64,000 nt of DNA. It comes from Cognatishimia sp. F0-27. GTDB lineage: Bacteria; Pseudomonadota; Alphaproteobacteria; Rhodobacterales; Rhodobacteraceae. The DNA lies in the NCBI RefSeq assembly GCF_020667845.1, contig NZ_JAFMPQ010000029.1, positions 1 to 64,000 on the forward strand. Reading direction: 5' to 3'. Every line of letters starts with the position of its first letter. Position 1 is the first letter of the stretch. The notes beneath the pieces are model-generated. The model was not told where the DNA came from. It made no database searches and worked only from the letters and a program-made list of their open reading frames with translations. Below are positions 1-64,000 of the stretch, piece after piece. The position numbers and the translations under genes were made by a program.

Positions 1-26
1 CGGATCGAAAGGCACGCGCGGCACAC

Positions 27-54
27 GGAAAAGGGCGCCCCGAGGGACGCCCTT
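27..54 (-). terminator. Intrinsic terminator of groESL
   Basis: Read on the minus strand, this is a GC-rich stem of about 10 bp (AAGGGCGTCC pairing with GGGGCGCCCTT) followed by TTTTCC, about 40 nt past the groEL stop. A second small hairpin (TCTGTC/GACAGA, 61-78) lies between it and the gene. It fits a Rho-independent terminator for the chaperonin operon. Confidence 0.75.
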
Positions 55-94
55 CCGTTGTCTGTCACAAGGGACAGATGCGAAGGCAATTGCC

Positions 95-1789
<1,695 letters not shown>

Positions 1790-1804
1790 TCAGCCCGCCA
1801 CGTC

Positions 1805-2092
1805 TCAGCTGATGATGCCGAGGATGTCGCTTTCCTTCATGATCAGCAGCTCTTCACCGTTGACGGTGACCTCGGTGCCCGACCACTTGCCGAACAGGAT
1901 CTTGTCGCCGGCTTTCACGCCCATCTCGATGAGCTCGCCGCTGTCCTTGCGCGCGCCATCGCCGCAAGCAATCACTTCGCCCTCTGCCGGCTTTTCTTTG
2001 GCGCTGTCGGGGATGATCAGCCCTCCGGCGGTCTTTTCGTCGCTTTCCACGCGCTTGACCAGCACACGGTCATGAAGCGGTTTGAATGCCAT
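1805..2092 (-). CDS. groS: GroES 10-kDa co-chaperonin
   Basis: Lid of the GroEL folding chamber, forming a heptamer. The protein is 95 residues, starting [14 protein letters not shown], the classic N-terminus. An in-frame ATG further upstream lies inside the CIRCE operator and would add a non-homologous extension, so the start at 2092, preceded by a GAGGAGACTC Shine-Dalgarno, was chosen. The mobile loop (residues about 17-34, including KTAGGLIIP) is intact. First gene of the groESL operon. Confidence 0.98.
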
Positions 2093-2159
2093 CTTCGAGT
2101 CTCCTCGCTCAAAGTTCCCACTTGGATCGAACGACCCAACCTTTGGCATCGTCCGACCG

Positions 2160-2186
2160 TTATCACTCACCATGTGTGAGTGCTAA
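2160..2186. promoter_or_regulatory. CIRCE operator (HrcA site)
   Basis: Inverted repeat TTATCACTC-N9-GAGTGCTAA. It matches the CIRCE consensus TTAGCACTC-N9-GAGTGCTAA at all but one position of the left arm, with the spacer exactly 9 nt. It sits between the groESL promoter and the groES start, where HrcA represses chaperonin transcription in many bacteria. hrcA itself is not in this window. Confidence 0.93.
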
Positions 2187-2194
2187 CGGCGCAG

Positions 2195-2223
2195 GAGATA
2201 GGCAAGCTGCCAGAGCCTGTCAA
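2195..2223 (-). promoter_or_regulatory. groESL promoter (-35/-10)
   Basis: On the minus strand a perfect TTGACA (2218-2223) is followed after exactly 17 nt by TATCTC (2195-2200). Transcription would begin near the distal edge of CIRCE, the geometry expected for HrcA repression. The remaining intergenic DNA up to 2442 shows no further gene. Confidence 0.65.
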
Positions 2224-2442
2224 CACGAAATCATCGAAAAAACCCATGCAAATTTTCTGCGTTCCACCTTGATATCAAGCGGCTCGCCCCCATGCGATCG
2301 CTGTGCCTTGGCGGCGGTGGGGCCGGCAGGGCCCGGAGCCTCCATCCGGGCCCCGGCGCGCGGGCAGGGCCACTCCCCCGCAGCGCGTGCGGCGCGACAC
2401 GCGCGTAGAGCGGAACCCGGCTGCGCGCCACGTGGCAGCGCG

Positions 2443-3120
2443 TCACACGCTGTCGACCCAATCCGCCAATCCGCGCCGTCCGGCCTCCGTCAGCGCATAG
2501 ACACCCGTTTCGACCTTGCAAAACCACCCGTAATGATTGTCGCGCATCAGCCGCGTGGCATTGGGCACCGCACAGGCCCGCGCCACGATGGATCCCTTCT
2601 CCGGGCCAGTTTGCGCAAGATAGGCGGCACATTTCACCGCGTCCTGACGATAGGCCGTGACCAACCCGTGACGCGTGGAGCCGCCATCATTGGGATCTCC
2701 GTCAAGCCGGTCAAAAGCGCGCAGCATCTTTTCCCGGCGCGGTTTGTTCTTGCGCGGCGCATAGGGCCCCGGATCACAGTGCAGTTCGACCGTCCCGTCC
2801 GTCGCGCGCACGGTCAGGAACCCGAGGCCGAGCCGGCGGCACAGCGCGCGGTTGTCTCGCAGCGCACGCCGCGCCTGTTTGCCGGTGGGTTTCGGCACCG
2901 CGATATAGACCTGGTCGGTGATGGTCAGACGCGCCACCGCCTGATGAAACAGTGCGAGGCTGATCCGCAGCTTGAGCTCTACAATCACCGGCTCCGCCTC
3001 GTCACCGGCATCGGGCCGCCGCGCAACAAGGTCCGCAGCCCCGACCTCGCCCTTGACCACGTAGCCGCGCGCTTCCAAATACGCTTTGATCGGGGCATAG
3101 AGCTCACGTTCTCGCAACAT
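2443..3120 (-). CDS. DUF2161 PD-(D/E)XK-like protein
   Basis: 225-residue conserved protein resembling the DUF2161 family, annotated as putative PD-(D/E)XK phosphodiesterases. A nuclease-like core is visible: AADLVAR near residue 34, followed by PVIVELKLR (Glu-x-Lys of the PD-(D/E)XK fold). The C-terminal third looks winged-helix-like (TEAGRRGLADWVDS at the end). The start MLRERELYAPIKAYLE was chosen because upstream in-frame sequence is arginine/serine-rich and overlaps the divergent gene. Its substrate, and whether it is an active nuclease, are unknown. Confidence 0.75.
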   Translation of the reverse strand: MLRERELYAPIKAYLEARGYVVKGEVGAADLVARRPDAGDEAEPVIVELKLRISLALFHQAVARLTITDQVYIAVPKPTGKQARRALRDNRALCRRLGLGFLTVRATDGTVELHCDPGPYAPRKNKPRREKMLRAFDRLDGDPNDGGSTRHGLVTAYRQDAVKCAAYLAQTGPEKGSIVARACAVPNATRLMRDNHYGWFCKVETGVYALTEAGRRGLADWVDSV

Positions 3121-3196
3121 ATCCACAGTTTCGCCCCGCTCCGGCCCGTTTGCAATGCCATGCACCCGACCCGGACACCCGGAAAGGACACGCGCC

Positions 3197-4216
3197 ATGA
3201 TCCGAGCGTTCACCCCCTCCCTGCCCGCGATGGCCGCGCTCGCCCTTGCTCTGGCGCTGCTGCTCCCGGCGCCGCTTCTGGCGCTCTGCGGCGGTGAAGA
3301 TCTGCGCCCGACCCTGACCGGGCCCGAGCGCGCCGAACTGGCCGATGCGCTCGACGGGCGCCGTTTTCCCGAGGGCAATCACTGGCGGGCCACCCGTGGC
3401 GAAAGCGTCATCCACCTCATCGGCACCATGCATATCGACGATCCTCGTTTTGAGCCGGTGATCACCCGTCTCTCCCCGCTGATCCGATCGGCCGGGACGG
3501 TGCTGCTCGAAATGACCGACGTGGAAGAACAGCGCCTGCAGGCCATGATGGCGCGCAACCCCGCCCTTCTGGTGCTTGAGGATACAAGCCTGCCCGCGCT
3601 TCTGAACGAAGAGGAATGGCGCACCCTTTCGGCGACCTTGGCAAGCCGCGGCATCCCCGGCTTCATGGCCGCAAAATTTCGACCGTGGTATATCTCGATC
3701 CTGTTGGCCATGCCCTCCTGCATGGCGCTCGATGGCGGCATGCCCCAGGGGCTCGACGGCCAGATCGAGGACATCGCACGCGAGGCCGGCGTCCCGGTTG
3801 CTCCGCTCGAGGCCTTCGACGCAGCGATTTCGGTGTTTGCAGAAATACCGCTCGACCGCCAACTCGACATCCTGCGCAGCAGCCTTGCCCCACCGGAGGA
3901 TCAGGACGACCTGTTCACCACGCTTGCCGCCGCCTATTTCGAAGAACGCCACGCCGAAACATGGGCCGTGCCCGACGTGCTGGCCGGACGGTTTACGGCG
4001 CTTGATGCGGCACAAACCGAAGCGCTGTTCGCTGATTTCTCCGACCGCCTTCTGGTGCAGCGCAACCGCGCCTGGATCGACGTCATCCTCGACGCGGCGG
4101 GCACCGGTGACGCCCCCTTGGTTGTGGCGTTTGGCGCGGCTCACCTGAGCGGCGCGGACGGGGTCTTGGCGCTTCTGGAAGACCAGGGCTTCACGATGGA
4201 TCGGCTGCCCTTCTAG
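3197..4216 (+). CDS. TraB/GumN family protein
   Basis: 339-residue exported protein. A hydrophobic signal sequence (residues about 8-30) precedes a conserved-looking Cys (C31). The TraB/GumN signature pair is present: GTMHIDD near residues 76-82 and GAAHLSG near the C-terminus. Family members resemble the metallopeptidase/erythromycin-esterase-like TIKI fold, but the bacterial role is unclear. The start at 3197 has GGAAAGGA 8 nt upstream; an earlier in-frame ATG lacks a ribosome site. Divergent from the DUF2161 gene. Confidence 0.82.
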   Translation: MIRAFTPSLPAMAALALALALLLPAPLLALCGGEDLRPTLTGPERAELADALDGRRFPEGNHWRATRGESVIHLIGTMHIDDPRFEPVITRLSPLIRSAGTVLLEMTDVEEQRLQAMMARNPALLVLEDTSLPALLNEEEWRTLSATLASRGIPGFMAAKFRPWYISILLAMPSCMALDGGMPQGLDGQIEDIAREAGVPVAPLEAFDAAISVFAEIPLDRQLDILRSSLAPPEDQDDLFTTLAAAYFEERHAETWAVPDVLAGRFTALDAAQTEALFADFSDRLLVQRNRAWIDVILDAAGTGDAPLVVAFGAAHLSGADGVLALLEDQGFTMDRLPF

Positions 4217-4245
4217 AGCCACCGCCCGGCCGGATCCGCGGCCGC

Positions 4246-4320
4246 ATGGCCCAGCAGCGCCAGCACGCGCACTAGCGCCCACATGGCCCAGCAGCGCCCA
4301 CTCGGCCAGCAGCGCCCGCA
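4246..4320. repeat. Short direct repeats
   Basis: Three copies of a GGCCCAGCAGCGCC-like word begin near 4248, 4285 and 4304 in the 232-bp gap between the convergent TraB/GumN and peptidase genes. The spacing is irregular and nothing else is visible in this gap. Confidence 0.5.
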
Positions 4321-4448
4321 CGGCGGCACCGCTCCCGATACGGCCGGCGACACAGAACACCTGCGCCGCCGACCGATATCAGAAAACCCCGCTATCCGCG
4401 CATCCACACCGGCGCCGAACGGCTCCGCGCCCTCTCGACGGCCGCGTG

Positions 4449-6470
4449 TCAGGCCGCCAGCCCGCGCCCTTTCAACAGCGCGTCCACGCCCGGCATCTTG
4501 CCGCGGAACTGCATGTAAAGCGCCTCGGCTTCCTCGGATCCACCGCGCGACAGGATAAAGCCCTCGAGCTTTTGTGCCATCTGCGGATCGAACGGGCCAC
4601 CGGCCTCCTCGAAGGCGGCAAAGGCGTCCGCGTCCATCACCTCTGACCACATGTAGCTGTAATATCCGGACGAATACCCGTCGCCCGCAAAGACATGCGC
4701 AAAATGCGGCGTTGCGTGGCGCATCGTGATCGCGCGCGGCATGCCGATCGCCTCAAGCACTTCGGCCTGTTTCTGCATCGGATCCTTTGGCGCGGGTCCG
4801 GAATGAAACTCCAGGTCCACGAGCGCAGAGGCCACATATTCCACCGTCTGAAAGCCCATGTCGAAGGTTGCGGCGGCGAGCACCTTGTCAAGAAGCGCCT
4901 GCGGCATCGGCTCGCCGGTTTCCGCATGGGTGGCGAATTCCGCAAGAACCTCCGGCACTTCAAGCCAATGCTCATAGAGCTGGCTTGGCAATTCCACGAA
5001 ATCCCGCGCCACGGAGGTGCCCGATACCGACCCGAATTCCACATCCGACAGCATCTGGTGCAGGGCATGGCCGAACTCGTGGAAGAGCGTGCGCGCATCG
5101 TCATAAGACAGCAAGGCCGGCTTGCCCTCGGAGGGTTTGGCGAAGTTGCACACATTCACCACGACCGGTGTCCGCAGCTGCGGCCGCCTTGCCTGGCTGC
5201 GGAACGCCGAACACCAGGCGCCTGACCGTTTCGAACTGCGCGCGAAGTAATCGCCGATGAACACCGCCACATGCGCCCCGTTGCGCGTGACTTCCCAGGC
5301 CCGGCAATCCGCGTGATACAGAGGGATGTCGATCGGCGCGAACTCCAGCCCGAACAGCCGGGTTGCACAGGCAAAGGCGCCGTCGATCATCCGGTCAAGC
5401 TGGAGATACGGCTTGAGCTCCGCCTCGTCGAGATCGTGCAGCGCCTGGCGACGCTTTTCCGAGTAATAGCGCCAGTCCCACGGCTCGAACGGCCCGTCGA
5501 TCCCGTCCGCCTGCAGCATGGCCTCCATCTCGGCCATGTCGGCCATGGCTTGCGCGCGCGCCGGTTCCCAGACCTGCATCAAGAGATCGCGCACATTCTC
5601 CGGCGTGCCCGCCATCTCTGTTTCCAGCTTGTAATGGGCAAAATCGGGATAGCCGAGCAGTTTGGCGCGGGTCTCCCGAAGCCCGAGTATCTCGGCCGCG
5701 ATACCGCGATTGTCCGTCTCACAGCCATTTTCGCCGCGCGCGGTCCAGGCCCGCCAGGCCTTTTCCCGCAGGTCGCGCCGCGGGCTGAACTGAAGAAACG
5801 GCACAATCAGCGAACGCGACAAGGTCACCACCGGACCGGGCCGCCCAGCGGCCTCGCCCGCGCTGCGCGCCGCGTCGATCACGAAATCCGGCAGACCTTC
5901 AAGATCCGCCTCGGCGAGATCCATCATCCAGTCAGCCTCATCCTTCAGCAGGTTCTGCGTGAACGCTGTCCCCAGCACCGCAAGCCGCGACTTGACCGTC
6001 TTCATCTCTTCCGCGTCCTCGCCTTCCAGCGCCGCGCCCGCCCGCACGAAGCCGCGATGCGTCAGCATGAGCACGCGCGCTTCCTCGGGGCCAAGGTCAA
6101 GCGTTTCGCGCGCCTCCCACAGCGCCTGAACCCGCGCAAACAGCGCTTGGTTGGCGTAGATGGCCGAGCTGTGCGCGGAGAGTTTTGGGCTGAACTCGCG
6201 CTGCAGGGTCTGGCGGGTCTCGTTGCTGTCCGCGCCCGCAACATTGTAGAAAACCGACAGAACCTTATCGAGCGCCTCGCCCGCGCCCTCCATCGCCTCG
6301 ATCGTGTTGGCAAAGCTCGGCGGTTCGGGATTGTTGGCGATCGCCTCGATCTCCGCCGCATGGGCCACGACGGCCTCCTCGAAGGCGGGCGCAAAATGCG
6401 CATCCTCGATGGCCTCGAACGGCGGCAGCGCAAAGGGGGTCGACCAGTCGGTCAAAAGCGGGTTGGTCAT
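4449..6470 (-). CDS. M3 oligopeptidase (Dcp/OpdA type)
   Basis: 673-residue zinc metallopeptidase of family M3, which degrades short peptides in the cytoplasm (oligopeptidase A / peptidyl-dipeptidase Dcp type). The catalytic zinc motif HEFGHALH is at about residues 464-471, with the third ligand expected in the downstream segment DFVELPSQLYEHW. Length is normal. The start MTNPLLTDW has an AGGAGA site. It is the last gene of a minus-strand run, 44 nt after the ThiF/MoeB gene. The exact subfamily (Dcp versus OpdA) was not resolved. Confidence 0.93.
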   Translation of the reverse strand: MTNPLLTDWSTPFALPPFEAIEDAHFAPAFEEAVVAHAAEIEAIANNPEPPSFANTIEAMEGAGEALDKVLSVFYNVAGADSNETRQTLQREFSPKLSAHSSAIYANQALFARVQALWEARETLDLGPEEARVLMLTHRGFVRAGAALEGEDAEEMKTVKSRLAVLGTAFTQNLLKDEADWMMDLAEADLEGLPDFVIDAARSAGEAAGRPGPVVTLSRSLIVPFLQFSPRRDLREKAWRAWTARGENGCETDNRGIAAEILGLRETRAKLLGYPDFAHYKLETEMAGTPENVRDLLMQVWEPARAQAMADMAEMEAMLQADGIDGPFEPWDWRYYSEKRRQALHDLDEAELKPYLQLDRMIDGAFACATRLFGLEFAPIDIPLYHADCRAWEVTRNGAHVAVFIGDYFARSSKRSGAWCSAFRSQARRPQLRTPVVVNVCNFAKPSEGKPALLSYDDARTLFHEFGHALHQMLSDVEFGSVSGTSVARDFVELPSQLYEHWLEVPEVLAEFATHAETGEPMPQALLDKVLAAATFDMGFQTVEYVASALVDLEFHSGPAPKDPMQKQAEVLEAIGMPRAITMRHATPHFAHVFAGDGYSSGYYSYMWSEVMDADAFAAFEEAGGPFDPQMAQKLEGFILSRGGSEEAEALYMQFRGKMPGVDALLKGRGLAA

Positions 6471-6514
6471 GTATGTCTCCTTTGCCCAAGACGTAAGCCG
6501 CCCAAGGCCGCAAA

Positions 6515-7570
6515 TCAAACGGCTTTGCCACCCTTGCACACAGGGCAATCGGCGCGCGGCCGGAGCGTGATCTTGCGGGTCTCGCCCCAGAGCGCGTCAT
6601 AGATCAGCATCTCGCCACGAAGCACCGCGCCCGCGCCGGTTATCTGCTTGACCGCTTCGACCGCCATCATCGACCCGACCACCCCGGGCAACGGGCCAAG
6701 CACACCGGCCTGTGCACAGGACGGCGCAAGCTCCGGCGCAGGCGCTTCGGCAAAGATGCATTGATAACAAGGGCCCCCGGCTTTTGGGTCAAAGACGCTG
6801 ACCTGCCCCTCCCACTGGCTGAGCGCGCCCGAAATCAGCGGCTTGCCCTGCTCCGCTGCAACCCGGTTGACAAGGTAACGCGTCTCGAAATTGTCCGTGC
6901 CGTCGAGAACGAGATCATACTCTGCCAGAAGATCCGCCACGATATCCGGCGTCAGACGGCGCTTGTAGGGGCGCAGATCGGCATAGGGGTTCAGCGCCTT
7001 CATGGCGATTTCGGCGGAAAACACCTTGGGCATGCCAAGATGCGCGTCGCGGTGGATCACCTGTCGTTGAAGATTGCCCGCGTCCACCACGTCATCGTCG
7101 ATCACGCCAATCGTGCCGACACCGGCCGCCGCGAGATAGAGCAACGCGGGCGATCCAAGCCCCCCGGCACCGACCACCAGAACCCGCGCCTGCTTGAGCC
7201 GTTTCTGCCCCGGTCCGCCAAGCTCGCGCAGCACGATATGCCGCGCGTAACGGTCAAGCTCGCCATCGGCAAAGGCGCCCGGCACGGGAGTTGGTGCATC
7301 GGCCTGTTCACGCGCCTCGGCTTGCCCGCGCAAACGCCGCAGAAACACGCGATAGGCCAGAACCAGCACGAAAAACCCGCCAACGATCAGCCAAAGCGCC
7401 GCGCTTTCGCCCGTCGCCATGCGCAACGGGTGGCCATCCGGCAAAACGAGATGCAGCGCCAGAACCGCAACGTAAAGCAGTCCGATCATGTAAAGGCGCG
7501 CCTGCCTTGGCGCCCCAAAAAGATGCCCGATGCCCCAAAGCAACGCTGCCAGACCAAGGACCAGAACCAT
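6515..7570 (-). CDS. MoeB/ThiF-type adenylyltransferase with membrane anchor
   Basis: 351-residue E1-like enzyme that adenylates the C-terminus of a ubiquitin-fold sulfur carrier (MoaD or ThiS). The nucleotide-binding VLVVGAGGLGSPALLYLA motif follows DRYARHIVLRELGGPGQ. Zinc-binding cysteine pairs CYQC and CPVC are both present. Unusually, about 85 residues precede the enzyme core and contain three hydrophobic stretches likely to span the membrane. The gene is 3 nt from dut and probably belongs to the same transcript. Its partner (molybdopterin or thiamin synthesis) cannot be told from context. Confidence 0.88.
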   Translation of the reverse strand: MVLVLGLAALLWGIGHLFGAPRQARLYMIGLLYVAVLALHLVLPDGHPLRMATGESAALWLIVGGFFVLVLAYRVFLRRLRGQAEAREQADAPTPVPGAFADGELDRYARHIVLRELGGPGQKRLKQARVLVVGAGGLGSPALLYLAAAGVGTIGVIDDDVVDAGNLQRQVIHRDAHLGMPKVFSAEIAMKALNPYADLRPYKRRLTPDIVADLLAEYDLVLDGTDNFETRYLVNRVAAEQGKPLISGALSQWEGQVSVFDPKAGGPCYQCIFAEAPAPELAPSCAQAGVLGPLPGVVGSMMAVEAVKQITGAGAVLRGEMLIYDALWGETRKITLRPRADCPVCKGGKAV

Positions 7571-7573
7571 TCA

Positions 7574-8032
7574 TCACACTCCGGTGGACCCAAACCCGCC
7601 TGTTCCGCGCCGCGTGCCGGACAGGCCATCAACCGCCCTGAAGGTGGCGCGCAAGACCGGCGCGACAACCATCTGCGCGATCCTGTCGCCATGCGCGATC
7701 ACAAAAGGGCTGTCCCCGGCATTCATCACGATGACGCCAAGCGGTCCGCGATAATCGCTGTCGATCGTGCCGGGGCTGTTGGGCAGGGTGATCCCGTGTT
7801 TGAGCGCCAGCCCCGAACGGGGCCGGATCTGCACCTCGAACCCGTCGGGAATGGCCAGCCGGAGCCCCGTGGGCACAAGCGCGCGCGCCCCCGGTGCCAG
7901 CGTGACCGTCCCCCGGTCGGCAAAATTTGCCCGCAGGTCCGCGCCCGCCGCACCCTCCGTTTCATAGCGCGGCAAGCCGAGGCTCGTATCGGCATCGGCG
8001 TCCCACTGGATGTCAATGGACACCGCGCTCAT
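7574..8032 (-). CDS. dut: dUTP diphosphatase
   Basis: 152-residue trimeric dUTPase that hydrolyses dUTP to dUMP, keeping uracil out of DNA and supplying dUMP for thymidylate synthesis. The conserved motifs are visible in order: AGADLRAN (I), [12 protein letters not shown] (II), [16 protein letters not shown] (III), HGDRIAQMV (IV) and [10 protein letters not shown] (V, the flexible C-terminal tail). The start overlaps the coaBC stop by 4 nt (ATGA), implying translational coupling. Confidence 0.97.
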
Positions 8033-9222
8033 GACAGGGTCTGCGCAATGCGGCGGGCCAGCTCCGCTGCCACCGCGTCCTTGCCCATGCGCGGCCAGAC
8101 CTCCGCCCCGCTGTCCGAAATCAGGGTCACCGCATTCTCCGCGCCCCCCATGATGCCGGTCTCCGGGCTCACGTCATTGGCCACGATCCAGTCACAGCTC
8201 TTGCGCGCACGCTTGGCCGTGGCGTTGGCTTCCACGTCATCGGTCTCTGCGGCAAAGCCCACAACAAGCGGCGGGCGGCCGTCTTCAAGCTGCGCCACCG
8301 CCGCGAGAATGTCGGGGTTTTCCGCAAACTGCAGGACCGGCAACCCGCCGGCGGTCTTCTTGATCTTGGAGTTTTGCGCCTGCGCCATGCGCCAATCGGC
8401 CACCGCCGCGGCAAAGACGGCGGCATCGGCCGGCAAGGCCGCAAACACCGCGTCATGCATCTGCTGCGCGGTTTCGACCTCGACAACCGTCACCCCCGCC
8501 GGGCGCGCCACCGCCGCCGGGCCGGTCACAAAGACAACATCGGCCCCAAGATCGCGCAACGCTTCGGCAATCGCTGTGCCCTGCGCGCCCGAGGACCGGT
8601 TTGCGATATAACGCACCGGGTCGATGGGCTCATGGGTCGGGCCCGACGTGACGAGGATCCGCTTGCCCGTCAACGGTCCGTCCGACAGCGCGGCCTCGAT
8701 GGCCGCAACGATCTCCAGCGGTTCCGACATCCGCCCCGGACCGAACTCGCCACAGGCCATGTCGCCGTCGTTTGGGCCGCAGACGCGCACGCCATCTCCG
8801 CGCAGGGTGGCAAGGTTGCGCTGCGTTGCCGGGTGCTCCCACATCCGCACATTCATCGCCGGCGCAATCAGCACAGGGGTGTCCGTCGCCAGCAGCAGCG
8901 TCGAGGCAAGGTCATCCGCGTGGCCCTGCGCCATCTTGGCCATCAAGTCCGCTGTAGCCGGGGCCACAACCACCAGGTCGGCCACGCGGCTGAGCTGGAT
9001 ATGGCCCATTTCCGCTTCGTCGGTCAGGTCGAACAGGGCGCTGTAGACCTTCTCTCCAGCCAGCGCTGACACGCTGAGAGGCGTGACGAACTCCGTCGCG
9101 GCCCTTGTCAGAACGGGGGTGACCGCCGCACCGCGTTCCCGCAACCGCCGGATCAGATCAAGCGATTTGAACGCCGCGATGCCGCCGCCTATGATCAGCA
9201 GGATACGTTTGTTTGCGAGCAT
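8029..9222 (-). CDS. coaBC: Bifunctional CoaBC (PPC synthetase/decarboxylase)
   Basis: 397-residue bifunctional enzyme of coenzyme A synthesis. The N-terminal flavoprotein CoaC half (about 1-185; [16 protein letters not shown] and the [17 protein letters not shown] substrate segment) decarboxylates phosphopantothenoylcysteine. The C-terminal CoaB half (about 190-397; [20 protein letters not shown]) makes it from phosphopantothenate and cysteine. A dut-coaBC pairing is common in proteobacteria, and here the genes overlap by 4 nt. The gap to the upstream ChaN-like gene is 80 nt. Confidence 0.97.
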
Positions 9223-9302
9223 GGACCGGACCCTTTCACCGCGTCTTCACCGCGTCGGGCCGACCCTAGCCGGGCGGCCTGCGAAGGGAAAGGGGGCGCG
9301 GG

Positions 9303-10097
9303 TCAGCGAAAGGCGGCGCAGGGATCGCCACGATCCACCGGCGCGGTGATCTCCACCACGTCAAAGCCGCCGGGCGGCGCGCCGGTGGGCGTTTCGCCCT
9401 GCCCGAGGCTGCGCATGGACAGCGTGGGCGCCGCGCGTTCCAGCGCCGCCGGCGCACCCCAATCGAGCCGCGCGTGACCGTTGCCCGTGATCACGACAAC
9501 CGGGCCCCCAAGAGCCGCCACCGCGTCGCGCGCGGCGCGGGCGAGGGCCGCATCGCGCAGCCGCTGGATCTCCACCATCACCGGCAGCATCGTCTCCGGC
9601 AGGGCATTGCAATGGGCCTCGGCCTGCAAGGTCTGGCGCATGGCCTGCTCCGCCTCCGGCAGCCTCTCGGTCAAGCCGAAATCGGCAGCTTCCGGACCGA
9701 ACACGGCCTGCATTCCGGTCTGCATCGCCGCCCGTGCCTGGTCACGCGGGATCGCGGCACCCCGGATCTCGGCATCGGGCGCGGCGGCAAAAATCGGGTA
9801 ATACATGGCAAAATCCGGCCAGCCGCTCGCATCCCAATCCAGCACGTCCGCCAGCGCCGCCCTATCGCCGCGCAGCGCGGGCGTCACGCGGGCGGCCTGC
9901 GCTTCTGTCAGCATTTCGAACACAAGCGCCGTGGGGCGCAGCATCTCCACGAGCGCGGCCTGACGGGCGTGGTGCGCGGGATTGTCATGCTGCTCCCCGA
10001 GGAACACAACATCCGCATCCCGCCACTCACGCAAATCGCCGCCCACGGCAAGAACCGGGGCGGCGATCAGGCATATCACGAGAAACAGGCGTCTCAT
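9303..10097 (-). CDS. ChaN-family exported protein
   Basis: 264-residue protein with a signal peptide (MRRLFLVICLIAAPVLA) and the ChaN (PF04187) signature FLGEQHDNPAHH near residues 32-43, plus a C-terminal GNGHARLD motif. ChaN proteins of other bacteria bind haem and are linked to iron uptake, and the fold is related to EreA/TraB-type proteins. No lipobox cysteine is visible, so it is probably a soluble periplasmic protein. It overlaps the rpoH stop by 4 nt and must be co-transcribed with it. A role in the RpoH stress response is possible but unproven. Confidence 0.82.
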   Translation of the reverse strand: MRRLFLVICLIAAPVLAVGGDLREWRDADVVFLGEQHDNPAHHARQAALVEMLRPTALVFEMLTEAQAARVTPALRGDRAALADVLDWDASGWPDFAMYYPIFAAAPDAEIRGAAIPRDQARAAMQTGMQAVFGPEAADFGLTERLPEAEQAMRQTLQAEAHCNALPETMLPVMVEIQRLRDAALARAARDAVAALGGPVVVITGNGHARLDWGAPAALERAAPTLSMRSLGQGETPTGAPPGGFDVVEITAPVDRGDPCAAFR

Positions 10098-10972
10098 GCC
10101 AGGAAGTACTGAACCTCACGCGACTGCGCCTCAAGCGACTTGCGCATTTTCACGAAAGCGGCCGCTTCAAGCTGGCGCACGCGCTCTTTCGACAGGCCAA
10201 GCTCATTGCCGAGGCTTTCGAGCGTGCGGGCCTCGTCGCGCAGCTTGCGCTCGCGGACGATGAACCGCTCACGCTCGTTCAGCGCGCTCATGGCGCTGAC
10301 AAGCCAGGTGCGCAGCTGATCGGTGTCATGCCGGTTTTCCACGATCTCGTCGGCCTGTGCGCTGTCATCCTCAAGCGCGTCGATCCACTCGCGGCCCTCG
10401 TCCTCAACCGACTGCGTCGCGTTCAGCGAATAGTCGGAGCCGGACAGGCGGCCTTCCATCATCTCGACGTCATGCAACGGCACGCCGATCTCCGTCGCAA
10501 TCATGTGGCGCAGCTGGTGCCGGTCGAGTGTCTCGCCCGCCGACGCCGCTTCGCGTTCGATCCGTGCCTGAACCCGACGCATATTGAAAAACAGCGATTT
10601 CTGGGACGACGTGGACCCCGTGCGCACCATGGACCAGTTGCGCATCACGTAATCCTGGATCGACGCCTTGATCCACCACACCGCGTAGGTGGAGAAGCGC
10701 ACACCGCGATCCGGGTCAAACTTGTCCGCCGCCTTCATCAGGCCAAGCCCGGCTTCCTGGATCAGGTCGTTCATCGGCGCGCCATAGCGCTTGAACTTCG
10801 CCGCCATCGAAATCGCGAGCCGCATATACGCCGTGATAAGTCTGTGCAGCGCCTCTTCGTCGCGTTCGTCCCGCCATGCATAGGCCAGCCGAAGCTCCGT
10901 TTCCGCATCAAGCAGCTCGGCCTTCATGGCCCGCCGTGACAGGGTCTGGTCGTTGAATGCATCAAGTGCCAT
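10094..10972 (-). CDS. rpoH: RNA polymerase sigma-32 factor, RpoHII-like
   Basis: 292-residue heat-shock-family sigma factor. Region 2 (DLIQEAGLGLMKAADKFDP, then RFSTYAVWWIKASIQDYV, residues about 70-112), the RpoH-box-like segment QKSLFFNMRRVQ, and region 4 (LGLSKERVRQLEAAAFVKMRKSL) are all visible. Rhodobacterales usually carry two RpoH proteins. The ECF-type promoter upstream and my recollection of sequence features suggest the RpoHII (singlet-oxygen/oxidative stress) type. It heads a minus-strand run rpoH-chaN-coaBC-dut-moeB-peptidase. The subtype is inferred; the sigma-32 assignment is secure. Confidence 0.95.
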   Translation of the reverse strand: MALDAFNDQTLSRRAMKAELLDAETELRLAYAWRDERDEEALHRLITAYMRLAISMAAKFKRYGAPMNDLIQEAGLGLMKAADKFDPDRGVRFSTYAVWWIKASIQDYVMRNWSMVRTGSTSSQKSLFFNMRRVQARIEREAASAGETLDRHQLRHMIATEIGVPLHDVEMMEGRLSGSDYSLNATQSVEDEGREWIDALEDDSAQADEIVENRHDTDQLRTWLVSAMSALNERERFIVRERKLRDEARTLESLGNELGLSKERVRQLEAAAFVKMRKSLEAQSREVQYFLA

Positions 10973-11026
10973 GGTCGCTCCCCAAGGTCTTGTCGCTGAA
11001 TCAGCGTTTCTTTTGTCCCTTGTTCT

Positions 11027-11056
11027 GAGTTACGGGCCCAGCGATGGTTCGGATCA
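11027..11056 (-). promoter_or_regulatory. ECF (RpoE/ECF11-like) promoter of rpoH
   Basis: On the minus strand TGATCC (11051-11056) and TAACTC (11027-11032) are separated by exactly 18 nt, about 55 nt before the rpoH start. TGATCC is the -35 hallmark of the Rhodobacter RpoE (singlet-oxygen) regulon, which includes rpoHII. The rest of the 335-bp divergent region (10973-11307) is AT-richer but shows no gene. Confidence 0.6.
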
Positions 11057-11307
11057 CTCTTACCGGAAAAAAATTTGCATTTGGGATGCCGTTTTGACCG
11101 ATTGCGTCGCAGAGGGGGCGCCAGACGCAGGATCACGGACGTTTCAAGGGCTAGACGGTCCAGCTTAACAAAACCCTAAGAGTTTACGAAAATTCCATTC
11201 ATTGTTCACCCATCGTGATCGGGTGCCCCACATCATGGCATTTCCCTCCGCGATGCTGCCTCGCTAGGCTCTGCGCGAAATGCCCGGAACAAGAGGACGG
11301 CCCCTTC

Positions 11308-12177
11308 ATGTCTGATACGCTCATCATCGGCGACTACGCCTATTCAAGCTGGTCGCTGCGCGGCTGGCTTCTGTTCGACCGCTTCGGCATTGCCGTGACG
11401 CTTCGAAGGATCAGCTTTCTGGATGCAGAGGTCCGCGACCAGTTGTCCGACCTGCCGCCTGCGCGCACGGTGCCCCTCTGGCAAACCGCGGAGGGTGGGT
11501 TGCTCCGGGACAGCATCGCGATCGCCGAAGAGCTTGCCCAGCGCCATCCCGACGCCGGTTTCTGGCCGGATGATCCGATCCTGCGCGCCACCGCCCGCAG
11601 CTTGACCGCCGAGATGCATGCCGGCTTTGCCGCCCTGCGCGAGTATTGCCCCATGAACCTGCGCGCCGCTTATCGCGCCGTGCCCGTCCCAGAGCCCGTG
11701 CGGACGGATCTCGACCGGATCGAGGAACTCTGGGCGCTGGCGCTGGAGCATTCGGGCGGTCCTTGGCTCTGTGGCGCCTATTCCGTGGCCGATGCGTTCT
11801 ATGCTCCGGTGGCGGCGCGGATCGCCGGCTACGGGCTGCCCGTCGGCCCCGTGGGGCAGGGCTATGTCGAGGCCCATCTGGGCGACCCCGCCTTTCGTCG
11901 CTGGCGCTGCATGGGGCTGGTGCAAGGCCCGGACCTGCCCTGGTATCGGCGCGATTATCCCCGCGCCGACTGGCCCGGTCCTGCGCCGCGCACCGCCCGC
12001 GCGGTGGAAACCGGCCCGGCAGAAAACACCGCCTGCCCCTATTCCGGCGACCCGGTGACGCATTTCATGGAAACCGATGGGCGCGTGTTCGGCTTTGCCA
12101 GTGCGCTCTGCCGCAACGAAACCGTAGCCGACCAGGACGCCTGGCCCGCCTTTGTTGCAATGCGCGACGGTGCCTGA
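11308..12177 (+). CDS. Glutathione S-transferase family protein
   Basis: 289-residue protein with an N-terminal thioredoxin-like GST domain (DYAYSSWSLRGWLLF, with candidate catalytic Ser residues) and an all-alpha C-terminal domain (GGPWLCGAYSVADAFYAPV). The roughly 80-residue tail beyond the GST core (from about RRDYPRADWPG) is longer than in most GSTs and contains HFMETDGRVFGFASALC. The start MSDTLIIGDYAYS follows an AGAGGACGG site. Divergent from rpoH. Substrate unknown. Confidence 0.88.
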   Translation: MSDTLIIGDYAYSSWSLRGWLLFDRFGIAVTLRRISFLDAEVRDQLSDLPPARTVPLWQTAEGGLLRDSIAIAEELAQRHPDAGFWPDDPILRATARSLTAEMHAGFAALREYCPMNLRAAYRAVPVPEPVRTDLDRIEELWALALEHSGGPWLCGAYSVADAFYAPVAARIAGYGLPVGPVGQGYVEAHLGDPAFRRWRCMGLVQGPDLPWYRRDYPRADWPGPAPRTARAVETGPAENTACPYSGDPVTHFMETDGRVFGFASALCRNETVADQDAWPAFVAMRDGA

Positions 12178-12260
12178 GCCAGCGAAGACACCGGGCCACA
12201 TCGTTTGACCTGCTGCAAAGTCCGGCCTGCCGCAAAGGGATTAACGTCCCTGCCCTGTGA

Positions 12261-12276
12261 TTAACCATTCGGTAAC
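12261..12276. promoter_or_regulatory. CtrA-like box upstream of comM
   Basis: TTAA-N7-GTAAC (TTAACCATTCGGTAAC) differs from the CtrA full site TTAA-N7-TTAAC at one base and contains the TTAACCAT half site. It ends 47 nt before the comM start. In Rhodobacter capsulatus, comM and other DNA-import genes needed for gene-transfer-agent uptake are CtrA-controlled, which makes the site plausible. Binding is not demonstrated. Confidence 0.5.
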
Positions 12277-12323
12277 CACGTTGGCAGCAGGATGGGCGCC
12301 ATCTTGTCCGAACAGGAGCCTGC

Positions 12324-13838
12324 ATGGTTGCACACGCCTACACGGTGGCCTTCGACGGGGTCGAAGCGCGCCCGGTCGAAGTCCAATGCGCCGTCGCGCC
12401 GGGCGTGCCGGCCTTTTCCATCGTCGGCTTGCCGGACAAGGCGGTGTCGGAGGCCCGCGAAAGGGTGCGCGCCGCGCTCAGCGCGCTCGCCATCGCGATG
12501 CCTTCGAAACGCATCACGATCAACCTCTCGCCCGCCAACCTGCCCAAGGGCGGTTCACATTTCGACCTGCCCATCGCGCTCAGCCTGCTGGCTGCGCTCG
12601 ATATCATCCCCGAGGATGCCGCCGCACATGTGGTGGCGCTTGGCGAGCTGTCGCTCGACGGTGCGCTTGTGGCGGTGCCCGGCGCCCTGCCCGCCGCGAT
12701 GGCTGCGGCGGAATCCGACCGCGCCCTGCTGTGCCCCGAGGCCTGCGGATCCGAAGCGGCCTGGGTCGAAGCCTGCACCGTCATTTCCGCGCCGTCCCTG
12801 CTCGATCTGGTACAGCATTTCAATGGCCAGACCGTGCTGCCCCCCGCAAAGCCGGGCGAAGTGGTCGAAACCGGCGGTGTGCGGAACATGCGCGATATCC
12901 GTGGTCAGGAACGGGCCAAGCGCGCGCTCGAAATCGCCGCCGCCGGGCGCCATCACATGATCATGGTGGGCACGCCCGGTTCCGGGAAATCCATGCTTGC
13001 CGCGAGCCTGCCCGGTATCCTGCCGCCGCTAACCCCCGCCGAAGCACTGCAAACCTCGATGATCCATTCGCTCGCGGGGCTTTTGAACGAAGGCGGGATT
13101 TCCCGCACCCGGCCCTATTGCGACCCGCACCACACCGCATCAAGGCCCGCCATCGTCGGCGGCGGGCGTCAGGCGGGGCCGGGTCAGGCCAGCCTCGCGC
13201 ATAACGGGGTGCTCTTCCTCGACGAGTTGCCGGAGTTTTCCTCGGATGTGATCGAGGCGCTGCGCCAACCGATCGAAACCGGAGAGATTGTCGTGGCGCG
13301 CGCCAACAGCCATGTGCGCTACCCGTGCCGCTTCATGCTGATCGCCGCGGCCAACCCCTGCCGGTGTGGCTACCTGACCGACAGCGCGCGCGCGTGCTCC
13401 CGGGCGCCGGTTTGCGGCGAGGACTACCTGTCGCGTATTTCCGGCCCGATGATGGACCGTTTCGATCTGCGGATCGAGATCCCGCCCGTGGCGCTGGATG
13501 AGCTCGACCTGCCCCCGACCGGTGAAACCTCGGCCACCATTGCGGCCCGCGTGGCCGCGGCACGCGCGCTTCAGGAAGCCCGCTTTGCCGGTCTGGACGA
13601 CGTGATCACCAATGCCGATGCACAAGGCCCCGTGCTAGACGAGATCGCAAGCCCGGATCCCGACGGCAAGGCGCTGCTTCTGGCGGCGGCGGAGCGGTTT
13701 GGCCTGTCCGCGCGCGGCTATCACCGGGTGTTGCGCGTGGCGCGCACCATTGCCGATCTCGCCGAAAGCGATCGTGTGGAACGGGCGCATATCGCCGAGG
13801 CGCTGAGCTACCGGGTGTTGTCTGCCAAAACGCTCTGA
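12324..13838 (+). CDS. comM: ComM/YifB Mg-chelatase-like AAA+ ATPase
   Basis: 504-residue AAA+ protein. It has the N-terminal ChlI-like domain (FSIVGLPDKAVSEARERVRAA), Walker A GTPGSGKS at about residues 216-223, the Walker B region GVLFLDELPEFS, the zinc-type segment NPCRCGYL, and the C-terminal Mg_chelatase domain (GLSARGYHRVLRVARTIADL). ComM is a hexameric branch-migration helicase that aids integration of imported DNA during transformation. The start has an AGGAGCC site. Its 3' end overlaps the convergent esterase gene by 31 nt. Confidence 0.95.
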   Translation: MVAHAYTVAFDGVEARPVEVQCAVAPGVPAFSIVGLPDKAVSEARERVRAALSALAIAMPSKRITINLSPANLPKGGSHFDLPIALSLLAALDIIPEDAAAHVVALGELSLDGALVAVPGALPAAMAAAESDRALLCPEACGSEAAWVEACTVISAPSLLDLVQHFNGQTVLPPAKPGEVVETGGVRNMRDIRGQERAKRALEIAAAGRHHMIMVGTPGSGKSMLAASLPGILPPLTPAEALQTSMIHSLAGLLNEGGISRTRPYCDPHHTASRPAIVGGGRQAGPGQASLAHNGVLFLDELPEFSSDVIEALRQPIETGEIVVARANSHVRYPCRFMLIAAANPCRCGYLTDSARACSRAPVCGEDYLSRISGPMMDRFDLRIEIPPVALDELDLPPTGETSATIAARVAAARALQEARFAGLDDVITNADAQGPVLDEIASPDPDGKALLLAAAERFGLSARGYHRVLRVARTIADLAESDRVERAHIAEALSYRVLSAKTL

Positions 13839-14707
13839 ATGAAACGCGCCGCCTCGAAGAGGCTTTCCCGCGCTTCGGGTTGCCATCCGTCGAGGAGCTG
13901 CCAGCCATGGGCGACATCGTCGAATTCCCGTGTCTCGACCCGCGCACCATGCGCGGCGAGCCGCTCTGCCATCCGGGCCCCATCCGCGCGCAGGATTTCC
14001 GTGGCGCCCCAATGCAACAGCACCGGCGGGCAGCCCGGGAAGGCGGCATAGAGCGGAGAAAGCCGCGGATCGTCCGGCGCAAGCGCACCGCGCACGCGGT
14101 CGCACAGGTCGGCAATGCGGCTGACCGGAAAGAGCGGATCCGCGTCCCGGTTCTGCACAAGGCTGTCGCCGCTCATGGTCAGGTCGGTCCAGGGCGAGAA
14201 GGCAAAGGCGCAGGCCGGCGGTGTTCCCGACTGGCACAGATGGGCAAGCAGCGCCAGCGCCAGCCCGCCCCCTGCCGAATCGCCGCCCAGCACAATCTGG
14301 TCCGGCCGGTAACCCAGTGCCATCAGCCGCGCCCATGCCGCGCAGGCATCATCGAACGCGGCTGGCGCCGGATGCTCGGGCGCAAGCCGGTACTCCGGTG
14401 CGCAAATCTCCAGCCCGACCAGCTTGGACAAGCGCCCCAACATGCCCGCATAAACCTGCGGGCTGCCTGCGACATAGCCACCGCCGTGAAAGTAGAGGAT
14501 CACCGGTGCCACGGGCGTCGCCCCGACGCCAAACCAGTGCAACCCGCCCGGTCTTTGCAGGTGCCGGAGCCCGGGCGGTTGCCGCATCATCCATCGTATC
14601 GCGGCGTCCAGTTCCCGCCGGGCGCGCTCGGGCGCCTGCAACCGACGCAGGCGCGGCTTCACGAACACGCGCAGCTGGGCGTTGATCAGACGCCGCTGCC
14701 AGCTCAC
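13808..14707 (-). CDS. Alpha/beta hydrolase (HSL/family IV esterase)
   Basis: 299-residue esterase-like protein of the hormone-sensitive-lipase group. The oxyanion motif [10 protein letters not shown] is near residues 74-83, the nucleophile elbow [13 protein letters not shown] near 144-156, and an Asp/His pair expected near the end ([13 protein letters not shown] supplies the His). Its start overlaps the gshB stop by 4 nt, and its tail overlaps comM antiparallel. Substrate unknown; short-chain acyl esters are typical for the family. Confidence 0.9.
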
Positions 14708-15639
14708 GCGCGCTTGGCTTCGATCACATCCCAGATGCGGCCCGCGACCGAGACACCGTCGAACCGCTCAAGTTCCTGAATGCCGGTCGGCGACGTGACG
14801 TTGATCTCCGTCAGGTACTCGCCGATCACGTCAATACCAACGAAGATCTGGCCACGCTCCCGCAAAACGCCGCCAATGCGAGCGCAAATCTCGCGGTCGC
14901 GCGCGGTCAGCGCGACCTTCTCGGCGCGGCCACCGACATGCATGTTGGACCGCACTTCGCCTTCGGCGGGCACCCGGTTGATCGCCCCCACGGGCTCGCC
15001 ATCGACCAGGATCACCCGCTTGTCGCCCTTGGTCACCGCCGGGAGGTATTTCTGCACGATCAGCGGCTCGCGCGAGAAGCCCGTGAACAGCTCGTAGAGC
15101 GATGACAGATTGCGGTCTTGCGCATCAAGCCGGAACACCCCCGCACCGCCATTGCCATAAAGCGGCTTGAGGATGATATCCCCATGCTTTGCCTTGAACG
15201 CGCGAATGGTTTCAAGATCCCGGGCGATGGTGGTCGGTGGCGTCAGGTCCGGAAAATCGAGGACGAGCAGTTTTTCCGGGAAATTCCGCACCCAGAACGG
15301 ATTATTCACAACCAGCGTGGTGTCCGCCAACCGGTCGAGCAGATGCGTCGACGTGATATAATGCATGTCGAACGGTGGATCCTGCCGGAGCCAGACCACA
15401 TCCATCTTTGACAGGTCGACACAGACGCGCTCGCCAAGCGTCGCAGGGTCCGCCCCGTTGCGGTCCACTGTCATCCAATGACCCCGCGCCGTGATCACCC
15501 CTTCTTCATAAGCGAGCTGATCCGGCCCGTAGTAAAACAGCCGATGACCGCGCGCTTGCGCCTCTTCGGCCAGCCGAAACGAACTGTCCGCATTCACATC
15601 GACCCCGAGAATCGGATCCATTTGAAAGGCAATCTGCAT
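14704..15639 (-). CDS. gshB: Glutathione synthetase
   Basis: 311-residue ATP-grasp ligase joining gamma-glutamylcysteine and glycine in the second step of glutathione synthesis. GSHase features include [10 protein letters not shown] at the N-terminus, [12 protein letters not shown] near residue 80, the ATP-grasp segment [14 protein letters not shown], and the C-terminal [20 protein letters not shown]. The start at 15639 ([10 protein letters not shown]) has GGGGGA five nt upstream; two earlier ATG codons lack good spacing. Followed by the esterase with a 4-nt overlap. Confidence 0.97.
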
Positions 15640-15707
15640 AGCCATCCCCCGTTGCTCCGGCATAAATGGCGCAAGCACGCTCCCGGTTCAATGGTCGAGG
15701 TTTCGCT

Positions 15708-16199
15708 TCATGCCGTGATCGCGTTCTCCAGAACCCGGATCTGGCCATGCCCGTCAAGCACCGCCACGTCGAAACGGACCTCCGTCAAGGCACCGCGCGG
15801 CTGTGTCCCGAGAAACTCTTCCGCAGCGCTGATAAGACGCGCGATCTGGCGCCCGCCCAAACGCGTCAGGGCGCGTTCGAAAGACCGGCTTTTCTTGACC
15901 TCGACAAAGACCAACCCGTCCCCATCGCGCATGATCAGGTCAATCTCTCCACCAGCGCCGCGCCATCGCCGTCTTTCAAGGTCATACCCGCGCCGCGCAT
16001 AGTCGGTCTCGACCTGATGCTCCGCCGAAACCCCTGCGTGGTAGCCGATCCGCCCCCGGTCGCGCCGCGCCGCACCGCAGCTGGTCTCGCCCCGTGCCGC
16101 GTCGGAGACACGCTCGTTGTAGGGCTCCGATCGTGCGCGCAATCCCGGCATCGCGTCGGTTTTCTGTCTCACAGGTCTCTCCGCATTGTTGCCGGTCAC
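15708..16199 (-). CDS. YraN/UPF0102 family protein
   Basis: 163-residue protein of the YraN family, a PD-(D/E)XK nuclease-like fold of unknown role. The core is visible as RWRGAGGEIDLIMRDGDGL followed by VFVEVKKS. The start is uncertain: the GTG at 16199 has a closely spaced GAGAGG, while an ATG at 16151 (MPGLRARSEP) would remove 16 non-conserved residues. Neighbouring rsmI and gshB reproduce the common rsmI-yraN-gshB order. Confidence 0.85.
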   Translation of the reverse strand: MTGNNAERPVRQKTDAMPGLRARSEPYNERVSDAARGETSCGAARRDRGRIGYHAGVSAEHQVETDYARRGYDLERRRWRGAGGEIDLIMRDGDGLVFVEVKKSRSFERALTRLGGRQIARLISAAEEFLGTQPRGALTEVRFDVAVLDGHGQIRVLENAITA

Positions 16200-16212
16200 C
16201 CCTCTCTTTCAA

Positions 16213-16295
16213 AGGCACCCGATGTGATTGGACAGGCACCCGATTGGTTTTGGCAGGCACCAGTGTTTTGGCAGGCAACCCGATTGCCGTCAGGC
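16213..16295. repeat. Imperfect ~20-bp tandem repeat
   Basis: Five AGGCA/AGGC-initiated units begin at 16213, 16234, 16255, 16273 and 16292, most continuing as AGGCACCCGATTGG with variable tails. They occupy the 226-bp gap between rsmI and yraN. Function unknown. Confidence 0.55.
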
Positions 16296-16425
16296 TTCCG
16301 TTACGTTGGCGGAAAGCCCGAGCTTTCGCGGCCATCCCAAGTGCCGGCGGCCACTCCGCCGGATGTCAGGCGCCTACCGCCAGGCCCGCGAGACAAGCGC
16401 CCCCGCCGCCACGCAACCATCCCGC

Positions 16426-17289
16426 TCAGTCATTCTCCGACATGGACATTGCCATTTGGTAAACCTCCCGCCGTTTAACCCCCAATTCCCGGGAAAGCCG
16501 GTCCGCGGTGTCCCGCACCGACAGGGTTTTCAGCGTCTCGCGGACCTGGTCTTCGAGCGTCGCCTGATCGATCCGCGGCGCAGAGCCTTTCTCGATCAGA
16601 ACCACGATCTCGCCGCGTGCGGGGTTTTGCGTGTAATGCGCGCAAAGCTCTGCGAGCGTGCCTCTGCGGCATTCTTCGAAGCGTTTCGTCAACTCCCGAC
16701 AGACGGCGGCCTGGCGATCCGCTCCGAGGGTGTCGGCTGCGGCTGCCAACATTGCGCCCAGCCGCTTGGGTGATTCGTAGAAAACCAGTGTTGCCGGGGT
16801 GTCCGCCAGCGCTTCGAGCGCCCTTGCCCGTGCTCCGCGCGCGTTGGGCAGGAAGCCCGCAAACAGGAACTGGTCGGACGGCAGTCCCGCAACACTCAGC
16901 GCGGTCACAACGGCCGACGCGCCGGGTGCTGCGGTTGCGGGCAGCCCGGCCTCGCGCACCGCGCGCAAAAGATCGAACCCCGGGTCGGAGATCAGCGGCG
17001 TGCCCGCCTCGGACGCATAGGCCACCGACCGCCCCGCGGCGATCTCGTCGAGCAGACGCGGCCGCGCCCGCGCGCCATTGTGGTCATGATAGGCAATCAG
17101 CGGACGCTCCCCCACCGGAATGCCGCACAGTTCGAGCAACCGGCGCAAGGTGCGCGTATCCTCCGCCGCCAGAACATCGGCGCTCGCCAAAACATCCATC
17201 GCCCGCAACGTGATGTCGCGCGCGTTTCCGATCGGCGTTGCGACCATGTATAAACCCGGCGCCAATTCGCTCTTTTTCCAATTCGTCAC
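16426..17289 (-). CDS. rsmI: 16S rRNA (cytidine1402-2'-O)-methyltransferase
   Basis: 287-residue SAM-dependent methyltransferase of the tetrapyrrole-methylase fold that modifies C1402 in the ribosomal decoding centre. Signature segments are LYMVATPIGNARDITLRA at the N-terminus, AEDTRTLRRLL, SEAGTPLISDPG and FYESPKRLGAML. Divergent from the LpoA-like lipoprotein gene, as rsmI is from lpoA in Escherichia coli. Confidence 0.97.
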   Translation of the reverse strand: MTNWKKSELAPGLYMVATPIGNARDITLRAMDVLASADVLAAEDTRTLRRLLELCGIPVGERPLIAYHDHNGARARPRLLDEIAAGRSVAYASEAGTPLISDPGFDLLRAVREAGLPATAAPGASAVVTALSVAGLPSDQFLFAGFLPNARGARARALEALADTPATLVFYESPKRLGAMLAAAADTLGADRQAAVCRELTKRFEECRRGTLAELCAHYTQNPARGEIVVLIEKGSAPRIDQATLEDQVRETLKTLSVRDTADRLSRELGVKRREVYQMAMSMSEND

Positions 17290-17446
17290 TGGACCCCCAA
17301 TTCGGCTCCTCTATGATCCCCAGCAACCGCGCAGGGGTGGAAGATCCGCCCTTGACCGCCGGTATCGGACCATGGATCACCGTCGAGACGGGGACAGACG
17401 GCCAGGGCCCGGCAAAACGATCTGTGCCAAAGGGAGATCACCTACC

Positions 17447-18631
17447 ATGTTCGCTGCATTATCCCCCGTGCGCAAGCGCACGCGCCCGCTTCTTGCCGCC
17501 GTCGCGGCGCTGTTCCTCGCCGCGTGCGACGCCTCCATGCTTGGCCCGCTCGGGGCAAATGGCGGCGGTGGCCCGTCGGTCGATCCGAACGCGCCGATTC
17601 AGGTCGCGTTGCTGATTCCCAAATCCGACTCCGGTGCTGCTCCCGTGGCACAATCGCTGGAAAACGCCGTGCGGCTCGCGATTGCCGAAAACCCCGATGT
17701 GACCTTCGATCTGCGCGTCTATGACACCGCCGGGTCGCCCAACACCGCCGCGGCACAGGCCCAGCGCGCGGTTGACGAGGGCGCCAAGATCATCCTCGGC
17801 CCGCTCTTTGGCGAAGCGGCCAATGCCGCTGGTCTGACCGTGCTCGACGAAGGCGTGAACGTGCTGAGCTTCTCCAACAACCCGTCCATCGCCGGCGGCA
17901 ATGTCTTTGTGCTCGGGCCGACCTTCCAGAACACCGCAAACCGTCTGCTGCGCTATGCGCGCACCCAAGGCGATCAGACCGTGGCCGTGGTCTATTCCGA
18001 CGACGTTCCGGGACAGTTCGGGCGCCTCGCCGTGGAACGCGCCGCAACCGCTGCCGGCATGACCGTAACCGCTGCGCAGGGCTACGCGCTCTCGGTCGAA
18101 GGCGTGAACGCCGCGGCGCAGGCCATTTCGGCGGCCGCGGCGCAGGCGGACTCGCTGATGATCACGACCGATGCCACCAATGCCGCGATGCCGATGCTGC
18201 TGCGCACTCTGCCCGACAATGGCGTCAGCGCGGCAAACACCCAGTATATCGGTCTGACGCGGCTTGACGTGCGGCCGGATCTCTTCTCCCTGCCCGGTGC
18301 GGAAGGCATGTGGTTCACCCTGCCGAACCAATCCCGTCAGGATTCCTTCGCGGCGCGCTACCGCAACGCCTTTTCCACAACCGCGCACCCGCTTGCCGGG
18401 CTTGGCTATGACGGTATTGCCGCCATCGCGGCGCTGGCCAAGCAAGGGCGCCGTGATGCGCTTACCGCGCGCGGCCTGACCCAAGCCAATGGTTTCAACG
18501 GAACCGGCGGCCTGTTCCGGCTCCTGCCCGATGGCAGCAACGAACGCGCGCTTGCGGTGGCCGCGGTGCGCAACAATCAGGTGGTGATCCTTGACCCTGC
18601 CCCCAACGGCTTCGGCGGCGCGGGCTTCTAA
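17447..18631 (+). CDS. LpoA-like penicillin-binding protein activator (lipoprotein)
   Basis: 394-residue lipoprotein. The signal peptide ends in the lipobox LAAC (C at about residue 26). The mature part is a type-I periplasmic-binding-protein fold (IQVALLIPKSDSGAAPVAQS, then IILGPLFGEAANAAG) like LpoA/YraM. In E. coli LpoA activates PBP1A from the outer membrane. The divergent rsmI and nearby yraN match that synteny, but the N-terminal TPR-like half of E. coli LpoA is absent, so the PBP-activating role is inferred. Its last 41 nt overlap the proposed glnD start. Confidence 0.8.
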   Translation: MFAALSPVRKRTRPLLAAVAALFLAACDASMLGPLGANGGGGPSVDPNAPIQVALLIPKSDSGAAPVAQSLENAVRLAIAENPDVTFDLRVYDTAGSPNTAAAQAQRAVDEGAKIILGPLFGEAANAAGLTVLDEGVNVLSFSNNPSIAGGNVFVLGPTFQNTANRLLRYARTQGDQTVAVVYSDDVPGQFGRLAVERAATAAGMTVTAAQGYALSVEGVNAAAQAISAAAAQADSLMITTDATNAAMPMLLRTLPDNGVSAANTQYIGLTRLDVRPDLFSLPGAEGMWFTLPNQSRQDSFAARYRNAFSTTAHPLAGLGYDGIAAIAALAKQGRRDALTARGLTQANGFNGTGGLFRLLPDGSNERALAVAAVRNNQVVILDPAPNGFGGAGF

Positions 18632-21407
18632 GCCCGCGATACCGCTCGACGAAGACAAGCTGCCGGACGATCTGATCGCGCCGGCAGCCGACATATTCGA
18701 CGCGTCCTCAACCCGCGAAGCGCTGTTTTCCGCGTTCGAACCGGACGCGACCGAAGCGGATATCCGGCGTATCACCGTCGCAACGCTGCGCGCCGCGCAA
18801 AAACAGGGCCGCGCCACCATTGCAGAGGCCTTCGCCGCCGAACCGTTCGGCGCGCGCCGCACCGTGCGCAGCTACAGCTGGCTGACCGATGGCATCGTGC
18901 GCCTCGTGTTCGAGGTGGCCACCCAGCGGCTGCACCGTCTTCACAACCCGACCGAAGGCGAACGCATTGCCGTGATCGCGGTCGGCGGCTATGGCCGGGG
19001 CGAAATGGCGCCGTTCTCCGATGTCGATCTGTTGTTCCTGACGCCCTACAAGATCACGCCATGGGCGGAGAGCGTGATCGAATCGATGCTCTACATGCTG
19101 TGGGACCTGAAGCTGAAGGTGGGTCATGCCTCGCGCACAGTGCGCGATTGCCTGCGTCTTGGGGCCGAGGATTTCACGATCCGCACCGCGATGCTGGAAA
19201 ACCGTCTGATCACGGGTCACGCGCCGCTCGCGGCCGATCTCGAAAAGCGGCTCCGCAAGGACCTGTTCGACGGCACCGCCCGCGAATTTGTCGAGGCCAA
19301 GCTCGCCGAACGCGACGCACGCCACGAACGGCAGGGCCAGCGCTACATGGTCGAGCCCAACATCAAGGAGGGCAAGGGCGGTCTGCGCGATCTGCAATCG
19401 CTGTTCTGGATCACCAAATACGTGCATGCCACCGACAACGTGCTGGTGCTTCTGGAAAAGGGCATCTTCCGGCCCGAGGAATACGATACGTTCTGCGAGG
19501 CCGAGCGTTTCCTCTGGGCCGTGCGCTGCCATCTGCATCTCGCGGGCAACCGCGCCGTCGAGCAGCTCACCTTCGACATGCAGGTCGAGGTCGCCGAGCG
19601 GATGGGCTACGTGGACAAGGGCGGCCGTCGCGCAGTGGAATGGTTCATGCAGGACTATTTCCTGCACGCGACCGCCGTGGGCGATCTGACCCGGATCCTG
19701 CTGACCTCGCTGGAAGCCGATCACACCAAGGACGCGCCGCTCATCATGCGCATGTTCAAGCGGCAGCCCAAGACAAAGCCCGGCTACGCGGTGCTCAACA
19801 ACCGTCTCGCGATCGAGGATGAGGACGCCTTTCTGGCCGACAAGCTGAACATGCTGCGGCTGTTCGAGGAAGCGCTCCGCACCGGGTTGCTGATCCACCC
19901 CGACGCGATGCGCCTCGTTCAGGCCAACCTGCACCTGATCGACGACGAACTGCGCGCCGACAAGGAGGCGAGGCGGATCTTCCTCGACCTGCTGCTCAAG
20001 CACGGCAATCCCGACCGCGCGCTGCGGCGCATGAACGAGCTCGGCGTGCTGTCGGCCTTCATCCCGGATTTCGCGCCCATCGTGGCGATGATGCAGTTCA
20101 ACATGTATCATCACTACACGGTGGACGAGCACACGATCCAGTGCATCTGGAACCTCAGCGAGATCGAACACGGCAATCTCAACGAAGAGCTGCCCGTTGC
20201 CTCGACCATCCTGCGTGAGGGCGTCAATCGGCGCATCCTCTACGTGGCGCTGCTGCTGCACGATATCGGGAAAGGCCGTGACGAGGATCATTCCGTTCTC
20301 GGCGCACGCATCGCGCGGATCGTGGCGCCCAATCTGGGGCTGAACAAGGCCGAGGCCGCAACCGTGGAATGGCTGGTGCGCTATCATCTGCTGATGTCCG
20401 ACATGGCCCAGAAGCGCGACATTGCCGACCCGCGCACCGTGCGCGATTTCGCCAAGGCCGTCGGGTCGCGCGAACGGCTCGACCTGCTGTGCGTGCTGAC
20501 GGTCTGCGACATCCGGGGCGTTGGCCCGGAGGTCTGGAACAACTGGAAGGCGGCGCTCATCCGCGCGCTCTACAGGCAGACCCGCCGCGCGCTCGAAAGC
20601 GGGATGGAAGCGCTCAACCGCGAGAACCGCGGCACCGAGGCACGCAAGCTGCTGCGCGCCGAGCTGGAGGATTGGAGCGCGGCGGACCTGCGCACCGAGA
20701 CCGCACGTCACTACGACCCTTATTGGCAGGGTCTGCACGTCACCGCGCATGTGGTCTTTGCAAAGCTGCTGCGCAACATCGAGGATGACGAGATCGAGAT
20801 CGACATCCACCCCGATGACGACCGTGACGCCACGCGGGTGTGTTTCGCAATGCAGGATCACCCCGGCATCTTCTCGCGCCTTGCCGGGGCGCTGGCGCTG
20901 GTCGGCGCCAATGTCGTCGATGCGCGCACCTTCACCACCAAGGATGGCTTCGTGACCGCGGCGTTCTGGATTCAGGATGCCGAGGGCACCCCCTACGAGG
21001 ATGTGCGTATCCCCCGCCTGCGTGACATGATCGGCAAGACCCTGCGCGGCGATATCGTCCCGCGCGAGGCCATGCGCTCCCGCGACAAGCTCAAGAAACG
21101 CGAAAAGGCGTTCCGGGTGCCCACCTCGATCACCTTCGACAATGACGGCTCGGAGATCTTCACCATCATCGAAGTCGACACGCGCGACCGCCCCGGGCTG
21201 CTTTACGATCTCACGAGCACACTGGCCGCAGCCAATATCCGGATCTTCTCCGCGCTGATCGCGACCTATGGCGAACAGGTGGTCGATACGTTCTATGTGA
21301 AGGACATGTTCGGGCTGAAATTCCACTCGAAGTCGAAACAGGCCGCGCTGGAAAAGAAACTGCGCGCCGCAATCGCCGACGGCGTGGAGCGCGCCAATAC
21401 CGGATAG
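18591..21407 (+). CDS. glnD: [Protein-PII] uridylyltransferase/uridylyl-removing enzyme
   Basis: 938-residue bifunctional nitrogen sensor that uridylylates PII proteins under nitrogen limitation and deuridylylates them when glutamine is high. Domains in order: nucleotidyltransferase (GGYGRGEMAPFSDVDLLFL at about 131), PII-UTase helical domain, HD domain (HDIGKGRDEDHS at about 557) and two ACT domains (about 745-820 and 855-930). No ATG exists near the 5' end. The TTG at 18591, preceded by AGGTGG and lying inside the upstream lipoprotein gene, is the only ordinary start that keeps the N-terminus. Translational coupling is likely. Confidence 0.95.
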   Translation: MTLPPTASAARASKPAIPLDEDKLPDDLIAPAADIFDASSTREALFSAFEPDATEADIRRITVATLRAAQKQGRATIAEAFAAEPFGARRTVRSYSWLTDGIVRLVFEVATQRLHRLHNPTEGERIAVIAVGGYGRGEMAPFSDVDLLFLTPYKITPWAESVIESMLYMLWDLKLKVGHASRTVRDCLRLGAEDFTIRTAMLENRLITGHAPLAADLEKRLRKDLFDGTAREFVEAKLAERDARHERQGQRYMVEPNIKEGKGGLRDLQSLFWITKYVHATDNVLVLLEKGIFRPEEYDTFCEAERFLWAVRCHLHLAGNRAVEQLTFDMQVEVAERMGYVDKGGRRAVEWFMQDYFLHATAVGDLTRILLTSLEADHTKDAPLIMRMFKRQPKTKPGYAVLNNRLAIEDEDAFLADKLNMLRLFEEALRTGLLIHPDAMRLVQANLHLIDDELRADKEARRIFLDLLLKHGNPDRALRRMNELGVLSAFIPDFAPIVAMMQFNMYHHYTVDEHTIQCIWNLSEIEHGNLNEELPVASTILREGVNRRILYVALLLHDIGKGRDEDHSVLGARIARIVAPNLGLNKAEAATVEWLVRYHLLMSDMAQKRDIADPRTVRDFAKAVGSRERLDLLCVLTVCDIRGVGPEVWNNWKAALIRALYRQTRRALESGMEALNRENRGTEARKLLRAELEDWSAADLRTETARHYDPYWQGLHVTAHVVFAKLLRNIEDDEIEIDIHPDDDRDATRVCFAMQDHPGIFSRLAGALALVGANVVDARTFTTKDGFVTAAFWIQDAEGTPYEDVRIPRLRDMIGKTLRGDIVPREAMRSRDKLKKREKAFRVPTSITFDNDGSEIFTIIEVDTRDRPGLLYDLTSTLAAANIRIFSALIATYGEQVVDTFYVKDMFGLKFHSKSKQAALEKKLRAAIADGVERANTG

Positions 21408-22177
21408 GGCGCCGGGGAGGTGGTGCGCGCGGCACCTGCGCGTTTGGGGGCGAGCGCAAGCGCCACCGGAAACCCGCGATGACCGGTGGTGGCTCGGGAG
21501 CGCCGACCTCAAGGGTTTCAAGCGCGGCTTGGGCAGTGCAGACCGCGCCGTCGTCGTGTCACCGCGCCCGCGCGCCAGCGCTTGGCTGATGGGCCAGCCT
21601 CCCATGCCACAAGGGGGCCGGGGTCAGACCGCAGGACAACTGGGACCCCCTCAGACCGCAGGACAGCTGGGGCGGGCAGCTCCTCAGACCGCAGGACAGC
21701 TGGGAGACCAGCCCCCCAGACCACAGGACATCTGGGGGGCCAGCCCCCCAGACCGCAGGACAGCTGGGGGGCCAGCCCCCCAGACCCCCCGGGATATTTC
21801 CAGCCCAAAGAAACACAGGCGCGGCACGAAAAAGGGGGATGCCCGCGCGATGGGAGGGGGATGCGCGGGACATGGTGCCGGCAAGGCCGCGCCGGGCTCG
21901 ACCCCGCCGCTTGCGCCCCGCGCTCCTCGGCATCGGTGGCCCGGTGATCCCGAAAGGGCGGCCGACCCGTTGGCTTTCCCGGCATGGAGTGTCCCAAGGC
22001 TGGTCCCTGTGCGAGGCTCGGCAAAATGCATGCCCGGCGCCGCGCAGCGCCCAGGCATCTCCCCCGGGCAGGCGCCGCTGCACCACGTTGCCCCCCCTTT
22101 GGCCGCGCGGCACGGCGGGCCTTTCGCGGCCCATCGCAATCCGCTAAGCCACCCCCAGTCAACAAGGCCGTCCCACC
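21408..22177. other. Long intergenic region glnD-murJ
   Basis: 770 bp without a credible gene. The first 190 bp are GC-rich and featureless. At 21618-21790 a tandem GC-hairpin array ends in the 24-nt core (separate entry). The remainder to murJ has runs of GC but no promoter that I could place with confidence. Confidence 0.6.
21618..21814. repeat. Tandem GC hairpin array plus 24-nt core (copy A)
   Basis: About five degenerate units built on CAGACCGCAGGACAGCTGGG, several extended by a GGGGCCAGCCCC segment. Two units fold as perfect 9-bp stems with a 2-nt loop (CTGGGGGGC-CA-GCCCCCCAG; 21732-21751 and 21764-21783). The array ends at 21791-21814 with the 24-nt core in minus orientation (minus-strand reading begins GTTTCTTTGGG and ends GAAATATCCC). 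This core recurs at 37461, 45073 and 53977. Confidence 0.8.
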
Positions 22178-23725
22178 ATGAAACCCATTCGCCTTCTTTC
22201 CGGTGTCCTGACCGTGGGTTTCTGGACCTTGATGAGCCGCATCCTTGGCGTTGCGCGCGAAATCATGATCCTGGCCTTCATCGGTCCCGGCCCTGTCATG
22301 GACGCCTTTGTCGCGGCCTTCCGCTTGCCGAACATGTTTCGCCGCTTCTTTGCGGAAGGCGCGTTCAATGCGGCCTTCGTGCCGATGTTTTCGAAGAAAT
22401 ACGAAGCCGATGAAGACCCGTTGGGCTTTGCCCGTGATGCGATGAACGGGCTGGCCGTCCTGTTGCTGCTGCTGACGGCGCTGGCGTTGATTTTCATGCC
22501 CGCGCTGGTCTGGGCCGTGGCTGGCGGGTTCGTGGGGGATCCGCGCTTTGACCTGACGGTGGGCTATGGGCGGATCGTCTTTCCCTATATCCTGTTCATC
22601 TCGCTCGCGGCGCTGTTCTCCGGCGCGCTCAACGCCTCGGGCCGGTTTGCCGCGGCGGCCGCAGCCCCCGTTCTGCTCAATATCCTTGTCTGTCTCGCCA
22701 TGGGGCTGGGCTATTTGCTGGGCGGGTCGGTTATCACGTGGCTGGTCTGGACGGTGCCGGTTGCCGGCATCGCGCAGCTTGCGCTTGTCTGGGTCGCCGC
22801 GGATCGGGCCGGCATCCGCTTGCGCCCGGCGCGCCCCCGTCTGACGCCCGATATGCGCAAGCTCGCCGTGATCGCCCTGCCCGCCGCGCTTGCCGGCGGC
22901 GTCATGCAGATCAACCTGCTCGTCGGGCAGCAGGTGGCCTCGCATTTCGACAAGGCGGTGGGCTGGCTCTATGCCGCCGACCGGCTCTATCAACTGCCCC
23001 TTGGCGTGGTCGGGATCGCAGTCGGGATTGTCCTTCTGCCCGACCTGTCGCGGCGCCTCAAGGCGGGGGATGCCGAAGGCGGGCGGGCCGCGCTGTCGCG
23101 CGCGGGGGAAATCTCGCTCGTGCTGACCATCCCGTCGGCTGTTGCGCTACTCGTGATCCCGCTGCCGCTCGTCTCCGTGTTGTTCGAACGCGGGGCCACG
23201 GGGCGCGATGACAGCCTTGCGATTGCGCTCGCGGTCGCGATCTACGGCGCGGGTCTGCCGGCCTTTGTGCTGCAAAAGGTGCTGCAACCGCTGTTTTTCG
23301 CGCGGGAGGACACGCGGTCTCCGTTCCGCTACGCGGTCTGGGCGATGGGGGTGAACGCCGCTGTCGCGGTGGGGCTGTCGCCGGTGATCGGCTGGATCGC
23401 TCCGGCCATTGCCACCACGCTCGCCGGCTGGGTCATGGTCGCAATGCTCTTGCGCGGCGCGCGCCCCATGGGTACGGTCGCGCGGTTCGACGATCGGTTC
23501 AGACAGCGGCTGCCGCGCATCCTTGTGGCGTCCGCAGCGATGGGGATGGTGCTTTGGGGCGCGGGCCATGTCCTCGCGCCATGGCTCGACATGGCCTATC
23601 TGCGCTACCCGGCCCTGCTAGTGCTGATCGTGATCGGCGCGCTGGCCTATGGTGTCGCCGGGCAGCTCCTCGGCGCGTTCCGGCTCTCGGAATTCCGCGA
23701 CAGCCTGCGCCGCCCCCGCCGATGA
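22178..23725 (+). CDS. murJ: Lipid II flippase MurJ
   Basis: 515-residue inner-membrane protein of the MOP superfamily with about 14 transmembrane helices that flips lipid-linked peptidoglycan precursor to the periplasm. The MviN/MurJ signature is clear: TLMSRILGVAREIMILAFIG at residues about 14-33, RLPNMFRRFFAEGAFNAAFVPMF near 50-72, then GAGLPAFVLQKVLQPLFFAREDT. Length is typical. The preceding glnD and following rhomboid/trpS order is common in Rhodobacterales. The stop lies 25 nt from the convergent rhomboid gene. Confidence 0.96.
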   Translation: MKPIRLLSGVLTVGFWTLMSRILGVAREIMILAFIGPGPVMDAFVAAFRLPNMFRRFFAEGAFNAAFVPMFSKKYEADEDPLGFARDAMNGLAVLLLLLTALALIFMPALVWAVAGGFVGDPRFDLTVGYGRIVFPYILFISLAALFSGALNASGRFAAAAAAPVLLNILVCLAMGLGYLLGGSVITWLVWTVPVAGIAQLALVWVAADRAGIRLRPARPRLTPDMRKLAVIALPAALAGGVMQINLLVGQQVASHFDKAVGWLYAADRLYQLPLGVVGIAVGIVLLPDLSRRLKAGDAEGGRAALSRAGEISLVLTIPSAVALLVIPLPLVSVLFERGATGRDDSLAIALAVAIYGAGLPAFVLQKVLQPLFFAREDTRSPFRYAVWAMGVNAAVAVGLSPVIGWIAPAIATTLAGWVMVAMLLRGARPMGTVARFDDRFRQRLPRILVASAAMGMVLWGAGHVLAPWLDMAYLRYPALLVLIVIGALAYGVAGQLLGAFRLSEFRDSLRRPRR

Positions 23726-23750
23726 TCCCGACTCGATCGCGCGGCGCGGC

Positions 23751-24437
23751 TCACTGACGGCGGATCCGCGTGATCAGCCGGGCCAACCCACCCGGCACCA
23801 ATACGATCGACAGCATGAACCCGGCCACAAAGCCCGCAATATCGGCGATCCAGTCCGAGCCGGCATCGAACAACAGGCTGAACACCAGCTGAATGAAGAG
23901 CAGCAGACCAATCAGCGTGAAGGCCCGCATCTGCGGCGCCCCGACCTGCCCAAGCCGCAGCCATAACAGGTAGGTGAAGCTCCCGATCAACCCGTAGACC
24001 GCCGGAAACCCGCCCACCAGCAACGCCGGGTCGTCGAGCGCAAGCCCCCAGACCAGCGCGCCGAACACGGTGGACACCACAAACACCGCCAGAAAGGCAA
24101 CCGCCCCCATCGCTTCCGCCACGATCTTACCCATGGCCAGCAGGATCACCATGACAAAAAGCCCATGCATGAACGTCACGTGCACAAAGGCATAGCCGAG
24201 AAACCGCACCAGATGCTCCGCCGGGTAGCGCCCGGTCTCCCGCATCCAGTCGAGCACCGCTCCCGAGAAGGCAAACCGCTCGATCGCCATGGTGCGCCAC
24301 CCCACCGCGTCCGGCCCGCCGATCAACCCGCGCGCACCCAACGAAAAGGCCAGCTCAAGCCCCGCCATGATCAGGAAGAGCGCCACCACCACCGGGGGCA
24401 GCGGGTTGACGGGGCTTTCGTTATGGGGATGGGTCAT
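23751..24437 (-). CDS. Rhomboid-fold membrane protein, probably non-proteolytic
   Basis: 228-residue protein with six or seven hydrophobic segments and the rhomboid-like HxxxxH in the second helix (FVHVTFMHGLF). The serine-protease dyad is not visible. The position of the GxSG motif reads GGFPAVYGLIGSF without the expected Ser, and the last-helix AHxxG motif reads ADIAGFVAGF with Asp in place of His. Substrate binding or membrane-protein quality control is possible, as for other rhomboid pseudoproteases. The start MTHPHNESPVNPLPP was chosen because residues upstream are arginine-rich and overlap the divergent trpS promoter. Confidence 0.82.
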   Translation of the reverse strand: MTHPHNESPVNPLPPVVVALFLIMAGLELAFSLGARGLIGGPDAVGWRTMAIERFAFSGAVLDWMRETGRYPAEHLVRFLGYAFVHVTFMHGLFVMVILLAMGKIVAEAMGAVAFLAVFVVSTVFGALVWGLALDDPALLVGGFPAVYGLIGSFTYLLWLRLGQVGAPQMRAFTLIGLLLFIQLVFSLLFDAGSDWIADIAGFVAGFMLSIVLVPGGLARLITRIRRQ

Positions 24438-24556
24438 CGCTCGATCACGGGCCGCGTGCGGCCTCCTTGTGGCACAGGGGCGGACGCCGCCTGCTTGACG
24501 GGTCCCGGACCCACGAGTAAGCCAGCCGGAAGCAGAATTCCAGACGGAGAAGACCC

Positions 24557-25585
24557 ATGTCCGAGGCCCCCGCCTCAACCGCTTTCACGCCGCGCGTGTT
24601 CTCAGGCATCCAGCCCTCCGGCGGGCTGACGCTCGGGAATTACCTCGGTGCCCTGAAACGCTTCGTGACGATGCAGGATGAGGCTTATCAGACCGTCTAT
24701 TGCATGGTCGACATGCATGCCATCACCGTCTGGCAGGATCCCGCCAAGCTCACCGCCGCCACGCGCGAGCTCTGCGCGGGCTTCATCGCTTCCGGCATCG
24801 ACCCGGAGCGGTCCATCCTGTTCAACCAGAGCCAGGTGCCCGAGCACGCGCAGCTTGCATGGATCTTCAACTGCGTCGCGCGCATGGGCTGGATGAAGCG
24901 CATGACCCAGTTCAAGGACAAGGCCGGCAAGAACGCCGAAAACGCCTCTCTGGGGTTGTTTGCCTATCCCGCTCTGATGGCCGCCGATATCCTTGTCTAC
25001 CATGCGACCCATGTGCCCGTGGGCGAGGACCAGAAACAGCATCTGGAGCTGACGCGCGACATCGCGACCAAGTTCAATCACGACTACGGCGTGGACTTCT
25101 TCCCCCTCACCGAGCCCGTGATCGAAGGTGCCGCAACCCGCGTGATGAGCCTGCGGGACGGATCGAAGAAGATGTCGAAATCCGACCCCTCGGATATGAG
25201 CCGCATCAACATGACGGACGACGCCGACACCATCGCCGCCAAGATCCGCAAGGCGCGCACCGATCCCGATGCGCTGCCATCCGAGGCGGACGGCCTGGCC
25301 GAACGCCCCGAGGCGCGCAACCTCGTGAACATCTATGCCGCGCTTGCCGACATGACCGTGGACGCCGTGCTGCGTGATGTCGGCGGCAAGCCGTTCTCGG
25401 AATTCAAGCCGATGCTGTCAGAGCTTGCCGTGTCAAAGCTGTCGCCGATCTCTGCGGAAATGGCGCGGCTTGTGGCGGCCCCTGACGAGATCGACCGCAT
25501 CCTGTCCCGCGGCGCGGAGCAGGCGCGCGACATCGCCCGGCCGATTGTCGAAAAGACCTACGACATCGTCGGCATGGTCCGCTAG
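24557..25585 (+). CDS. trpS: Tryptophanyl-tRNA synthetase
   Basis: 342-residue class I aminoacyl-tRNA synthetase charging tRNA(Trp). The HIGH-equivalent segment [17 protein letters not shown] is at residues about 16-32 and the KMSKS loop ([11 protein letters not shown]) near 205. Bacterial-type length. The start has ACGGAGAAGA at good spacing. Divergent from the rhomboid homologue and convergent with the STAS-like gene. Confidence 0.98.
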
Positions 25586-25612
25586 GCGCTGCCGTTTCGG
25601 CCTTTGTCAAAC

Positions 25613-25981
25613 TCAGGACTCGGCGGTGCGCACCCAATCGCGCGCCGCCTCTATATCCTTTGTCTCGAACACACGCATCTTGGTCGACATGAAGGCCCCC
25701 GCCGCGCGGGTGATCGGGCTGAGCCAACCGATATCGGTCACGACTGCAACATGGCTGATATGCGACAGGTTCTTGATGTCGAACCGGATCCCCGGCAGCA
25801 GGATGCTGGGATCGAAGGTCGGAAAACTCTCGATGACCTCGATCATGCGCACCGTGCCGTGGGTGTCGATAAAGGCCTGAACCTGCTCGATCACCGCATC
25901 ATATTCCTCGCGGCCAAGATGGCCGGACACGGTGAATTCCATAAGCTTGGCGGCGGGGTCTTCGGAATAGGTCAACGTCAT
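25613..25981 (-). CDS. STAS/SpoIIAA-like domain protein
   Basis: 122-residue cytoplasmic protein resembling the SpoIIAA-like family (PF11964). It shows alternating strands and helices with MEFTVSGHLGREEYDAVIEQVQAFI and DIGWLSPITRAAGAFMSTKMRVF. Family members adopt a STAS/SEC14-like fold that may bind lipids, but the function is unknown. The ATG at 25981 has a GGGAGAACCCC site. An upstream in-frame ATG would add a cysteine- and arginine-rich stretch and is less likely. Confidence 0.8.
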   Translation of the reverse strand: MTLTYSEDPAAKLMEFTVSGHLGREEYDAVIEQVQAFIDTHGTVRMIEVIESFPTFDPSILLPGIRFDIKNLSHISHVAVVTDIGWLSPITRAAGAFMSTKMRVFETKDIEAARDWVRTAES

Positions 25982-26079
25982 GGGGTTCTCCCTTCTCCAG
26001 AACCCCGAGCATAGCGCGGCGGCGCGCCCGGTTGCATGACGCATATCAATACGCGCTGCGCAACGGTGGCTTTGCCGGA

Positions 26080-26745
26080 TCAGCTGGCCTTGGTGATGCG
26101 CGCCAAAAGCCGCAGAGCGTGGCTCGGGTCCCGTGCCACGGGCGGCAGAACCGGGTCATATGCCGCCCGGATCACACCGGCGATATCGGGGCGCAGGACA
26201 ATCCGCCCATCCGGCGCCTGCGCCAGCGCCGAGCGGTCGCCAAACGCCGTATCTGACCACAGGACGATGCTCTGAACCGCCTGGCTGAGCGCCAGTGTCT
26301 CGGCGGGCACCGCGCCAAGCTCCGCGTCCATCCGCAAGAAGATGAAACAGGCCCGGATCGCCCCCGCCTGATCAAACCGGAACACCCGGTATTGGTTGGC
26401 GTCCGCCGCCTTCAGCCGCGCCACCAGAGGCTCCAGCCCTTCGATCAGCCGGTCGAGATCCGGCACGCCCAGCAGCTCGTCCCAGTCGCGGAAGAAGAAG
26501 ATCATGACATTGGAACCCAGTTCCGGGTCCGTCTCCGCCATCTCGTGCCCGGCCAGCGCGCAGACCGCCTCGAACGCGCCCTTGATGACGCCCAGCGTCC
26601 TGTCCTCGACCCCAAACACGATCGGCGCAATCGGCCGCCCCCAACGCGCGCACAGGTAATGACCGTCCGAGCGGGTGAAAAGCGCCTCGACGGTCTCTGC
26701 CGTCAGCGCATCCTTTTGCGGTCCGGTCTCCTCCGATTGGGTCAT
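26080..26745 (-). CDS. Conserved hypothetical protein
   Basis: 221-residue soluble protein that I do not recognise. It is mixed alpha/beta and fairly acidic, with VMIFFFRDWDELLGV, VFRFDQAGAIRACFIFLRMD and LRPDIAGVIRAAYDPVLP as notable segments, and no signal peptide or transmembrane helix. The start MTQSEETGPQKDALT has a GGAGAGGCGCC site. Reading farther upstream would pass into repeat DNA encoding meaningless ALWLCGSV repeats. Codon use matches the neighbours, so it is probably a real gene. Confidence 0.75.
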   Translation of the reverse strand: MTQSEETGPQKDALTAETVEALFTRSDGHYLCARWGRPIAPIVFGVEDRTLGVIKGAFEAVCALAGHEMAETDPELGSNVMIFFFRDWDELLGVPDLDRLIEGLEPLVARLKAADANQYRVFRFDQAGAIRACFIFLRMDAELGAVPAETLALSQAVQSIVLWSDTAFGDRSALAQAPDGRIVLRPDIAGVIRAAYDPVLPPVARDPSHALRLLARITKAS

Positions 26746-26951
26746 GGCGCCTCTCCGGTCCTCTGTTCGCGCGGTTTCCGGATAGGCACATAGCCGGACC
26801 CGCCCCGCGCGCCAACGCCGAATATGATGACCCGTCGTCAAAACCGGAGCCCCGCGCCGCAACGCTCCGGAACTGCGCAGCATGGAGCGGGGCCGCCCGG
26901 AGCTGCCGCGCCGGGCCGGAAGCCGCCGCCGCCGGCCTGCGCGGCCCGAGC

Positions 26952-27450
26952 CCCCATGACAACGCCCGGCCCGATGCGGCCCCTCGCGCCCCGAAGCGCG
27001 GTCGTTCACATCTCCAGCTGCCGGGTCGCATTCGCCGAACTGGCCAGCGCAGCACACGCACCCCATGACAACGCGCGGCCCGATGCGGCCTGTCACCGAC
27101 CCGCCGAGCCACAGAGCCACAGAGCCACAGAGCCACAGAGCCACAGAGCCACAGAGCCACAGAGCCACAGAGCCACAGAGCCACAGAGCAGTCCCTCACA
27201 TCTCCAGCTGCCCTGTCAAATCCATCAGATCAGAAGGCACAGCACACGCACCCCATGACAACGCCCGGCCCGATGCGGCCCCTCGCGCCCCGAAGCGCGG
27301 TCGTTCACATCTCCAGCTGCCGGGTCGCATTCGCCAAACCGGCCAGCGCAGCACACGCACCCCGTGACAACGCCCGGCCCGATGCGGCCGGTCACGCCCC
27401 GCAGAGTGGTGATTCAAACAATCTGCGGCCGGGTCGATGTGGCCAACAAG
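26952..27450. repeat. 109-bp minisatellite, four units
   Basis: Units start with CCCCATGACAACGC. Unit 1 (26952-27060) and unit 3 (27251-27359) are both 109 bp and nearly identical. Unit 2 (27061-27250) is expanded to 190 bp by an 8-bp microsatellite. Unit 4 (27360-~27450) diverges in its second half. Each unit includes CGGCCCGATGCGGCC, and units 1-3 share a CACATCTCCAGCTGCC block. The whole 26746-27579 gap carries no credible gene. Confidence 0.9.
27106..27188. repeat. Octanucleotide microsatellite (GAGCCACA)n
   Basis: About ten uninterrupted copies of GAGCCACA, embedded in unit 2 of the minisatellite. Such perfect 8-mer arrays are prone to slipped-strand copy-number change. No gene is read through it, so any effect would be on transcription or DNA structure. 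Confidence 0.95.
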
Positions 27451-27536
27451 GCGGGCATGGCACTGCGCCCGAAGGCATCGCGTTACCCCATGTGCCAGCC
27501 GGCAAGCTCATGCGCAGGGCGAGCGGGTCGCATCCC

Positions 27537-27579
27537 CATGCGCATGGGTTGTGCATGGAATGTGCATAGGATGTGCATC
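27537..27579. repeat. 11-bp-period repeat GTGCATGGGTT type (copy 1)
   Basis: CATGCGCATGGGTTGTGCAT followed by GGAATGTGCATAGGATGTGCATCC, directly 3' of ruvB. The first 31 nt match, with two or three differences, the reverse complement of 37368-37400. The internal periodicity is about 11 bp around TGTGCATGG. Confidence 0.8.
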
Positions 27580-28608
27580 CTAGTTTTCGAACAGATCCGA
27601 CTGTCCGGGCGGCTTTGGTGCGCTCATGCCGAGATGTGTCCAGGCCTTCGCGGCCAGCATCCGCCCGCGCGGCGTGCGCTGGATCAGCCCCTGTTGCAGC
27701 AGGTAGGGCTCCACTACCTCTTCGAGCGCGTCGCGGCTCTCTGACAAGGCTGCGGACAGGGTTTCGATGCCCACCGGCCCCCCTGCATAGTTCTCGGCAA
27801 TCAGCCGCAAATAGCGCCGATCCGCACCGTCTAGCCCGAGGCTGTCCACCCCCAACCGCGTCAGAGCGCTGTCCGCCAGAGCCCGGCTCACAACGCCATT
27901 CGCCTCCACCACCGCGAAGTCGACAACGCGGCGCAAGAGCCGTCCGGCGATCCGCGGAGTGCCCCGGGATCGCCGCGCGATCTCAACCGCGCCTTCCGCG
28001 TCGATCTGGACGCCCAGCTTGACCGCATTGCGCGCGACAATCACCTCAAGCTCCTGAACTGTATAGAAGTTCAGCCGTGTCGGAATGCCGAACCTGTCCC
28101 GCAGCGGCGTTGTCAGAAGCCCCAGACGGGTCGTGGCGCCCACAAGCGTGAAGGGCTGCAACTCGATGCGCACGGTGCGCGCCGCAGGCCCCTCTCCGAT
28201 CACAAGGTCAAGCTCGAAATCCTCCATCGCCGGATAAAGCACTTCTTCCACCGCCGGGTTGAGTCGGTGGATCTCGTCGATGAAGAGCACGTCATTGCGG
28301 TCCAGATTGGTCAGGATCGCCGCCAGATCGCCAGCCTTGGCCAGCACCGGGCCGGAGGTCATCCGGAACCCGACCTCAAGCTCCCGCGCCATGATCTGCG
28401 CCAGTGTCGTCTTGCCCAATCCAGGGGGTCCATGAAACAGCGTGTGGTCCATGGCCTCCGCACGGGTGCGGGCAGATTGAATGAACACGCGCAGGTTTGC
28501 CCGCGCCTCCGCCTGTCCGATAAAGTCTTCGAGCTTCTGAGGCCGCAGCGCGCGATCAAAATCCTCGGGCATCTCCGCACCGCGCAGCGCCGGATCAGGT
28601 TCGGTCAT
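27580..28608 (-). CDS. ruvB: Holliday junction branch-migration helicase RuvB
   Basis: 342-residue AAA+ motor that, with RuvA, drives Holliday junction branch migration. It shows [11 protein letters not shown] near residue 22, Walker [16 protein letters not shown] near 60, Walker [31 protein letters not shown] and a C-terminal winged-helix ([16 protein letters not shown]). Last gene of the ruvC-ruvA-ruvB operon, 57 nt after ruvA. Confidence 0.98.
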
Positions 28609-28665
28609 CGCGCGCCTCCGGCCTTGCCCAAGCGCGCTGCAGGATCAGGGAACACCATAGGACGC

Positions 28666-29340
28666 TCACGATTGCGGCGCCAGCAAGCGGAGCGCCGCGC
28701 GGATGAGCGCAGCCGTGTCCGCCTCCGGTGCTTCACCGGCGGCCTGTGCCACAGCGCCCGCGGCCTCCCCGGGCGCGTATCCGAGATTGCTCAACGCCGA
28801 AAGTGCCTCCGCCTGCGCTGCGCCGGACCCTTGCGCCGCTTGCGCGACACGGGGTGCAGCGGATGTCTGCGGTTCTGGCGCGCGATCCGGCGCGGCATCG
28901 AGGACCGCCACATCCGGAGCGCCGCCCATGGCCATGACGGAGGGTGCCTTGTCCTTGAGTTCGTTGACCACCCGCTGCGCGGTCTTTGGTCCGATGCCCT
29001 TGGCGGCCTTCACGGCATTCCAGTCGCCCAACGCGATGGCGCGTCCAACCCCGTCCGGCCCAAGCGTGCCAAGAATCGCCAGCGACGCCTTTGCACCAAC
29101 GCCCTGCACCGACATCAGCAACCGATGCCATTCCTTTTCGACGAGAGTCGGAAAACCGAAGAGCTGCAACAGATCCTCGCGCACCAGCAGATCGGTGAAC
29201 AACGCCGTCGCTTCGCCCACAGCGGGCAACGCGGCCAGTGTGCGCTCGGAACAATAGACCACATACCCGACCCCGCGCACGTCGATAAGAACGTGATCTT
29301 CACCGCGTCCGATCACGACACCCGCAACACGTCCGATCAT
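28666..29340 (-). CDS. ruvA: Holliday junction protein RuvA
   Basis: 224-residue junction-binding subunit. It has the N-terminal OB-fold ([30 protein letters not shown]), tandem helix-hairpin-helix motifs ([17 protein letters not shown] and [20 protein letters not shown]), an Ala/Pro-rich linker, and the C-terminal RuvB-binding domain ([20 protein letters not shown]). Its start overlaps the ruvC stop by 4 nt. Confidence 0.98.
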
Positions 29341-29825
29341 GACACCACCTTCATGCGCTTTATGCTCAGATGATGCGCATGACAGATGGCGATGGCCAGA
29401 GCGTCTGCCGCATCCGCCCCTGCCGGTGTGACCCCCGGCAACATCATCTTGACCATATGCTCCACCTGGCGCTTGTCGGCATGACCAACGCCGACCACCG
29501 CCTTCTTGACGGCGTTGGGGGCGTATTCGCCAATCTCTAGCCCGAACTGCGCCGGGACAAGCAGCGCAATGCCCCGGGCCTGACCGAGTTTGAGGGTCGC
29601 GACGGCATCCTTGTTGACAAAGGTCTGTTCGACCGCGGCCACATCTGGCGCATGCGTGCGGCAGATGGCCGTCAACTCCGCGTGCAGCGCACACAGACGC
29701 TCCGCGAGATTCGGTCCTGCGGAATGGCAAATCCCGTTAGCGACATGCCGAAGCCGGCTTCCTTCGACGTCAATGACGCCCCAACCGAGGTTGCGAAGAC
29801 CCGGATCTATTCCAATTATCCGCAT
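29337..29825 (-). CDS. ruvC: Crossover junction endodeoxyribonuclease RuvC
   Basis: 162-residue resolvase that cuts Holliday junctions symmetrically. RNase H-like fold: [19 protein letters not shown] carries the first catalytic Asp, VEQTFVNKD supplies the Glu, and [16 protein letters not shown] the last Asp pair. The start was placed at the Met before RIIGIDPG; the upstream in-frame extension is hydrophobic and not homologous. First gene of the ruvCAB operon. Confidence 0.98.
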
Positions 29826-29859
29826 CAAAACTGCTCTTGTTGTTTTGACGCCACGGTTA

Positions 29860-29874
29860 GCACGAAACGCGAAC
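29860..29874. promoter_or_regulatory. Possible LexA (SOS) box upstream of ruvC
   Basis: Read toward ruvC the site is GTTC-N7-GTGC; the alphaproteobacterial LexA consensus is GTTC-N7-GTTC, so there is one mismatch. It lies 35-49 nt upstream of the ruvC start, a normal operator position. The imperfect second half keeps this tentative. Confidence 0.3.
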
Positions 29875-30032
29875 AAAGCAAAGGTTAATGCCCCGAGGAT
29901 CAAAAGCGACATGGGGTGGTTCAGCGCCGACCGAGATGGTCCATTTGCGTCCCGCAAGCGCTTTGAAACGACATCGAACCGGGTCGGATTTCTGTCTGTT
30001 TTACAGGGCGTTAAGCAGATCTCGAGCTATGC

Positions 30033-30060
30033 AAAAAGCGCATATGACCCATGCGTTTTT
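30033..30060. terminator. A/T-flanked hairpin upstream of the DUF1127 gene
   Basis: AAAAAGCGCAT - 7-nt loop - ATGCGTTTTT forms a stem with one bulged G, with A5 on one side and T5 on the other, so it could terminate transcription in either direction. It lies in the 316-bp gap between ruvC and the DUF1127 gene, where no coding sequence is apparent. It could end a short upstream RNA or insulate the divergent genes. Confidence 0.45.
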
Positions 30061-30141
30061 CGCTGCTTGTCTGGGCAATTTGCCGGTTTTATGTGCGGTT
30101 CATCAACACGAACTGTTCACGCCAAGATCAAGGAGACAGAC

Positions 30142-30345
30142 ATGGCTGCATTCGACACGACCCGCCCCTACGCTGCCGCCGGCTCTTCCAGCCGTATCGC
30201 ATCCGTGTTCCTCTCTGCCTTCTCGGCGGTCGCGGCATGGAATGACGAGCGCCTCACCCGCAAGAGCCTGTCGAAACTGTCTGACCGTGAGCTCGACGAT
30301 ATCGGTCTCGTACGCGGCGACATCGACTCGATCTCGATGCGCTGA
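30142..30345 (+). CDS. DUF1127 small protein
   Basis: 67-residue basic protein. The C-terminal DUF1127 motif is clear (LTRKSLSKLSDRELDDIGLVRGDI, residues about 40-63), and the N-terminal part is Ala/Ser-rich. AAGGAGA lies 7 nt before the ATG. In Rhodobacter sphaeroides related small DUF1127 proteins bind RNA and act in stress and RNA turnover; I infer but cannot show the same here. It is monocistronic, followed by a strong terminator. Confidence 0.9.
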   Translation: MAAFDTTRPYAAAGSSSRIASVFLSAFSAVAAWNDERLTRKSLSKLSDRELDDIGLVRGDIDSISMR

Positions 30346-30430
30346 GGCCGCGACCTGCCCGATGCCGCTGCGCCTGTTGGGCGCGGCGGGTGTGTGGACG
30401 GTCCGGCAAATGGGATTACACTTGGGAATG

Positions 30431-30454
30431 GCCGTCCTTCGGGGCGGCTTTTTT
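30431..30454 (+). terminator. Intrinsic terminator
   Basis: GCCGTCC-TTCG-GGGCGGC followed by TTTTTT: a 7-bp stem (one G-U pair) closed by a stable TTCG tetraloop, 85 nt after the DUF1127 stop. The DNA from here to 30640 shows no gene. Confidence 0.9.
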
Positions 30455-30640
30455 CCGTTCGGGGCTTTACACGCGGCACTGCCCTTGCAGGTCGCTTGCG
30501 CCCGGACGGACCGCGGTGGCGGCAAACACCCTGCACCAGAGGATAAAGGGCGCACCGTGCCTAAGCCATCGGGCGCCCTCTTGAGAGGGGGCAGGACATG
30601 TCACAGGGGCGTGTCCACGACAGAGGACATCCGACGATCT

Positions 30641-30988
30641 TTAGCCGAGCAGCGGTGCAATGAGACCGCCGACAAACCGGGTGATCGGGTCTGCCTGCAT
30701 CAACCACGCGCCGGCCTGCTCATACAGGCTGCCCGCCTGAAGCGTCAGCACGTTGCTGTTATAGGTCTCGGGACCAAGCCCTGCGAAAAGGAATGCCTTG
30801 AACAAGAAGAACCCGACACAGGCCGCAAACAACAGCCGCAAACCGAAACCGGCGGCCTTGCTGTCAGGGCACTGGACGATCAGGCCCGTGTTCTTGTCAA
30901 TCTTGGTAACGTATCCACGCGCCATCCGCGCGTGCTTTGCGCGGACCTCGGTCTCACGTCTGCGAAATCTGATAAGGGCGTCATCCAT
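30641..30988 (-). CDS. Small single-pass membrane protein, unknown
   Basis: 115-residue protein. Its N-terminus is very basic (RFRRRETEVRAKHARMARGYVTKID), followed by the conserved-looking KNTGLIVQCPDSKAAGFGLRLL and a hydrophobic helix (LLFAACVGFFLFKAFLFAGLG, about 52-72), then an amphipathic tail. I do not recognise a named family, though the composition and codon use are those of a genuine gene. It stands alone between the DUF1127 terminator and prmA. Confidence 0.75.
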   Translation of the reverse strand: MDDALIRFRRRETEVRAKHARMARGYVTKIDKNTGLIVQCPDSKAAGFGLRLLFAACVGFFLFKAFLFAGLGPETYNSNVLTLQAGSLYEQAGAWLMQADPITRFVGGLIAPLLG

Positions 30989-31117
30989 GAGCAGTCTCTA
31001 TCATCCGGCCCCCACCGAATGATGACCGGTCTAACGGTCAAATGAGGCAAAAGTGGGGCAATTGCCTCTCTTTTTTCTTAAAGAACCGTAAATTGCGGTG
31101 AGAATGGGTCGCGTGGA

Positions 31118-31993
31118 TCAAGCCGATTTGTGCAGCAGCAGCGTCACCCAGTCGCCATAGGTATCTTGACGCTCGAGCGCGATCCCCTGCGCGGCATAGG
31201 CCTTGACGACCTCATCGGCCTGCCGTGTCAGGATACCGGACAGGATCGCATACCCACCCGCATCCAGATGGCGCGCCATGTCGGGTGCAAGGTCAATCAG
31301 CGGCTGCTTGAGGATATTGGCAAAGATCAGGTCAAACGGCGCGGCGGCGGCGATATCGGGATGGTCGAACCCCACCGCCTCAAGACATGTGACCCGGTCG
31401 CGCAAGTCATTGGCCACGACATTGACTTGAGCAACCTCGACGGCGACCGCGTCGATATCGGAGGCGATCACCCGATCGGGCCATATCCGTGCCGCCGCCA
31501 TGGCCAGCACGGCCGTGCCACAGCCGATATCGGCCACGCGGCGCCCCCGGAACCCGTCCGAGGCGAGGCGATCCAGCGCGCACAGGCAGCCCAGGGTCGT
31601 GCCGTGATGGCCGGTGCCAAACGCCATTGCCGCCTCGATCAGCAGCGGCTCGGCCTTTTCGGGCACCTTGTCGGCGTCGTGGCTGCCATAGACAAAGAAG
31701 CGCCCCGCCTCGACCGGGGTGAGCTCGCGGCGCACCTTGTCGACCCAATCGGTATCCGGCACCGCGCTGATGACAAAAGGACGCGCGTTGAAGCCGGCGG
31801 CCAGCAGGGCGAGTTCCACCTCGTCTGGACTCTGGGTGAAGTAGCCACCCACCTCCCAGGTGCCGCTGCCGTCCTCGATCTCGAAGACACCAACACCCGA
31901 AGGTTCGGGATCCATGGCTTCCATGGCTTCGCCAAGCGCTTCGGCGCTGGCCTGGTTGGGCAGCTGGGTAAAGGCGGTCCAGGTGGCGGGCAT
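31118..31993 (-). CDS. prmA: Ribosomal protein L11 methyltransferase
   Basis: 291-residue SAM-dependent methyltransferase that trimethylates ribosomal protein L11. It has an N-terminal substrate-recognition domain, then AMAFGTGHHGTTLGCL, the SAM motif VADIGCGTAVLAMAAARIW, and DLIFANILKQPLIDLAP, where PrmA normally has the NxxP-type catalytic loop (here NILKQP). The ATG at 31993 is 10 nt after the MFS gene stop, so the pair is probably co-transcribed. Confidence 0.93.
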   Translation of the reverse strand: MPATWTAFTQLPNQASAEALGEAMEAMDPEPSGVGVFEIEDGSGTWEVGGYFTQSPDEVELALLAAGFNARPFVISAVPDTDWVDKVRRELTPVEAGRFFVYGSHDADKVPEKAEPLLIEAAMAFGTGHHGTTLGCLCALDRLASDGFRGRRVADIGCGTAVLAMAAARIWPDRVIASDIDAVAVEVAQVNVVANDLRDRVTCLEAVGFDHPDIAAAAPFDLIFANILKQPLIDLAPDMARHLDAGGYAILSGILTRQADEVVKAYAAQGIALERQDTYGDWVTLLLHKSA

Positions 31994-32003
31994 GTTTGTC
32001 GTC

Positions 32004-33233
32004 CTATTCGGCGGGAGCCGCGGCAAAGCGCGAGAAGATCGTTTCGTTTCCGGGTTCGGGATGACGCGGGATGAGGAGCGAAAGACCGAGGCTGACCGCA
32101 GCCATCGCAGCCGCAGCGGCGAAGACGGCACTTGGGGAAACCAGCCAGATATAGCCAAGCAGCGCGGGTAGGAACACCGCCGCGATATGGTTGATCGTGA
32201 ACGCCACCGCCGCAGTCGGCGCAATGTCACCGGGATCGGCTATTTTCTGGAAGTAGGTCTTGAGCGCGAGCGCCAGCGCAAAGAAGATGTTGTTGGCAAC
32301 ATAGAGGATCGCGGCAAACAGCGCGCCCCAGCCAAACCAGTAGATCCCGCCATAGAGCACGAAAACCGCCGTCAGCCCGACATATTCGAACGCCATGGCA
32401 TTGCGTTCGCCAAAGCGGTGCACGACACGGCCGAGGATGGGCGCGAGAACGATATTGGCAACAAGCGTGATCAGCATCAGCTTGGTGATCTCGTCCACGG
32501 AGTAGCCAAACCGCTCCACCATCATGAACCCGGCGAACACCACGAAGATCTGGCGCCGCGCCCCGGACATGAATTGCAGCGCGTAATACAGCCAATAGCG
32601 CCGACGCAGCACGAATTCCTTGGTCTGGGGGTTGGGCGACTCAAATTGCGGAAAGGCCAGCACGCAGTAGAGCACGATCGCCAGCGTCAGCCCGCCCGAC
32701 ACGAGATAGACGAAGTTATAGGACAGATCGAGCGCATCCCACGTGGCGACAATGGCGACATAGGCCACAAACGTCGCCGCAGAACCCGCCGAGATCAGCA
32801 AGCCGAGCACCTGCGGCGCACGATCCTTGGACAGCCATTGCAATTGCAGGCTTTGATTGACCGTCTCGTAATAGTGAAAGCCGATGGAGCTGAGCAGCGT
32901 GATGAAGAGGATCCCGCCCAAAGACGGGAAATAGGCGGTCAGCGCGGTGGCGACCCCCAACAGTGTCAGCGACACCATGGCCAGAACCTGTTCACGCATC
33001 ACCATGATGACGAGGATGACACCGACCGCAAGAAAGCCCGGAATCTCGCGCACCGTGTGAAGCCAGCCGATATCCGCGCCGTCAAACCCCGCCGCCTCGA
33101 TAACGAAGTTGTTGAGCAGCGCCGACCAGGTGGCAAAACTCAACGGCATCGCAATTGCCATGAGAAAGAGCAACGTCAGCGGCCTGCGATGGACAGGCAG
33201 GCTATGCGCCTCTGAAAGGGGAAATACGGCCAT
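32004..33233 (-). CDS. MFS transporter
   Basis: 409-residue inner-membrane protein with about 12 predicted helices in two halves separated by a basic loop (VLRRRYWLYYALQF). The cytoplasmic loop signature between helices 2 and 3 is weak. Notable is an aromatic-rich FHYYETVNQSLQLQWLSKDRAPQVLG segment after helix 4. The substrate cannot be predicted. Located upstream of prmA on the same strand and divergent from the YeeE/YedE gene. Confidence 0.85.
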   Translation of the reverse strand: MAVFPLSEAHSLPVHRRPLTLLFLMAIAMPLSFATWSALLNNFVIEAAGFDGADIGWLHTVREIPGFLAVGVILVIMVMREQVLAMVSLTLLGVATALTAYFPSLGGILFITLLSSIGFHYYETVNQSLQLQWLSKDRAPQVLGLLISAGSAATFVAYVAIVATWDALDLSYNFVYLVSGGLTLAIVLYCVLAFPQFESPNPQTKEFVLRRRYWLYYALQFMSGARRQIFVVFAGFMMVERFGYSVDEITKLMLITLVANIVLAPILGRVVHRFGERNAMAFEYVGLTAVFVLYGGIYWFGWGALFAAILYVANNIFFALALALKTYFQKIADPGDIAPTAAVAFTINHIAAVFLPALLGYIWLVSPSAVFAAAAAMAAVSLGLSLLIPRHPEPGNETIFSRFAAAPAE

Positions 33234-33390
33234 GGTTCTGGCTTTACGCCCATTGCGAGGCTTTGCCTAGACTCCGGCGCCACGAATCCGTTCTTCGAAC
33301 GACCAAGGCGCGGCCCGTCTGATCTGCATCAAGGAAGCGATACGCGATTCTCGACATAGCTCACGGCAATGAGCGAATGGAGGCCCAAAC

Positions 33391-34452
33391 ATGGACCTGG
33401 TTCCCCTTGTCGATCGGCTTGGCGACGCGCCGAGTGCCGCGCTTTTCGGGCTCGTTACGGGCATCGTCTTCGGCGTGGCCGCGCAACGCTCCCGCTTCTG
33501 TCTGCGGGCGGCTGTTGTCGAACTGGCCCGCGGCCGCATGGAAGACCGCATGGCGGTCTGGCTCCTGTGTTTCTCGACCGCCGTGGTGTGGGTGCAGGCC
33601 GCGCAGCTGAGCGGTCTGATCGAAACCGGCGACGCGCGGATGATGGCCGTGCCGGGAAGCTGGTCGGGTGCGGTGATCGGCGGATTGCTCTTTGGTGCGG
33701 GTATGGTGCTCGCGCGCGGCTGCTCTGGGCGCCTGCTGGTTCTGGGCGCCACGGGCAACCTGCGCTCGATCGTATCGGGCCTGATCTTTGCGGTTACCGC
33801 GCAGATGGCGCTGACCGGTTGGCTCTCGCCGGCGCGCGACAGTCTCGCGGCGCTGTCGATCACGCCCAACGGGCGCAATATGGAGCTCCTCTCGTCGCTG
33901 GGCCTGCCGGCCTATAGCGGTTTGCTCTTTGGCCTCGCGACCGCCGCGTTGGCCCTGCATCTGGCACGGCGACACAAGATCGGCCTGCGCCGGCTTGTTT
34001 TTGCTTCCGGCGTTGGCTTCGCGACAGCACTCGGCTGGGCGCTGACCTATGCACTCAGCCAGGTCGCCTTTGAACCGGTGCAGGTCGAAAGCCTGACCTT
34101 CACCGGCCCGTCAGCCAACACGCTGATGTTCATTCTCGACAAGAGTGCGCTTCTTGAATTTGACATAGGCCTTGTGCCCGGGGTTGTGATCGGCGCGGGA
34201 GTCTCTGCGTGGCTGGCCGGTGAATGGCAATTGCAGGCCTTCGAGGGCACTGTCCCGATGCGAAACGCCATGATCGGCGCGGCGCTCATGGGCTTTGGCG
34301 GGATGCTGGCAGGCGGCTGCGCGATCGGGGCGGGGGTCACCGGCGGGTCGATCTTTGCCGCCACTGCGTGGCTTGCCTTGTTCTGCATGTGGATCGGCGG
34401 CATGGCTACCGATGCGGCGCTGCGCGCCAGCGGCCAGCCTGCCCCGGCTTGA
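33391..34452 (+). CDS. YeeE/YedE family sulfur-compound transporter
   Basis: 353-residue membrane protein with around nine hydrophobic helices. The cysteine motifs of the YeeE/YedE (PF04143) family are present in both pseudo-repeats: QRSRFC near residue 32, ARGCSGR near 110 and AGGCAIGAGVTGGS near 310. Family member TsuA imports thiosulfate through such cysteines, so sulfur-compound uptake is a fair inference. GGAGG precedes the ATG. No tusA-like partner gene is adjacent. Confidence 0.88.
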   Translation: MDLVPLVDRLGDAPSAALFGLVTGIVFGVAAQRSRFCLRAAVVELARGRMEDRMAVWLLCFSTAVVWVQAAQLSGLIETGDARMMAVPGSWSGAVIGGLLFGAGMVLARGCSGRLLVLGATGNLRSIVSGLIFAVTAQMALTGWLSPARDSLAALSITPNGRNMELLSSLGLPAYSGLLFGLATAALALHLARRHKIGLRRLVFASGVGFATALGWALTYALSQVAFEPVQVESLTFTGPSANTLMFILDKSALLEFDIGLVPGVVIGAGVSAWLAGEWQLQAFEGTVPMRNAMIGAALMGFGGMLAGGCAIGAGVTGGSIFAATAWLALFCMWIGGMATDAALRASGQPAPA

Positions 34453-34475
34453 CCGGGGTCATCACCGCCGCGCGC

Positions 34476-35237
34476 TCACGTCCGGATGCGCCAGCCGGTC
34501 TTGAAGATCCACCAGACGGCCACGAGGCAAAGCGCGGTGAAGCCGACAATGGCCAGAAGGCTCAGGCCCACCGGCACATCCGCCATGCCAAAGAACGCCC
34601 AGCGAAAGCCCGAGATGAGGTAGACCACGGGGTTGAAGAGCGTGACCGACTGCCAGAAGGGCGGCAACATTGAGATGGCGTAAAACGACCCGCCAAGAAA
34701 GACCAGTGGCGTGACCACCAGAAGCGGCACCAGCTGCAATTGCTCGAAATTGCCCGCCCAGATGCCGATGATGAAGCCGAGCAGTGCAAAGCTCAGGCAG
34801 GTCAGCACAAGAAATGCGATCATCGCGAACGGGTGCATGATGGTGATATCGACAAAGAACGCAGATGTCGCGAGGATCACCAGACCGATGAACAGCGCCT
34901 TGGTCGCCGCGGCGCCGACATAGCCAATGACGATTTCGAGGAAATTGACCGGGGCAGAGAGCAGCTCGTAAATGGTCCCGATGAATTTCGGGAAGTAGAT
35001 CCCGAAACTGGCGTTTGTGATCGCCTGCGTCATGACGGTCAGCATGATCAGTCCCGGCACGATGAACGCCCCGTAGCTGACGCCCTCGACCTGGTCGATG
35101 CGCGATCCGATCGCGGCGCCAAAGACCACGAAATAGAGAGACGTCGAGATCACCGGAGACACGAAGCTCTGGGTCAGGGTCCGGAAAAACCGCATCATTT
35201 CGAATTGGTATATTGACCAGATAGCGCGCCAGTTCAT
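34476..35237 (-). CDS. ABC-2 type exporter permease
   Basis: 253-residue membrane protein of the ABC-2 family with six predicted helices. The signature region [42 protein letters not shown] is characteristic of the NodJ/YadH-type permeases. Its start overlaps the stop of the ATPase gene by 4 nt, making a two-gene exporter operon. Substrate unknown; relatives export drugs, polysaccharides or lipids. Confidence 0.92.
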
Positions 35238-36187
35238 GCCGAGGCCTCCTTGTCGCCGTTCCGGTCTTCCTGCTCCGCCACCATGCCGACGAAGATGTCC
35301 TCCAGCGAGTTCTGGCTGGTCGCAACATCGCGGACCCGCAACCCGGCGCTGCCCAGATCGGCCATGAGCCGGGCGATCCCCGTCCGGTCGGCGCGGGTGT
35401 CATACGTATACCGGAGCGTGCGCCCGTCGCGGGTTTGCTCCAGCGCGTAGCCCGCCAACCCCGCAGGCACGGCGTCTATGGGCTCGGTCAGCTCGATGCT
35501 GAGCGTCTTTTGTCCCATCCGGGCCATCAGGTCGGACTTGTTCTCGACCAGAAGGATCTCGCCCTTGTTGATCACGCCGACGCGGTCGGCAATGGCTTCG
35601 GCCTCTTCGATATAGTGGGTCGTGAGGATGATTGTGACGCCATCGGCCTTGAGCCGGGCAACGGTCTCCCACATGTCGCGGCGCAGTTCCACGTCGACCC
35701 CGGCTGTCGGCTCGTCGAGGAACAGCACGCGCGGCTCGTGACCAAGCGCCTTGGCGATGAGCACGCGCCGCTTCATGCCGCCCGAAAGCTGCACGATCTT
35801 GCTGTCGCGTTTGTCCCATAGCGTGAGTGTGCGGAGCACATGCTCCACATGGCTGTCGTCGGGCGGATACCCGAAGAGCCCGCGCGAAAAGCGCACCGCG
35901 TCGATCACCGTCTGGAACGGCTCCAGCGTCAGTTCCTGCGGAACCAGCCCGATGAGTTTGCGTGCGGCCCGGTAATCGCGGACGGTGTCGTGGCCACCAA
36001 CGGAGATCGTGCCCGAGGTAATCCGGGTAATCCCGCATATCGCTGAAATCAGGGTCGTTTTCCCCGCGCCATTCGGACCAAGCAAGGCGAGGATCTCACC
36101 CTCTTCGATATCGAGGTTCACGCCTTTGAGCGCCTCGAACCCATCCTCATAGGCTTTCCGGACGTTGCGGATCTGCACCATTGCCAT
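35234..36187 (-). CDS. ABC exporter ATP-binding protein
   Basis: 317-residue ATPase partner of the adjacent ABC-2 permease. Walker [19 protein letters not shown] is near residue 36, the ABC signature [15 protein letters not shown] near 132, Walker [13 protein letters not shown], and the switch His in [12 protein letters not shown] regulatory C-terminal extension of about 90 residues is typical of the YadG/DrrA group. The start [16 protein letters not shown] has AAGGAA upstream; an earlier in-frame ATG is not supported by a ribosome site. Confidence 0.94.
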
Positions 36188-36345
36188 CAGGCGTTCCTTC
36201 TTCTTCAGGGCAGCAGACTCTAAACCCGATCGTTCAAAAGGCAACATGCGTCCCTGCACGCATCTCAGGCAGATCGGTGCGTGGGCGCGCAGCGGCAGAG
36301 CGTGTCGTTTTCGGTGTGGACGGAGCGGCGCACGGCACGTAAGCC

Positions 36346-37344
36346 ATGATCATGCCTCCATCATCCACCGCAAGCGAAAGCCTCGACCGGCCCGCCCTCG
36401 GCATTCTTCTCATTTGCCTCGGCGTGGTCGCCATCTCGGTCAACGATCTCCTGATCAAGGTTCTGTCCGGCGGCTACCCCCTGCACCAGATGGTTTTTGT
36501 GCGCTCGGCCATCGGATTGGTTTTCACGCTTGGGTTTGTCTTTGCCGAAGGCGGTTTGGGCATTCTCAAGACGCGGTCTCCGGGGCTGCACATGCTGCGC
36601 GGGGTGCTCGTGGTCTTTGCGAACATGACCTTTTACGCGGCGGTGGCCGTGATGCCGTTGGGCAAGGCGACGGCCTTGTTTTTCGTGGCACCCTTGTTCA
36701 TCACGCTGTTGTCGATCCCGATGCTCGGAGAGCGGGTGGGCGCCTTGCGGATCGGAGCGGTGCTTTTCGGCTTTGCCGGTGTTCTGGTCATGCAGCAGCC
36801 GTGGGTTGCGGAGACGGAAATCTCGCGCTGGGTCTTGCTTCTGCCGGTATTGGCGGCAGCGCTCTATGCGTTCATGCAGGTGCTGACGCGCAGACTTGGA
36901 GTAACGACGAAGGCCTCCGCGATGGCGGTCTACATTCAGTCGACCTTCCTGCTTGTCTCAGCGCTGTTCTTCCTTGTTGCCGGAGACGGGCGCTTCGCAG
37001 AAGGGGTTCAAAACGAAAGCCTGATTTTCCTGCTGAGGCCGTGGATCTGGCCCGCGCCGGAGGATTGGCCGGTGTTTGTCGGGCTGGGATTGTGCTCGGG
37101 GGTGATCGGCTATTGCCTGAGCGCCGCCTATCGCATGGCCAAGGCGGCGACGATTGCCCCGTTCGAATATATCGGCCTGCCGCTGGCGATCTTCTGGGGC
37201 TGGGCGGTCTTTGGCGAATGGCCTCAGATCGCGACCTGGATCGGCTGTGCGATGATTGTCGGAGCCGGTATCTTCGTGTTCCTGCGCGAGCAGGCAAAGG
37301 CGGCGCCGACCCCGGGAAGACGGGCACGCTGGGGGCGTCGCTAG
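36346..37344 (+). CDS. EamA/DMT-family exporter
   Basis: 332-residue inner-membrane protein with ten predicted helices in two EamA repeats (first beginning GILLICLGVVAISVNDLLIK, second near ILLLPVLAAALYAFMQVLTRR). RhaT/YdcZ-like carriers export metabolites or amino acids. Divergent from the ABC exporter. Its 3' flank carries two dispersed repeat families. Confidence 0.9.
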   Translation: MIMPPSSTASESLDRPALGILLICLGVVAISVNDLLIKVLSGGYPLHQMVFVRSAIGLVFTLGFVFAEGGLGILKTRSPGLHMLRGVLVVFANMTFYAAVAVMPLGKATALFFVAPLFITLLSIPMLGERVGALRIGAVLFGFAGVLVMQQPWVAETEISRWVLLLPVLAAALYAFMQVLTRRLGVTTKASAMAVYIQSTFLLVSALFFLVAGDGRFAEGVQNESLIFLLRPWIWPAPEDWPVFVGLGLCSGVIGYCLSAAYRMAKAATIAPFEYIGLPLAIFWGWAVFGEWPQIATWIGCAMIVGAGIFVFLREQAKAAPTPGRRARWGRR

Positions 37345-37367
37345 GGGCGGATCTTGCCGGTTTCGGA

Positions 37368-37400
37368 GGATGCACAATCCATGCACAACCCATGCGCATG
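37368..37400. repeat. 11-bp-period repeat ATGCACAACCC type (copy 2)
   Basis: GGATGCACAATCC then ATGCACAACCC then ATGCGCATG: two tandem 11-bp units plus a CATGCGCATG palindrome, 23 bp after the EamA stop. It is the reverse complement, with few changes, of the element just 3' of ruvB (27537). Confidence 0.85.
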
Positions 37401-37419
37401 ACGGTGCATGTCCGGTTTA

Positions 37420-37484
37420 GGGGGCGCTGCCCCCGTCTTTGGCAAGCCAAAGACTCCCCAGGAGTATTTCTGGACAGAAGAAAC
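37420..37484. repeat. Hairpins plus 24-nt core (copy B)
   Basis: GGGGGC-GCT-GCCCCC (37420-37434) is followed immediately by the perfect 9-bp hairpin GTCTTTGGC-AA-GCCAAAGAC (37435-37454), then the 24-nt core in minus orientation at 37461-37484 (GGAGTATTTC ... GAAGAAAC). It lies between the EamA gene and the convergent Liv operon. Confidence 0.85.
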
Positions 37485-37599
37485 CGGGGGTGGACGCTTG
37501 GGAGGGGGCGTGTTGCGGCAACCTGGCGGGCAAGAGGAACGCGGATATGTGGGGGATGGATGGCGACCGAATTTCAGGAAGGACGGGGCGGGCCGTCAT

Positions 37600-38020
37600 C
37601 GCGATAGAGCAGGTCGGCTGGGAAAGGAAGATGGCGCGGATTGGAGGGAGAAGGGAGAGCCCCCCGCGACGGACCCAGGGCGCGCGCGGGGGGAGACCGC
37701 GGCTCGGAAAGAGAGCGGCTTGGAGCGGGGAGAGCGTCGCGGGCAAGGACAAGCTCAGAGGGAGAGAGCGACGCGGGAGGCGGAAAGAAAAAGGGGTCAG
37801 TGGCAGAAAGCGACGGGGAAGGGAAAAGTAGATCTGAGGAAAACAGAGCGTCGCGCGAGAGGCAGCGTATTGAAGCGAGAAGGGAGGTCGACAAAAAAGA
37901 GAAGGAACGGCTTCGGGGGACGCGAGAGAGTGGCAGGCGCGGGACGTGGTCGGAGGGAGGGAGAGGATCGGAGGGGAAAGGGCCGGAAAGGGAGAGCGCG
38001 TTGGAGGGCGCGTTTCGACC
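37600..38020. other. Purine-rich (GA-rich) tract
   Basis: About 420 bp in which the plus strand is overwhelmingly G and A, with runs such as GGAGGGAGAAGGGAGAG and GGAGGGAGGGAGAGG. T is very scarce: only about 2-6 per 60 bases. Translation gives only low-complexity Arg/Glu/Gly/Lys sequence with no ribosome site, so it is not called as a gene. On the minus strand, read just after livF, it is C/T-rich and G-poor, as expected of Rho-loading RNA. One GGGAAGGG octamer matches the FtsK KOPS pattern GGGNAGGG. Confidence 0.7.
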
Positions 38021-38028
38021 CGAATGGC

Positions 38029-38730
38029 TCAGACAGAGAGATAGGCGTCACGGATTTCGGGATGGGCGTTGAGCTCGGCGAGTGTGCCTTCGAACTTGGT
38101 GGTGCCGCCTTCGATGATCACGGCGCGGTCGGCAACCGCGCGGGCGAAGTGCAGGTTCTGCTCCGACAGCAGCACGGTCAGACCGTCGGCCTTGAGCTGC
38201 GTGATCACATGGGCCATCTGTTCGACGATCACCGGGGCGATGCCTTCGGAGGGCTCGTCGAGCAGCACGAAGCTGGGATTGCCCATGAGCGTGCGCGCGA
38301 TGGTCAGCATCTGCTGTTCGCCACCCGAGAGCGCCTTGCCGCGATTGCCCCGCCGTTCCGCGAGATTGGGGAAAAGCTCGAACAGCATCTCCTCGGTCCA
38401 TTGCACGGTGCCGTCGCGGGCGGGCTGGCGGCCCACTTCGAGGTTTTCGGTGACGGTGAGATCGGTGAAGATGCGGCGTTCTTCGGGCACATAACCAAGG
38501 CCGAGCTTGGCGACCTTGTGGGTCGGCCAGCCGGTGATGTCCTGTCCGTTGTAGCGCACGCTGCCGGAGCCGGGCACCACCATCTGCATGATGGATTTCA
38601 TCGTTGTCGTCTTGCCCGCGCCATTGCGGCCCAGAAGTGCGACCACCTGGCCGCGCGCAACCGAGAAGCCCAGATCGTTGAGCACATGGGCCTTGCCGTA
38701 AAAGCTGTTGATGTCGGATAGCTCAAGCAT
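38029..38730 (-). CDS. livF: Branched-chain-type ABC transporter ATPase LivF
   Basis: 233-residue ATPase of a hydrophobic-amino-acid-type (HAAT) importer. It has MLELSDINSFYGKAHVLNDL at the N-terminus, Walker A LLGRNGAGKTTTMKSIM, signature LSGGEQQMLTIARTLM, and VLLDEPSEGIAP (the LivF-specific Walker B context). It starts 8 nt inside livG. Last gene of the operon, followed by the purine-rich tract. Sequence cannot tell amino acids from aromatic acids or amides as substrate; the linked Rieske oxygenase favours an aromatic compound. Confidence 0.94.
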   Translation of the reverse strand: MLELSDINSFYGKAHVLNDLGFSVARGQVVALLGRNGAGKTTTMKSIMQMVVPGSGSVRYNGQDITGWPTHKVAKLGLGYVPEERRIFTDLTVTENLEVGRQPARDGTVQWTEEMLFELFPNLAERRGNRGKALSGGEQQMLTIARTLMGNPSFVLLDEPSEGIAPVIVEQMAHVITQLKADGLTVLLSEQNLHFARAVADRAVIIEGGTTKFEGTLAELNAHPEIRDAYLSV

Positions 38731-39580
38731 CGGCCGCATCCTCCTGTGCGAAGACCGTGCCGCCGCCGAGATAGACCTCCTGCACGCGCGGGTCGTTGCG
38801 GATGGCTTCGGCGTTGCCTTCGGCGATGAGTTGGCCACGATTGAGCACCATGATGCGGTGCGAATGGGCAAAGACCACGTCCATGTCATGTTCGGTGAAG
38901 AGCACCGACACGCCCCGGTTCTCGACGATCTCCGCCGTGAGCTGCATCAGGCGGATGCGTTCACGCGGGGCCATACCCGCCGTGGGTTCGTCCATGAGCA
39001 GCACCGCAGGATCATGCGCCAGCGCGATGGCCAGTTCCAGCCGCTTGAGATCGCCATACGCAAGCACCGCGCAGTGCCGCTCTGCCTGATCGGCCATGCC
39101 GACCATCTCGAGCAGTGCGAGCGCCTCGTCGCGGTAGAGCCTGTGGGCGCGTGGACGGATCGACAGGATGCGGTGGTGATGCGACATCAGCGCCATCTGG
39201 ACATTCTCGCCCACGGTCATCGACGCGTAGGTGGCGGTGATCTGGAACGTGCGGCCCACGCCCTTGCGCCAGACCTTTCGCGGGTTCATGCCGGTGATGT
39301 TTTCGCCCTTGAGCCAGACCGCGCCCCTGGTGGGGGCAAGCTGGCCCATGAGCATGTTGAAGCAGGTGCTCTTGCCCGCGCCGTTGGGGCCGATCAGCGC
39401 CAGAAGCTCACCCGCTTGCAGCGAGAAGGACACGTCATCGACCGCGACAAGCCCGCCGAAAGCCTTGGTGAGGTTGCGCGTTTCCAAAACGGGGGATGGC
39501 GATGGCGGGGCCTCTGACCGGGTTTCTGACCGGGCCTGTGTGGCGGATTGGGATGCGGGGGGGTGCGATGCGGTGGTCAT
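38723..39580 (-). CDS. livG: Branched-chain-type ABC transporter ATPase LivG
   Basis: 285-residue ATPase. A Ser/Pro/Thr-rich N-terminal tail of about 30 residues precedes LETRNLTKAFGGLVAVDDVS, then Walker A LIGPNGAGKSTCFNMLMG, the LivG-typical GVGRTFQITATYASMTVGEN, and VLLMDEPTAGMAP. The usual LSGG signature reads LAYGDLKRLELAIAL, a substitution common in this subfamily. It starts 4 nt inside the permease gene. Confidence 0.94.
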   Translation of the reverse strand: MTTASHPPASQSATQARSETRSEAPPSPSPVLETRNLTKAFGGLVAVDDVSFSLQAGELLALIGPNGAGKSTCFNMLMGQLAPTRGAVWLKGENITGMNPRKVWRKGVGRTFQITATYASMTVGENVQMALMSHHHRILSIRPRAHRLYRDEALALLEMVGMADQAERHCAVLAYGDLKRLELAIALAHDPAVLLMDEPTAGMAPRERIRLMQLTAEIVENRGVSVLFTEHDMDVVFAHSHRIMVLNRGQLIAEGNAEAIRNDPRVQEVYLGGGTVFAQEDAADA

Positions 39581-41463
39581 GCGGCTTCCTCCCGCGCCTT
39601 GCGCTTGCGGGTTTCCTCTCCGCGCAGCCAGCCCGCGCGTTCGGCCCATTTGCGCGCCGTGCCGACGATGCCCTCGGGCATGACGATCACAACGAAGATG
39701 ATCAGCAGGCCAAGGATCAGGCGCCAGTATTCGAACCGGGTGATGACCTCTTCGAGCCCTTTGAAGGTGGCCGCGCCCACAACACCGCCCGCCAGCGTTT
39801 TCACGCCGCCAAGGAACACGACGATCAGCGCGTCGAAGCTGCGGGCGATCTCCATCTCGTTGGGAAAGACGCTGCCCTTGGAAAACACGAACAGCCCGCC
39901 CGCGAGGCCGGCCATCATGCCGGCAAACCCGAAGCCCAGCCATTGCACGCGTTTGACGTTGATGCCGGTGGCCTCGGCGCGGCGGTCGCTGTCACGGCCT
40001 GCGCGCAGGGCATAGCCGAAGGGCGAATGCGCGACGTGGCGCATGGCGAGGATGCCGCCAATGCAGAGGATGAGCGCGAGGTAGAAGAAGACCGTCGTGT
40101 CGTTGAGCCAGTCGGCGGGCCAGATATTGACCAGCCCGTCATCGCCGCCTGTCACCTCGCCCCATTGGAACACGAGGCTCCAGAGGAGCTGCGCGAAGGC
40201 CAGCGTGAGCATGGCGAAATAAACGCCCGTCAGGCGCAGGCAGACCCAGCCGATGATCAGCGCGCCGAGGCCCGCGCCGATGGGGGCCAGCACGAAGGCC
40301 AGTTCCATCGGGGAGTTGGAATGGGTGACGATGAGCGCGGCCACATAGGCACCGCCGCCGAAATAGGCCGCGTGGCCGAAGCTGACGAGGCCGGAGAGGC
40401 CCATGAGGAAGTGCAGCGAGGCGGCAAAGAGGCAGAAGATCAGGATGTCGGTGGCGAGCACTTGGCTGAAGCTGGAGCCGTAGAGCGGCAGGGCGGCGAG
40501 CGTGGCGATGCCCGCGGCGACAAGCAGGCGGACCTGTGTGCCCGCCGGGCGGATCGGTTTTTCCGGCTCGCCGACCTGGCCGTGTTCGCCCGCCACTTCG
40601 GGCCGTCCGAAGAGGCCGTAGGGGCGGATCATCAACACCAGAACCATGACGACGAAGATCAGCACAAGCGTGGATTGCGGCAGGTAAGTCACGCCGAAGA
40701 CGTTGACCACGGAGATGATGACGGCGGCGAGATAAGCGCCGGGCAGCGAGCCCATGCCGCCGATCACGACGACGACGAAGACCGCCGTGAGGATGTTGAA
40801 ATCCATCAGAAGATCCGCCCCGCCCTTGGGCAGTTGCAGCGCGCCGCCGAGACCGGCGAGCCCGCAGCCCAGCGCGAAGACGCCGGTGAAGAGCCACGCC
40901 TGATTGACGCCGAGCGCGCCGACCATCTCGCGATCCTGCGTGGCGGCGCGGACCAGGACGCCAACGCGGGTGCGGGCAATCAGATACCAGAGCAGCAGCG
41001 CGACGATGGGCGTGATGACCAGCAACGCGATGTCGTATTTCGGCACCGGCTCACCCATGATGCGGATCACGCCGCGCAGGCCGGGTGCGCGCGGGCCGAG
41101 GAGATCTTCGGGGCCCCAGATCATCAATGTAAGGTCAGCCACCACGAGGATGACGCCGAAAGTGGCCACAAGCTGGAACAGTTCGGGCGCGCGATACACG
41201 GGCCGGAGCACGAGGATCTCCACCAGCATGCCGATCACGCCGACCGCGATGCCCGCAAGCAGGATCGCGCCCCAGAAGCCGACCGCGCCGGGCAGCACCT
41301 GCATCAGCGTGTAACCGATATAGGCGCCAAGCATGTAGAAGCTGCCATGGGCAAAGTTGACGATCCGGGTGACGCCGAAGATCAGCGACAGGCCGGAGGC
41401 GACCATGAACAGCGCGCCGGCATTGGCCAGCCCGGTGATGAGCTGCGCGATGAAAAGACCCAT
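39577..41463 (-). CDS. Fused LivH-LivM ABC permease
   Basis: 628-residue membrane protein in which the two permease subunits of a HAAT importer are one chain. The N-terminal half (about 1-295; LSLIFGVTRIVNFAHGSFYMLGAYIG) is LivH-like. A hydrophilic linker (GRPEVAGEHGQVGEPEKPIRPAG) follows at about 290-315. The C-terminal half (GLSGLVSFGHAAYFGGGAYVAAL, then GVYFAMLTLAFAQLLW) is LivM-like. Such fusions are known but less common than separate genes. A strong hairpin separates it from the upstream livK. Confidence 0.93.
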   Translation of the reverse strand: MGLFIAQLITGLANAGALFMVASGLSLIFGVTRIVNFAHGSFYMLGAYIGYTLMQVLPGAVGFWGAILLAGIAVGVIGMLVEILVLRPVYRAPELFQLVATFGVILVVADLTLMIWGPEDLLGPRAPGLRGVIRIMGEPVPKYDIALLVITPIVALLLWYLIARTRVGVLVRAATQDREMVGALGVNQAWLFTGVFALGCGLAGLGGALQLPKGGADLLMDFNILTAVFVVVVIGGMGSLPGAYLAAVIISVVNVFGVTYLPQSTLVLIFVVMVLVLMIRPYGLFGRPEVAGEHGQVGEPEKPIRPAGTQVRLLVAAGIATLAALPLYGSSFSQVLATDILIFCLFAASLHFLMGLSGLVSFGHAAYFGGGAYVAALIVTHSNSPMELAFVLAPIGAGLGALIIGWVCLRLTGVYFAMLTLAFAQLLWSLVFQWGEVTGGDDGLVNIWPADWLNDTTVFFYLALILCIGGILAMRHVAHSPFGYALRAGRDSDRRAEATGINVKRVQWLGFGFAGMMAGLAGGLFVFSKGSVFPNEMEIARSFDALIVVFLGGVKTLAGGVVGAATFKGLEEVITRFEYWRLILGLLIIFVVIVMPEGIVGTARKWAERAGWLRGEETRKRKAREEAA

Positions 41464-41545
41464 GCGGCGTTCCTCGGATCATGGTTCAGTGCGGGGATGC
41501 GGCACGGGGCGGCCCCGCACTGCACGCGGCGCGGCCCCCGGCCAT

Positions 41546-41572
41546 GCGCGCCCCAATGACTGTGGGGCGCGC
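41546..41572. promoter_or_regulatory. Intercistronic hairpin livK-permease
   Basis: GCGCGCCCCA - 7-nt loop - TGGGGCGCGC, a perfect 10-bp GC stem in the 132-bp gap after livK, without a T run. Such structures typically stabilise the binding-protein mRNA or partly end transcription, giving more binding protein than permease. Confidence 0.55.
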
Positions 41573-41595
41573 GCGGGTGGGTCTGTGGGTCCGGA

Positions 41596-42807
41596 TCAGT
41601 TGCCGGGACGCAGCTCCATCACCTTTTCGTCAGACGGCAGGTAGTCACCGCCGTATTTATACTCCCAGTCGACCATGACGCCCTTGCCATCGCGCAGAGC
41701 CGTGGTGCCGACATAGGCACCCATGGTCGCCTGATGGTCAATGGCGCGGAAGGTGATATCGCCCATGGCGCTGGCCACTTCGAGCCCCTTGAAGGCCTCG
41801 CGGATCGCGTCCGTTTCGGTGGAGCCTGCACGTTCGAGCGCGGCGGCGATGGATTGCACGGTCATGTAACCGACGATGGAGCCGAGGCGCGGGTAATCGT
41901 CGTAGCGTTCCTGATAGGCCTTGACGAAGGCGCCGTCCGGGCCGTCTTCGAGGTCATACCAGGGGAAGCCCGTCACGACCCAGCCCTCGGGGGCCTCGTC
42001 GCCCAGCGGGTCGAGATATTCCGGCTCGCCCGAGAGCAGACCATAGACCGTGCGCCCGTCGAACAGACCCCGGTCGCCGCCTTCGCGCACAAGCTTGGCA
42101 AGGTCAGTGCCGAAGGTCACGTTGTAGATTGCGTCGGGTTTGGCGCGCTCGATGGCCTGCACCTCCGCGCCTGCGTCGATCTTGAAGAGCGCGGGCCATT
42201 GCTCCGCGACAAACTCCACATCCGGGTTGAGCTCGGTCAGCACTTCCTTGAAGGCGGCCACGGCGTCCTTGCCATAGGCGTAATTCGGCGCGATGGTCGC
42301 GAATTTGGTCGCGCCCGACGCCGCTGCCTCTTCCGCCAGCATCGCCGCCTGCATGTAGGTCGAGGAGCGCAGGCGGAAGGTGTAATCGTTGCCCGATGCC
42401 CAGACGAGGCTGTCTGCCAGCGGTTCGGAGGCAAGGTAGACATAGCCCTTTTCCCCCGCCAGCGAAGAGATCGCGAGGCCCACATTGCTGAGGATCGTGC
42501 CGGTGATCATCACCGCGCCATCGCGGGTCATCAACTCTTCGGCGATCTTCACCGCCTCGCCGGGTTCGCCCTGATCGTCGCGGAAGATGAACTCCAGCGG
42601 ACGGCCCATGACGCCACCGGCGGCGTTGATTTCTTCGAGCGCCAGCTCGATGCCCATCTTGTAGGGCCCGGCAAAGGCGGCCATGCGCTTGTAGTGGTTG
42701 ATTTCGCCCACGATGATCGGGCCGTCCTGCGCGGTTGCGGCAAACGGCGCCATGGTCACGGCCACAGCCGCCCCCATCAGCGTCTTGAGAAATGTCTTTC
42801 GTTTCAT
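41596..42807 (-). CDS. livK: ABC transporter substrate-binding protein (LivK type)
   Basis: 403-residue periplasmic protein with a clear signal peptide (MKRKTFLKTLMGAAVAVTMAPFAATA, cleavage after about residue 26). The mature part is a type-I periplasmic binding fold: IIVGEINHYKRMAAFAGPYKMGIELALEEINAAGGVMGRPLEF. The aromatic/charged NHYKRM segment at the binding site differs from typical branched-chain amino-acid binders. It lies 33 nt after the Rieske gene and heads the transporter genes. Confidence 0.92.
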   Translation of the reverse strand: MKRKTFLKTLMGAAVAVTMAPFAATAQDGPIIVGEINHYKRMAAFAGPYKMGIELALEEINAAGGVMGRPLEFIFRDDQGEPGEAVKIAEELMTRDGAVMITGTILSNVGLAISSLAGEKGYVYLASEPLADSLVWASGNDYTFRLRSSTYMQAAMLAEEAAASGATKFATIAPNYAYGKDAVAAFKEVLTELNPDVEFVAEQWPALFKIDAGAEVQAIERAKPDAIYNVTFGTDLAKLVREGGDRGLFDGRTVYGLLSGEPEYLDPLGDEAPEGWVVTGFPWYDLEDGPDGAFVKAYQERYDDYPRLGSIVGYMTVQSIAAALERAGSTETDAIREAFKGLEVASAMGDITFRAIDHQATMGAYVGTTALRDGKGVMVDWEYKYGGDYLPSDEKVMELRPGN

Positions 42808-42840
42808 ATCCGTCCCTTCCTGTTGTGGATTGGGCCCAGC

Positions 42841-43908
42841 TCAGTCGTGCTGGACAAATGTCGGCCGTTCCGGCTCTCCAAGATATTCTGTTGCCTCTGC
42901 CTCCACGAGGTCACGGATGCGTTTGCGATAGACATTCGGCCCCTTGTCGATGGCGATGCGAATCGGTTTGCGCTTCTGCGGGCGCTGTTCGGCTTCGTGC
43001 ACCGCTTCGAGCACGGCCACATCCTCGGCAAAGGCGGTGCGGAACATGCCGTCCATCTGCGCAGAGGCGTCCTCGTCACCCTGCGCGCGGTTGCGCAGAT
43101 GCATCCAGTGGTCGATCGTGTAATCCTCGCTGACCGGGGTGACAAAATGAAGGGCAAAGATGCGCACACCCTCGTCGCGGTCTTCCTCGGCGATGTTGCG
43201 CCCGGCCTCGATGGAGCCGAAATCGATCACGGCGGTGGAGGGGATGTGCAGGTGGTAGTAGTGCCAGCGGTCCACATTGCCGGAAAACCCGCCGAATTTC
43301 TGAAAGAACCCGACAGGCGGCGCGTTGCGGATCCAGCGCCACGCGGTGATGACCTTTCCGGCGGTGGAAACGTGCACGGGCACGTCTTCGGAGGCCGACG
43401 AGCCAAGCGTGGTCGGGTGGACAAAGCTCACATGCGCCGGGTCCACGAGGTTTTCGGCCACGTTGAGGTAATGGGCCCGGATATGCAGCGCATCGCCGTG
43501 ATGCGCATGCCAGTTGGGGTCCTCGAACTCGGGCATGTCGAAGATGTCGCCGGGGTCGGCCAGCGCGGGCTCGCCCATCCAGATCCAGACGATGCCGTGG
43601 CGCTCCTCGACCGGGAACGCATCCACATAGGCCGATGCGGGCAGGTTGTCCTGGCCCGGCACGCGCACGCATTTGCCGGCACCATCGAAGGTCATGCCGT
43701 GATAGCCGCATTGGATGGTATCGCCGATGCGCCTGCCCTTGCTCAGCGGCAAGAGCCGGTGCGGGCAGCGATCCTCGAGGGCCACGACCTTGCCCGTCGA
43801 GCTGCGAAAGAGCACCAGCGGCTGGTTGAGGATCGTCAAGGCGCGCAGGGCCTCGCCGAAATCGCGCGACCACCCCGCCACATACCACGCATTGCGAACA
43901 AACTGCAT
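42841..43908 (-). CDS. Rieske non-haem iron oxygenase (vanillate demethylase-like)
   Basis: 355-residue terminal oxygenase. The Rieske [2Fe-2S] ligands are C48-x-H50 (CPHRLLPL) and C67-x2-H70 (CGYHG). The mononuclear iron site is in NVAENLVDPAHVSFVHP (D156, H159, H164). Length and layout match VanA-type oxygenases that demethylate or hydroxylate aromatic acids. No reductase partner gene is adjacent. The start MQFVRNAWYVAGW follows GAGGACCG; an upstream ATG adds 11 unlikely residues. It heads the operon with the Liv transporter, divergent from a MarR regulator. Confidence 0.93.
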   Translation of the reverse strand: MQFVRNAWYVAGWSRDFGEALRALTILNQPLVLFRSSTGKVVALEDRCPHRLLPLSKGRRIGDTIQCGYHGMTFDGAGKCVRVPGQDNLPASAYVDAFPVEERHGIVWIWMGEPALADPGDIFDMPEFEDPNWHAHHGDALHIRAHYLNVAENLVDPAHVSFVHPTTLGSSASEDVPVHVSTAGKVITAWRWIRNAPPVGFFQKFGGFSGNVDRWHYYHLHIPSTAVIDFGSIEAGRNIAEEDRDEGVRIFALHFVTPVSEDYTIDHWMHLRNRAQGDEDASAQMDGMFRTAFAEDVAVLEAVHEAEQRPQKRKPIRIAIDKGPNVYRKRIRDLVEAEATEYLGEPERPTFVQHD

Positions 43909-43985
43909 CTTACGGTCCTCCCGTCCGGTCGGGCGCGCCATGCGGCGTCTCCCGGGTTGGATTGCCTTGATCGGGCCATAAATAC

Positions 43986-44003
43986 TTGTTAGCTGTCAAA
44001 CAA
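43986..44003. promoter_or_regulatory. Candidate MarR operator
   Basis: TTGTTAGCTGTCAAACAA, an 18-bp imperfect palindrome with TTGTT/AACAA arms, in the divergent region between the Rieske and MarR genes. It contains a TTGACA (minus strand), so binding could block polymerase. Both size and position suit a MarR dimer. Confidence 0.45.
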
Positions 44004-44086
44004 TTTTTCGGGTTTGGCGCGAATTGATGCCGGGCATGGAGATCTTTGCATGTTTGGGCAGCCCGGCGACGGCAAAGGAACAGGGT

Positions 44087-44509
44087 TTGACCGAGGATGA
44101 TGGACCTGAATACCGGCTTGAGGACCAGATCGGTTACAAGCTGCGGCTGGCCAACCAACGGCATGTGGAGCTGTTCTCGCGGCTGATGCCGGAGGCGACG
44201 CCGACCCAGTTCGCGGTGCTGGCGCGGCTGCGGGAGGTCGGGCCGATCTCGCAGAATCACCTCGGGCGGCTGGTCGGCATGGACGCGGCAACCACCAAGG
44301 GCGTGGTGGACCGGCTCAAGAGCAAGGGGTTTGTCTCCTCCAGCCGGTCGGAGACGGATCTGCGCCGCTTGCAGATTGCGCTGACCGAGGAGGGGCGCCG
44401 CTTCGCCGATGCCGCGGTTTCACGGGCGCGCGAGATTTCCCGGGCCACCGCCGCAAACCTCACCCCGCGCGAGCTGGAGCGGCTGAACGAACTGCTCGAC
44501 AAGCTCTGA
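44087..44509 (+). CDS. MarR family transcriptional regulator
   Basis: 140-residue winged-helix repressor: YRLEDQIGYKLRLANQRHVELF dimerisation helix, ATPTQFAVLARLREVGPISQNHLGRLVGMDAATTKGVVDRLKSKGFVS helix-turn-helix, then a wing with DLRRLQIALTEEG. A TTG start at 44087 was chosen because AAAGGA lies 7 nt upstream and the protein then begins just before the conserved region. ATG codons at 44027 and 44036 would add about 20 residues without a ribosome site. It probably controls the divergent Rieske/ABC operon in response to an aromatic ligand. Confidence 0.88.
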   Translation: MTEDDGPEYRLEDQIGYKLRLANQRHVELFSRLMPEATPTQFAVLARLREVGPISQNHLGRLVGMDAATTKGVVDRLKSKGFVSSSRSETDLRRLQIALTEEGRRFADAAVSRAREISRATAANLTPRELERLNELLDKL

Positions 44510-44584
44510 GCGGATACGGTCGGGAGGCCGGAAAGGGATGGCCGGGCGCGTCGGCGCAGGCCGCATCCGGCTCCGGGCAAACCC

Positions 44585-44896
44585 TCACCCCTGTCGCACC
44601 AGCTTTCCCAACATGAGATGCGCAACGCCATGCAGCGCCAGCCCGACCACGACCCATCCAAGCGACGCCCATGTCAGCAAGGACAGGTCTTCGGTGACCG
44701 GCCGCAGCAGCGCGAAGGCGATCAGCGTGAACCCCACCGCGTTGCAGAAGCCGCAAGCGAGCTTCAGCCGTTCATTGCGGATCGCGCGGCGATCGGGTGC
44801 GAGATCCTCGGCAGGCTGTCCCAGAATGCGCGCCGGCCCCGCGGCAACGGTGTAGGCAGCGGCGATCTCAAGCGGTGTTGTGGACTGGAGGGCCAT
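44585..44896 (-). CDS. Small membrane protein, unknown
   Basis: 103-residue protein with an N-terminal soluble part (PAEDLAPDRRAIRNERLKLA) and two hydrophobic helices (ACGFCNAVGFTLIAFALLRPV and LTWASLGWVVVGLALHGVAHLML). I do not recognise the family. The ATG at 44896 has only a weak ribosome site; a TTG 15 nt upstream is the alternative. It stands between the MarR gene (convergent) and a repeat-rich gap. Confidence 0.65.
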   Translation of the reverse strand: MALQSTTPLEIAAAYTVAAGPARILGQPAEDLAPDRRAIRNERLKLACGFCNAVGFTLIAFALLRPVTEDLSLLTWASLGWVVVGLALHGVAHLMLGKLVRQG

Positions 44897-45072
44897 GACG
44901 GGGACTTTCAAACAAGCGTGGACGTCTCATACAGTTGCAGACTTCTCCCGGGCCGGCTGTGAAGCGGTTCACACGCCCGCTGCGGACCCCCTGAAAATCG
45001 CTCGGCCCCTGCGCATGGCTCCCAAACCGCCCGCAAAAAAAGCCGCGGCCCCGCTCAAAGCGCCGCCTCCCT

Positions 45073-45210
45073 GTTTCTTCTGTCCGGAAATACTCCGGGG
45101 GTGCGGGGGCTGGCCCCCGCTAAACCGAGCGTGCGGGGGCTGGCCCCCGCTAACCCGAGCGTGCGGGGGCTGACCCCCGCTTCCCCAAGCGTGCGGGGGC
45201 TGACCCGACT
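45073..45210. repeat. 24-nt core plus tandem ~28-bp hairpin array (copy C)
   Basis: The core (GTTTCTTCTGTCC then GGAAATACTCC, 45073-45096) is followed by four units of GAGCGTGCGGGGGCTGGCCC type ending in CCGCTAACC. The complete units fold as GCGGGGGC-TG-GCCCCCGC, perfect 8-bp stems. The 476-bp gap 44897-45372 shows no gene. Confidence 0.88.
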
Positions 45211-45372
45211 GGTTCAAATGTGCAAGACCGATCAACGCGGTTTCAGGTGTGCAACGGCTGGCCCTCGCGCGCGACAGTCACGCGGCAACCGCCGCCTCCG
45301 TCACCCGCGTGCAGGGCTTTACCCGCGCGCCCCGGTGGGCGCTTTCGGTCGCCGCAGCAATCCGCGCCCGCC

Positions 45373-45957
45373 TCAGCGCAACCCATCCTCACCCTTGGCG
45401 TCTTTTGCCTCCAGCCCGCCGACTCGAGGCAGGGGGCGACCGCTATCGGTGACGGCCACGGCGACGAGTATCTCATTGGCGCGCGGCGCGTCATTCATCC
45501 GCACCTCGACCCCGTCGAAATGGCTGCGGACATAGGCCGCGTCCTTATGGCCAAGCGGCACGTCGAGATCCTGCCCCGGTCCACCTCGCTTTTTCGAGGA
45601 GGGCACGAGTGCCGCTCCCTTTTCAACCGCCGCGCGGAGCGGTTTGCCCATGGCCGGGTGCAGCAGGGCGGCGGCATGTTCCAGCTCGCCATTCTCGCCC
45701 ACCATCGCGGCCTTGCCATAGCCTTCAGCCTCGGACGGCGCGATGCCGAGCGCGTCAACGCAGCGCTGCCCCAGAAGCCCGCCGAGCTCCGCGCCAATCT
45801 CGATCAGCGGTGTGAGGTCTTCCTCAAAGATCCCGGCGAAGGGGTTGGCGATCACCGCAACGGCCACGGCTTTGCGGGTCGGCGGATCGATCACGCGGCC
45901 CATTTCCTGATGTGTTTCCTCGACCCAGACGGCCAGCTTGCGGATATCGGCGCTCAT
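45373..45957 (-). CDS. PF06684 (DUF1185/AA_synth) protein, second paralogue
   Basis: 194-residue protein of the 'amino acid synthesis' family PF06684. It begins near ADIRKLAVWVEETHQEMGRV and has GIAPSEAEGYGKAAMVGENG, KRGGPGQDLDVPLGHKDAAYVRSHFDGVEVRMNDAPRANE and a C-terminal GGLEAKDAKGEDGLR. Crystal structures of family members show a variant of the chorismate mutase fold, but no reaction is established. It overlaps its paralogue by 4 nt and is last in the heterocycle operon. It may form a hetero-oligomer with its neighbour. Confidence 0.9.
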   Translation of the reverse strand: MSADIRKLAVWVEETHQEMGRVIDPPTRKAVAVAVIANPFAGIFEEDLTPLIEIGAELGGLLGQRCVDALGIAPSEAEGYGKAAMVGENGELEHAAALLHPAMGKPLRAAVEKGAALVPSSKKRGGPGQDLDVPLGHKDAAYVRSHFDGVEVRMNDAPRANEILVAVAVTDSGRPLPRVGGLEAKDAKGEDGLR

Positions 45958-46535
45958 CTCAGACCGTCCTCTCCCTTGATGTCTTCAACCTTGAGCCCGC
46001 CCGCGCGGTCATGCACACGGGCCCCGGTGGTCATCACCAGCACCAGTGCCAGCTCATCGGCGCGCGGCGCGTCGTTGAGGCCCACCTCCATCGCGTCGAA
46101 ATGGCCGCGCACATAAGAGGCGTCGATATGGGTGATCGGCACATCCAGCCGGGTGCCCGGCGCACCGACCTTCTTGGTGGAGGGCACAATGGCCTTGGCC
46201 CCGCCCAGCACCTCGCGCATGGCGTAGCCGCCCGGCACGTGCCAGAGCGCGCCGTGTTCGATCTCGCCATTGGTGCCGACAATCGCGCCCTTGCCATAGC
46301 CCTGCACGGCATCGGTGCCGCCGAGCATCACCGCAAGGCGCGACGCCATCTGGATGCCCAGGGGCTTGAGATCTTCCATGAAGGGCTGAATGTCCGCCTC
46401 ATAGCGCCCCGCAAAGGGGTTGGCGATCACCGCGACGATGGCGGCCTTGCGCAGGGGCGTGGCCGCGGGCGGGCCGCCCTCATGGTGTATTTCCTCTTCG
46501 ACGGTGAGAATCTTGCGGATGACTGGGTCGGGCAT
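45954..46535 (-). CDS. PF06684 (DUF1185/AA_synth) protein, first paralogue
   Basis: 193-residue protein, clearly homologous to the next gene along its whole length (PTRKAV/PLRKAAIVAVIANPFAG, GYGKGAIVGTNGEIEHGALWH, PGTRLDVPITHIDASYVRGHFDAMEVGLNDAPRADE, GGLKVEDIKGEDGLR). It resulted from a tandem duplication. Conserved GYGKGA and LNDAPRADE segments probably line the active site. It lies 31 nt after the UPF0280 gene in the same operon; an enzymatic role downstream of ring opening is inferred only from position. Confidence 0.9.
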   Translation of the reverse strand: MPDPVIRKILTVEEEIHHEGGPPAATPLRKAAIVAVIANPFAGRYEADIQPFMEDLKPLGIQMASRLAVMLGGTDAVQGYGKGAIVGTNGEIEHGALWHVPGGYAMREVLGGAKAIVPSTKKVGAPGTRLDVPITHIDASYVRGHFDAMEVGLNDAPRADELALVLVMTTGARVHDRAGGLKVEDIKGEDGLR

Positions 46536-46566
46536 GGGGGCTCCTGTCAGGCTCGGGGCTTCGTGG

Positions 46567-47412
46567 TCAGGTCATGAGCGCGGGGTGCGCGGTATCGTCC
46601 GCCATGGTTGTGACGGTCTGGCCGCGCAGAACCAGCGCCGCGGAGTGGATGACACCGCGCGCCCGCAGCGCGTTGGCGCGGGAGAGACCGGCGGCGAGGG
46701 CCGCGTGCACCTCGTGCCGGGTCAGCGCGCCCAGCGCCTGCGTCACGGGACGCGCGCCGAGATCGCTGTCGGGTTGGATCGCCTGCGCCGGCACGCGGGT
46801 CACGGCGGGATGATCCGGCAGATCGACGGCGTTGGCAATCAGTGTTGCGGCGACGTCGGCGGTGGCCGCATCGCACGCCAGAACCGTGACGCTGTCGGCG
46901 ATGCCGAGACTGAGGCTGCGCCCGCCGCGCCCGGAGGTGGCGATTCCGCCAACACCGTCTCCGGCCGAAATCTCGGCCCGGCCCAGAGCGGACGCATCCA
47001 GACCCGCCAGACCGACCCGGAAGCGCCGCCCCCGCGCCAGATGCAGCGCGATGTCCCCGCCATTGTTCACGTAGGCGCGGGTCAGGCGTCCGGCCGACAC
47101 CATGGCGGCGAGCACGGTATCGGCCACAGCGCCCGCCACGGCGGCCATGGGGGTGACAAACGCACGCTCCGCGACGCGCGTGCAGGCCTGTGCCATATGG
47201 CGCGCGATGGCCCCGTCGAGCGGTTGCCCGAGCGGGCGGCGCAGGGCGGGCAGCTCCGCCACAAGCTCGGTCAGGACCGTGTCAAAGCGGTCGCGGGCCG
47301 CTGCGAGCGCGGCTTCACGCGCAGCGCCTTCGGCGCCAATCACGAGGTCGATGGGCCCATGTTGCAGATGGATGCGCCCGCCGCTCAGAGCGGCCATCAC
47401 GGGGCCGGTCAT
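46567..47412 (-). CDS. UPF0280 family protein, ApbE-like
   Basis: 281-residue protein of the uncharacterised UPF0280 family, related in fold to ApbE flavin transferases. ApbE-like motifs are visible: VNNGGDIAL (residues 115-123), GIATSGRGGRS (156-166) and ADSVTVLACDAATADVAATL (172-191). ApbE moves FMN from FAD onto a Thr/Ser of a target protein. The start overlaps the stop of the 6-hydroxynicotinate-reductase-like gene by 4 nt, so the two are translated together. Since that reductase carries covalent flavin in Eubacterium barkeri, dedicated flavinylation is an attractive inference. Confidence 0.85.
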   Translation of the reverse strand: MTGPVMAALSGGRIHLQHGPIDLVIGAEGAAREAALAAARDRFDTVLTELVAELPALRRPLGQPLDGAIARHMAQACTRVAERAFVTPMAAVAGAVADTVLAAMVSAGRLTRAYVNNGGDIALHLARGRRFRVGLAGLDASALGRAEISAGDGVGGIATSGRGGRSLSLGIADSVTVLACDAATADVAATLIANAVDLPDHPAVTRVPAQAIQPDSDLGARPVTQALGALTRHEVHAALAAGLSRANALRARGVIHSAALVLRGQTVTTMADDTAHPALMT

Positions 47413-48890
47413 GCGCCGCCCTTGCCGCGGCGCGCGCGGTGGCGCTGGTGGTCATGCGGGTCGGGCTGGCCGTGTTGGGCGGCAACCTTGCGGATCTCGG
47501 GCGACAGCACGCTGTCCACCGGCTGCACGTGATCCATATGACCACCAAGCGCGGCATAATCGGATTTGCGCAGGGTGAATTCGATGGGAGCCACAAGCGC
47601 GGGTGTGGGCACATACCCAAAGGAATTTGTTGGCATGTCCATCACATCAGCCATGAAGGTGATGCCGCCGCCGGGCCAGACATAGGCCTCCGCCCCGCCG
47701 CAGCTCACATAGGTCAAAGCGTCCTTCACCGATTTGGTCAGCCGCACGGGGTTTTCGGTCACGCCCGCGCGCAATGAGCCGCCCGCGCCGCCCATGAAGA
47801 GCACCGAACAGAGCGAGGGTTCGCAATTCTCCGCAATGCGCTCGCAGCTTGCCAGCAGCGGGGCGGTGATCTCAGCAGGTTGCGGTTCGAGCGCGTCGTC
47901 GAGCGTGAAATAGGCCCATTGCTCGCCCGTGGTGGAAACCATCAGCAGGCGCAGGCCGGGCCATGCCTTTTTCGGGTCGGCGGATTTGAGGATCGTCAAC
48001 GGGTCTTCGACATCGGTGCCGCCCCAACCAGTGCCGGGTTCGGCCACCTGAAAGTAGCGGCCGGGTGTCGACCGCCGCCCGTTGATGCGGATGCCGGAAG
48101 GCGTCATGCCAAGCTGTTTGCCTGCCTCGTGTTCGGTCAGCACGCCGGTGATGTGGTCGTCGACGACGATCACCTCGTCCACATGCGGCTGCCATTGCTT
48201 GGCGAACATGCCGATGGTGGCGGAGCCGCAGCCGACGCGCATGAGCTTTTCCGGGGTGCCGTTGATGATCGGCGCCTGCCCGGCCTGCACGACGATCGTG
48301 GCCCCCTCGTCGATCTCCATCTCCACCGCTTCGCGGTTGCACAGCGCCATGAGCGCGTCACAGGTCACGCGGCCCTCTTTCTTGGAGCCGCCGGTAAGGT
48401 GCTCGACCCCGCCAAGCGAGAGCATCTTGGAGCCGTATTCGGAAGTCATGACATGGCCGATGGGTTCGCCCTGCACGCGCACCACCGCGCGTTCGTGGCC
48501 GATGAACCGGTCGGTGTCGATCTTCACCTTGACGCCGCAATAGCTGAAGATGCCTTCGGTCACGACGGTGACCATGTCCACATCCTCCACCAGCTGGCTG
48601 ACGATGAACGGGGCGGGTTTGTAGTCGGGATAGGTTGTGCCCGCGCCCACGGCGGTGACAAAGGTGCGGTCGCCCTGGATCACATCGCCGTCCCAGTCCT
48701 GCGAATTGCTTTCCTGATCGAGGAACTTGACCGCGCGGGCGCCGCTTTCGATCACGGTGAGCGGATCGAGCCGCACCAGCGTGCCGCCGTGATTGGCGTA
48801 GCGGTCGCAGGCCCCGGCCTTGCCGTCGGCGATGTAGCACATCACCGGGCAGGCGTCGCAGCGGATCTTCTCGGGGGTGTCCTTAGCCAT
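47409..48890 (-). CDS. 6-hydroxynicotinate reductase-like iron-sulfur flavoprotein
   Basis: 493-residue homologue of 6-hydroxynicotinate reductase (Hnr), which reduces the hydroxylated pyridine ring to 1,4,5,6-tetrahydro-6-oxonicotinate. The N-terminal C11-x2-C14-x3-C18-x9-C28 ([20 protein letters not shown]) is a likely [4Fe-4S] site; further cysteines at about 118, 177, 184, 221, 349, 356, 361 and 397 could hold more clusters. GAT (196-198) and GSAT (222-225) are candidate flavin attachment sites. The tail is His/Arg-rich. It overlaps the Mo-hydroxylase stop by 8 nt. The actual substrate is not proven. Confidence 0.85.
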
Positions 48891-51630
48891 GACCGGCCTC
48901 CTTGAGTGCGGCGCGCAGCCGCGCGGGCGTGACGGGCACCTGCCGCAGGGTGGCCCCGGTGGCGCGGGTGATGGCGTTGAGGATCGCGGGTGCCGTGGGG
49001 ATCAGCACATGTTCGCCCAGCCCCTTGGCGCCGTAGGGTCCGTGCGCGTCGGGTTCCTCGACGATGAGCGTGTCGATGGGCGGAATATCCCCGAAGGTGG
49101 GGATCAGGTAGTCATGCAGGTTCTCGGTGCGGCCGGGAATGAACTCCTCCATCAGCGCCATGCCGAGCCCCTGCGCGATGCCGCCATGGACCTGCCCCTC
49201 CACCAGAAGCGGGTTGATCGCGCGGCCCACATCATGCGCGGCGACAAAGCGCAGCACCCGCGTGGTGCCGAGCGCGATGTCCACCTCGACCATGGCGAGA
49301 TGCGCGGCGTAGCCGAACTGCGCGTAGGGCGCGCCCTGCCCCTCCGCGTCCAGCGGCAGGGTCGGCGGGTCGTAGGTTTCGGCGGCTTTCAGGACGTAGC
49401 CTTCGGGGTCGGGTGTGAGCGTATCGAGTCGCAGGCTATGGGTTTCGGCCTTGTCGGTGATGGTGATGCCGTCAGGGCCGGGCGTGATGGTCGCGTCTTC
49501 GGCGGCGTTGACCTGCGCGAGGATGGCGCGGCGCAGCGCTTCGCCGGAAAGCCGCGCGGCGTTGCCGCTCACGAAGGTCTGGCGCGAGGCGGAGGTCTTG
49601 CCCGCATCGGGCGTGATGTCGGTGTCGCCGCCCCTGAGCGTGATGGCAGAGACGGGCACACCGAGCGCCTGCGCGAAGATCTGGGTGATGACGGTGTTGC
49701 TGCCCTGTCCGATATCCGCGGCCCCCTGATGCAGCACGATCTCGCCCGAAGCGGTCAGGCCGCATTTGATCGTGGAGGGGTTGGGCAGGCTGGTGTTGCC
49801 GCAGCCATACCAACCGGCGGCGATGCCGACGCCGCGCCGGGTGGTTGTGGCGGTTTTGTTGAAGCTGTCGGCCTCGGCATTGAGCGATTGCCACGCCGGG
49901 CGCAGCGCCTCAAGGCAGGCGGTGATGCCGACGCCTTGTTCGAAGACCTGCCCGCAGACGGTGGGCTCGCCGTTGGTGAGCGCGTTCTGCAGGCGGAAGT
50001 CGAGCGGGTCGATGCCCAGCTTGGCGGCGAGCGCATCGAACATCACCTCCTGCGCGATGGCCGATTGCGGCACGCCGAAGCCGCGAAACGCGCCGGAAGG
50101 CGTGCCGTTGGTGTAGATCGCGGTGGAGCGCGCCTCGTAATCCGCCACGCGATAGGGACCGGAGGCATGCACCGGCACGCGGTTGGCGACGGTTGGCCCC
50201 CAGCTTGCATAGGCACCGGTGTTGAAGCGCCCGTCGAAATGCAGCCCGCTGAGCGTGCCGTCTTTTGTGGCGCCGATACGGATTGTGATCTCCGCCGGGT
50301 GGCGCTTGGTGGTCGACATCATTGACTCGGTGCGGGAATAGGTGATTTTCACCGGGCGGTTCAGGCGCAGGGCCGCGAGCGCAATAAACGGCTGCATCGA
50401 CACGTCGATCTTGGAGCCGAAGCCCCCGCCGGTGGCGGAAGGGACAACGCGGATCTTCTCCATCGGCAGGGCGAGGATGTCGGCCAGCGTCTCTTGATCC
50501 ATCACCGGGGCCTGCGTGCAACCGTGCACGTGCAAGCGCCCGTCCACCATCTCCGCATAACCCGCTTCCGGCTCGATATAGGCGTGCTCCACATAGGCCG
50601 TGGTGAAACGCCCCTCGACGATTGTATCGGCCCGCGCCAGCGCGCTGTTGGCGTCGCCGTGACGCACGAAGCCGCCGCACATGACGTTGCCCTGCTTGCC
50701 GTCGTGAAGCTGCGGGGCGTGATCGGCGGTGGCCTCGGCCGGGGTCATCACCGCATCGAGCGGCTCCCACGTCACCGGGAAATCCGCAGGATCGAAGGCG
50801 CGCAGCGTGGCGGGATCGGCGACGATAGCGGCAATCGCCTCCCCCCGGAACCGGCCATGCCCTTCGGCAAAGACCGGCTGGTCGATGAAACCGGGGATCA
50901 CGCCGAAGCGGTTCAGGCCGGGAATGTCGCGGGCGGTGAGAACGAGTGCGATGCCGGGGTTCGCCGCCTGCCAGGCATCGAGATCGCCAAGCGTGAAGCG
51001 GGCATGGGCGTGCGGCGCGCGGATCACGCGCAACTCCAGAGCACCGTCCGGCGCGACATCATCGCCGAACCGCTCCCGCCCGTCGAGCTTGGGCCAACCG
51101 TCGAGCCGGGGCAGGGCGTCGCCGATGCGGCCTTGCGGCGCGGGTTCGGGGGCGCAAACGCCGGTGGCGACCACCGCGTCGATGATCTTGCGATAGCCGG
51201 TGCAACGGCAGAGAACCCCGCCCAGGGCATCCTCGACCTGTGTCGCGGAGGGCGCGGGCACACGGCGCAGCAACTCGGCGGCGGCGACCAGCATGCCGGG
51301 CGTGCAGATACCGCATTGCGCCGCCTGATGGGCATGGAACTGCGCCATGAGCGCTTGGGCGACAGGGTCGGAGGCGGCGAGACCGGTCTGGGTATCGACC
51401 CGCGCCCCGTCAACCCGCGCGGCGGGCATCAGGCAGGCGCAGACCGGCGCGCCATCAACCAGCACCGTGCAGGCACCACAATCGCCCGCGTTGCAGCCGA
51501 TCTTGACATCACGCGCCTCCAGACGGCTGCGCAACAGCTCGGACAGGCGCTCCGCAGGGGCCGTATCGGCGGTAACGGGCCGGCCATTGAGCGTGAAACC
51601 GATGCGCGCGATCTGGGTCGGGTTATCCAT
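48883..51630 (-). CDS. Molybdenum hydroxylase, fused [2Fe-2S] and Moco subunits
   Basis: 915-residue xanthine-dehydrogenase-family protein combining small and large subunits. Residues about 1-160 are the iron-sulfur part: [12 protein letters not shown] (C46, C51, C54, then C64/C66) and QCGICTPGM ... CRCTGY (C106, C109, C141, C143). The rest is the molybdopterin-binding catalytic part: [19 protein letters not shown] and the catalytic Glu in YGAKGLGEH. In context it should hydroxylate a ring carbon next to nitrogen, as nicotinate dehydrogenase does. The start [12 protein letters not shown] has a G-rich site and overlaps the FAD-subunit gene by 8 nt. Confidence 0.92.
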
Positions 51631-52465
51631 GCTGCCCCCCCTGCCCCGGCACGGCCCGGGCGATGGCGCGGGCGATGAGCGTCCCGGCCGCGTCGCGGCG
51701 ATAGCCTGCATCGCCACGGATGTCGTCAATCGGAGACAATGGCGCGACCTGCGCCGGCGTCATGCGCTCCAGGATCTCGTCCGGAGCCGCCCCCGTCAGC
51801 GCGGCTTCCAGCGCGGGCAAACGCTGCGCCACCGCAGAACAGGCCCCGACCGCCACCCGCGCCGTGTCGATCCGACCGTCCTTCATGGAGACCAGCGCCG
51901 ACACCATGGCGATGGAAATCACCAGGTATTTTCGCGCGCCAAGCTTCAGGAAACTGCCGCGCGCGGCACCGGGATCGGGGATATGCACGGCGCGAAGCAG
52001 CGCGCCCTTCGGCAGCGCGGTCTGGCGCACGCCGGTGAGGAACCGGCCAAGCGGGGCGCGGCCCGGGCCGGTCGGCCCGATCCAGGAGACCTCCGCATTG
52101 AGACACAGGAGCGGCGGCACGCCGTCGGCCGCTGGCGAGGCATTGCAGAGATTGCCGCCAAGGGTGCCCGCGTTCTGGATCTGCACCGAGCCGACCTCGC
52201 GCGCGGCGGCCTTGAGCCCGTCAAACGCAGGCGGCAGATCGGCGCGCAGGATCTCGGTCCATGTGGTGAGCGCTCCGATCTCCCAGCCATCGTTGACACG
52301 GCGAATGCCCCCGAATCCGTCCAGCGCCGTCAGATCGAGCACATCGGCAGGAAGCGGTGCCGCGCCCCTGGCCGGATACCAATCGGTGCCGCCGGCAATC
52401 GGCGCAGCCCCGTCCGCCAGAAGCGCAAGCGCAGCCTCGACGGAATGCGGTCGGTGATAGCCCAT
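51623..52465 (-). CDS. Molybdenum hydroxylase FAD-binding subunit
   Basis: 280-residue CoxM/NdhF-type flavoprotein subunit that passes electrons from the iron-sulfur centres onward. FAD motifs AGGTDWYP near residue 27 and [15 protein letters not shown] near 100 are present, with a CO_deh_flav_C-like tail. The start [13 protein letters not shown] has GGAG at 7 nt; an earlier ATG adds 11 residues with no site. First gene of the minus-strand heterocycle operon. Confidence 0.92.
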
Positions 52466-52523
52466 GATGGCTCCAAACTGCGTAAGCGACCGATGCATGC
52501 CTGAAGACCCACCGGCCGGACTG

Positions 52524-52539
52524 TTCGTTAGTATACGAA
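52524..52539. promoter_or_regulatory. Candidate GntR-type operator of the heterocycle cluster
   Basis: TTCGTTAGTATACGAA, containing TTaGTATACgAA, a palindrome centred on GTATAC as in many GntR (FadR/VanR) operators. It lies between the FAD-subunit gene and the divergent enamidase gene. A perfect TTGACA (minus strand, 52564-52569) starts 24 nt above, so the site would cover the -10/+1 region of the minus operon. No GntR gene is within the window. Confidence 0.45.
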
Positions 52540-52662
52540 TAGAAAACGCGGCAGCGCCCTGCCTGTCAAATGGTTTCGCACAAGAGTCGCCCGCAGGTCT
52601 CTGAACGCTTGATCGAGACGCCCGATCTGTTAGCGTTCAAATGAAAATGACAGGAGGTCCGG

Positions 52663-53841
52663 ATGTCTGAAACCCCGCATAAACTGGTGATCCGCAATGT
52701 CGGGCTGATGCTGTCCGGGCGGATCGAAGCGCCTGTTCTGGACGCCGATTGCCTTGTGGCGCTGGACGGGCGCATCGCGCAATGGGGCCACGAGGCGGAT
52801 CTTGACACAAGCGGTGCGGAGACAGTGATCGATGCCCATGGCGTGACGCTTTCCCCGGGCTTGATCGACAGCCATGTGCACCCGGTGGTGGGCGATTATA
52901 CCCCGCGCCAACAACAACTTCACTGGATCGACAGCACCCTGCATGGCGGCGTGACGACGATGATCTCCGCCGGTGAGGTGCATATGCCCGGCCGGCCCAA
53001 TGACCCGGTGGGCACCGTGGCCATGGCGATCGCGGCGCAGCGCTGGTACGACAATCTGCGCCCTTCGGGCGTGAAGATGCATGCGGGCGCGCCACTTCTG
53101 CAAAAAGGCCTTGAGGAGCATCACTTCAAGCAGATGGGCGAAGCCGGTGTGCGGCTCATCGGCGAGGTCGGGCTAGGCACGATCAAGGACGGCAAGACCG
53201 CTCACGAAATGGTCGGCTGGGCGCGCAAATACGGGATGCAATCGACGATCCACACCGGCGGCCCGTCGATTCCCGGCTCCGGATTGATCGACGCGGACAT
53301 GGTGCTGGATACCGGGACGGATGTGGTCGGCCATATCAACGGCGGCCATTCCGCCCTGCCGGATGACCAGATCATCTGCATCTGCGAAAACTGCAAGGCG
53401 GCGCTGGAAATCGTGCACAATGGCAATGAGCGCGCAGCCCTTCTGACGCTCAACACCGCGCGCGAGCTTGGCAAGCTCGACCAGGTGATTCTCGGCACGG
53501 ACGGGCCTGCCGGATCGGGCGTGCAGCCCTTGGGGATCCTGCGGATGGTTGCCATGCTGTCTGCCCTCGGAGACGTGCCCGCGGAGGTGGCGTTCTGCTT
53601 TGCGACCGGCAACACCGCGCGGCGGCGCACGCTTGATGTCGGCCTGATCGAAAAAGGGCGCGCGGCGGATTTCGTACTGATGGACCAGGCGCAGCACGCA
53701 CCGGGCAAGGATTTGCTCGACTCAGTCCGGCTCGGGAATTTGCCCGGCGTGGGGATGACGGTCATCGACGGCATCGTGCGCTCTCAACGCAGCCGCAACA
53801 CGCCACCGGCCACGCGATTGCCGGAAATCGTGACGCAGTAG
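52663..53841 (+). CDS. Enamidase-like amidohydrolase
   Basis: 392-residue metal-dependent amidohydrolase strongly resembling Eubacterium barkeri enamidase, which opens 1,4,5,6-tetrahydro-6-oxonicotinate to 2-formylglutarate and ammonia. Metal ligands: H71-x-H73 (DSHVHP), bridging E168 (GEVGLGTIK), H197 (HTGGPSIPGS), H224 (GHINGG) and D280 (GTDGPAGSG). The family-specific segments LHGGVTTMISAG, HMPGRPNDPVGT and SRNTPPATR are also conserved. AGGAGG precedes the ATG. Transcribed divergently from the hydroxylase/reductase operon. Assignment to the enamidase subgroup rests on remembered sequence similarity. Confidence 0.87.
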   Translation: MSETPHKLVIRNVGLMLSGRIEAPVLDADCLVALDGRIAQWGHEADLDTSGAETVIDAHGVTLSPGLIDSHVHPVVGDYTPRQQQLHWIDSTLHGGVTTMISAGEVHMPGRPNDPVGTVAMAIAAQRWYDNLRPSGVKMHAGAPLLQKGLEEHHFKQMGEAGVRLIGEVGLGTIKDGKTAHEMVGWARKYGMQSTIHTGGPSIPGSGLIDADMVLDTGTDVVGHINGGHSALPDDQIICICENCKAALEIVHNGNERAALLTLNTARELGKLDQVILGTDGPAGSGVQPLGILRMVAMLSALGDVPAEVAFCFATGNTARRRTLDVGLIEKGRAADFVLMDQAQHAPGKDLLDSVRLGNLPGVGMTVIDGIVRSQRSRNTPPATRLPEIVTQ

Positions 53842-53976
53842 CGCCGGGCGTCGGGCCGTCGCGCGCACGCCCGGCCCGCCCCCGTCGCGCCCGCGCGGCC
53901 CCGTTCGGGCGGCCGTTGCCTGCGGTCACATGACGTCCCCGCGGGAGACCATGGCACAGCGCCACAACGCGCACCC

Positions 53977-54058
53977 GTTTCTTCTGTCTCGAAATACTCC
54001 AGGGGTCTGGGGACAGCGTCCCCAGCCGAAAGGACAAGCGTGGGGGCATCGCCCCCAC
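53977..54058. repeat. 24-nt core plus two perfect hairpins (copy D)
   Basis: Core GTTTCTTCTGTCTC ... GAAATACTCC (53977-54000), then CTGGGGAC-AGC-GTCCCCAG (54007-54025) and GTGGGGGC-ATC-GCCCCCAC (54040-54058), both perfect 8-bp stems with 3-nt loops. Placed between the convergent enamidase and SPOR genes, where it may end transcription from both sides. Confidence 0.88.
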
Positions 54059-54104
54059 ACATTTGTGACCCTCTCGGCCCCAAGGCGAACCGGCGGTCCG
54101 CCTT

Positions 54105-55337
54105 TTAGCGCAGGTAGGCCTGCAAATATCCAGCGGCGCGCGCCTTGCGCATTGCGGCCTCGATCGGTGCACCCTCCGAATAAGGTCCGGCCTTAACGCG
54201 GCGCAGCGTCTCGCCACCGCGCCGAACGGTGCCGATGCGCACGCTCAACCCCTGCGCAGACAACCGCCCGGCGGCCGCCCGGGCCTTGGCCTCGGTGGTA
54301 AAGACACCGATTTCCACAAAACGCGGCTTTCCGGGCGCCGCACGGCGGGCCGGTTCCTGCCGTGTCGAGACGAAGACACCCTCTCCCTGCCCGTGGCCGC
54401 CATGGATCTGCACGATCTGGCCGCTGTGCTGCATCGGGCGGCTCCGCGGCGTGACATGGCCCACAAGCACAGGGTTCTTTGTGCGCTGCGCGCCCGCGAT
54501 CTTGACGAGCCTGCGCGGGACGGTGTTCGTCCAGATTTCCTGCGTGTCGTAATAGCCTTTGACGGTCTGCCACGCCCGGAACGGGTTGAGACGATCATCT
54601 TCCCATGCCGGCTTGTAGCCCGCGGGAACATGCATCACGGATCGGTCCTGTTGCTCCCAGACGTGCTTGGGGACGATCTGCAGACGACCCGGAGGCCGGA
54701 ACCCGCCCGGTTTGGACGGCGCGGCGGGCTGCATGACGCGGATCGGTTTGCGAGCATGGCGCGGCGCAGCGGGTTCCATCATCACGATCTGGGCACCGTG
54801 ATCCTGCATCATCGCACCGCTGTGTTCCGGCACGGGGCGCACAAGGCGCGGCACCGCGCGCGGCGCAGGCGGCGGGGCAGCGCCATCGACCACGGCAGCC
54901 GCGGCGCGGATCTGCCGGACGTCTTCGGCGGTGGCATCGGGCGGCACCACAACCGGCGCGACCGCCACATCCGGTGCCGGGGCCGCTGCGCCATTGCCAT
55001 TGCCGTTGCCGTTAACCGGGGCCGCGACCACCGGCGCCGGTGCGGGCGCGCTCTCGGTTGCGGTCGCTGCACCACCGGCCTCTTCCGCGACGGCAAAGGT
55101 CGGGGTCTGGCCACAGACCTGCTCACGCGAGCGCGACACGCGCGGCACCCAAGTGACCGCGCCGTTCACACCGCCACGCACGAAGACGCACCCGTTGATA
55201 TCGACGAATTCCCGACCCTCGAAATCATCCGGCGGCGGGTTGGCCGGACCGGCGGTATCCTGGGCTGTTGCCGACCCGGAAACAATCCCCAGGGTACTTG
55301 TGAACAACGCAATAAACGCGAATCTTTTCAAAACCAT
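54105..55337 (-). CDS. SPOR-domain exported protein
   Basis: 410-residue secreted protein. It has a signal peptide (MVLKRFAFIALFTSTLGIVSGSATA), a conserved cysteine-containing segment (FVDINGCVFVRGG, and REQVCGQTPTF), a long Ala/Pro/Val-rich and NGNGNGNG linker, then a C-terminal SPOR domain (RFVEIGVFTTEAKARAAAGRL ... RRVKAGPYSEGAPIEAAMRKARAAGY, about 325-405). SPOR domains bind denuded septal peptidoglycan, suggesting a periplasmic division-site role. The ATG at 55337 was chosen to give the signal peptide. Confidence 0.88.
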   Translation of the reverse strand: MVLKRFAFIALFTSTLGIVSGSATAQDTAGPANPPPDDFEGREFVDINGCVFVRGGVNGAVTWVPRVSRSREQVCGQTPTFAVAEEAGGAATATESAPAPAPVVAAPVNGNGNGNGAAAPAPDVAVAPVVVPPDATAEDVRQIRAAAAVVDGAAPPPAPRAVPRLVRPVPEHSGAMMQDHGAQIVMMEPAAPRHARKPIRVMQPAAPSKPGGFRPPGRLQIVPKHVWEQQDRSVMHVPAGYKPAWEDDRLNPFRAWQTVKGYYDTQEIWTNTVPRRLVKIAGAQRTKNPVLVGHVTPRSRPMQHSGQIVQIHGGHGQGEGVFVSTRQEPARRAAPGKPRFVEIGVFTTEAKARAAAGRLSAQGLSVRIGTVRRGGETLRRVKAGPYSEGAPIEAAMRKARAAGYLQAYLR

Positions 55338-55385
55338 GTCTGCCCCCACAGATGCGTTACGAGCCTGCACCATGAGGGCTGATCT

Positions 55386-55401
55386 GTAAAGAAGGCGTTA
55401 A
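55386..55401 (-). promoter_or_regulatory. CtrA-like box upstream of the SPOR gene
   Basis: On the minus strand TTAA-N7-TTTAC (TTAACGCCTTCTTTAC), one mismatch from the CtrA consensus TTAA-N7-TTAAC, 48 nt before the SPOR gene. Cell-cycle control by CtrA would fit a septal protein, but the site alone is weak evidence. Confidence 0.35.
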
Positions 55402-55403
55402 CC

Positions 55404-56036
55404 TTACTTGGTTCCGAACATGCGGTCACCGGCGTCGCCGAGACCGGGCACGATATAGCCTTTCTCGTTCAGCTTTTCATCGAGCGCAGCGGTCACGACG
55501 GGCACATCCGGGTGGGCTTCGGCCATGCGCGCAACCCCCTCGGGCGCCGCGAGGAGACACAGGAACCGGATATTCGTTGCCCCTGCCTGCTTGACCAGAT
55601 CGATTGCCGCGGCAGAGCTGTTTCCGGTCGCCAGCATCGGGTCGACCACGATGGTCAGGCGCTCGTCGAGATTGGCGGGCAGCTTGTTGTAATACTGCAC
55701 CGGCTTGAGCGTTTCCTCGTCGCGGTAGAGCCCGATAAAGCCAACGCGGGCGGAGGGGATGAGATCGACGATACCATCCAGCAGGCCATTGCCAGCACGC
55801 AGGATCGACACCAGCGCCAGCTTGCGCCCGGCAATCACCGGGGCCTCCATCTCGCAGATCGGCGTTTCGATCGTCTCCGTGGTCATATCGAGCTCACGCG
55901 TGACTTCATACGCAAGCAAGTGACTGATTTCTCTCAACAACTGCTTGAAAACCGCCGTGGAGGTGTCGGTCCGGCGCATCAGCGTCAGCTTGTGCTGCAC
56001 CAAGGGGTGATCGACGATTGTGAGGGTGCTGCTCAT
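55404..56036 (-). CDS. upp: Uracil phosphoribosyltransferase
   Basis: 210-residue salvage enzyme making UMP from uracil and PRPP. The PRPP loop [20 protein letters not shown] and the uracil-binding C-terminus [17 protein letters not shown] are intact, as is [14 protein letters not shown]. Its start overlaps the adenosine deaminase stop by 4 nt. Last gene of the nucleoside-salvage operon. Confidence 0.97.
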
Positions 56037-57070
56037 GTCTGCTCCAGTCGCTTTGCAATGGCCGTGCGGGTCGCGTCATCGCAGAAGGCCGCTTCGAGGG
56101 CAACCGCGTTGGCAGCGCGGAAATCCTCGGCCCTCCAGTGATGCACCTGTGCCAGCCCCTTGTATTCTTTTTGCATCGTGGTGTGAAAGAACGGCGGGTC
56201 ATCGGTGGAGATCGTGACCGCCACGCCGCGTTGGCGCAGCGCCGTGACCGGATGCGCCGCGAGGCTGTCATAGACCCCCAGAAACACGTTTGAACCGGGG
56301 CAGACCTCCAGCGTGACACCCCGTTCTGCCAGCATGTCGCACAGCGCGGGGTCCTCGACCGCGCGGACGCCATGACCCACCCGCTCGACCCGCAGATCCT
56401 CGACCGCGTCGCGCACTTCGGAGGGCCCGCGCCATTCCCCTGCATGGGTCGTCAACCGCAAACACGCCTCGCGCGCCATATCGAACGCATAGGCAAAATC
56501 GCGTTGTCGGCCCTGATTCTCGTCCCCGCCCATGCCGAATCCCACGATCCAGTCACCGGCGGTTTCGGCGGCACAGAGCGCTGCGGCCTTTGCCTTCTCC
56601 GGCCCGAAATGGCGGATGCAGGTGACGATACCGCGCAGGGTGATGCCCATGTCACGCTCTGCCGCATCCGCCGCTTCGCGGATCGCGTGCAGATATTCGC
56701 GCCACGCCCCCACATCGCCGCCGCCACAGAAATCCGGGCTGAGGAAAGTTTCGGAATAGACCACGCCATTTGCGGCGCTTTCTTCGAGCACGGCGACGCA
56801 GAGGCGGCCAAAATCCTCGGGCGTTCGCAGGACGGAGGTTGCCGCCTCGTAGACCGACAGGAAATGCACGAAATCGCGATAGGCGTAGGACCCGTCCGGG
56901 CGGAAGATGCCCGAAAGGTCCACGTTGCGTGCCTTGGCAAGCCCGCGGATGAAGCCGGGCGGGGCCATGCCTTCGAAATGGGTGTGCAGTTCGACCTTTG
57001 GCAGATGCAGGATGCCGTGCAGGGTCTCTTCGTCGAGAGGCGCGACATGATCGGGCAGAGGCAGGCTCAT
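56033..57070 (-). CDS. add: Adenosine deaminase
   Basis: 345-residue zinc enzyme deaminating adenosine (or adenine) in purine salvage. Metal and catalytic motifs: [10 protein letters not shown] near residue 27, [10 protein letters not shown] near 210, [10 protein letters not shown], and STDDPPFF near 287. Adenine-deaminase-type members share this layout, so substrate preference is not fully certain; its nucleoside-operon context favours adenosine. Start ATG at 57070; overlaps the deoB stop by 4 nt. Confidence 0.93.
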
Positions 57071-58272
57071 AGAAAGGATCTCCCCGGCCCTTGGGCGGGC
57101 ACGTTCAGATGGGCCGCAACCGAGGCCGCAACATCGGCGAAGCCGACATGGCCAAGCGCGCCCGCGCCGCGCCCGGCGCAGAGCACCGGGACCCGCTCGC
57201 GGGTATGGTCCGTGCCGGTCCAGCTCGGATCGTTGCCGTGATCGGCCGTGACAATCAGCAGATCGCCTTCGGACAGGCGATCGATCAGCCTGCCGAGGGC
57301 GGCGTCGAACCATTCCAGATGCCGGGCGTAGCCGGCAATGTCGCGACGGTGGCCATAAAGGCTGTCGAACTCGACAAAATTGGCAAATGTGAGCGACCCG
57401 TCCGCAGCGGTATCGATCAGATGAGACAGGCTTTCCATCAGATCGGCGTCCGGGCCTTTGGCGAGCGTGTCGATCCCGGCCATGGAGAAGATGTCACCGA
57501 TCTTGCCGACGGCGTTGACCTGACGGCCGGCGTCCTGCACCCAGTTGGTGAGGATCGGTTCGGGCGGTGTGATGGCGTAGTCGCGCCGGTTGGGCGTGCG
57601 TTTGAAAGCGCCGGTCTCGCCGACAAAGGGGCGCGCGATCACGCGCCCGACCTTCATCGCGTGCAGCGTCGGGGCGAGGGTTTCACACAGGTGCAACAGC
57701 CGGTCGAGACCAAAGCGCGCCTCATGCGCGGCAATCTGGAACACGCTGTCGGCAGAGGTGTAGCAGATCGGATGGCCGGTCTGCATATGGTCGGCGCCAA
57801 AGCGGTCGATCATCACGGTGCCCGAGCCGTGGCAATTGCCGAGGATGCCCTCCGTTCCGGCAATCTCGCAGACCCGCGCCGTCACCTCCGGCGGGAAGGC
57901 GGGGACCGTGTCGGGAAAGTAATGCCACTCCCACGGGACCGGCAGGCCGGCGAGTTCCCAGTGACCGGACGGGGTATCCTTTCCGCGCGACTGTTCGGTT
58001 GCGGCTCCCCAGAGCCCGTCCACGCCGGAGGCGGGCGGGTGCGGCGCGCCGGTGGCCAGCGCCGCCGCCTGCCACAGGCCCAGCCGTGCAAGCGTGGGCA
58101 GGTGCAGCGGCCCGGAGCGCCCCTCATCGGCAAGCCCCTCGGCGCAGGCGCGGGCAATGTGACCAAGCGTGTCGGCGCCGGTATCCGGGGTAGTTCCGTT
58201 GAAGAACTCCGCCGCATCCGGCGCACCCCCGATCCCGACGGAATCCATCACGACCAGAAAGGCACGGCTCAT
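57067..58272 (-). CDS. deoB: Phosphopentomutase
   Basis: 401-residue alkaline-phosphatase-superfamily mutase interconverting (deoxy)ribose 1- and 5-phosphate. Metal-site motifs VVMDSVGIGGAPDA at the N-terminus and LLIVTADHGNDPSWTGTDHTRE near the C-terminus; GHWELAGLP and GNCHGSGT are typical. It links nucleoside phosphorolysis (DeoA) to central metabolism. Four-nt overlaps on both sides. Confidence 0.97.
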   Translation of the reverse strand: MSRAFLVVMDSVGIGGAPDAAEFFNGTTPDTGADTLGHIARACAEGLADEGRSGPLHLPTLARLGLWQAAALATGAPHPPASGVDGLWGAATEQSRGKDTPSGHWELAGLPVPWEWHYFPDTVPAFPPEVTARVCEIAGTEGILGNCHGSGTVMIDRFGADHMQTGHPICYTSADSVFQIAAHEARFGLDRLLHLCETLAPTLHAMKVGRVIARPFVGETGAFKRTPNRRDYAITPPEPILTNWVQDAGRQVNAVGKIGDIFSMAGIDTLAKGPDADLMESLSHLIDTAADGSLTFANFVEFDSLYGHRRDIAGYARHLEWFDAALGRLIDRLSEGDLLIVTADHGNDPSWTGTDHTRERVPVLCAGRGAGALGHVGFADVAASVAAHLNVPAQGPGRSFL

Positions 58273-59558
58273 GCGACGCGGTCCCGCACGAGAGGCATGG
58301 GGGTGGGTGCCGAGCCGAACCGGATCGCCCCGCGCACCGCCGCCTCCGCGGCATCGGCCTGTTCGGACCGGGCGGCGTGGATCGTGACAAGCGGCTGGCC
58401 CTTTTCGACCTTGTCGCCAATGCGCACCACATCCGACAGCCCGACCATGGGGTCGATCTGGTCGGTTTCGACCTGACGGCCACCGCCCAGCGCGACAACC
58501 GCAAGACCCAGCGCCTCGCCGTCGATCCCGGCGATATGGCCAGCCTCGCGGGCCTCTACAGCGCGGATCACCGGGGCTTCGGGCATGTAGCGGCGCCAGT
58601 TCTCGACAAAGCCGATGGGTCCGCCCAGACCGTAGATCATCTTGCCGAAGCGTTCCGCCGCAGCGCCAGAGGCAATGGCCTCTTCGAGCCGCGCCTGCCC
58701 GTTTTCGATCCCGAGCGTGGCAAGCACTTCCGCGCCGAGCGCGACGCTGAGATCATGCAGCCGACCGCGGTCGTCACCGGTGAGCACCGTCATCGCCGCG
58801 TCCACTTCGAGCGCATTGCCCAGTGACCGGGCCAGCGGCTCGTCCATCCCGGTCATCAGAACGGTGGTCCGGCAGCCCGCACCGTTGGCGGTATCGACCA
58901 TCGCGCGGCTGAGTGCGCGGGCCTCTTCGGCGTCCTTCATGAAGGCGCCGGTGCCAATCTTGACATCGAGCACCAGCGCCCGGAGCCCGGCGGCGAGCTT
59001 CTTGGACAGGATCGAGGCGCAGATCAGATCGAGGCTTTCGACCGTCGCGGTCACGTCGCGCACCGCATAAAGCCGCTTGTCAGCGGGCGCGATCTCTGCG
59101 CTGGCGGACACGATGGCACATCCGGCGTCGGCAACGACCGCGCGAAAGCGCTGTTCACTGGGCGCGGTTTCATAGCCGGGGATCGCGTCGAGCTTGTCGA
59201 GCGTGCCCCCGGTATGGCCGAGCCCGCGCCCGGAGATCATGGGAACATAGACGCCACAGGCGGCCAATGCCGGGGCCAGAACCAGCGATGTGCAATCGCC
59301 AACCCCGCCGGTGGAGTGCTTGTCGGCGACGGGACCGTCGAGATCCCACGCCATTACATGGCCGGAGTCGCGCATCGCCTCGGTCAGAACCACGCGGCCC
59401 TCTTCGCCCAATCCACGCAGGCAGACGCCCATGGCGAAGGCCCCCGCCTGGGCATCGCTGACGGTGCCATCCGCAAGCCCCCGCGCGAACCAGCGCAGCG
59501 CCTCCGGCGATACCGGCTCCCCCTTGCGCAGACGCGCAATCACATGCCGCGCATCCAT
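58269..59558 (-). CDS. deoA: Thymidine phosphorylase
   Basis: 429-residue enzyme cleaving thymidine/deoxyuridine to base and deoxyribose 1-phosphate. Phosphate-binding KHSTGGVGDCTSLVLAP near residue 82, then GRGLGHTGGTLDKLDAIPGY and LVLDVKIGTGAFM. The start MDARHVIARLRKG overlaps the cdd stop by one base (TGATG). Longer in-frame extensions upstream are antisense to cdd and rejected. Confidence 0.97.
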   Translation of the reverse strand: MDARHVIARLRKGEPVSPEALRWFARGLADGTVSDAQAGAFAMGVCLRGLGEEGRVVLTEAMRDSGHVMAWDLDGPVADKHSTGGVGDCTSLVLAPALAACGVYVPMISGRGLGHTGGTLDKLDAIPGYETAPSEQRFRAVVADAGCAIVSASAEIAPADKRLYAVRDVTATVESLDLICASILSKKLAAGLRALVLDVKIGTGAFMKDAEEARALSRAMVDTANGAGCRTTVLMTGMDEPLARSLGNALEVDAAMTVLTGDDRGRLHDLSVALGAEVLATLGIENGQARLEEAIASGAAAERFGKMIYGLGGPIGFVENWRRYMPEAPVIRAVEAREAGHIAGIDGEALGLAVVALGGGRQVETDQIDPMVGLSDVVRIGDKVEKGQPLVTIHAARSEQADAAEAAVRGAIRFGSAPTPMPLVRDRVA

Positions 59559-59953
59559 CACGTGCGATCCATATGCGCCGCGGAGAATGCCCCCGGCAGA
59601 AGCTCGGCCACGGTCACGACCTGTTCGGCGCCATCGAGAGTGGCAAGCGTGATCCGGGTGCCGGATTTGGCGAATTCGGCCAGCTTCTGACGGCATCCTC
59701 CGCAGGGCGGCACAGGGTGTGCGGCATCGGCGATCACATAGGCCTCGGCGATCTCTGTCCGGCCGGAAGCGACCATGGCGGCGATGGCGCCGGCTTCCGC
59801 GCAGGTGCCCTCGGGATAGGCGACGTTTTCGACATTGCAGCCAAGGAACACTTCGCCATCCGGCGTGCGCAGCGCTGCGCCGACCTTGTATCGCGAATAG
59901 GGCACATAGGCGTGTTCCCGCACTGTCATGGCTGCTTGCCTGAGCGACATCAT
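59558..59953 (-). CDS. cdd: Cytidine deaminase
   Basis: 131-residue zinc enzyme converting cytidine/deoxycytidine to uridine forms. Zinc motif CAEAGAIAAM (with catalytic Glu) and PPCGGCRQKLAEF; the substrate-binding FLGCNVENVAYPEGT is complete. Two adjacent ATG codons (59953 and 59950) are possible starts. First gene of cdd-deoA-deoB-add-upp, a full pyrimidine/purine nucleoside salvage operon. Confidence 0.96.
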   Translation of the reverse strand: MMSLRQAAMTVREHAYVPYSRYKVGAALRTPDGEVFLGCNVENVAYPEGTCAEAGAIAAMVASGRTEIAEAYVIADAAHPVPPCGGCRQKLAEFAKSGTRITLATLDGAEQVVTVAELLPGAFSAAHMDRT

Positions 59954-60067
59954 TCACTTCCCGCGCTGGTTTCAATGAGCGCCCATCTTGAGCAGCCCGT
60001 TTGCGCGAATGCAAGGGGAACCCGAGCCCTCCGGCTGCGTTGACCTTGCGAAAAAAGGAGGATCGAG

Positions 60068-60256
60068 ATGACCCAACCATCCTATCTCATCAACGCCGCG
60101 GCGGACCTGCCGCCGGATCCGCGCGAACCGATGTCGGAAGTGCAGGCAGTGCGCTTGCGCAGCCTGTCCGAAGAGACAGGCGAGCCGTTTGATGGCGCCC
60201 TGACCAAGCGCCAGGCCGCGCGGCGAATCGCTGCTCTGGAAGAAATGGCGGCTTGA
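60068..60256 (+). CDS. DUF3072 small protein
   Basis: 62-residue protein with the DUF3072 pattern (PMSEVQAVRLRSLSEETGEPFDGALTKRQAARRIAALEEM). A perfect AGGAGG lies 7 nt before the ATG, supporting translation. The helical repeat resembles DNA- or protein-binding helix-turn-helix motifs such as SAP-like domains, but no function is known. Divergent from cdd. Confidence 0.88.
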   Translation: MTQPSYLINAAADLPPDPREPMSEVQAVRLRSLSEETGEPFDGALTKRQAARRIAALEEMAA

Positions 60257-60585
60257 GGGCGGCTTGGGCCTGACGGGTGGCGCCGCGCTGCGTCGCGTGC
60301 CGGCCCGGCATCGCGCGGCGAAGCCGTTTGCGGGATTGCCACGCGCGCCCTTGCCCGCGCGCCTGTGCGTTCTTTGCAGCGCGCGCGGGCAGGCAACAGC
60401 GCCCGCCACGGCGCGCAACCGCGCCGCCTAAAGGGTGCAAGCGCAACAGCCGCAGGACGCAAGCGGCCAAGCAGACGATTTTCAAACCCCGCATTAAACA
60501 CCTGCGCCTCAGTGCGGCGCTCTCGGCTCTCGCAACTCGCAGACGGTTGGTTTAAGGCTAAACCACCTTCATGCGGAGAGATGCG
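60257..60585. other. Gene-free region before maeB
   Basis: 329 bp of mostly GC-rich DNA with several alternating GCGCGC stretches and no coding sequence supported by a ribosome site. The last 40 bp are AT-richer and contain the inverted repeat GGTTTA-AGGC-TAAACC (60549-60564), probably the maeB control region. Confidence 0.6.
60549..60564. promoter_or_regulatory. Inverted repeat before maeB
   Basis: GGTTTA-AGGC-TAAACC, perfect 6-bp arms and 4-nt centre, ending 21 nt before the maeB start and just above its GGAGAG ribosome site. It could be an operator or a leader-RNA hairpin controlling translation. Confidence 0.4.
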
Positions 60586-62865
60586 ATGACCGACTCCCAA
60601 AACGAAAGCCTGCGGCAGGCCGCGCTTTTTTATCATGAGAATCCAAAGCCCGGAAAGCTGGAGGTCCGCGCCACCAAACCGCTCGCCAACGGGCGGGACC
60701 TGTCGCGTGCCTATTCTCCCGGCGTGGCCGAAGCCTGCCTCGAGATCAAGGCCGACCCGACGCAGGCCGCGCGCTACACCACCCGCGCCAATCTCGTGGC
60801 GGTGGTGTCCAACGGCACTGCTGTGCTTGGGCTTGGCAATATCGGCGCGCTCGCGTCCAAGCCGGTGATGGAAGGCAAGGCGGTCCTGTTCAAGAAATTC
60901 GCCAATATCGACTGTTTCGATATCGAGGTGAACGAGACCGATCCCGTGACGCTCGCCGAGATCGTGTGTGCGCTGGAACCGACCTTCGGCGCCATCAACC
61001 TTGAGGATATCAAGGCGCCCGATTGCTTCATCGTCGAGGAAATCTGTCGCGCGCGGATGAACATTCCGGTCTTTCACGACGACCAGCACGGCACCGCGAT
61101 CGTGGTGGGGGCTGCGGCGCGCAACGCGCTGCACGTGGCGGGCAAGACCTGGGACGAGATCAAGGTCGTGTCTACCGGCGGCGGCGCAGCGGGCATCGCG
61201 TGCCTGAACATGTTGCTCAAGCTTGGCGTGAAACGTGAGAATATCTGGCTTTGCGACATTCACGGGTTGGTCTACGAGGGCCGCACGGAAGACATGAACC
61301 CGCAGAAGGCCGCGTTCGCACAGCCAAGCGACAAGCGCAGCCTGGACGATGTGATCGACGGGGCGGATCTGTTCCTCGGGCTGTCGGGGCCGAATATCCT
61401 CACGCCCGAGCATGTCAAACGCATGGCCCCGAAACCGATTGTCTTTGCGCTCGCAAACCCCAATCCGGAAATCATGCCCGACCTTGCACGCGCGGCGGTG
61501 CCGGACGCGATCATCGCCACGGGCCGGTCGGATTTCCCCAATCAGGTCAACAATGTCCTGTGTTTCCCGTTCATTTTCCGTGGCGCGCTCGACGTCGGTG
61601 CGACAGAAATCAATGACGCGATGAAAATCGCCTGCGTGGAGGGCATCGCCGCGATGGCGCGGGCAACCACCTCGGCAGAGACTGCCGCGGTCTACCATGG
61701 CGAACAACTCACATTTGGCCCCGATTACCTGATCCCGAAACCGTTCGATCCGCGCCTGTCCGGCGTGGTGTCCACGGCGGTGGCCAAGGCGGCGATGGAG
61801 TCCGGCGTCGCGACCCGGCCGCTCGACGATCTGGAGGCCTACAAGGACCGGCTCGACGCGTCCGTATACAAATCCGCCCTGCTGATGCGGCCGGTGTTTC
61901 AGGCCGCCGCGACCGCGTCCCGGCGCATTGTCTTTGCCGAGGGCGAGGATGAACGGGTGTTGCGTGCAAGCCAGGCAATCCTGGAGGAGACCACCGAAAC
62001 ACCGATCCTGATCGGTCGTCCGGAAGTGATCGCCGCGCGCTGTGAGCGGATGGGCCTCGAGATCCGCCCGGAGCGGGATTTCAACATCGTGAACCCGGAA
62101 AACGATCCGCGGTATCGCGAATACTGGGAAAGCTATCACAGCCTTATGGCGCGGCGCGGCGTAACGCCCGATCTGGCCCGGGCCATCATGCGCACCAACA
62201 CCACCGCCATCGGCGCGGTGATGGTGCATCGCGACGAGGCTGACTCGCTGATCTGTGGCACGTTCGGCGAGTATCGCTGGCATCTCAACTATGTCACGCA
62301 GGTGCTTGGCGACGAGACGCATGCGCCACACGGCGCGCTTTCGCTGATGATCCTTGAAGACGGGCCACTGTTTGTGGCGGACACGCATGTGTTTTCACGC
62401 CCGACGCCGGAGCAGCTCGCCCAGACCGCCATCGGCGCGGCCCGCCATGCGCGCCGTTTCGGCGTCGAGCCGCGCATCGCGTTTTGTTCGCAATCGCAGT
62501 TCGGCAACCAGGCGGAAGGCTCCGGCAAGCGGCTGCGCGAAGCGATCGGCCTTCTGGACGCGCTGGAGACCGATTTTCTGTATGAAGGCGAGATGAATAT
62601 CGACGCCGCGCTTGACCCGGAACTGCGCAACAGGCTGTTGCCGGGGAACCGCCTCGATGGCCCGGCCAATGTGCTCATTTTCGGGCATGCAGATGCCGCA
62701 TCGGCCACGCGCAACGTTCTCAAGATGAAGGCAGGCGGGCTGGAGGTCGGGCCGATTCTCATGGGCATGGGGAACCGCGCGCATGTGGTCACCCCCGGCA
62801 TTACCGCGCGTGGCTTGCTCAACATGGCAGCCATTGCCGGCACACCGGTTGACCATTACGGCTGA
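60586..62865 (+). CDS. maeB: NADP-dependent malic enzyme with phosphotransacetylase domain
   Basis: 759-residue multimodular malic enzyme converting malate to pyruvate and CO2. The N-terminal malic-enzyme part (about 1-430) has [30 protein letters not shown], the Rossmann-type [15 protein letters not shown] and ANPNPEIMP. The C-terminal part (about 440-759) is phosphotransacetylase-like ([49 protein letters not shown]) and is generally regulatory rather than catalytic. The ATG at 60586 has GGAGAG at 5 nt. Confidence 0.96.
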
Positions 62866-62894
62866 GCCGCGGTTGCGGGGGAGGCGACGCGAGA

Positions 62895-63554
62895 TCAATC
62901 GAGCAGCAGAGCCCGGCTCTGGCCGACACCAAGCCGCCGCGTGCAGGGTGCAGCGCGCGGCGGGGCGCAGAAGCGCCCATGCACCGTCAGCAAAACGGGC
63001 CCTTTCCCGTCTGCGGTGACAGCCAGCATGCGGTCGCGAAACACCTCGCGGTAATATCCGCCCGTTTGCGCGACAAGCAGGGAGTGCACACATCCCAGCG
63101 GGCCGCAGAATAGCTGGGGCACGGCATCACAGACAAAACCACCCCAATCGAGGATCAGATCGGCGCGCCCGTCGCGATCAAGGTCAACCTGCTGAATGCG
63201 CTCTGCCTCGACCCTGAGAATGACCCCGCCGCGCAAGGCACAAGCCTCGCGTGCAAGCGCGCGCAGTGCCGCCACCGGGTCAACCACCAGACCAGCCTCC
63301 CCCGGGTCGATCAGCCGCTCGAACAGGGCCTCTGGCCAGAGGCCGTCGACCAGCGGCTCGGATGGTGCGGACGCCCCCGGGCCCGGCTGATCGACGCGCA
63401 ACAAGCAGTCAGGCCCAGCGCCTTGCGCGTATTCACAGCGCGCATCATCGGCCGTCACGGGACCGGCCAGAAGAAGCGCCCAGAGAACCGCCCCACAGCA
63501 AAAACCGCGACCGCAGAGCCACGCAGAGAACGACCAAGGGAAATCCAAACCCAT
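62895..63554 (-). CDS. Exported protein, unknown
   Basis: 219-residue protein with an N-terminal hydrophobic signal segment (FCCGAVLWALLLAGPVTADD) and at least eight cysteines in the mature part, suggesting disulfides. A DLDRDGRADLILDW segment near residue 123 looks like a calcium-binding EF-hand/FG-GAP-type loop. Ends CTRRLGVGQSRALLLD. I do not recognise a named family. Convergent with maeB. Confidence 0.72.
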   Translation of the reverse strand: MGLDFPWSFSAWLCGRGFCCGAVLWALLLAGPVTADDARCEYAQGAGPDCLLRVDQPGPGASAPSEPLVDGLWPEALFERLIDPGEAGLVVDPVAALRALAREACALRGGVILRVEAERIQQVDLDRDGRADLILDWGGFVCDAVPQLFCGPLGCVHSLLVAQTGGYYREVFRDRMLAVTADGKGPVLLTVHGRFCAPPRAAPCTRRLGVGQSRALLLD

Positions 63555-63617
63555 GTTCCCGGGCTTAAGGCGAGTCGCTTAACAATCCGTGCAAAGGCAA
63601 GATTTGCCATCGGAGAC

Positions 63618-63716
63618 TTTGCACTTTTGCAAAACCGTTATTTATATGCGCCCAGACAGCACATTCACGAGGGTTTTGCAAAACTTCGCAAGCGTTTCCA
63701 ACGTCATTTCGCAAAA
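63618..63716 (+). promoter_or_regulatory. prpE promoter with TTTTGCAAAA palindromes
   Basis: Two perfect TTTTGCAAAA palindromes (63625-63634 and 63674-63683) and one TTTCGCAAAA (63707-63716) upstream of prpE. A possible promoter, TTGCAC (63619-63624) and TATATG (63643-63648), straddles the first palindrome. In Rhodobacter sphaeroides the propionyl-CoA-responsive regulator PccR (ScfR family) binds TTTGCAAA motifs, so short-chain acyl-CoA control is likely. Spacing between sites differs from the described R. sphaeroides arrangement. Confidence 0.55.
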
Positions 63717-63812
63717 AATCTGCGGCAAGAAGTCCTGTCATGCGCCAACAGGCTTGCCCAAACGCCGGGCAGAAGCCTAAGCCGAATGCAGAGGAACAGG
63801 AGGAGGGCCACG

Positions 63813-64000
63813 ATGGGGTATCGCGACGTTTATGAAGGCTGGAAAGCCGATCCGGAAACGTTCTGGCTCGAACAGGCGCAAGCCATCGACTGGGACGAGG
63901 CGCCCCGGAAGGCGCTCTTCGACCGTGGCGGCGGCCTTTACGAATGGTTTGCGGACGCCCGCGTGAACACGTGCTGGAACGCTGTGGACCGGCATGTCGA
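63813..64000 (+). CDS. prpE: Propionyl-CoA synthetase, 5' fragment
   Basis: First 62 codons of an acyl-CoA synthetase, cut by the window end. The N-terminus MGYRDVYEGWKADPETFWLE followed by LYEWFADARVNTCWNAVDRHV matches the start of PrpE-type propionyl-CoA synthetases, which activate propionate with ATP and CoA. AGGAGG lies 8 nt before the ATG. The catalytic core is outside the window. Confidence 0.88.
   Translation, partial: MGYRDVYEGWKADPETFWLEQAQAIDWDEAPRKALFDRGGGLYEWFADARVNTCWNAVDRHV

Follow-up and report, generated by a model that had tools for sequence, protein, structure and literature searches.

The gene cluster examined here in the window (the whole 64,000-nucleotide stretch of DNA that was analysed) probably takes up nicotinate (vitamin B3) or a closely related compound and breaks it down by reducing the ring, with a UPF0280/COG2122 protein maturing the ring reductase Hnr and two PF06684 paralogues, A and B, serving the Hnr stage and the enamidase, respectively. 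The predicted pathway is not new, because the route is already known and NCBI already names hnr orthologues; it matches the reductive nicotinate route of Eubacterium barkeri, Azorhizobium, and Bradyrhizobiaceae. What is new concerns the partners, chiefly the association of UPF0280 with Hnr, and also the division of the PF06684 copies into two clades and the exchange of the end enzymes.

Proposed Pathway

The substrate and the individual catalytic steps are inferred from sequence, as is what UPF0280 and PF06684 do. After import of nicotinate or a close relative by an ABC transporter, the Mo-hydroxylase, composed of an FAD subunit and a fused subunit, would convert nicotinate to 6-hydroxynicotinate. 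Using electrons at the ferredoxin level, Hnr would reduce 6-hydroxynicotinate to 1,4,5,6-tetrahydro-6-oxonicotinate, a cyclic enamide whose ring the enamidase would open, yielding ammonia and 2-formylglutarate; the latter would then proceed towards glutarate. UPF0280 would install the Hnr cofactor, most likely a covalent flavin and otherwise sulfur or Fe-S. The first-pass annotation had proposed reductive ring opening of this kind; its hydroxylase-Hnr-enamidase logic and its partner genes are supported, and its reading as a whole is supported only partly.

Gene Organization

What the analysis shows directly is which genes are present, their homologies and folds, and how they are conserved and co-occur. 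All seven open reading frames described in the first-pass annotation were recovered in place, six on the minus strand and the enamidase homologue on the plus strand. The overlaps, given there as 4-8 nt, measure 8, 8, 4, and 4 nt, and the single 31-nt gap is present at 46536-46566. A neighbourhood search, which the same annotation had called for, found this gene order in dozens of genomes, among them that of the culturable Sulfitobacter pontiacus DSM 110277 (L225), so the arrangement is not due to chance.

Hydroxylase and Enamidase Modules

The fused [2Fe-2S]/molybdopterin subunit, a predicted nicotinate 6-hydroxylase (48883..51630, minus strand), contains Fer2, Fer2_2, Ald_Xan_dh_C, and MoCoBD_1/2 domains; a TTG start at 51729 is an over-extension, and an in-frame ATG lies at 51630. 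The FAD subunit (51623..52498, minus strand; PF00941 and PF03450) is homologous to the CO dehydrogenase medium chain and to chain C of 3HRD, the nicotinate dehydrogenase of E. barkeri. Pfam scans identified XDH-family domains and FAD_binding_5 in the hydroxylase subunits, and the FAD, [2Fe-2S], and Mo parts are all present. To our knowledge, the substrates of XDH-family enzymes are not readable from sequence. The best single PDB chain for the fused subunit is 1DGJ (381 bits), and 3HRD becomes the top match once its chains are summed, the 561 bits of A, B, and D together exceeding the score of each individual chain listed.

It is conceivable, but rather unlikely, that this reductive scheme serves another N-heterocycle, for instance a hydroxylated pyridine or a pyridine carboxylate other than nicotinate. 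The fused XDH-type hydroxylase differs from NicAB and is found in 87 of 107 Hnr loci, compared to 12 of 107 for NicAB; the top NCBIfam model for the fused subunit is a Se-dependent xanthine dehydrogenase, with a score under its cut-off; and a Rieske oxygenase sometimes occurs with the cluster. These observations would suit another substrate, whereas the summed 3HRD match and the conservation of Hnr argue against it. Hnr is ~60-75% identical across loci of both hydroxylase types, and the type switches at least four times on the Hnr tree, suggesting that the reaction is the same. In rhizobial and Bradyrhizobium-like loci, a NicAB-like enzyme, whose gene is annotated as nicB in Neorhizobium, takes the place of the hydroxylase around the same Hnr-UPF0280 pair, and this swap supports nicotinate as the substrate. 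The fused hydroxylase and NicAB never occur together in one of the 107 Hnr loci.

The enamidase homologue (52663..53841, plus strand), a metal-dependent amidohydrolase predicted to perform the ring-opening step, matches E. barkeri enamidase 2VUN with an E value of 4e-108 and 179 of 383 residues identical (47%). The metal-ligand pattern of 2VUN is kept, comprising HxH (His71/His73), Glu168, His197, and a later His and Asp. Either enamidase or HyuAB is found around Hnr-UPF0280, and never both in the same locus among the 107. Fisher values over these loci, which ignore relatedness, are 5e-10 for enamidase/HyuA and 5e-11 for hydroxylase/NicB; tree-independent pairs of gene swaps all point in the same direction, but there are 2-5 informative pairs with a median p of 0.25. 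The end enzymes are interchangeable around a fixed Hnr-UPF0280 core.

The Reductase Hnr

Hnr (47409..48890, minus strand) is placed in the 6-hydroxynicotinate reductase family by its conservation and by the names of public orthologues, of which the one from Sulfitobacter pontiacus is 84% identical. It matches no Pfam or NCBIfam model, and its sequence profile has no match in the PDB. A bradyrhizobial orthologue is 42% identical to E. barkeri Hnr and comes from a strain that metabolises nicotinate (PMC3511419). The AF2 model of Hnr, built with 30 sequences, has a pLDDT of 67, and its best structural match in VIA-align (Z 4.3) is a T-protein barrel at residues about 118-216; a GCV_T_C-like barrel is also hinted at by Pfam scans in 27 of 30 members (best E 4e-5). 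Kinship of Hnr with COG1900 (PF01837) was considered, and nothing in the Pfam scans pointed to it. The invariant residues include eight Cys as well as [A/S]G[V/A]T around Thr378. The strict ApbE target motif, D-x-x-[S/T]-G-A-[S/T], is found in none of 121 Hnr sequences, and the relaxed motif [S/T/A]G[A/V][S/T] in 120 of them.

Electron-supply genes, either Fpr with FdxA or KorAB, adjoin Hnr in relatives, and some other Hnr loci carry genes resembling glutarate CoA-transferase and glutaryl-CoA dehydrogenase. Within the window, the genes identified beside Hnr include no glutarate genes and none for a ferredoxin or ferredoxin reductase.

UPF0280 and Maturation of Hnr

The UPF0280/COG2122 protein (46567..47412, minus strand) scores 354.6 bits against NF003322, for which the cut-off is 290; its ApbE fold in the AF2 model and its co-occurrence with Hnr make it the proposed Hnr maturation factor. 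Hnr and UPF0280 are encoded by the same 44 of 289 alphaproteobacterial genomes, and UPF0280 adjoins Hnr in the Hnr-bearing genomes of a phylum-wide draw. The gene is kept even where kilobases or a contig boundary separate it from Hnr. Apparent losses in two loci were ruled out; the gene lies just beyond the flank examined in L074, and an intact copy is present on another contig in L100. The presence of UPF0280 with Hnr in essentially every genome examined indicates that it is probably needed to build Hnr. The first-pass annotation had allowed either new chemistry or maturation for this protein, and maturation is favoured over separate chemistry because UPF0280 tracks Hnr. Since the E. barkeri Hnr reportedly contains a covalent flavin, the probable role of UPF0280 is in the maturation of Hnr, through flavin attachment or sulfur/Fe-S supply. 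It is very improbable that UPF0280 instead matures the Mo-hydroxylase, for example by providing the Mo-sulfur ligand; the two share an operon and sulfur trafficking has been proposed for the family, but UPF0280 remains with Hnr where NicAB replaces the fused hydroxylase.

The AF2 model of UPF0280 (pLDDT 92) displays the T-fold ApbE architecture and aligns with ApbE/Ftp structures at Z 14.7-16.6, the highest over 215 residues. It is also similar to DVU1097 (2O34), with a Z of 20.3 and a profile E of 1e-10. Residues D186, T190, and S160, conserved in at least 110 of 111 UPF0280 sequences, are aligned to the Mg-binding Asp-x3-Thr and the active-site Ser of ApbE. UPF0280 shares with ApbE/Ftp flavin transferases the fold, the ATSG Ser, D-x3-T, and the GGD/GGE motifs. 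However, the segment with the essential His (His257 in V. cholerae ApbE) is deleted, an invariant His is absent across the 111 sequences, neither a lipoprotein nor an export signal is apparent, and the target motif is degenerate.

Elsewhere, COG2122 has been connected with the synthesis of homocysteine, and a role in sulfur trafficking has been described (PMC12068725, PMC5764234). By analogy with the proposal for MA1715 and COG1900, Hnr could receive sulfide or Fe-S clusters from UPF0280 instead of flavin, which is quite possible, if short of an even chance. This family precedent, the missing catalytic His, and the eight invariant Cys of Hnr are in its favour, whereas UPF0280 clearly has the ApbE fold, retains the Ser as well as the Mg-type Asp/Thr positions, and has no invariant Cys across the 111 sequences. 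A tentative and somewhat doubtful proposal is that UPF0280/COG2122 is a cytosolic flavin transferase descended from ApbE with a re-made active site, which flavinylates Hnr, perhaps at Thr378, and matures COG1900 enzymes. If true, a single chemistry, flavin transfer, would account for a family that has until now been described in terms of sulfur trafficking.

The PF06684 Paralogues

PF06684 A (45954..46535, minus strand; PF06684 E 7e-73, 3BYQ E 3e-58) and PF06684 B (45373..45957, minus strand; PF06684 E 2e-72) score 243-244 bits against a gathering score of 27 and fall in distinct clades. Paralogue B is present in all 56 enamidase-bearing loci, and where the enamidase lies away from Hnr, B directly adjoins the enamidase (L114, L119, L132, L147, and L219). 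Paralogue A is found in 77 of 107 Hnr loci; it is the sole PF06684 clade in 14 of these 77, all 14 without enamidase. B would be expected to act with the enamidase, and A with the Hnr stage. TgnF/HcdD and the structures 3BYQ and 2QTP belong to the same family, whereas here there are two specialised paralogues, with B tracking the enamidase.

Flanking Genes and Promoter

Genes for a MarR regulator, a Rieske oxygenase, and an ABC transporter at 38.0-44.5 kb probably belong to the same unit. The MarR-type gene (44024..44509, plus strand; PF01047) is the probable regulator of the unit, and a MarR-family gene is near Hnr in many loci. A palindrome in the divergent promoter region, TTCGTTAGTATACGAA (52524..52539), is a candidate MarR operator; it is the sole match in the window at three or fewer mismatches, with 0.02 expected, and variants with 2-3 mismatches lie close to the start codons of the same genes in L037, L038, and L071.

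The VanA-like Rieske oxygenase (42841..43941, minus strand; PF00355 and PF19112) is an optional associated gene, present in 18 of 107 Hnr loci, of which 16 have the same binding-protein type. It possibly performs an upstream demethylation; a literature search found no support for a trigonelline demethylase. The substrate-binding protein of LIV/urea type (41596..42807, minus strand; PF13458), probably used for substrate uptake, is found in 43 of 107 Hnr loci. A permease-family ORF (39577-41463) and two ABC ATPase ORFs (38029-38889 and 38723-39943, the latter with an over-extended start), all on the minus strand, cluster with the ABC genes of other Hnr loci.

Comparison with Known Systems

Of the first three enzymes of the E. 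barkeri nicotinate fermentation, nicotinate dehydrogenase (3HRD) and enamidase (2VUN) have homologues in the cluster, and Hnr has a probable one, judged by the names of its orthologues. The cluster differs in the fusion of the Fe-S and Mo domains in one 915-aa subunit, and it also contains the UPF0280 and PF06684 genes. The later fermentation genes of E. barkeri (the 2-methyleneglutarate mutase branch) were not noticed among the annotated genes of the window, as expected because the literature routes the pathway through glutarate. The nicotinate cluster of Azorhizobium, Bradyrhizobium, and strain SG-6C (PMC3511419), likewise from aerobic alphaproteobacteria, shares Hnr, enamidase, the ABC transporter, and conserved unknown proteins. 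Afipia- and Bosea-like and similar loci (L108, L112, L210, and L211) use a NicAB-like hydroxylase accompanied by cytochrome c in place of the fused XDH-type enzyme. Reductive nicotinate catabolism is modular, with a fixed reductase core and exchangeable first and last enzymes, and this view helps annotate many marine and soil Proteobacteria, plasmid-borne Sulfitobacter copies included.

The COG2122/UPF0280 proteins of Desulfovibrio (DVU1097) and Methanosarcina (MA1715) have the same family and fold as the protein described here. Their known partner is COG1900, involved in homocysteine synthesis, for which no PF01837 match exists in the genome of the window, whereas the partner here is Hnr. A family otherwise known from the sulfur metabolism of methanogens and sulfate reducers is now tied to a well-defined enzyme, and because this link exists in culturable aerobic bacteria, the function of UPF0280 is directly testable.

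Gene Content and Enzyme Families

ORF calling recovers all seven genes at the positions and with the overlaps that the first-pass annotation had assigned. Its gene families are borne out by Pfam and NCBIfam, namely FAD_binding_5/CO_deh_flav_C, a fused Fer2-Fer2_2-Ald_Xan-MoCoBD subunit, two PF06684 proteins and UPF0280, and neither database holds a model matching Hnr, the protein of the 6-hydroxynicotinate reductase family (47409-48890, minus strand). The amidohydrolase (52663-53841, plus strand), proposed to be an enamidase homologue, is indeed a close relative of Eubacterium barkeri enamidase (2VUN, E 4e-108), with 179 of 383 residues identical and the HxH, Glu, His, His and Asp positions kept. 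Several XDH-family structures match the fused hydroxylase; taken one chain at a time, an aldehyde oxidoreductase comes first (381 bits), but the split E. barkeri nicotinate dehydrogenase outscores it in sum (3HRD A 258, B 200 and D 102).

Co-occurrence of Hnr and UPF0280

Hnr was found in 44 of 289 alphaproteobacterial genomes (a 32-residue match in a 45th being left out), with roughly 60-71% identity to the window's protein outside its own genome. A profile search for UPF0280 (46567-47412, minus strand) in the same set returned the identical 44 genomes, plus one extra match, weak and partial, in G143. In a phylum-wide draw, Hnr was present in 28 of 378 and UPF0280 adjoins it; the class of genome G598 showed Hnr in 4 of 369. 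A scan of 84,980 species, one genome each, gave 80 named Hnr loci, mainly from Rhodobacterales and other Alphaproteobacteria and also from Granulosicoccus and one Acidobacteriaceae MAG. The gene is also carried by a Sulfitobacter pontiacus plasmid (L225) and 25 further plasmid records, from several Sulfitobacter, Rhizobium and others, and because it is plasmid-borne in several taxa it may move between lineages.

Both genes are present in 124 of 130 collected loci, at most 250 bp apart in 116. UPF0280 lies just past the analysed flank in L074 and is intact on another contig than Hnr in L100, and the other absences concern short contigs or positions close to contig ends. Since neighbouring genes are co-inherited, the separated cases weigh most; in L086, L088, L091 and L104 the two genes lie 4-9 kb apart and both are retained. 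It is very probable that UPF0280 acts as a partner to Hnr or helps it to mature; of the two options in the first-pass annotation, maturation is thus likelier than new chemistry. UPF0280 as an obligate Hnr partner is the main lead, open to direct testing. Separately, an alphaproteobacterium without Hnr carries a lone, distant UPF0280-like protein (L205, 8982-9776) beside methyltransferase and old-yellow-enzyme-type genes.

Possible Roles of UPF0280

Hnr is said, by Alhapel et al. in 2006, to contain covalently bound flavin plus Fe-S clusters. The AF2 model of UPF0280 (pLDDT 92) matches DVU1097 best, at Z 20.3; ApbE/Ftp flavin transferases follow at Z 14.7-16.6, and other folds start at Z 7.9. 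In profile comparison, the GGD/GGE, ATSG and D-x3-T motifs align with those of ApbE proteins, and Ser160, Asp186 and Thr190 are essentially invariant across 111 UPF0280 sequences. However, these 111 sequences have no invariant His, whereas His257 of V. cholerae ApbE is described as absolutely conserved and its H257G substitution abolishes transfer. The strict ApbE target motif is absent from the Hnr sequences; 120 of 121 contain [A/S]G[V/A]T with Thr378 as its last residue, a pattern so loose that it could arise by chance. Elsewhere in the window's genome, contigs C52 (17177-17968) and C86 (9298-10017) each carry an ordinary ApbE gene, whose product could likewise flavinylate proteins.

COG2122, the family of UPF0280, is otherwise needed with DUF39/COG1900 for homocysteine synthesis and has been described in sulfur trafficking (PMC12068725, PMC5764234). 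Among the control genomes, UPF0280 model matches are confined to two methanogens, both of which also carry PF01837 (COG1900). UPF0280 may thus attach flavin or supply sulfur, two candidate roles of about the same probability on present evidence.

Exchangeable Enzymes and the PF06684 Pair

Among the 107 Hnr loci that span 15 kb or more, the fused hydroxylase is found in 87 and NicAB-like genes, encoding Mo + cytochrome c and [2Fe-2S] proteins (nicB by annotation in Neorhizobium), in 12, never together. Similarly, enamidase occurs in 56 and a caprolactamase-like HyuA in 24, again never together. HyuA/HyuB, of an ATP-dependent lactamase family, lie near Hnr in L080, L081, L085, L092, L095, L096 and L099, and in class loci such as L116, L121, L130 and L149. 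Being near Hnr and in no locus with enamidase, they are likely an alternative ring opener. The Hnr tree implies at least six changes of opener and at least four of hydroxylase, and PF06684 B (45373-45957, minus strand) accompanies enamidase in 56 of 56 loci. All these associations, the mutual exclusions included, are strong when loci are counted, but they offer few independent contrasts.

In genome G001, B adjoins enamidase on another contig than Hnr, whose contig has only paralogue A (45954-46535 in the window, minus strand). Away from Hnr, distant PF06684 proteins adjoin amidohydrolases that are remote homologues of the enamidase, sharing 37-41% identity with the window's protein, in L220 and L221, from genomes without an Hnr match, and in L224, a second locus in an Hnr genome, which suggests a wider PF06684-amidohydrolase partnership. 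A and B form separate clades, with two label changes among 185 sequences, and because they share many conserved polar residues both look like enzymes.

Surroundings and Possible Regulation

Relatives have ferredoxin-NADP reductase (24 loci), FdxA (six) and KorAB (four) genes near Hnr, fitting a ferredoxin-dependent reductase; some Hnr loci also have glutarate CoA-transferase-like and glutaryl-CoA dehydrogenase-like genes. The window's unit probably also takes in a MarR gene together with genes for a VanA-like Rieske oxygenase and for a LIV-type transporter, arranged as in its closest relatives (e.g., L033, L034, L037, L038 and L040). The promoter region between the divergent genes contains a perfect palindrome, TTCGTTAGTATACGAA (52524-52539), a candidate MarR operator, and related sites occur in some relatives. 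A hydrophobic protein of ~474 aa, probably a membrane protein and matching nothing in Pfam or NCBIfam, recurs beside the alternative LIV-type transporter in L128 (6918-8342) and roughly a dozen further loci.

Relation to Known Pathways

A reductive nicotinate cluster has been described in Azorhizobium, Bradyrhizobium, Rhodopseudomonas and strain SG-6C, where Hnr shares 42% identity with the E. barkeri enzyme (PMC3511419), and Sulfitobacter plasmids carry orthologues of the window's Hnr annotated as 6-hydroxynicotinate reductase, in the same gene order. The pathway is thus of a kind already on record, and we can conclude that the window holds a real, well-conserved operon for it, with a less described hydroxylase variant.
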